From a virus, in the IMG/VR virus record IMGVR_UViG_3300045253_000053, positions 1-23,063 of that record: a stretch of 23,063 nt of DNA; one strand, given 5' to 3'. Position 1 is the stretch's first letter. Each line of letters starts with the position of its first letter. Below the pieces are notes generated by a model. It worked only from the letters and a program-made list of their open reading frames with translations. It made no database searches and was not told where the DNA came from. The translations under genes and the position numbers were made by a program. Shown here one piece after another: positions 1-23,063 of the stretch.

Positions 1-69
1 ATGAGCCTGCGTCTAGGCTCATATCTAAAACGTCTGACTAGGATCGGATTAAGACGTTTTAGATATGAG
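1..69. repeat. Nested inverted repeats forming two alternative hairpins
   Basis: CTCATATCTAAAACGTCT at 18-35 is the perfect reverse complement of 52-69, giving an 18-bp stem with a 16-nt loop. A second perfect pair, ATGAGCC at 1-7 and GGCTCAT at 16-22, shares bases 18-22 with the larger stem, so the two cannot form together. There is no T-run after the large stem on either strand, so it is not a standard terminator. The loop bases GGATC (41-45) could also pair with GATCC at 81-85. The pairing is seen directly; any function is inferred. Confidence 0.8.
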
Positions 70-339
70 AAAGTGGCACTGATCCGTAACCCCAAAACAT
101 GCATCAACTAACGTTGCTGATTTGATAAGTTAGTAAGTGCTTACATTAAATCAATGCTGCACTGCACAACAGCCAAAAGGCCATTATTCGCTATTCCCGA
201 TACGATACAACTTGTTCTAAGTCATTGATTATAAAGGATGTTGCAGTGCAATATTCGCATAACTGTTATTATGTAAAATGGCGAAAATGTGTGAAAATCC
301 CGGATTAGTTATCAAAATATAAACTCTGGGGGCCACCCT

Positions 340-366
340 CCCCCGGACGCCGGGGTTGTGATTTTT
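340..366 (+). terminator. Terminator-like hairpin, possibly an attenuator
   Basis: CCCCGG (341-346) and CCGGGG (350-355) form a 6-bp GC-only stem with the loop ACG. It is followed by TTGTGATTTTTG, a T-rich tail. This resembles an intrinsic terminator that would block + strand read-through into the methyltransferase. A competing stem, GGGGG (328-332) with CCCCC (340-344), would use the same C-run and prevent the terminator stem. Termination is likely from the shape; regulation by the competing stem is speculative. Confidence 0.5.
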
Positions 367-405
367 GTAGACCACTTTACCGATCCGCGTACCAAAAAAC
401 GGCTC

Positions 406-466
406 TCCGGGATAACTGGTGTAAATGATTGTCTCATGGTATTCTCTAAATCCGGAATAAGTGGTG
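406..466 (+). promoter_or_regulatory. Degenerate 16-bp direct repeat upstream of the methyltransferase
   Basis: TCCGGGATAACTGGTG at 406-421 and TCCGGAATAAGTGGTG at 451-466 match at 14 of 16 positions. The second copy ends 20 bases before the methyltransferase start. Two copies at this distance could be operator sites for an autoregulating protein, for example the zinc-ribbon/HTH protein two genes on or the methyltransferase itself. No binding evidence exists, and a chance repeat is possible. Confidence 0.3.
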
Positions 467-486
467 GAATCTGGTAAAGGGGAAAC

Positions 487-1212
487 ATGAATGAGCTGGC
501 TCTTTTCGCAGGCGCTGCTGGAGGTGTACTCGGCGGAAAACTCCTTGGATGGAACACCCGCTGCGCAGTTGAACGTGATGCCTACGCCGCACAAGTTCTG
601 GTGCAACGGCAAAACGATGGATGCCTCAGCCCTTTCCCGATTTGGTCTGACATTACAAGTTTTGACGGACGACCTTGGAACGGGCATATTGACGTGGTAT
701 CTGCGGGGTTCCCCTGCCAGGGCATCAGTTCGGCCGGCAAGGGCGCCGGGCTCGATGACGAGCGCAGCGGACTGTGGAGTCAGGGCGCTCGGGTCATTCA
801 CGAGGTTGAACCGGGAAGAGTCCTCTTGGAAAACAGCCCAATGCTCACTTCTCGGGGGCTCGGACGAGTTCTTGCAGACCTGGCCGCGATGGGGTTCGAT
901 GCGGAATGGGGAGTGCTGGGAGCGGCCGGTATCGGCGCCCCTCATCTCCGAGACCGAATCTGGATACTTGCTACCCACCCCGAGCGGGTGCCGGAGCGGA
1001 AAGAACCATGTCGTCGGCCGGCTGGACGAATGGGGCGGCAGCAGCAACCCGTGGCGTGGTGGAAACCCAATTGGGAAGACGAGCTCGCCCGCCTTCGAGG
1101 AATGGGTAATGGGCTGGCCAGAGCAGTGGACCGCACTGATGCCATTAGAAACGGGCAAGTTCCAGGAGTGGTTAAAGTTGCATGGCAGACACTCTGCCGG
1201 GATAATGATTGA
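487..1212 (+). CDS. C5-cytosine DNA methyltransferase
   Basis: This is a 241-residue enzyme of the Dcm/M.HhaI class, which transfers a methyl group from S-adenosylmethionine to cytosine C5. Visible motifs in order are motif I LFAGAAGG (6-13), motif IV GFPCQ with catalytic Cys77 (74-78), motif VI ENSP (115-118), motif VIII RDR (155-157) and motif X RNGQVP (221-226). The target-recognition region between motifs VIII and X is short, about 50 residues. Several residues differ from the usual pattern: Ala11 in the glycine loop, Leu154 where Gln is usual, and Arg221 where Gly precedes Asn in motif X. ATG 487 follows AAAGGGG by four bases. The stop abuts the ATG at 1213. The enzyme may protect phage DNA from host restriction. 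It may be active or partly decayed. Confidence 0.85.
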   Translation: MNELALFAGAAGGVLGGKLLGWNTRCAVERDAYAAQVLVQRQNDGCLSPFPIWSDITSFDGRPWNGHIDVVSAGFPCQGISSAGKGAGLDDERSGLWSQGARVIHEVEPGRVLLENSPMLTSRGLGRVLADLAAMGFDAEWGVLGAAGIGAPHLRDRIWILATHPERVPERKEPCRRPAGRMGRQQQPVAWWKPNWEDELARLRGMGNGLARAVDRTDAIRNGQVPGVVKVAWQTLCRDND

Positions 1213-1216
1213 ATGA
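491..1216 (+). CDS. Overprinted 241-residue ORF inside the methyltransferase, Trp-rich, function unknown
   Basis: This frame is shifted +1 relative to the methyltransferase and covers it almost exactly: it starts four bases later and ends four bases later, and both products have 241 residues. Its ATG is eight bases after the GGGG of the shared ribosome binding site, a better spacing than the four bases for ATG 487. Its TGA overlaps the next gene as ATGA, the style used by many genes in this window. The product is rich in Trp and Ser, with segments such as NVMPTPHKFW (28-37), SSWKTAQCSLLGG (110-122) and EEWVMGWPEQWT near the C-terminus. From memory, proteins starting MSWLF with these segments are listed as hypothetical in other phages. 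I cannot check whether those are real products or shadow calls. No domain or function is recognised. Confidence 0.45.
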   Translation: MSWLFSQALLEVYSAENSLDGTPAAQLNVMPTPHKFWCNGKTMDASALSRFGLTLQVLTDDLGTGILTWYLRGSPARASVRPARAPGSMTSAADCGVRALGSFTRLNREESSWKTAQCSLLGGSDEFLQTWPRWGSMRNGECWERPVSAPLISETESGYLLPTPSGCRSGKNHVVGRLDEWGGSSNPWRGGNPIGKTSSPAFEEWVMGWPEQWTALMPLETGKFQEWLKLHGRHSAGIMIE

Positions 1217-1869
1217 CCGACATTCTGCAACTCCCCGGCTGGGCCGTGTCCAGCACCATTGACGATGGCAAGCGTCTCGTCATTACAGCCCAGTACGCCA
1301 AGCAGCCCGACTCCTGCCAGTTGTGCGGGCTGGTTGGCGCCCTGTACAAGCATGGCCCTCGGTCTCTGACCATCCTGGATAGCCCGGTCCGTGGCAGGCC
1401 GTCCTGCATCGAGGCGCGGGTACAGCGGTACAAGTGCAGGGACTGCAATGGCACCTTCCTGCAGCCTCTGGAGGGCATCGACACGGAGCATAGGATGACC
1501 GAGCGGTGCCTGGCCTACATCCAGCAGCAATCCCTGCGGGACACCTTCCAGCGGGTCTCTGAGCACCTTGGCTGTGACGAGAAGACCGTCCGGAACGTCG
1601 CCAACGACTACATCGACAAGTTCCACGTCGTCAAGAAGGCCAATGAGAGCGTCGAGCGTACCTGCATCCGCCTGGGCAAGGACCAGAAGGCGGCCGTCCG
1701 TAAGGGCTGGATGCGCAGCAAGGCCCTGCTCCGGATGCGCTACATGGGCAACGGATACGTAAAAAGTGTGTCGCAGGACAGTGTCCCGTGTACCTTTGAC
1801 AGGGGGGCGTCAAACCCTGGGTACGCGTCGTTCGAGGGAATCCTGATCGACAACACGCAGTTAAGCTAA
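1213..1869 (+). CDS. ISL3-transposase-like zinc-ribbon/HTH protein, possible small terminase
   Basis: The first ~140 of 218 residues resemble the N-terminal DNA-binding half of ISL3-family transposases. There is a four-Cys zinc ribbon (C35-x2-C38 and C75-x2-C78), a helical stretch with RMTERCLAYI (94-103), and a helix-turn-helix around 108-135 (RVSEHLGCDEKTVRNVA). The catalytic DDE domain, which usually starts with an Asp in a G-x-D-E-T type motif, is absent. It is replaced by a basic and then Gly/Ser-containing tail of about 78 residues. The gene sits directly before the large terminase, overlapping it by one base (TAATG), which is the usual small-terminase position. I infer a DNA-binding role in packaging or regulation. 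The alternative is a remnant of an insertion sequence, but the intact frame and tight coupling argue against that. Confidence 0.7.
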   Translation: MTDILQLPGWAVSSTIDDGKRLVITAQYAKQPDSCQLCGLVGALYKHGPRSLTILDSPVRGRPSCIEARVQRYKCRDCNGTFLQPLEGIDTEHRMTERCLAYIQQQSLRDTFQRVSEHLGCDEKTVRNVANDYIDKFHVVKKANESVERTCIRLGKDQKAAVRKGWMRSKALLRMRYMGNGYVKSVSQDSVPCTFDRGASNPGYASFEGILIDNTQLS

Positions 1870-3875
1870 TGGCCGCTCTCTCCAACGCCGCGATACTGAA
1901 AGCCATATCCCAGGATCGGGCGCTGGGCAGCGCCATGATTTTCCCTCACCGGCACCCGCAGGCGAGCCCGCCTTTCCATGTCGATATCATGGATTTGTGG
2001 CGTTCGAGCGACGAGAACGTTCTGGTAGAAGCCTTCCGCGAAGGCGCCAAGTCCACGCTGTCCGAAGAGTTTTTGCTGTTGGAGGCCTGTTTCGGCAACT
2101 TCGGCTACTGCATCATTCTCGGGGAAACCTACACCAAGGCGTGCCAGCGCCTGGAAGCGATCAAGCACGAAGCCGTTAAAAACATGAAGCTGTACTCGTT
2201 GTTCGGCAAGTTGAAAGTGCCGAACAACGTCTGGAACGAAAACCAGATCGAACTCATGAACGGTGTCATGATCGAGGCCCACGGCTGGGAAGAGGAGCTG
2301 CGCGGGTTCAAGTGGCACGACTTGCGGCCGGACAGGGCGTATTTGGACGATATCGAGAACCGGACTTCGGTCAAGGATAAGCTGGCGGTTGACGCCACGA
2401 TGAAGAAAATTTATTTGGAACTCATGCCGGCCATGGACAAGGAGCGTGGCAAGATCCGCGTCACCGGTACCCCTCTGGCGGAAGACTGCATGATCTCGCG
2501 GCTGCGGGTCGATGCGGCGTGGACCGCCGGCAGGTATCCGATCTGCAACGGTGACATCGATGACCCGAAGACGGTAGCGACCTGGCCGGACCGGTATCCG
2601 ATGGAGTGGATACGCAAGAAACGTGACGCCTATGAGCGCGCCGGGCAGCTGCGCGGTTTCTTGCAGGAGTACATGTTGATGGCGATTGACACCCAGGACA
2701 AGCCTTTCGAAGACAGGCACTTCAACGAGGTCATGTTCGACCCGGCGCCGTGGCTGCCGAAGACGTTGATCATTGACCCCGCGCGAACAACGGACGTGAA
2801 AAAGTCCGACCGCACGGGGCGTGTAGTGGTGAGCCGGCTCGGGTCGCGTGTGTACGTGCACGCCAGTTCAGGTGAGTACTGGAAGCCGGACCAGGTGATT
2901 GACGACTGCTTCGACACGTCCAAGAAGTTCGGCGAGGCCACTGTGGCCATCGAGAAAAATAGTTTGGACGAATGGCTGCTGCAACCGATGCGCGCCGCGA
3001 TGCTAAGCCGGGGGCGGTCGCTGAACTTGCGGCCCTTGCAGGCACCGCAGAACATGGACAAAACCCAATTCATCATGGGCTTGCAACCGTTCTTCGAAGC
3101 GGGCGACATTGTCCTGGTCGGCGGGCGCGGAGCGCATGCGCAGCTGGTGGCGGAGCTGCTGAACTTCCCTTCAGGCAAGCGCGACATTGTCAACGCCTTG
3201 GCCTACGTGCTGCGGGTCTATACCGGCACACCGGTCTACGAGGACTTCGGACCGTGGAACTTTGTCGAAGAGTACGAACCGCCGCAGGGCACGCAGCTGG
3301 CGATTGCGTTCAACGCCAGCACCAACGAGACGACGGCCGCACTGGTGGCCGTCGAGGGGGAACGGCTGGTGGTGCTGGCTGACTGGGCGTCGCCTGTGTC
3401 GCCTATGGAGGCGGTGCCGGACATCCTGACCGTGGTGCGCGCCGTGTACCCAGGGCGCCGACTGTCGTGCTGGGTCACGGGTGACGTGGCCGACCAGAAG
3501 GACAGGCTGCCGCTGATGAATGCGCTGCGGGCGGCTAACCTGCCGGCGCATCGCGGCGGTTACGCATCGGTGGCGCGCGGGTCGTTGTCGCCGCTGATCC
3601 GCACCGAGGCGCGAGGGCGCAGGCTGTTGCTTGTAACACCTGACGCCAAGCACACCGGCAACGCCTTGGCCGGCGGCTATAATTTCCCCTTGGGGCGGGA
3701 CTTGCGACTGTCAGGCGAACCCGAGCGGGGGCCTCACAGAACACTGATCGAGGGGCTTGAAACACTAGCCGCTAGCATTTGTCAAGGAGTTAGTGATATG
3801 CTCCCGGATAACGCCCACATGGGTATCAATCCGCAGGGCGCGACCTACATGACCAGTCTACCCAGGAGAAAATGA
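1869..3875 (+). CDS. Terminase large subunit (packaging ATPase and nuclease)
   Basis: This protein would pump DNA into the prohead and cut the concatemer. The ATPase part shows a Walker A-like REGAKST (57-63), Walker B LDDIE (159-163) with the catalytic Glu, and the coupling motif VTGTP (198-202). The nuclease part has an RNase H-like acidic set: Asp303 (LIIDPART), Glu362 (AIEKN) and Asp439 (KRDIVNAL). At 668 residues it is longer than common TerL proteins. The extra ~200 C-terminal residues begin with QLAIAFNASTNETTAALVAV, which looks like a second RNase H-fold strand pair with Asn where the first domain has Asp. The gene starts at the ATG overlapping the previous stop. Confidence 0.93.
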   Translation: MAALSNAAILKAISQDRALGSAMIFPHRHPQASPPFHVDIMDLWRSSDENVLVEAFREGAKSTLSEEFLLLEACFGNFGYCIILGETYTKACQRLEAIKHEAVKNMKLYSLFGKLKVPNNVWNENQIELMNGVMIEAHGWEEELRGFKWHDLRPDRAYLDDIENRTSVKDKLAVDATMKKIYLELMPAMDKERGKIRVTGTPLAEDCMISRLRVDAAWTAGRYPICNGDIDDPKTVATWPDRYPMEWIRKKRDAYERAGQLRGFLQEYMLMAIDTQDKPFEDRHFNEVMFDPAPWLPKTLIIDPARTTDVKKSDRTGRVVVSRLGSRVYVHASSGEYWKPDQVIDDCFDTSKKFGEATVAIEKNSLDEWLLQPMRAAMLSRGRSLNLRPLQAPQNMDKTQFIMGLQPFFEAGDIVLVGGRGAHAQLVAELLNFPSGKRDIVNALAYVLRVYTGTPVYEDFGPWNFVEEYEPPQGTQLAIAFNASTNETTAALVAVEGERLVVLADWASPVSPMEAVPDILTVVRAVYPGRRLSCWVTGDVADQKDRLPLMNALRAANLPAHRGGYASVARGSLSPLIRTEARGRRLLLVTPDAKHTGNALAGGYNFPLGRDLRLSGEPERGPHRTLIEGLETLAASICQGVSDMLPDNAHMGINPQGATYMTSLPRRK

Positions 3876-4036
3876 TGGCCGTTACGAAAACGATTCACCC
3901 GAAAGCCCCGTCGCAAAAGCCGACGGACTTTTTCAAAGGCAAGCAGCAAGGCGGCGCCCACGGCAAGCCGCAATCGGTACCGGAGAAGCTGACCGGCGGT
4001 CCGATGCGCGAAAAAATGGCAAAGAAGGGACTGTGA
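3872..4036 (+). CDS. Small basic hypothetical protein
   Basis: This 54-residue frame starts at ATGATG (3872 or 3875) six bases or less after an AGGAGA ribosome binding site (3864-3869), overlaps the TerL stop, and ends in TGA at 4034-4036. The product is Lys-, Pro- and Gly-rich (it includes PTDFFKGKQQGG and ends MREKMAKKGL), with no signal peptide or membrane segment. It is the first of four small genes between TerL and portal. Its strong ribosome binding site and tight coupling support it as real. Function unknown. Confidence 0.6.
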   Translation: MMAVTKTIHPKAPSQKPTDFFKGKQQGGAHGKPQSVPEKLTGGPMREKMAKKGL

Positions 4037-4038
4037 TC

Positions 4039-4269
4039 ATGGGCATTACCGAAAGTATCGCAGCCGACCAGGCTGCCGTGGCCGCAGCGCAAACCGCGCT
4101 CGACACAGCCAATGCACAACTTGCCAAGGATCAGGCAGCGCTCGAAGCAGCACAACCCCACGTTTCTCTGTGGGAAGAAGTCGTTGCCGAGGCCGAAAAG
4201 CTGGGCGCCGACGTTGCCGCACCGTTCGCCGCGCTTGCGGCGCGCGCCAAGGCGTTGCTGGGGGTCTGA
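4039..4269 (+). CDS. Small Ala-rich coiled-coil protein
   Basis: The product has 76 residues from ATG 4039, which lies about eight bases after the purine-rich AAGAAGGGA. A GTG at 4033 would add two residues but is badly placed. Residues ~6-45 are an Ala/Gln/Asp heptad-like helix (AAVAAAQTALDTANAQLAKD) predicted by eye to form a coiled coil. A second helical stretch ends AALAARAKALLGV. It may be a structural or assembly helper, because it lies between the terminase and portal genes. No family is recognised. Confidence 0.65.
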   Translation: MGITESIAADQAAVAAAQTALDTANAQLAKDQAALEAAQPHVSLWEEVVAEAEKLGADVAAPFAALAARAKALLGV

Positions 4270-4271
4270 TC

Positions 4272-4466
4272 ATGGCGATCAAAAACGACAAGATGCGTGG
4301 CCACGCCGGCAAGAACTGGTCGAAGTCCGTGGACATGCGCTCCGGCGGTGTCTACGACAAAACTTCCAAGAAGCCGGAGCCGGACGACAGACCGGCGAAG
4401 ACACCGAAAGAGCGTAACACAGGCACCACGGTTGCCAAGCGCTTGGCGGGTAAGGTTATAGGATAA
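4272..4466 (+). CDS. Small basic hypothetical protein
   Basis: The product has 64 residues from ATG 4272, three bases after the preceding stop. The same frame is open further upstream, but that part lies over the coiled-coil gene and reads as Arg-rich shadow, so the internal ATG is preferred. It is hydrophilic and rich in Lys, Arg and Gly (SVDMRSGGVYDKTSKK), without membrane or signal segments. The composition suggests nucleic-acid or acidic-protein binding, which is only an inference. Confidence 0.6.
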   Translation: MAIKNDKMRGHAGKNWSKSVDMRSGGVYDKTSKKPEPDDRPAKTPKERNTGTTVAKRLAGKVIG

Positions 4467-4470
4467 AATC

Positions 4471-4713
4471 ATGGCCAAACACAGAGCATCTACAATGACC
4501 CCGGCTGAGAAGGCGAAAGACACAGCCGAAATTAACGATAACCGACAATTTCGTAAAGCGGAGTTGGCGGGGCACGCAGTGCAGGGCAAAATTCGCCAGC
4601 CAGGGGATAAATCACCGCCGGATAAACCGCGTACTACGATGCGCTTTAAGGGCGGAGCTTCGGATAAAACACGTAAGCAGGCGATTGACCGCCTTTCAAA
4701 AGTAAAAATCTAA
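4471..4713 (+). CDS. Small basic hypothetical protein
   Basis: The product has 80 residues and is rich in Lys, Arg, Asp and Pro, for example KIRQPGDKSPPDKPRTTMRF in the middle. It ends with DKTRKQAIDRLSKVKI. It begins five bases after the preceding stop and ends in TAATG, overlapping the portal start by one base, so translation is probably coupled to the portal gene. It lacks hydrophobic segments. It belongs to the same run of small charged proteins as its two neighbours and may share a role with them. Function unknown. Confidence 0.65.
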   Translation: MAKHRASTMTPAEKAKDTAEINDNRQFRKAELAGHAVQGKIRQPGDKSPPDKPRTTMRFKGGASDKTRKQAIDRLSKVKI

Positions 4714-6890
4714 TGCCGCGCGCCAAGAAACAGAAAGACACCGACGACATCAAAGTCGGTAAGGTGGATTCCAGAGGGATCGACCCGGAGAAACTCGGCG
4801 AAGAGATAGAGAATTGGGCGGACAAACCCGACTCGGAAGCCTATCTCGACGCCGATAAGCTTTACCCGAAGATCGCCAAATGCTACGAAAACAAGCAGGA
4901 GCAGATGGACCGCATCGAGGAGTACTGGAACATTTACCAGGCAACGCCTGACGAGAATCAACAGTATTCCGGCAACTCCCTGTGTTATATCCCGGCGGTG
5001 CGTGACTGCATCAACGCCCGTATCAAGAGGACGATTGCGCAACTTTTCCCTGCCAACTACAAACACGTCGATGCCGTCGGCCCGACAGGTGAGACACCGT
5101 TCGCGCAGATGTCGCTCATGGAGCACTATATCCGCAAATGTGGGTTGAAGGACATCGTACGTGCGGACTTGCTGGCAGGCGACGTAACCGGGCAATGGAA
5201 CCTATACGTGGACTGGACGAAGTCCACCCGGCGCGTGACCGAGGTCATCAAGAAGCCGCCGACGCTGGCGAACGCTGACGGGTCTATCACGGCCGAGGAC
5301 ACAACCGCCGAGGAGGAGTACGAAACCGAGAACCAGGAAGTCATTGACGAAGGGCCGGACATTGTGCCCTTCGCAACAGAAGACATGGTGGTGTACCCCC
5401 CGACGTGCAACAGCGTCGAGGAGGCAACGGCCAGTTGCATACGCTTGCGTATGTCCAAGGAAAAACTTGAGCAGTTGGTCGATGAGGGCGTGTTCATCGG
5501 CGTCACCGCCAAAGAGCTGATCGACAAGGTTGCCAAACCTTCGGGCGGACGTGAGAAATACGTGCCCCCCAAGAAGCGTACCGGCGACGCCGGCATACGC
5601 ACCGAAGGCACCTACAAGTATGCCCTGATCTACGAGGTGCACACGAATCTGGATCTCGGCAAAGGCTACAAGGAACCGGCGTACATCTACTACGCCGGAC
5701 AAAACGAAATTCTAGGCATCATCCGTAACCCGTTCTGGGGCGGCTGGCGCCCGATTTTAAGCGCGCCGAACGAACGTATTCAAGGGTCTTTTTTCGGTGT
5801 GTCGAAGATCGAGCCGGTCAAGTATCTCCAATGGAACTTGAACGACTACTTCAACATGGGCCAGGATTCGGCGCAGTATGCATTGCTGCCCATCGTCATG
5901 ACCGACCCTCTGGCGCAGCCGAACTACCAGAGTATGGTGATGGGACTGGCAGCCGTGTGGCTGGCGAACCCCCAGACGACGCAATTTGCGACTTTCCCCC
6001 CACTGTGGAAAGATTCGATTCAGCTCTGCGGCGCGATCAAGCAGCAGATCCAGGAATCGATGGACGTCAACGAGGCTATGCTGGGTAAAGTTCCCCAAGG
6101 CCGCAAGAACCAGGCGCAGCAGGCCGCCGCCTCGCAAACCCAGGAAACCAACATCGTCGACCATGCCAAGCGCTACGAGGAAGTCATTCTCAATCCGCTG
6201 CTTGAGCGCATGTTCGAACTGGACCGCCAGTTCCGCACCAAGGACATTACCATCGCCAACATGGGCGAAGTCGGCACCGAGAAGCGGTTGCAGGAAATCC
6301 CCCCGCAGGCGTTCGGCGAACGTTATTTTTTCCGCTGGGCCGGCACCTCCTTCCAGATGGGCATGCAGCGTATCCAACAGATGATTTCGTGGATGAATGT
6401 CATGCGTGGTATCCCGCCACAGCAGTTGAACGGCCGACGGCTGGACATCACCCCGATCCTGGAATACGGAACCGGTCAAATTTTTGGAGTGGAAGTCGCA
6501 CCTAAAATTCTGATCGACGAACGTAACCTGTTCCACGTTGAACCGAGCGAAGAAAACTTGATGATGCACAACGGGCTGGCGGCGCAAATCCACGAAGCCG
6601 ACGACGACGCGCGCCACATCCAGGAGCACCAGCAAGGCGCCGTGTTGACGGGCGATCCTGTCGGGTTGTTTCGCGCGCACATCCAAGCACATACGCAGGC
6701 CATGCAGATCAAGCAGCAAAAGGCGATGGGGCAACAGCAAGGTGGTCAGCCGGGTGTGCCAGGCGGTGCGGGGCCGGGTGTAGCAGGTACACCGCGCCCC
6801 GGCGCGCAACCAGGGCAGCCACGGCCGCAACAGCCGGCCGGCGCAATCCATCCCGATCAAATGGCTGATCCACAGGCGCAACCACGATGA
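4713..6890 (+). CDS. Portal protein
   Basis: The portal is a dodecameric ring at one capsid vertex that passes DNA and docks the terminase and adaptor. The identification rests on position after TerL, size (725 residues, the same as the P22 portal) and portal-like content: a charged N-terminus, QYSGNSLCYIPAVRDCINAR (the ~90-110 region), a long alpha/beta middle, and SFFGVSKIEPVKYLQWNLND, which resembles the portal stem and wing region. The last ~60 residues are Gln/Gly/Pro-rich and probably disordered. The gene starts at the overlap with the preceding small gene and ends ATGA over the peptidase start. Confidence 0.88.
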   Translation: MPRAKKQKDTDDIKVGKVDSRGIDPEKLGEEIENWADKPDSEAYLDADKLYPKIAKCYENKQEQMDRIEEYWNIYQATPDENQQYSGNSLCYIPAVRDCINARIKRTIAQLFPANYKHVDAVGPTGETPFAQMSLMEHYIRKCGLKDIVRADLLAGDVTGQWNLYVDWTKSTRRVTEVIKKPPTLANADGSITAEDTTAEEEYETENQEVIDEGPDIVPFATEDMVVYPPTCNSVEEATASCIRLRMSKEKLEQLVDEGVFIGVTAKELIDKVAKPSGGREKYVPPKKRTGDAGIRTEGTYKYALIYEVHTNLDLGKGYKEPAYIYYAGQNEILGIIRNPFWGGWRPILSAPNERIQGSFFGVSKIEPVKYLQWNLNDYFNMGQDSAQYALLPIVMTDPLAQPNYQSMVMGLAAVWLANPQTTQFATFPPLWKDSIQLCGAIKQQIQESMDVNEAMLGKVPQGRKNQAQQAAASQTQETNIVDHAKRYEEVILNPLLERMFELDRQFRTKDITIANMGEVGTEKRLQEIPPQAFGERYFFRWAGTSFQMGMQRIQQMISWMNVMRGIPPQQLNGRRLDITPILEYGTGQIFGVEVAPKILIDERNLFHVEPSEENLMMHNGLAAQIHEADDDARHIQEHQQGAVLTGDPVGLFRAHIQAHTQAMQIKQQKAMGQQQGGQPGVPGGAGPGVAGTPRPGAQPGQPRPQQPAGAIHPDQMADPQAQPR

Positions 6891-7234
6891 GCAAGTTCTA
6901 CGCCTACACCACGCCCTGGGGCACGATCCGCACCGGATCGCTGTTCGAGAAACTCACGCCCCGCGAACAGCTGGCGGTGAAGGCGCATGAGCGTGGGCAC
7001 ATCGTGCACAAGCACGCTTGGAAGCGTATGCTGTGGGTATTCTCCTGTTACGCCTTATTTCATCGGGAAAAGTATTTCGCCATGTGCCGTGCCCAGGAAT
7101 TTGAAGCGGATCGTTATGCGGTAAAAACAGGCCATGCAGCAGGCTTGGCAATGGCGCTAGGTCGAATTGCGTCTGTGAGAACGGATACCCACCCAAGCCG
7201 GAAAGAACGTTTAGCAAGGTTATGCGATGAGTGA
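6887..7234 (+). CDS. Minimal M48-type zinc metallopeptidase
   Basis: The 115-residue product carries HERGH (34-38), the HExxH zinc and catalytic motif, then EFEADRYAV (71-79), where Glu71 fits the third zinc ligand of M48 peptidases, and THPSRKERLARL (101-112), a typical M48 C-terminal signature. A hydrophobic stretch (48-60) is too short to be a clear membrane helix. M48 proteins such as HtpX or Ste24 are usually much larger and membrane-bound, so this is close to a bare catalytic core. It overlaps the portal by four bases and the fibre gene by eight. Its place in the head module suggests a maturation protease, but processing of a host or cell-wall protein is also possible. Confidence 0.75.
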   Translation: MSKFYAYTTPWGTIRTGSLFEKLTPREQLAVKAHERGHIVHKHAWKRMLWVFSCYALFHREKYFAMCRAQEFEADRYAVKTGHAAGLAMALGRIASVRTDTHPSRKERLARLCDE

Positions 7235-8783
7235 TCTTTACCCTCTTGTTGCCCCTCGGGTCGACGCCCAAGGTGCGGATCTGACGCAAGTCAGTGTCCA
7301 GCTGGCGTTTAACCAGCTGGCGGGTGCCGTGCGCATTTACCTGAACCAAATCGCCGCAGGTACGATACCCTCCGGCCCGGCAGGCGGGGACTTATCCGGA
7401 ACATACCCGAATCCGACCGTCGCCGCAGTCCATGCGGTAGCCGGCACAATCGATGGCGTTGTCATCGGAGGGGTTGTTCCGGAACCAGGTACCTTTACAA
7501 CACTGGCGGGAACCAGTCTTTTCGCCAGTGGGGGTGCGATCCCGCCAGTGACCGCCACGGGTACGCAGATCTACAATAGCCCAAACCCAACGATTCAATT
7601 TATTGATTCTATCCGCAGTGCGAACAACAAAAACGCTTACGTGCAATGGGGGTCAACGGTTCTGGCTTTTGGTTTTGCTAACGATACCTTTACCGGATTC
7701 ACAAATGCGTTAACGATTACAGGCGGTCAAGCTTCCGGTATTAGTGGAATTACGTCCACAAGCGGGACAGGGGTATGGGTGCACACTGGGGGATTTAGCG
7801 CGACAGGGGGTGTCAACAGCACCTCTGTGGGTGCCACGACGCCAAGTACGGGGGCGTTCACGTCTTTGAGCAGCACCAGCGGTGCGTTGAACGGGACGAT
7901 AGGCGCCACAACCAAGAATTCAGGTGCTTTTACTACTGTCACCACGACTACGCCTATCGGTGTCGGCAGTGGGGGGACAGGCTTGGCAACACTCCCTGCG
8001 CACGCCGTGCTTTTGGGTGAAGGGGCAAGCAATATCGGCTCCGCTGCTCCGAGCACTGCGGGTTTCGTGTTGACGGATAACGGTGCTGCGGCAGACCCCA
8101 CGTTTCAGGCGCTTCCAACGTTGACGGGGCGTTTAATCGGGGTTCAGGTTTTTAGCGCAACGAGTACGTACACGCCTACGGCAGGAACGAACAGCGTTAT
8201 CGTAGAAGCACAAGCAGCGGGCGGTGGGTCGGGCGGGGTACAGGCGACAACGGCGTCACAAGCCGCCGCCAGCTCAGGCGCGGGTTCGGGCGCGTATGCA
8301 AAAGTCAGAATAACAAGCGCATTTTCGGGGGTTACCGTAACAATCGGTGCTGTTGGAGCGGCAGGCGGAGCGGGTACAGCGGGCGGAAACGCCGCTACTA
8401 CCAGTTTCGGGGGGATTGTTTCGTGTCCTGGGGGTATTGGGTCTACATTCGGCACCGCAACGACAGCAGTAGGGTCCACAGGGGTGGGAACAAACCCGAC
8501 TGCGGCGCCAACTATTTCAGGCGCCACTACTCTTATGTCTGTAGCAGGAACGGGTACCGGTGATTCTTTTGTTTTTGTAGCCGCTCAACAAGCTGAATCG
8601 GCTTCTGGCGCTAGTTCCCCAATGGGCTTAGGTGGCGCTACACCAACAACGATAAGCTTTGCAGCAACGGCGGGAACGGGTTATGGCTCAGGCCCGTCAG
8701 GAGCAATTAATACGGGATCGCAATCGGCGCAAGTAGGGGCGGCGGGCTCGCCCGCACGTGTTATCGTTTTTGAATACAGCTAA
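7227..8783 (+). CDS. Tail fibre / receptor-binding protein
   Basis: The protein has 518 residues. The N-terminal ~50 residues are helical and probably attach to the virion. GGDLSGTYPNPTV (53-65) and GSGGTG near 255 are common phage fibre repeat motifs. The middle has repeats ending in GAFTT/GAFTS (VGATTPSTGAFTS, IGATTKNSGAFTT). The C-terminal ~200 residues are extremely Gly/Ala/Ser/Thr-rich, as in glycine-rich adhesin tips that bind the host surface. It is most likely a trimeric fibre. The gene lies between portal and scaffold rather than with the other tail genes. The only alternative I see is another virion surface adhesin. Confidence 0.8.
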   Translation: MSDLYPLVAPRVDAQGADLTQVSVQLAFNQLAGAVRIYLNQIAAGTIPSGPAGGDLSGTYPNPTVAAVHAVAGTIDGVVIGGVVPEPGTFTTLAGTSLFASGGAIPPVTATGTQIYNSPNPTIQFIDSIRSANNKNAYVQWGSTVLAFGFANDTFTGFTNALTITGGQASGISGITSTSGTGVWVHTGGFSATGGVNSTSVGATTPSTGAFTSLSSTSGALNGTIGATTKNSGAFTTVTTTTPIGVGSGGTGLATLPAHAVLLGEGASNIGSAAPSTAGFVLTDNGAAADPTFQALPTLTGRLIGVQVFSATSTYTPTAGTNSVIVEAQAAGGGSGGVQATTASQAAASSGAGSGAYAKVRITSAFSGVTVTIGAVGAAGGAGTAGGNAATTSFGGIVSCPGGIGSTFGTATTAVGSTGVGTNPTAAPTISGATTLMSVAGTGTGDSFVFVAAQQAESASGASSPMGLGGATPTTISFAATAGTGYGSGPSGAINTGSQSAQVGAAGSPARVIVFEYS

Positions 8784-8812
8784 TTGACTTTTATAACCAA
8801 AAGTAGTAAAAC
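8784..8812 (+). promoter_or_regulatory. Candidate sigma70-type promoter
   Basis: TTGACT (8784-8789) is separated by 17 bases from TAAAAC (8807-8812), with a good -35 and a weaker -10. It lies in a 55-base AT-rich gap, one of the few real gaps in the + strand genes. Transcription would start just before the ribosome binding site CAGGAG (8827-8832) of the gene at 8839. It could boost expression of the scaffold and capsid genes, which are needed in large amounts. Confidence 0.45.
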
Positions 8813-8838
8813 CCTCATTAATCTTACAGGAGCGCATC

Positions 8839-9360
8839 ATGTTGAAAACCTACCTCGCCGCGCTGATCGGCTCGATCTTTCCGGCGATCATCGGCCCGGG
8901 CAATAACCCGAATGTTGCGCTCAACGGTGCAATGCCGGATATCACATCGCTCAACGCCTCTATCCTGAACATCAACCCGTTCCAGGAAACCAACGTCAAC
9001 ACAGCCGCGAATACGACAGGCTTTACGGCGGGGGGTCCTCAAATTGCAGGCGCAGCGCAAAACTTCCTCATTCTGTCCGGTACGCTCGGTGCGGGTGCGG
9101 CGCTGACGTTACCTACGGTTGCCGCGCTCTTGGCAAGTTTGCCAGCCAACGTGCAGGCGGCACCTGTCGGCACAAGTTGGCAATTGCGCGTCGTTGTTCT
9201 CAACGCCGCCGCTTTTTCGTGGACAGTGACCACGAACACCGGCTGGACACTGGTCGGGGCACAAACTCTGGCCGCGAACACCTGGCGTGACTTCGTTATC
9301 CAGATCACCTCAGCAACGACAGCCACGATCACCTCCGTTGGCCTGGGCACCACACCATGA
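8839..9360 (+). CDS. Virion surface/decoration-type structural protein
   Basis: The product has 173 residues with an optimally placed AGGAG ribosome binding site. After a hydrophobic start (MLKTYLAALIGSIFPAIIG) comes a beta-rich domain. Its C-terminal half, with LPTVAALLASLP (96-107), AFSWTVTTNTGWTLVG and NTWRDFVIQITSATTATI, is a pattern I recall from phage structural proteins. The position directly before the scaffold and capsid genes suggests a head decoration or head-fibre protein. The hydrophobic N-terminus could also be read as a signal or anchor. The ATGA at its end couples it to the scaffold gene. Confidence 0.55.
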   Translation: MLKTYLAALIGSIFPAIIGPGNNPNVALNGAMPDITSLNASILNINPFQETNVNTAANTTGFTAGGPQIAGAAQNFLILSGTLGAGAALTLPTVAALLASLPANVQAAPVGTSWQLRVVVLNAAAFSWTVTTNTGWTLVGAQTLAANTWRDFVIQITSATTATITSVGLGTTP

Positions 9361-10109
9361 GCGCACTACTTCGCAAACTACTGGCAAGTCTGTTTATCGG
9401 TATCGATGACGACGATTTGCCAGAACCTCCTGGCGATGACGACGATCAGGTTGACGACGATCAGGTTGACGACGATCAGGTTGACGACGATCAGGTTGAC
9501 GACGATCAGGTTGACGACACTCCAGCGCCACGTCAGTCTAAACGTGCGACGCGTGACGATTCCAGTTCTCGCGAGATATCCAATGCGCTTGAACGTGCCC
9601 GTCAGTTGGAAGAGGATGTTCGTACACTGAAGGCTAACAACGCAGCCCCTTCTGAAGATCAACGCTTGCGCGCCGACGAGGACCGCCAGCTCCAGGATCC
9701 GCAAACAGACCCTATGGTCAAGTGGCAGATCAACGCCAACCGTACTTTACGCGAAACGCAGCAAAACGCTAACCGTGCGCTGGCCGAAGCCCGGGACATG
9801 CAGGACCGAGCGGCGTTCATGTCCAAGGCCGCCGCCGACCCGCGCCGCGCCAAGTATGAGGAACGCATCGAGAAAGAACTGAAAACACTGCGCAACAAAG
9901 GCCAGAACGTTGACCGCGAAACGCTGTACTTCTACCAGCTCGGCAAAGACATCGCCGAGGGTAAGTTGAAGCCGGCACCTAAGAAAGCGTCCAACGCCGC
10001 GAATGTACCACGCGGTAAAACACCGGCGGCGCGCAGCGATGTACGATCACGAGGAACAAGCAGAAGTTCGTCAGGCGCGCGTGAGCGTCTGGCTGACAAA
10101 CCCATTTAA
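9357..10109 (+). CDS. Capsid scaffolding protein
   Basis: Scaffold proteins guide capsid assembly and then leave the prohead. The call rests on position immediately before the major capsid gene and on composition. The 250-residue product is very hydrophilic, with an acidic region (17-55) containing five DDDQV repeats, a helical middle (~75-200, RALAEARDMQDRAAFMSKAA) likely to form a coiled coil, and a basic C-terminus (~205-250, Arg/Lys/Ser-rich). The basic end matches the usual capsid-binding tail of scaffolds. The ATGA overlap with the preceding gene fixes the start. Confidence 0.8.
   Translation: MSALLRKLLASLFIGIDDDDLPEPPGDDDDQVDDDQVDDDQVDDDQVDDDQVDDTPAPRQSKRATRDDSSSREISNALERARQLEEDVRTLKANNAAPSEDQRLRADEDRQLQDPQTDPMVKWQINANRTLRETQQNANRALAEARDMQDRAAFMSKAAADPRRAKYEERIEKELKTLRNKGQNVDRETLYFYQLGKDIAEGKLKPAPKKASNAANVPRGKTPAARSDVRSRGTSRSSSGARERLADKPI
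9438..9512 (+). repeat. Five perfect 15-bp tandem repeats
   Basis: The unit GACGACGATCAGGTT occurs five times without a mismatch at 9438-9452, 9453-9467, 9468-9482, 9483-9497 and 9498-9512, followed by a partial copy. The unit is in frame and encodes DDDQV within the scaffold protein. Perfect identity suggests recent expansion by slippage, so copy number may vary between relatives. It also produces a false open frame in another register. Confidence 0.95.
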
Positions 10110-10126
10110 CCACCACAAGGATGACC

Positions 10127-11545
10127 ATGAACACCTTTTACCTTGCCATCCTTGCGATGGCGCACAGCTTGTTTCCAGGCGTGACCAATCAATCGACCAG
10201 CTTTACGGCCGACGTTGAAGCGTATATCCAGGAAGAAGTCGAACCGTTGGCACGCCGTCAATTGGTGGCGTATCAATTCGGCAAACCGCTGCACCTGGAT
10301 ACGAACCGTGGCACAACTTACACCGCCTCGCGTTACACTCGCCTATCGTTGCCTTTTGCGCCTTTGCAGGAAGGTGTTGCGCCTCCAGGCGAAGCGATGA
10401 CGCTGCAACAAGTCACCGCCACCGCGCAACAATGGGGTGACCGCGTCATCATCACCGACGTGGCGAACTTGACCATCAAGCACCCGCTGTTCCAACAAGC
10501 GTGCGAACTGGTGGCACTGCAGATGCCGGAAACACTGGAGCGCAACACGCTCAACACCTTGATGTCCGCTACCCAGGTGAACTTTGCCAACGGCAAGACC
10601 AGCCGCGCAAACTTGCTGGCGACCGACGTCATGACCCCCCACGAAAACAATCGTATCGTTGGCTCCATGCTCACCTACGGTGTACCACGTTTCATGGGCG
10701 ACGAACGGGAAGACATGATGATCGAGGCCGGTTCCTACCGCGATCCGTCGAAGTCCCCCGCTGTCATGCAGCACTACGTCGCGCTGATTCACCCGTTGTC
10801 GGCGCAGGACATGCGCGAGAACACCGTGGTGGTCAACGCCTGGTCGTACAGCGACGTGAACCGACTGTACAACAACGAACTTGGCCCGTTCGGCGGTTCG
10901 CGTTACGTTGAAACCAACTTCATGCCGTACTTCGTCGGCAACGCCGCTATCCAAGGCACCGCGTCGGCAGCCGGCGGCCAGTTGGCGACGAACGCCGGTT
11001 ATCAGATCATCGTGACCGCATCACCGTCGCAGACCAGTGTCGAGCAGCAAATCTATCAGGTGTCGAACGCGATCAGCGTCACCGGCCCGACAGGTTCGAT
11101 CTCGGTTACATTGCCGCAGCTGGTGGGCTACACGTTTAGCGTGTATATCGGCACCTCGGCAAACCCTGCGAACTTGGGGCTGTCCGCCTCGGGCCCAACA
11201 GTCGGCGCCTTGGCCGGCCAGGCTACTCAGCTGGCGCCAAACCAAACGGTGGTCATTACCGGCATCGGCGCCGCACAAGTACCGCCAGCTGCGCCAGCAC
11301 CTGGCGTGACCGTGTTCCCTACGATCTTCATCGGCAACCACAGTTACGGCCAGGTGCTTTTGGAAAATCCAGAGTTCCATTACCTTACTGGCGCTGACAA
11401 GTCCGATCCGCTGAACCAAACCCGTGTCGTGTCGTGGAAAGTGTTCTACGGCTCAATCATCCTGAACCAGGCTTTCTTGGCGCGGGTTGAAGCAGGTTCC
11501 GGCTTCTCGGCAGGCTACACCGCAGGCACAGTAACTACGCCGTAA
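10127..11545 (+). CDS. Major capsid protein, N4-gp56-like
   Basis: The 472-residue protein forms the icosahedral shell. I chose ATG 10127 because AAGGA (10117-10121) is well spaced for it, while ATG 10121 overlaps that site. The N-terminal part resembles the N4-gp56 capsid family: YTRLSLPFAPLQEGVAPPGE (70-89), VTATAQQWGDRVIITD (96-111), and an IHPLSAQDMRENT segment like the family's 'IHPD' stretch. Residues ~285-393 are a Thr/Ser/Gly/Pro-rich beta-type region that looks like an inserted Ig-like domain, after which the capsid fold appears to resume (IFIGNHSYGQVLLENPEF). The gene follows the scaffold and is closed by a terminator. Confidence 0.9.
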   Translation: MNTFYLAILAMAHSLFPGVTNQSTSFTADVEAYIQEEVEPLARRQLVAYQFGKPLHLDTNRGTTYTASRYTRLSLPFAPLQEGVAPPGEAMTLQQVTATAQQWGDRVIITDVANLTIKHPLFQQACELVALQMPETLERNTLNTLMSATQVNFANGKTSRANLLATDVMTPHENNRIVGSMLTYGVPRFMGDEREDMMIEAGSYRDPSKSPAVMQHYVALIHPLSAQDMRENTVVVNAWSYSDVNRLYNNELGPFGGSRYVETNFMPYFVGNAAIQGTASAAGGQLATNAGYQIIVTASPSQTSVEQQIYQVSNAISVTGPTGSISVTLPQLVGYTFSVYIGTSANPANLGLSASGPTVGALAGQATQLAPNQTVVITGIGAAQVPPAAPAPGVTVFPTIFIGNHSYGQVLLENPEFHYLTGADKSDPLNQTRVVSWKVFYGSIILNQAFLARVEAGSGFSAGYTAGTVTTP

Positions 11546-11551
11546 CGCCAA

Positions 11552-11575
11552 CGGGGGCTTCGGCCCCCGCTTCTT
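11552..11575 (+). terminator. Intrinsic terminator after the major capsid gene
   Basis: CGGGGGC (11552-11558) and GCCCCCG (11563-11569) pair around a TTCG tetraloop, a very stable hairpin, followed by CTTCTT. The T-run is short, so termination may be partial and allow the downstream tail genes to be transcribed at a lower level. It lies seven bases after the capsid stop codon. Confidence 0.8.
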
Positions 11576-11594
11576 AAACTCGTTGGAGACAGCA

Positions 11595-12050
11595 ATGGCA
11601 ACTCGCCTACCCGGTAGTGACAAACCCGAAAAAGAAGAACAGTCCGACGATTCGCTGAAACAGCGCATCGCGGAACTGGAAGCAGAACTTGCAGCATCCA
11701 AGACATCTGAGCAAAAAGCCATTGAACTGGCCGCGCACAACGCCGCTGCCGCGCAAAGCGTTCTGCTGTTCAACTCCACGACCACCGAAATCCACATGGG
11801 CAAGACGGAAGACGGCAAGGACTTGTGGAAATACAAAATCGACCTGCCACCTTCCGGCGGCACCGATATCAAGGTGAACATGGTTCCCTACTACCACGGT
11901 GAAACCTACACTTTTGAGACCGACTTGCTGCGCACGATCAAGGAAATTGTGCAGCGCTCCTGGGGCCATGAAGCCAGTATCCAGGGCAGCAACGAGAACT
12001 TCTATCGTAAAGAAATGAATCGGACAATCAGCGGACGAGGCGGCCGATAA
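11595..12050 (+). CDS. Hypothetical structural protein with N-terminal coiled coil
   Basis: The product has 151 residues from ATG 11595, preceded by TTGGAGA (11583-11589). A TTG at 11583 would overlap that ribosome binding site, so it is rejected. Residues ~18-50 (LKQRIAELEAELAASKTSEQ) form a coiled coil. The rest is a mixed fold with KYKIDLPPSGGTDIKVNMVP and an Arg/Gly-rich end (RTISGRGGR). It is the first gene after the capsid terminator and probably belongs to the head-completion set. No family is recognised. Confidence 0.7.
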   Translation: MATRLPGSDKPEKEEQSDDSLKQRIAELEAELAASKTSEQKAIELAAHNAAAAQSVLLFNSTTTEIHMGKTEDGKDLWKYKIDLPPSGGTDIKVNMVPYYHGETYTFETDLLRTIKEIVQRSWGHEASIQGSNENFYRKEMNRTISGRGGR

Positions 12051-12445
12051 TGAGCGAACAAAATCAAGTGGGGTCGGCTGCGATCCTTGGCAATTTCGAA
12101 ATCACCCTGCCAGCGCCTAACGGCGCGTCGATGCGAATCACCAGCTACCTATACGAGGGCGAGTCCCAAGAATCGCTGGACCAGCGCATGGACACTTGCC
12201 GCGAGTCGCTGTTGCGCCAACAGCAGTTTCTCGAAAAGCCGATTCTGGAAGAAAAAGTGAAGATGTTGCGCGACCAAGAAAAGCACGTCGAGCAGGCATA
12301 CGCCGATCTTCTGGAAAAGAACAAAAAACGCACTCTGCCGAGCGCCGAGGAGCAGCACCTGCGTAACTATCCGGCGCAATTGAAACAGATCCGTCAGGAA
12401 ATCGTCAAAGGCGAGATCAAGCTCGAACAGATAGCGGCGGCCTAA
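12050..12445 (+). CDS. Hypothetical coiled-coil protein
   Basis: The product has 131 residues and overlaps the preceding stop by one base (TAATG). A short beta-rich start (AILGNFEITLPAPNGASMRI) is followed by a long charged helix from ~40 to the end (ESLLRQQQFLEKPILEEKVK), probably a coiled coil. The preceding gene also has a coiled coil, so the two products may interact. The next gene starts directly at the following base. Function unknown. Confidence 0.7.
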   Translation: MSEQNQVGSAAILGNFEITLPAPNGASMRITSYLYEGESQESLDQRMDTCRESLLRQQQFLEKPILEEKVKMLRDQEKHVEQAYADLLEKNKKRTLPSAEEQHLRNYPAQLKQIRQEIVKGEIKLEQIAAA

Positions 12446-13135
12446 ATGCCTTTGACCTCAGCCCAAATTGTCACGTATGCCCTTCAAATTGCGAAATGCC
12501 CTGGCTTTACGCAACAAGGAGGGCAATCGCTCAATTTGGTGTTGCAGGATCTCGTGCTGCACCGTGATCTTAAAATAAATCGCGTTTCGACTACGATCAC
12601 GGTTCAACCAAATAATAACGGGCCTTTTAATCTGGAAGCGGATTATCTGCGCACCTATGATCTGTTTTTCTCGCAAAACAACTTACCGTATTTCCTCCAC
12701 CCGATTTCGATGGAGGAGTACGACCAAGAGTTTAAAGACCCCTCCATCGCGAATTACCCTTATGAATTCGCGACTGACTTGTCTCCTCAGGCTACGGGTG
12801 GATTGGGTCTTCTTTATATCTATCCTCAGTCGTCCGGAACCATCGTTCTAACCCACCGTTATATGTTACAACGGGCGGATATTCTCACGCCGGAGACGTC
12901 GGTAACGATTCCTTGGTTCCCTGACACCGATTATCTGATCCATGCGACTGCATACCGGTTGATGCGGATCACGGACGATGAGCGCCATGATCGGTTCGTA
13001 GCTGAAGCCGATAAAATGTTACGCATCCACCTGATCATGGAGGGAGACGAGCAAGCGGTCGTCAAGTCTGTTCGTCTTGACCCCCGGCGTTTTCATACCA
13101 ACAGAACGCTGAAACCGACCAAGATCACTGATTAG
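12446..13135 (+). CDS. Head-tail adaptor protein
   Basis: The 229-residue product starts MPLTSAQIVTYALQIAKCPG and continues with a segment on output sequence (LNLVLQDLVLHRDLKI) that I recall from phage adaptor proteins of the P22 gp4 / T7 gp11 type. These sit under the portal and connect it to the tail nozzle. The middle (NLEADYLRTYDLFFSQNN, 'YPYEFATD') is beta-rich, and the C-terminal part is helical and ends basic. Its place just before the large nozzle-type protein supports the call. The start abuts the previous stop exactly. Confidence 0.7.
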   Translation: MPLTSAQIVTYALQIAKCPGFTQQGGQSLNLVLQDLVLHRDLKINRVSTTITVQPNNNGPFNLEADYLRTYDLFFSQNNLPYFLHPISMEEYDQEFKDPSIANYPYEFATDLSPQATGGLGLLYIYPQSSGTIVLTHRYMLQRADILTPETSVTIPWFPDTDYLIHATAYRLMRITDDERHDRFVAEADKMLRIHLIMEGDEQAVVKSVRLDPRRFHTNRTLKPTKITD

Positions 13136-13143
13136 GAGCCGCA

Positions 13144-14793
13144 ATGCCGATTCCTAAAAGTTACCCTATCCGTTTCACCCCCAAAGGCCTATGTGATGCC
13201 TACGACGCAACTGACGCCTTTCCGGGCGCGTGCGGCAACATGCAAAACCTTATTTTTGATCAGGCGAACCCTGAGTTAGTCACGGCGCGGCCGGGTGTTG
13301 GCACCGCCCTAACTTCGTTTCCTGGGTTCACCACGCCGGGGTTTGTGTCGATTCACGCGACGCTTGGTACACTGACTTTCGGCATGCTGGCCACGGGCCG
13401 CAACGCCGGGCACGACGAACCTTTTTGCTACGACAACGTGGCGGGAGGCTTCGTCACTATTTCGGGGGTTACTGCCGGCAACACCCCGACCTCGCCCGCG
13501 ACATCTGGCGCCTGGACGCCGCCGACGATGGCGGTGGTCGGTATCAAAATCATTATCACGCATCCCGGATTTAGTGGCGTGGGAGCGAACTTTTTCGGCG
13601 TGATCGATATCACGAATCCGGCAGCGCCCGCGTGGACTTCGGCCAATTTGGCAACGAACCCGTTACCCGCGATTCCGACCAGTGTCGCGAACTTCAACAA
13701 CAGAGCTTATTATTCTATAAGCAACAAGTTGTACTATTCCGACGTGTTGGTACCGTTGACAGCGACAAACGCCGGGCAGTCGTTGACCGTGGGGGACAAC
13801 ACGGCTATCACCGCGCAGGCAGGATTGCCGCTTCAGACAACATCAAGCGGTATTGTCGGTGCGTTGGTGGTGTTCAAACCGGCGCAAATGTGGCAGATAA
13901 CGGGCGACGCTGCTGTTACAACGAACCCGTTGTCCCAGAATTATTTGACGCTGAACGTGGGGTGCATCTCACCCCGCAGTATTGTGCCGACCAGTTTCGG
14001 CCTGGCCTTCGTTGGTATCGCCGGCCCGTTTTTCCTGAGCCCTCTGGGCGCGGTTCTCCCTCTCAACAGCAAACTGGGCGACGGCACCCCCGCCGATCTG
14101 CAAACCCCTTTCCAGAACACCACGGCGCCGTCGCGTATCGCAGCAGGGTTCCAAGGGAACATTTACAGGGTATGCGTACCGACTAACACGCCTGCAGGCA
14201 ACGTAACCAATGACTATTGGTACGACCTTTACCGCCGGCGGTGGAACGGTCCTCATACTTTCCCCTACGACTGCGCGTCGATGGTGTCGGGCACGGGGAG
14301 CGGGTCGTATTTCCTCCTATCTTCAGCCACGAATCCGGGCGCGTTGTACAGAGGTTTGGCGCAAACCCAATCGGGTATTACGCCCGTGTATAACGACCTG
14401 GGCACACCTTTACAAGTAGTGCTGCAAAGCTCATCCTTCCCGAAGACGGGGCATATGACAGAACATCAAGTGGTAGAATCCACCATCGAAGTGTCGTCTA
14501 CCGGTGTTGGTGTGCTGTACAACATCACCGCGTTGAACAGTTTAGGCAACACCGTGGGTGCAGCTGCAGTCATGACGCAAAACGTGGGCGGGGTTTGGGG
14601 GGCGAATGTCTGGGGTGACGGCACGTTATGGGCTGCCGTAAGGAACACACCGAACGTGCGCATGATACCCTGGTCCGCGCCCGTGGTTTTTAAGAAATTT
14701 ATCCTGAACGTTCAGGCCACGGCGGCCAACAGCCTGACTATCGGCACGTTTTACGCTAGGTATCAGGATTGTGGCTACACCCTCATGGAGTAA
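13144..14793 (+). CDS. Tail nozzle / stabilisation protein
   Basis: The 549-residue, beta-rich protein has no signal peptide. It begins with a region containing NMQNLIFDQANPELVTARPG, the 'packaged DNA stabilisation' or tail-tube B type start, followed by repeated beta strands such as ALVVFKPAQMWQITGD and GIAGPFFLSPLGAVLPLN that resemble propeller blades of P22 gp10 / T7 gp12-like nozzles. The C-terminal part (VVFKKFILNVQATAANSLTIG) is also beta. The gene has an AGGAG ribosome binding site (13134-13138). As in other podoviruses, it follows the adaptor gene. Confidence 0.72.
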   Translation: MPIPKSYPIRFTPKGLCDAYDATDAFPGACGNMQNLIFDQANPELVTARPGVGTALTSFPGFTTPGFVSIHATLGTLTFGMLATGRNAGHDEPFCYDNVAGGFVTISGVTAGNTPTSPATSGAWTPPTMAVVGIKIIITHPGFSGVGANFFGVIDITNPAAPAWTSANLATNPLPAIPTSVANFNNRAYYSISNKLYYSDVLVPLTATNAGQSLTVGDNTAITAQAGLPLQTTSSGIVGALVVFKPAQMWQITGDAAVTTNPLSQNYLTLNVGCISPRSIVPTSFGLAFVGIAGPFFLSPLGAVLPLNSKLGDGTPADLQTPFQNTTAPSRIAAGFQGNIYRVCVPTNTPAGNVTNDYWYDLYRRRWNGPHTFPYDCASMVSGTGSGSYFLLSSATNPGALYRGLAQTQSGITPVYNDLGTPLQVVLQSSSFPKTGHMTEHQVVESTIEVSSTGVGVLYNITALNSLGNTVGAAAVMTQNVGGVWGANVWGDGTLWAAVRNTPNVRMIPWSAPVVFKKFILNVQATAANSLTIGTFYARYQDCGYTLME

Positions 14794-14795
14794 TC

Positions 14796-15422
14796 ATGCC
14801 CATTATCGGAACACTGCCAAACAATATACAAAATGGCCAGGCCGAAGACGCCACGCCGGTGATGGCGAACTTCAACTTCATCATCAACCAAGTGAACGCA
14901 GCCGCCGCACCGCTTGGCACATTTACCGCGCCAGCCGGCACCCGTATGTTGTTCAACCAAGCCGCGCCACCGGCGGGGTGGACGCAGGAGACTGGAGCCG
15001 CGTTTAACGATACCTCAGTGCGAACAGTGACCAGCGCCGGCGGGGCTACAGCTGGCTCGGTGCTGTGGTCATCATGGAATTTCAGCGGCACGTTTAGTGT
15101 GAACGCTTTCAATCTGACGTTGGCGCAACTTCCTACACACAGCCACGTAGACGCAGGGCATACACACGGTTTAAATGACCCGGGGCACGTGCACACGCCA
15201 AACGGCGGGGGTGGTTTCCTGACTACACAAAACGCAGGCAGTTACGCCAACGGGGTGAACAACCTCGCCGTTATCGCGACGACCTCGGCGGCAACAACAG
15301 GTATCACTATGAACTCGGCGCAAGCCAATATCTTAACCGCCGGATCGAGCGCAGCCGTTACACCAACGTACCAGACACCGCAAGTGAAGTTTTCTGACTA
15401 CATCATCGGTATCAAGTCATGA
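14796..15422 (+). CDS. Tail collar-type fibre protein with His-rich tip
   Basis: The product has 208 residues from ATG 14796, five bases after GGAG (14787-14790). A longer GTG-started frame (14769) overlaps the nozzle gene and is less likely. MLFNQAAPPAGWTQET (51-66) is a tail-collar domain signature, and the protein ends with VKFSDYIIGIKS, close to the usual end of such domains. Residues 115-133 contain three HxH pairs (HSH, HTH, HVH), like the metal-binding needle of T4 long-tail-fibre tips and gp12. It probably forms a trimer with bound iron or zinc that contacts the host surface. Confidence 0.75.
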   Translation: MPIIGTLPNNIQNGQAEDATPVMANFNFIINQVNAAAAPLGTFTAPAGTRMLFNQAAPPAGWTQETGAAFNDTSVRTVTSAGGATAGSVLWSSWNFSGTFSVNAFNLTLAQLPTHSHVDAGHTHGLNDPGHVHTPNGGGGFLTTQNAGSYANGVNNLAVIATTSAATTGITMNSAQANILTAGSSAAVTPTYQTPQVKFSDYIIGIKS

Positions 15423-15715
15423 AAAATGTGTGTCCGCTTCTTAAAAAAGAGTGCATCGAGCATCAATGCGCTTGGTACACGCACGTTTTAGGAAAAAACC
15501 CGCAGACGGCCAAGGATATGGATCATTGGGATTGCGCCGTAAAATGGCTGCCGCTGCTGATCACTGAAAGCGCCCGGCAGACGCACAATGTCGCTGCCTC
15601 GGTAGACTCGATGCGTAACGAAGTCATAGAACGGCAGGACGTTTTAAATAACGCGGTAGGACGCGCGCGACCGCAAACACCGCCACGTCTTGAGGACGGA
15701 GGGAACGATGGATAA
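15419..15715 (+). CDS. Conserved phage protein with four cysteines
   Basis: The 98-residue product begins MKNVCPLLKKECIEHQCAWY and has a fourth cysteine in HWDCAVKWLP (36-45). Cys5, Cys12, Cys17 and Cys39 could bind zinc or an iron-sulphur cluster. I recall phage hypothetical proteins with this N-terminal pattern, without a known role. The C-terminal half is helical (ESARQTHNVAASVDSMRNEV). It overlaps the collar fibre (ATGA) and the next gene. Confidence 0.75.
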   Translation: MKNVCPLLKKECIEHQCAWYTHVLGKNPQTAKDMDHWDCAVKWLPLLITESARQTHNVAASVDSMRNEVIERQDVLNNAVGRARPQTPPRLEDGGNDG

Positions 15716-15887
15716 AAATTTAGGGGATGGGCTCTCAATCATGACTATGATCGCAGCGTTTGCGGGGTGGTTGCCCTCTCTCTCGTTACTCGTGACCATC
15801 GTGTGGGGGTGCATTCGCATCTACGAGACAAAAACCGTGCAGCGCTGGCTCGGCCATGAAGTGAAAGGTACAGAAAATGAACAGTGA
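15708..15887 (+). CDS. Small one-helix membrane protein, possible holin-like
   Basis: The product has 59 residues from ATG 15708, four bases after GGAGGG (15698-15703). The same frame is open six codons further upstream from a TTG, which is less likely. Residues ~10-42 are hydrophobic (IMTMIAAFAGWLPSLSLLVT) and span the membrane once, or twice as a hairpin. The C-terminus is charged. It lies directly before the lysozyme, overlapping it by 11 bases, so it probably acts in lysis as a holin or pinholin-type protein, or as its regulator. A structural role cannot be excluded. Confidence 0.7.
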   Translation: MDKNLGDGLSIMTMIAAFAGWLPSLSLLVTIVWGCIRIYETKTVQRWLGHEVKGTENEQ

Positions 15888-16287
15888 TCTGTTAGCTCAG
15901 GAACTGGAACGCGATGAGGGCAAGAAAAACATGCTCTACCGCGATAGCATCGGTATCTGGTCTATCGGTATCGGCCGCAATCTGCAAGATAGAGGCTTGA
16001 GCGATGACGAGATTTTGTACTTGTTGAAAAACGACATGAACATCGTTTTTACTGCATTGGACACCTCGCTGCCGTGGTGGCGTTCCATGACGGAAAACAG
16101 GCAACGTGTGTTGGCGAACATGTGTTTCAACCTTGGTATCAATCGTTTGATGGGGTTCAAAAACACCTTGTTGTCGATGTCGCAAGGTGACTACGCCGCT
16201 GCTGCTGCAGGTATGCTGGCGTCGCGATGGGCGACCCAAGTAGGCGACAGGGCTAAACGCCTGGCCGCCATGATGGAACAAGGATAG
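15877..16287 (+). CDS. Endolysin, T4-type lysozyme (GH24)
   Basis: The 136-residue enzyme would cleave the glycan strands of peptidoglycan at the end of infection. The catalytic Glu and Asp are Glu14 and Asp23 in RDEGKKNMLYRDSIGIWSIGIG, with the same spacing as Glu11 and Asp20 of T4 lysozyme. Two positions differ: Ser29 where T4 has catalytic Thr26, and Arg34 where T4 has His31. There is no signal peptide or SAR anchor, so it needs a holin to reach the periplasm. It is somewhat shorter than T4 lysozyme (164 residues). Confidence 0.88.
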   Translation: MNSDLLAQELERDEGKKNMLYRDSIGIWSIGIGRNLQDRGLSDDEILYLLKNDMNIVFTALDTSLPWWRSMTENRQRVLANMCFNLGINRLMGFKNTLLSMSQGDYAAAAAGMLASRWATQVGDRAKRLAAMMEQG

Positions 16288-16296
16288 GAGAACAAA

Positions 16297-16704
16297 ATGG
16301 CTCTCGACCCAGTTACCGCCGTCATCGGCGTAGTAGGACAAGTGATCGACCGTGTATGGCCGGACCCGACACAGGCGGCGGCCGCCAAGCTTCAGTTGAT
16401 GCAGCTCCAGATGAACGGCGAACTGACTCAGATTACAGGGCAGATGGACATCAACAAGAACGAGGCGTCGAACGCCAGTGTGTTCGTGTCCGGCTGGCGC
16501 CCGTTCATCGGGTGGGTCTGCGGCGCAGCGTGTGCGTGGAACTGGATCGGATTGCCTGTCGCAGGTTTCGTGTTGACGATGGCAGGGCATCCACTAACCC
16601 TGCACCCGGCCGATATCAGCGAAATGATGCCGGTGCTCATGGGCATGCTCGGCCTGGGGGGTTTGCGTACCTTCGAGAAACTGAACAGGGTCGCGGCTAA
16701 GTGA
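16297..16704 (+). CDS. 3TM-type phage holin
   Basis: The 135-residue product has an N-terminal amphipathic part (residues 1-60, helix with KLQLMQLQMNGELTQITGQM), then SGWRPFIGWVCGAACAWNW (65-83), the typical start of the holin_3TM family, and hydrophobic segments at about 68-96 and 109-123. Holins form membrane holes that release the endolysin at a set time. Its ribosome binding site GGAG overlaps the lysozyme stop. It ends in GTGA over the dioxygenase start. Confidence 0.85.
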   Translation: MALDPVTAVIGVVGQVIDRVWPDPTQAAAAKLQLMQLQMNGELTQITGQMDINKNEASNASVFVSGWRPFIGWVCGAACAWNWIGLPVAGFVLTMAGHPLTLHPADISEMMPVLMGMLGLGGLRTFEKLNRVAAK

Positions 16705-17264
16705 AAAACCTACTCAAAATTGCTCAAGGCATCGATGTAACACCTTTGCTGCTGGCTGTGCAACGCCAGCCTAAGTTGTGGAACCGTCACACGATCCGTA
16801 AGGAAGCGGAAGGTACCCCCCATGCCTCGATGTCGGATATCTGGTTGCGTTACAACGATGTCAAGGACTACGAGTTGACGGGCGACTACACCGGGTTCAA
16901 TGACCCACATGACGCGATTTTCTACCCTGAATGGTACGCCCTGCCCCAAGCCCGGCCTATCGTCATGGGGTTGATGGCGCGTGTTGAGGGTACCCGGCTG
17001 GGGGGCGTGATGATCACTAAAATTCCGCCCGGCGGCAAGATCCTGCCCCATAGCGATGACGGCTGGCACGCCAAGCATTTCAACACCAAGTTGTATGTTG
17101 TCCTGCAATCGAACCCGCAATGCATCAACCGCGTCGAAGATGACGTGGTGAGCATGGCACCGGGCGAGGTCTGGTATTTTGACAATACTAAGGAACACGA
17201 AGTCGTCAACGACGGCCCGGACGACCGGATCACGTTGATCGTTTGTATCAGGTGTGAAAAATGA
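16701..17264 (+). CDS. Aspartyl/asparaginyl beta-hydroxylase-like Fe(II)/2-oxoglutarate dioxygenase
   Basis: The 187-residue product carries the facial triad H117-x-D119 (LPHSDDGWH) and His166 (KEHEVVN), with Arg176 (DDRITLI) placed to bind 2-oxoglutarate. The order and the WYFDNTKEHEVVNDGPDDR block match the Asp_Arg_Hydrox (beta-hydroxylase) family. The enzyme would hydroxylate an Asp, Asn or other target side chain, or another small target. It starts with GTG overlapping the holin stop and ends ATGA over the cupin gene. It sits between lysis and ejection genes, so the substrate may be a virion or host protein. The chemistry is likely; the substrate is unknown. Confidence 0.82.
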   Translation: MKNLLKIAQGIDVTPLLLAVQRQPKLWNRHTIRKEAEGTPHASMSDIWLRYNDVKDYELTGDYTGFNDPHDAIFYPEWYALPQARPIVMGLMARVEGTRLGGVMITKIPPGGKILPHSDDGWHAKHFNTKLYVVLQSNPQCINRVEDDVVSMAPGEVWYFDNTKEHEVVNDGPDDRITLIVCIRCEK

Positions 17265-17557
17265 TCAAACACCATTTTTTGGCGGGGACCTATATCCGTG
17301 AGATGGGGCTGAAAGCACATCATTACGTTGACACCCACAAACATAACTATGACCACTTCTGGATTCTGGGAGCGGGTAGCGTCGCTTTGGAAGTGGACGA
17401 AGCCGTGACGGTATATGACGGGCCTTGCGTTGTTGAGATAAAAGCCAACAAAGAGCATAGAATTACAGCATTGTGCGATGTAACGGGGTTTTGCGTGCAC
17501 GCGACCAGCGAAACCGATCCTGAAAAGATCGACGAAGTATTAATCAAAGGAGAATGA
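17261..17557 (+). CDS. Small cupin-fold protein
   Basis: The 98-residue product shows HKHNYDHFWILGAGS (26-40), the first cupin motif with His26, His28 and perhaps His32 as metal ligands, and NKEHRITAL (63-71) with His66 as the second-motif His. It is coupled to the dioxygenase by ATGA, and a Shine-Dalgarno-like AAAGGAG follows for the next gene. Small cupins bind metals and small acids or act as isomerases or dioxygenases. Pairing with the previous gene suggests a shared substrate. Two Cys residues (72 and 78) lie in the last strand. Confidence 0.75.
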   Translation: MIKHHFLAGTYIREMGLKAHHYVDTHKHNYDHFWILGAGSVALEVDEAVTVYDGPCVVEIKANKEHRITALCDVTGFCVHATSETDPEKIDEVLIKGE

Positions 17558-17558
17558 G

Positions 17559-18542
17559 ATGCCTTGGGGAGTTGCGGCGGCGGTAGGCGGATCTTTGGTA
17601 TCTGCGGCGTTAGCGCCTAGCCCTTCGGGCGGGGGTAGTGGCGGCAGCCCGAACATGTACGTTCCTTCGGGTCTTGGGTCGGCAGATCAGGGCTGGCAGA
17701 ATTTGCAACAAAGTCAAATGGGTTTGTACAACCAGGGCAACCCATATTCCGATTGGAATCAGCAGCAAGCGATTCGGAGTAGTGAACAGTACGGCGCGTT
17801 AGCCGGCACCGCCGGACAGTACGGCGCGCAGCTGGGGCAGCAAGCCCAAGGAAACTATGGCGCGCAGCAGTATTTGCAAGGTGCTGGTCAGCAAGTCTAT
17901 AACCTGGCGATGGACCCGCAGAGCGCTTTGTACAACAGGACGCAACAGCAGCTCGGGGATCAGGTCAACGCCGGACAGGCACAGCGTGGCCTTGGCGGCT
18001 CGGCCGTAGGGGGCTCCGAGTATAACCAGGCCATGTCCAATTTCAATATCGATTGGCAGAATCAGCAACTGCAGCGCGCGACCCAAGGCGCAAGCGCGTT
18101 GAGCGGACTGTACGGGCAGGCCGGCAGTTATGGGCAGCTGGGCAACGCTGATCTTGCGGCGTCGCTCGGTGCAGGCGCACAGGGGGCGCAATACACCGGT
18201 ATGCAGGGCATGTTGCCGTATCAGACCGCTCAGAACATGACCAACAATCAGTTACAGCAAGCTAGCGGTATCCAAGGCCAGGCGATCCCTTACATGAACT
18301 ACGGTCAAGGGGCCACGTCACAGGCCTATAACGCCGCCTCGCAGAACGCCGGCGCTACCGGCGCGTTGGTGAACCAAGGTATCAGCGCGCTCGGTAATTC
18401 CAGCTGGGGGCAAAACCTGTTCGGGGGTGGCGGGGGCGGTGGTACAGTGGGTTACGGTACGGGTGACGCGGGGGCGTCGTCCTTCGGTGTTACCCCCGGC
18501 AGTACTTACGGTTCGTTAGGTTCCGGTTTTTACGGTATGTAA
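17559..18542 (+). CDS. Putative internal virion / ejection protein
   Basis: The 327-residue product is rich in Gln, Gly, Ala and Tyr, with repeated stretches such as SEQYGALAGTAGQYGAQLGQ and a glycine run near 292-299. Its first ~20 residues (MPWGVAAAVGGSLVSAALAP) are hydrophobic. Such Gln/Ala-rich proteins placed after the tail genes are typical of podoviral ejection proteins that form a channel during DNA entry. I saw no enzymatic motif. Start ATG 17559 follows AAAGGAG (17546-17552) well. A tail structural role is the main alternative. Confidence 0.6.
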   Translation: MPWGVAAAVGGSLVSAALAPSPSGGGSGGSPNMYVPSGLGSADQGWQNLQQSQMGLYNQGNPYSDWNQQQAIRSSEQYGALAGTAGQYGAQLGQQAQGNYGAQQYLQGAGQQVYNLAMDPQSALYNRTQQQLGDQVNAGQAQRGLGGSAVGGSEYNQAMSNFNIDWQNQQLQRATQGASALSGLYGQAGSYGQLGNADLAASLGAGAQGAQYTGMQGMLPYQTAQNMTNNQLQQASGIQGQAIPYMNYGQGATSQAYNAASQNAGATGALVNQGISALGNSSWGQNLFGGGGGGGTVGYGTGDAGASSFGVTPGSTYGSLGSGFYGM

Positions 18543-18553
18543 AGGAAAATATC

Positions 18554-20059
18554 ATGGCTGGACTCGGCGGGATGCCCTACTACATTCAGGATTTGGGGCA
18601 GCTCCAGCAACAAGCAGCGCAGAAACAGCAAATGCAGTTGCAACAGCAAGAAGCGTTGCAACGACAAGCCGCTATTCAGCAGCAGCAGCAAGATCGTCAA
18701 CGCCAAATGGCAGCGGCCAACGCTGCGGGGAACGTGCTGCCGCAAATGTTTGCCCCGCCTCCTTCACCGGCTCAGCAATCCGGCGTTCCTCCACCACAGC
18801 CCCCAATGCCTGGTCAGCCGTCGCAGCCTATGATGCAACCGCGTCCAGGCATGTTACCGCCTCCACCTCAGGGTACGCCACAGCAGGGACAACCGCCAAT
18901 ACAACAAGGTGGCGGTATGCCACCACAAGGCATGCAGCAACAGCCGCCCCCTTATCGGGCGATGCCGACTACCCCGCCGGCGCTACCACCACAGGGCGGT
19001 ATGATCGCGTCCCCACCTCAAGGTCAACAACCCCCGCAACAGCAACCAGGGCCGTTGTCGTTCGAACACGCTGTAAAACTCCTGTCGGATCAGGGGTTGA
19101 AAGGCGCGGATTTGATGGCCGGCTTGCAGCAGCTACAACCGTTGCTCGATACCCAGGCCAAGATGCAGGCCTCCCAGATTCAGCAGCAGTTCACCAATGA
19201 GCTGAAACTGGAGCAGTTGAAAAACGTGCGTGACAACTTGGAAGAGAAGAAACGCGAAGCCGATCAGCGGGCGCAAGACCGGTCCCTAGACCGGATTGAT
19301 CGGGAACGTGCGCATGCTGACTCCATGGCAATGCGCCAGGAGTCTATCGCCGTCCGCAAACAAATGATAGGTGCGGGGGCAGGGGATGACGCTAAATTTA
19401 CACCGGAAGACTTGAAGTTCTTGGCCGAGCAGGCGCGTGCCGGCGACACGTCGGTGTACCAGAACCTCGGACGTGGTGCACAAGGCGCCAAGAACATTAT
19501 TGCTTTGCGGCGGGAGGTCATGCGGCAAACGCGCGGTGAGGGCGGTACCGGCGCCGATGTGGCGGCCGCTAACGTGGGCTTTCAGGGTGAGAAAGCCGGC
19601 GCACGCACAGCGGGCACGAAAGCAACCAATGTCGAATTGGCCGCCGCCGAAGCGCAAAAAACCTTCCCGCTGGTCAAGCAGGCGTCGGCCGCGCTCCCGC
19701 GTACCGAATTCGTGCCGGCGAACCGAGCACTTCAAGCCGCGCAGACAAACACGGGCGACCCCCGTGTTATCGCACTCGGTACGGCAATCAATACCTCGAT
19801 CAATGCCTACGCTCGGGCGATCAGCCCTTCCGGCACACCGACGGTGCACGACAAGGAACACGCCCGGGAGCTGCTGTCCACAGCCAACACCCCGGACCAG
19901 TTGAACGCAGTGCTTGACATGATGAACAAGGAAATGACCGCCGCACGCCAGGCGCCTAAAGAGGTCATGAGCGCGCAACGTTCTCGTATCTCGGGCCGTG
20001 CGCCAGAGGGCGAGACAACGCCGGCTATCCCGTCCGGCTGGTCGGTCAAGGAACACTGA
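18554..20059 (+). CDS. Putative internal virion / ejection protein, Gln/Pro-rich
   Basis: The 501-residue protein begins with a helical, Gln-rich stretch, then a Gln/Pro/Gly-rich linker (~60-170, many PPQ repeats, likely disordered). A helical part (~170-280, with EEKKREADQRAQDRSLDRID, a coiled coil) is followed by a conserved-looking C-terminal ~220 residues. The start ATG 18554 follows AAAGGAAA. The order matches the second of three ejection-protein genes. No catalytic motif is seen. CAG-type codon runs make the DNA locally repetitive. Confidence 0.6.
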   Translation: MAGLGGMPYYIQDLGQLQQQAAQKQQMQLQQQEALQRQAAIQQQQQDRQRQMAAANAAGNVLPQMFAPPPSPAQQSGVPPPQPPMPGQPSQPMMQPRPGMLPPPPQGTPQQGQPPIQQGGGMPPQGMQQQPPPYRAMPTTPPALPPQGGMIASPPQGQQPPQQQPGPLSFEHAVKLLSDQGLKGADLMAGLQQLQPLLDTQAKMQASQIQQQFTNELKLEQLKNVRDNLEEKKREADQRAQDRSLDRIDRERAHADSMAMRQESIAVRKQMIGAGAGDDAKFTPEDLKFLAEQARAGDTSVYQNLGRGAQGAKNIIALRREVMRQTRGEGGTGADVAAANVGFQGEKAGARTAGTKATNVELAAAEAQKTFPLVKQASAALPRTEFVPANRALQAAQTNTGDPRVIALGTAINTSINAYARAISPSGTPTVHDKEHARELLSTANTPDQLNAVLDMMNKEMTAARQAPKEVMSAQRSRISGRAPEGETTPAIPSGWSVKEH

Positions 20060-20060
20060 C

Positions 20061-21629
20061 ATGCCAAAATTTACCTTCACATCGCCCGAAGGCAAGACTT
20101 ACGACGTGGAAGGCCCGGACGGTTCCACCAAGGAACAGGCGTTCGGTATCCTGCAACAGAAACTGAGCGCCGCGCCGCCTCCTGGTCCGGCTGCGCAAAT
20201 TCCGTCTACCAACGCCACCGCACCGAAGCCGCGCCTGGCGCCCGCACCGGATACCGGGACCCCTCGCACCGGGGGCGACGTGCTGACGGGTTTGGGCGAG
20301 ACAGCGCTGACGGTGGGGTCGGCTATCCCCGCCGGGCTCGCGGGCCAGGTCAAGGGCATTGCGCAAGGTATCACAGGGGGTAAATACGGCACTCAGGCCG
20401 GCGTGGCGCAAGCCGCAGATGTAGCCAACAAATTCACCAAGGAACACACTTACGAGCCGCGCACCGCCGCCGGGCAGGAGTACACGCAACGCTTGGGTAG
20501 CGCGTTCGACGAGAGCAAGCTGGCGGGGCTGTCGCCAGAGGTTGCTATGGGCCAGTTGCCCAAGGTACCGCGCGCAGTGAACCTTGGCGCCGAAGCGTTG
20601 AGTGAAGGTGCGTCCAAGACAGGCAAGACATTGAGCAAAGCCGCGCTAAGCACATTGCCGGCTATCGATCCTGAAACCCGTGCCCTGGCGCGCGAGGCAC
20701 ATTCTATGGGCTTCCGGCTGCGCCCTGATCAGGTGTACGGCAGCAAGTACGGTAAGATCGCCGGTGAACTATCGTCGCATGTCCCCTTCTCGGGTAGCGC
20801 GATTGACAGCAATCAGGCGGTATTCAACCGTAATGTGTTGAAGACCATCGGCGGCGAGGGCGACAAACTGACTCGCCAAGCGTACAACGCCGCGATGAAA
20901 AAGTCCGGTAGCACGATTGGGGCTATCGCTGAGAAAACTAATATTCCTCTGAATTCGGATTTTATCGGGGCGCTGCGCCAGAACGCGCAAGAAGCCGCCA
21001 GTTATCAGACTTCGGACGTGGCTAAAGTGGTCAACAGTTATATCGACGAGATCATCTCCAAATCGGAAAAAGGTGTTCTTCCGGGTAAAACACTACGCGT
21101 AATCAATACCAAACTTGGTAATCAGATTCGGTCTACTGCGAATGGTGATTTGAAATACGCGCTTGGCGATATGCAAGACGCGATCCAGGACGCGATGAAA
21201 GCGAACTTGAGCAAGGAGGACCTGGCTGCACTCACCACCGCCCGCCGGCAGTACGCCGCCGGCAAAACGTTGGAAAGTCTGGTCGCTAAGTCGCCTACGG
21301 GCGACATTCCGCCGTCGGCGCTCTTAGGCGCGATCACCGGCACCAAAGCGGGGAAATCGCTGGCGGCCAAGGGCGCAGCGGGCGATCTGGGCAAGCTTGC
21401 CGACATTGGGCAACGGTTCCTGAAAGAACCTGCGTCGAGCGGTACAGCTGAACGTGGTCTAGTGCAGAAAGTATTGACGGGCTTGGCGGGGGCGGGAGGT
21501 GCATATGCTCTACCCGCTACTGCTACCGTTCCGGGGGCGGCGGCCTTATACACAGGCGCAAACCTATACAATAGATACGGTCCGGGTATTACCAATCGGC
21601 TTCTTGAGCGGCCTCCAACTCAGCCTTGA
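20061..21629 (+). CDS. Putative internal virion / ejection protein
   Basis: The product has 522 residues from ATG 20061, two bases after the previous stop; an earlier start inside the preceding gene is a shadow extension. The N-terminal ~35 residues (KFTFTSPEGKTYDVEGPDGS and AFGILQQKL) form a small motif I recall at the start of several phage virion proteins. A Pro-rich linker follows, then a Gly/Ala-rich hydrophobic part (GLGETALTVGSAIPAGLAGQ, ~75-105), then a long helical body. The hydrophobic C-terminal segment (GLAGAGGAYALPATATVPGA) could insert in a membrane. I infer a role in genome delivery. Its last 41 bases overlap the minus-strand gene. Confidence 0.6.
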   Translation: MPKFTFTSPEGKTYDVEGPDGSTKEQAFGILQQKLSAAPPPGPAAQIPSTNATAPKPRLAPAPDTGTPRTGGDVLTGLGETALTVGSAIPAGLAGQVKGIAQGITGGKYGTQAGVAQAADVANKFTKEHTYEPRTAAGQEYTQRLGSAFDESKLAGLSPEVAMGQLPKVPRAVNLGAEALSEGASKTGKTLSKAALSTLPAIDPETRALAREAHSMGFRLRPDQVYGSKYGKIAGELSSHVPFSGSAIDSNQAVFNRNVLKTIGGEGDKLTRQAYNAAMKKSGSTIGAIAEKTNIPLNSDFIGALRQNAQEAASYQTSDVAKVVNSYIDEIISKSEKGVLPGKTLRVINTKLGNQIRSTANGDLKYALGDMQDAIQDAMKANLSKEDLAALTTARRQYAAGKTLESLVAKSPTGDIPPSALLGAITGTKAGKSLAAKGAAGDLGKLADIGQRFLKEPASSGTAERGLVQKVLTGLAGAGGAYALPATATVPGAAALYTGANLYNRYGPGITNRLLERPPTQP

Positions 21630-21795
21630 TACGGCGGCGTTTTAGAATATGCTCATAGATCATCCCGGTAAAGCCACCGTAACCCCCACCAATAAGGACT
21701 GCAGGGATAAAATCACCCGTGGTGTATATCTGGATGATTTTGAAAAGGACGAAGAAATACAGCACCCCGAAACAGAATTCAAAGAATTTGCGCAT
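21589..21795 (-). CDS. Small membrane protein, candidate moron
   Basis: This is the only gene on the minus strand. The 68-residue product has two likely membrane helices (about 4-22 and 28-47), a GGGYGGFTG turn, and a charged C-terminal tail (KRRRIKAELEAAQEADW). Its start has a strong ribosome binding site: the minus strand reads AGGAGGTTGTC before ATG, and a TGCTATAAT extended -10 lies upstream. It overlaps the 3' end of the ejection gene tail to tail. Its A/T-rich codons differ from its neighbours. Small membrane proteins with their own promoters inside late operons are often lysogenic-conversion or superinfection-exclusion genes; that role is inferred. Confidence 0.75.
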   Translation of the reverse strand: MRKFFEFCFGVLYFFVLFKIIQIYTTGDFIPAVLIGGGYGGFTGMIYEHILKRRRIKAELEAAQEADW

Positions 21796-21821
21796 GACAA
21801 CCTCCTGTTAAATGACGCCTT

Positions 21822-21830
21822 ATTATAGCA
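21822..21830 (-). promoter_or_regulatory. Extended -10 promoter for the minus-strand gene
   Basis: The minus strand reads TGCTATAAT here, a perfect extended -10 element, with no strong -35 17 bases upstream. Transcription would begin around 21815, about 20 bases before the ATG and including the AGGAGG site (21801-21806). On the + strand, TATTAT at 21821-21826 overlaps the same bases and could be a -10 for the divergent gene at 21839, giving a nearly leaderless mRNA. Confidence 0.65.
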
Positions 21831-21838
21831 GACGCTAA

Positions 21839-23063
21839 ATGAAAATACTAATTATCGATGTCGGCTCTAACGCCCTGGACTGGGCGATTCGTTGCCAGTT
21901 GTGGGGGCACGAGGTCATGTGGTACGACAAACCCCGCCCCGATGGCACCACCCGCCGTGCAGGCGAGGGCATGATCAAGAAGATCACCGATTTCGATTCG
22001 TTGCGCAAGAAGTGGATAGGCTGGGCAGACCTGATCTACCTGCCGGACAACACTCACTATGTCGATATGCTCGACCCCTATCAACGGATAGGGTACCCGA
22101 TTTTCGGCTGTAACCTGGCGGCCCGTGAATGGGAACTGGATCGCGAAGTCGGACAGCAAGTCATGAAAGACTGTGGCATGCAGATTATCCCTGGCAAAAC
22201 GTTCCACGACTATGACAGCGCCATTGCCTATGTCAAGAAACAAGGAAAAGCGTTCGTATCCAAGCCTTCCGGCGATGGTGAGCGCGCTTTGTCCTACGTC
22301 GCCGACAGCGCCGCCGACCTGGTCTACATGCTCGGGCGCTGGAACAAGATCGACAAGTATCGGAAATCAGCCAAGGATGAGGGTTTTATTCTTCAAGAGA
22401 AGATTTCGGGTATCGAGTTTGCTGTTGGAGGTTGGTTCGGCCCTGACGGTTGGAGCAAGTATTTCGTTGAGAACGTAGAGTCGAAAAAATTAATGAATGG
22501 AGACCTTGGGGTTAATACGGGGGAACAAGGTACTTCTGTTGTTCTAGTTCGTAAATCCAAACTAGCCGATCAAGTTCTGTTACCCGCAACTGCGAGGTTA
22601 AAGGAAATCGGTTATATCGGGTACGTAGACGTAAACTGCATGATCACTGACGATGGGACGCCTTATCCCCTGGAGTGGACTATGCGTGATGGTTGGCCGA
22701 TTCGACACAATCTCAATTCCTTAATACTCGGAGATCCTGCGCAATGGATGTTGGACAAGATCAACGGTAAAGACACAATGAAAGCAAAAGAGAGTGTGGC
22801 TAGCGTCAGTGTAGTAATGGCGTTACCTGACTACCCCTATTCAAAAATCACAAACAAAGAATTATGCGGTATACCGATATACGGCGCGGAAGACACGGCG
22901 CATATTCATTTATCTGAGGTAATGATGGGAATAGCCCCGACTAACGTCAACGATAAAGTTGTGGATCTCCCCTCGTTGGTTACGGCGGGGGACTATGTTC
23001 TTGTGGCTACAGGGGAAGGCGATACACTTACAGGCGCCCGTCGATCGGTTTATTCAGCTATCA
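21839..23063 (+). CDS. PurD-like ATP-grasp ligase, partial (runs off the window)
   Basis: The frame is open for 408 codons to the window end, with no stop. It begins MKILIIDVGSNALDWAIRCQ, a Rossmann-type preATP-grasp start, then has AFVSKPSGDGERAL (138-151) for nucleotide binding, ILQEKISGIEFAVGGW (184-199), and YVDVNCMITDDGTPYPLEWT (262-281), the metal-binding part of the grasp. Near the end, GDYVLVATGEGDTLTGAR (384-401) strongly resembles the C-terminal domain of phosphoribosylamine-glycine ligase. The enzyme would join an amine to a carboxylate using ATP. Some residues differ from PurD, so the substrate may differ. No clear ribosome binding site precedes ATG 21839. The second half uses A/T-richer codons than the first, which suggests mosaicism. 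Confidence 0.75.
   Translation, partial: MKILIIDVGSNALDWAIRCQLWGHEVMWYDKPRPDGTTRRAGEGMIKKITDFDSLRKKWIGWADLIYLPDNTHYVDMLDPYQRIGYPIFGCNLAAREWELDREVGQQVMKDCGMQIIPGKTFHDYDSAIAYVKKQGKAFVSKPSGDGERALSYVADSAADLVYMLGRWNKIDKYRKSAKDEGFILQEKISGIEFAVGGWFGPDGWSKYFVENVESKKLMNGDLGVNTGEQGTSVVLVRKSKLADQVLLPATARLKEIGYIGYVDVNCMITDDGTPYPLEWTMRDGWPIRHNLNSLILGDPAQWMLDKINGKDTMKAKESVASVSVVMALPDYPYSKITNKELCGIPIYGAEDTAHIHLSEVMMGIAPTNVNDKVVDLPSLVTAGDYVLVATGEGDTLTGARRSVYSAI

Follow-up and report, generated by a model that had tools for sequence, protein, structure and literature searches.

A candidate split C5-cytosine DNA methyltransferase of phages with both subunits in overlapping reading frames of the same DNA

Positions 487-1216 of an IMG/VR virus record, analysed over its 23,063 bases (the window), in all likelihood encode both subunits of a split C5-cytosine DNA methyltransferase, divided like M.EcoHK31I, with the second subunit (beta) spanning all of the first (alpha). 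The overprinted beta frame is a real gene and purifying selection acts on both frames along the whole overlap. Judging by sequence matches, the pair is carried by hundreds of phages and bacteria. The two proteins are very probably halves of one enzyme, the first for catalysis and the second for recognition of DNA; the motifs and relatives of beta make it very probable that recognition and motif IX come from this subunit.

Two genes in one stretch of DNA

The sequence-only reading had described two frames of equal length, offset by four bases at both ends and served by one ribosome-binding site, and this geometry is confirmed: alpha at 487-1212 and beta, in the +1 frame, at 491-1216 comprise 241 codons each on the plus strand, downstream of a purine-rich AAAGGGG at about 476-482. 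The start junction ATGAATGA (487-494, +) combines the alpha ATG, a TGA in the beta frame and the beta ATG. In 81 relatives with a Shine-Dalgarno (SD) core of at least 4 nt, the aligned distance from core to start has a median of 4 nt for alpha and 8 nt for beta, in agreement with the better spacing claimed earlier for the second ATG; the core of the window itself scores only 3 nt. Among 116 loci the beta start codon is ATG in 94 and GTG in 6, and TGA or TAA stands directly ahead of it in 97. Residue 2 of alpha is Asn in 94 loci and is encoded by AAT in 94/94, never by AAC, the beta ATG thereby being kept; in six other alphas this residue is Arg, encoded by CGT, which gives a beta GTG. At the 3' junction, TGAATGA, the alpha stop (1210-1212) is followed by the ATG of the next gene at 1213 and the beta stop at 1214-1216, the ATGA ending that had been pointed out.

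The pair directly precedes an ISL3-like DNA-binding gene and then the large terminase gene. The former (1213-1869, +) encodes a 218-residue protein with an ISL3-transposase zinc ribbon and helix-turn-helix (PF14690, PF13542) and only a fragment of the DDE domain, possibly the domesticated DNA-binding part of a transposase; it adjoins the large terminase gene at the position expected of a small terminase. The non-coding start of the record carries a perfect 18-bp inverted repeat with a 16-nt spacer (18-69). An antisense open frame of 465 codons across the same genes (229-1626, minus strand) was rejected, as only 4% of relatives are stop-free in that phase.

Using beta as a tblastn query, 35 GenBank phage records (15 covering at least 80% of the query), 411 IMG/VR stretches and 97 stretches in bacterial genomes were detected, the last including Proteobacteria, Verrucomicrobia, Lentisphaeria, Omnitrophota, Anaerolineales and Geothrix. 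The peptide segments that the sequence-only reading named as shared with phage proteins do recur, in these phage records and IMG/VR stretches. Full-length matches start 4 nt past the alpha start in nearly every case. In Microcystis phage Mel-JY01 (L007, 1-2366) the pair lies one gene downstream of an S-adenosylmethionine synthase gene.

The beta frame extends over 200 codons or more in 111 of the 116 distinct loci, rather than being scattered with stops, whereas a stop-free +1 frame is seen in 0.4% of neighbouring genes (n = 250, each of at least 200 codons), in which stops per 240 codons number 9.7 observed and 9.7 expected. Synonymous permutation of the window alpha introduced a mean of 2.9 stops into the beta frame and none in 2.5% of permutations; the window case by itself is therefore only mildly unusual, and the strength of the argument comes from the relatives. 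Frame +2 showed no stop avoidance (mean 14.1 stops versus 12.4 in the permuted null). Beta is interrupted at codon 88 in L016 and L101 and near the N-terminus in the Stenotrophomonas phages L008 and L012, beside an intact alpha in each; these cases may reflect decay, errors of sequencing or a beta that starts further on.

As many loci had been found with beta as the query, alpha-seeded searches were added as a bias control. A +1 beta overlapped alpha in 222 of 225 loci with an alpha ORF, by at least 450 nt in 215 (A2, 76/76; P0001, 44/44; Bacteroides-phage alpha, 43/45; Podoviridae alpha, 59/60; some contigs recur between these sets). Since alpha motifs can force a shadow match in the second frame, alpha codons were permuted synonymously, and beta-HMM matches in the alpha-seeded loci were accepted only after these controls. 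Median scores for real and permuted alphas were 340 versus 68, 368 versus 64, 74 versus 7 and 125 versus 18 bits.

Selection in both frames, which had been proposed as a check, was assessed by sorting isolated substitutions in the first 165 codons of 75 related pairs according to their effect in each frame, with 71 pairs of neighbouring genes as a control in the same site classes. Doubly silent changes amounted to 286/1,074 (0.266) and changes silent in alpha only to 3,410/37,464 (0.091), giving a dSN/dSS of 0.34 as compared with 1.24 (0.101/0.082) in neighbouring genes; because of relatedness among the pairs, in which any one sequence may appear up to two times, these figures are rates and not tests on independent events. 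Along the gene the ratio was 0.24 (codons 2-60), 0.46 (61-110), 0.30 (111-165) and 0.31 (beyond). Alpha-silent changes creating a beta stop numbered 0/2,419, against 268/3,038 (8.8%) in the neighbouring-gene control. The second frame is therefore under purifying selection beyond that on the first. Past motif VIII, the rate per opportunity was 0.11 for changes that alter alpha and are silent in beta and 0.010 for those altering both; the balance flips here, so that the region expected to hold the target-recognition domain (TRD) is written mainly for beta. A comparison of raw frame-2 identity with a synonymous-permutation null failed to discriminate, as frame 3 rises too, and was dropped in favour of the site-class test with its neighbouring-gene controls; codon-position proportions gave a modest signal only. 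Openness, dual-frame selection and permutation controls all favour two genes, supporting the earlier suggestion of a long-lived overprinted pair.

Proposed division of the methyltransferase between alpha and beta

Alpha has the features of the catalytic subunit of a C5-cytosine DNA methyltransferase. It matched PF00145 (4e-30, confined to residues 4-168), phrog_363 (5e-54) and, by profile, M.HhaI (7e-21). The PF00145-type motifs follow one another in order on the plus strand: motif I, LFAGAAGG (502-525, placed by invariant A2 columns and the PF00145 alignment); the catalytic motif IV, GFPCQ (706-720; G74, F75, P76 and C77 invariant in A2); motif VI, ENSP (829-840; E115, N116 and S117 invariant); motif VIII, RDRIWIL (949-969; R155, R157 and W159 invariant); and motif X, RNGQVPGVV (1147-1173; Q224 invariant, N222, G223, V225 and P226 conserved at 90% or more). 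The methyltransferase motifs I-VIII and X thus fall in the first frame, as had been read from the sequence. In the AlphaFold2 (AF2) model of alpha, pLDDT blocks range from about 79 to 98 for residues 1-170 and from about 38 to 50 for residues 171-220, and Foldseek aligned 170 columns, the catalytic domain, to M.HhaI (327 residues) and M.HaeIII. Neither a folded TRD nor motif IX was recognised in the alpha polypeptide: the Pfam match ends at residue 168, residues 171-230 are modelled with low confidence and mostly unstructured, the small domain is absent from the model, and no IX-like segment was seen in frame 0.

Beta belongs to PHROG_1008, a family named DNA methyltransferase, by HMM match (P0002, 2.3e-17), the best stretch being residues 67-167 in its N-terminal half. 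The best-conserved part of the N-terminal region is the WPRWGSMRNG block (881-910, +; P132, W134, G135, M137 and G140 in A1), which is also covered by the phrog_1008 match. LPTP (971-982, +), conserved in A1 and A4 columns and in actinophage beta genes, marks the start of the module region, presumed to serve recognition; the window has one module and longer relatives have several. A motif-IX-like segment, SPAFEEWVMGWPEQWTAL, follows at 1085-1138 (+), with M207 invariant in A1 and P200, E204, P210 and W213 conserved at 90% or more. Two short families of unassigned function in PHROG, 26627 and 35493, match this motif-IX-like C-terminus (window 1073-1186, +) and are probably beta fragments called as separate genes.

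Searches of beta against Pfam, NCBIfam and PDB sequences returned nothing useful, that is, no Pfam family and no solved structure. A profile of the actinophage betas likewise retrieved no C5-methyltransferase from the PDB by sequence search, and the assignment of motif IX consequently rests on position, spacing and pattern: the beta segment aligns with the in-frame IX position of actinophage enzymes, and the canonical IX of solved enzymes was unmatched by sequence search. For beta, AF2 gave a poor model (pLDDT 57, pTM 0.30) that lends no fold support to a TRD; such a model could reflect folding only on the partner, but it is uninformative. A structure search with it was dropped, the model being too weak.

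The identity of the C-terminal half is indicated by actinophage genes outside the overlap that match the C-terminal half of the phrog_1008 profile. In Orcanus, gp40 (alpha) ends past motif VIII and gp41 (beta) is a separate, non-overlapping gene with PTP modules, FTEWMMGQPEGWIT and GNGVV. The two genes overlap, as annotated, by 23 nt in Peaches, 32 in RemusLoopin, 179 in Artemis2UCLA and 209 in Ryadel, and Fancypants gp73 is a 408-residue fusion with modules, EWMMGWP and GNGVVP all in the alpha frame. The A4 profile of long betas aligned to the actinophage genes with hhalign (97%, E 1.2e-10) over the modules and the EWLMGWPIGW segment, and the shorter beta profile A1 over the WPRWG-to-PTP region only (97%, 4e-11). 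The EWLMGWPIGW segment follows the recognition region and precedes motif X, which is where a monomeric enzyme has its motif IX. By these profile alignments, the C-terminal half of beta is homologous to actinophage "DNA methylase" genes with presumed recognition modules and motifs IX and X. In three loci (L126, L142 and L143) motif X lies in the beta frame instead of the alpha frame. Long relatives with several WPTPTA-type modules were also observed (L105, L107, L119, L122-L125 and L140). Some of these modules, e.g. GGRVTPRKGREGGTLIEAVS, recur in otherwise divergent phages, and both frames stay open across the insertions, which suggests exchange of recognition modules under double constraint.

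In the enzyme that we propose, alpha (frame 0), with motifs I-VIII and the helix of motif X, would bind SAM and provide the catalytic cysteine of PCQ. Beta (+1) would consist of an N-terminal part lying over the DNA of alpha motifs I-VIII, followed by PTP-type modules and the motif-IX-like segment. With its start 4 nt downstream of that of alpha and the ribosome-binding site in common, beta would share initiation with alpha, which may lead to roughly balanced synthesis. It would contribute the target-recognition domain and motif IX, dock on alpha and complete the enzyme, so that neither half is expected to methylate DNA alone. What we infer of this enzyme comprises a physical heterodimer, an activity that needs both halves, its target sequence and its biological role. 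As with orphan phage methyltransferases in general, the likely role is protection of phage DNA, and the phage probably uses the enzyme as a shield against host restriction.

Known systems and alternative explanations

The small subunit of M.EcoHK31I is also read from another frame inside the large-subunit gene. Its larger subunit has motifs I-VIII and X, whereas motif IX is present only in the smaller polypeptide, and the predicted TRD was placed in the large subunit (PMC3404938). Alpha resembles this large subunit in having I-VIII and X and lacking IX, a likeness that lies in the described division of motifs of M.EcoHK31I (YGGCCR). Unlike in M.EcoHK31I, constraint beyond motif VIII falls on beta here, which points to a TRD in that subunit, and the beta gene covers the whole of alpha beginning 4 nt past its start. 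M.AquI is split in the variable region between VIII and IX, with the recognition region at the junction, and its small subunit has motifs IX and X (PMC3404938). The present pair would likewise be split there, with the recognition region at the junction as in M.AquI (CYCGRG); in the window, however, motif X stays in alpha, and a layout like that of M.AquI is seen in L126, L142, L143 and the actinophage pairs. These pairs (Orcanus gp40/41, Peaches gp77/76, Artemis2UCLA gp90/89 and Ryadel gp8/7) contain beta homologues by profile and modules, partnered with a motif I-VIII alpha, but their genes are in tandem or overlap by at most 209 nt as annotated, and both IX and X lie in beta. An HNH endonuclease gene read out of frame within a phage methylase gene, as in ShiLan (PMC11855218), is another hidden ORF of this kind; that case involves an inserted homing element with an HNH nuclease, whereas here the second frame spans the catalytic gene. 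A hidden HNH gene of this type was ruled out, there being no insertion and no HNH match. We did not find a published description of the overlap in phages in the open-access literature.

Among the alternatives to a split enzyme, the one that deserves most attention, though we regard it as unlikely, is that beta is a real protein with a function of its own outside the catalytic complex, such as an anti-restriction factor or a regulator of the methyltransferase. In its favour, relatives of its N-terminal half were not found beyond such loci and beta has no Pfam or PDB match; the C-terminal half, however, is homologous to parts of actinophage methyltransferases and is fused to the catalytic domain in Fancypants, alpha is without what beta appears to carry, and motif X switches frame in some loci. 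A ribosomal shift from the alpha into the beta frame, producing one long enzyme and leaving the beta start unused, would join alpha motifs I-VIII to the beta modules and IX in the normal motif order and would have a counterpart in the fused form of related actinophages. It is nevertheless very improbable, because beta codons 2-60, ahead of any useful shift point, are strongly selected, the start codon is conserved with an upstream in-frame stop and good SD spacing, and motif X in alpha would be lost from the shifted product.

That beta is not made at all, its openness and similarity being forced by the alpha protein and codon bias, was the alternative already raised in the sequence-only reading. 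Such a component does exist: part of the N-terminal similarity of beta is forced by conserved alpha motifs and counts against our reading, as in close relatives even permuted alphas hit the beta HMM, with a median of 68 bits, WPRWGSMRNG shares bases with alpha LAAMGFDAEW, and the window gene stays open in some permutations. As the whole explanation it fails and merits very little credence, since permutation lowers the scores about five- to tenfold (from a median of 340 bits to the 68), the dSN/dSS and the absence of alpha-silent beta stops set the overlap apart from control genes, AAT is invariant where residue 2 is Asn, and beta genes also occur outside the overlap, in tandem and in fused form. 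The least probable account is that an RNA or DNA signal inside the gene, and not a protein, is conserved. Synonymous sites of alpha are indeed unusually conserved; yet beta-silent changes are tolerated while beta-changing and stop-making ones are not, and the constraint on beta codons holds from end to end of the gene, large in-frame insertions included.

Annotation and significance of the overlapping pair

Ten phage records were examined for their annotation, and both frames were annotated in none of them, alpha alone in seven and beta alone, as a hypothetical protein, in three. The three records with beta only miss the methyltransferase, and on this reading many records annotate half an enzyme. 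Cloning of alpha alone in methylation screens would lead to false negatives if the enzyme is a heterodimer as proposed. Extending the reading beyond the window, we consider it somewhat probable that a widespread class of C5-methyltransferases of phages and bacteria, at present annotated as short lone enzymes, consists of obligate heterodimers, with one DNA segment encoding the catalytic and the recognition subunit in different frames. In that case dsDNA phages would have, in this pair, a long same-strand overlap that is conserved very widely and whose two products are parts of one enzyme. The arrangement may have originated from tandem genes that came to overlap more and more, with recognition modules being inserted or exchanged under the constraint of two frames. 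Tandem genes, partial overlaps, full overlaps and fusions would together provide a natural series for the evolution of overprinting.
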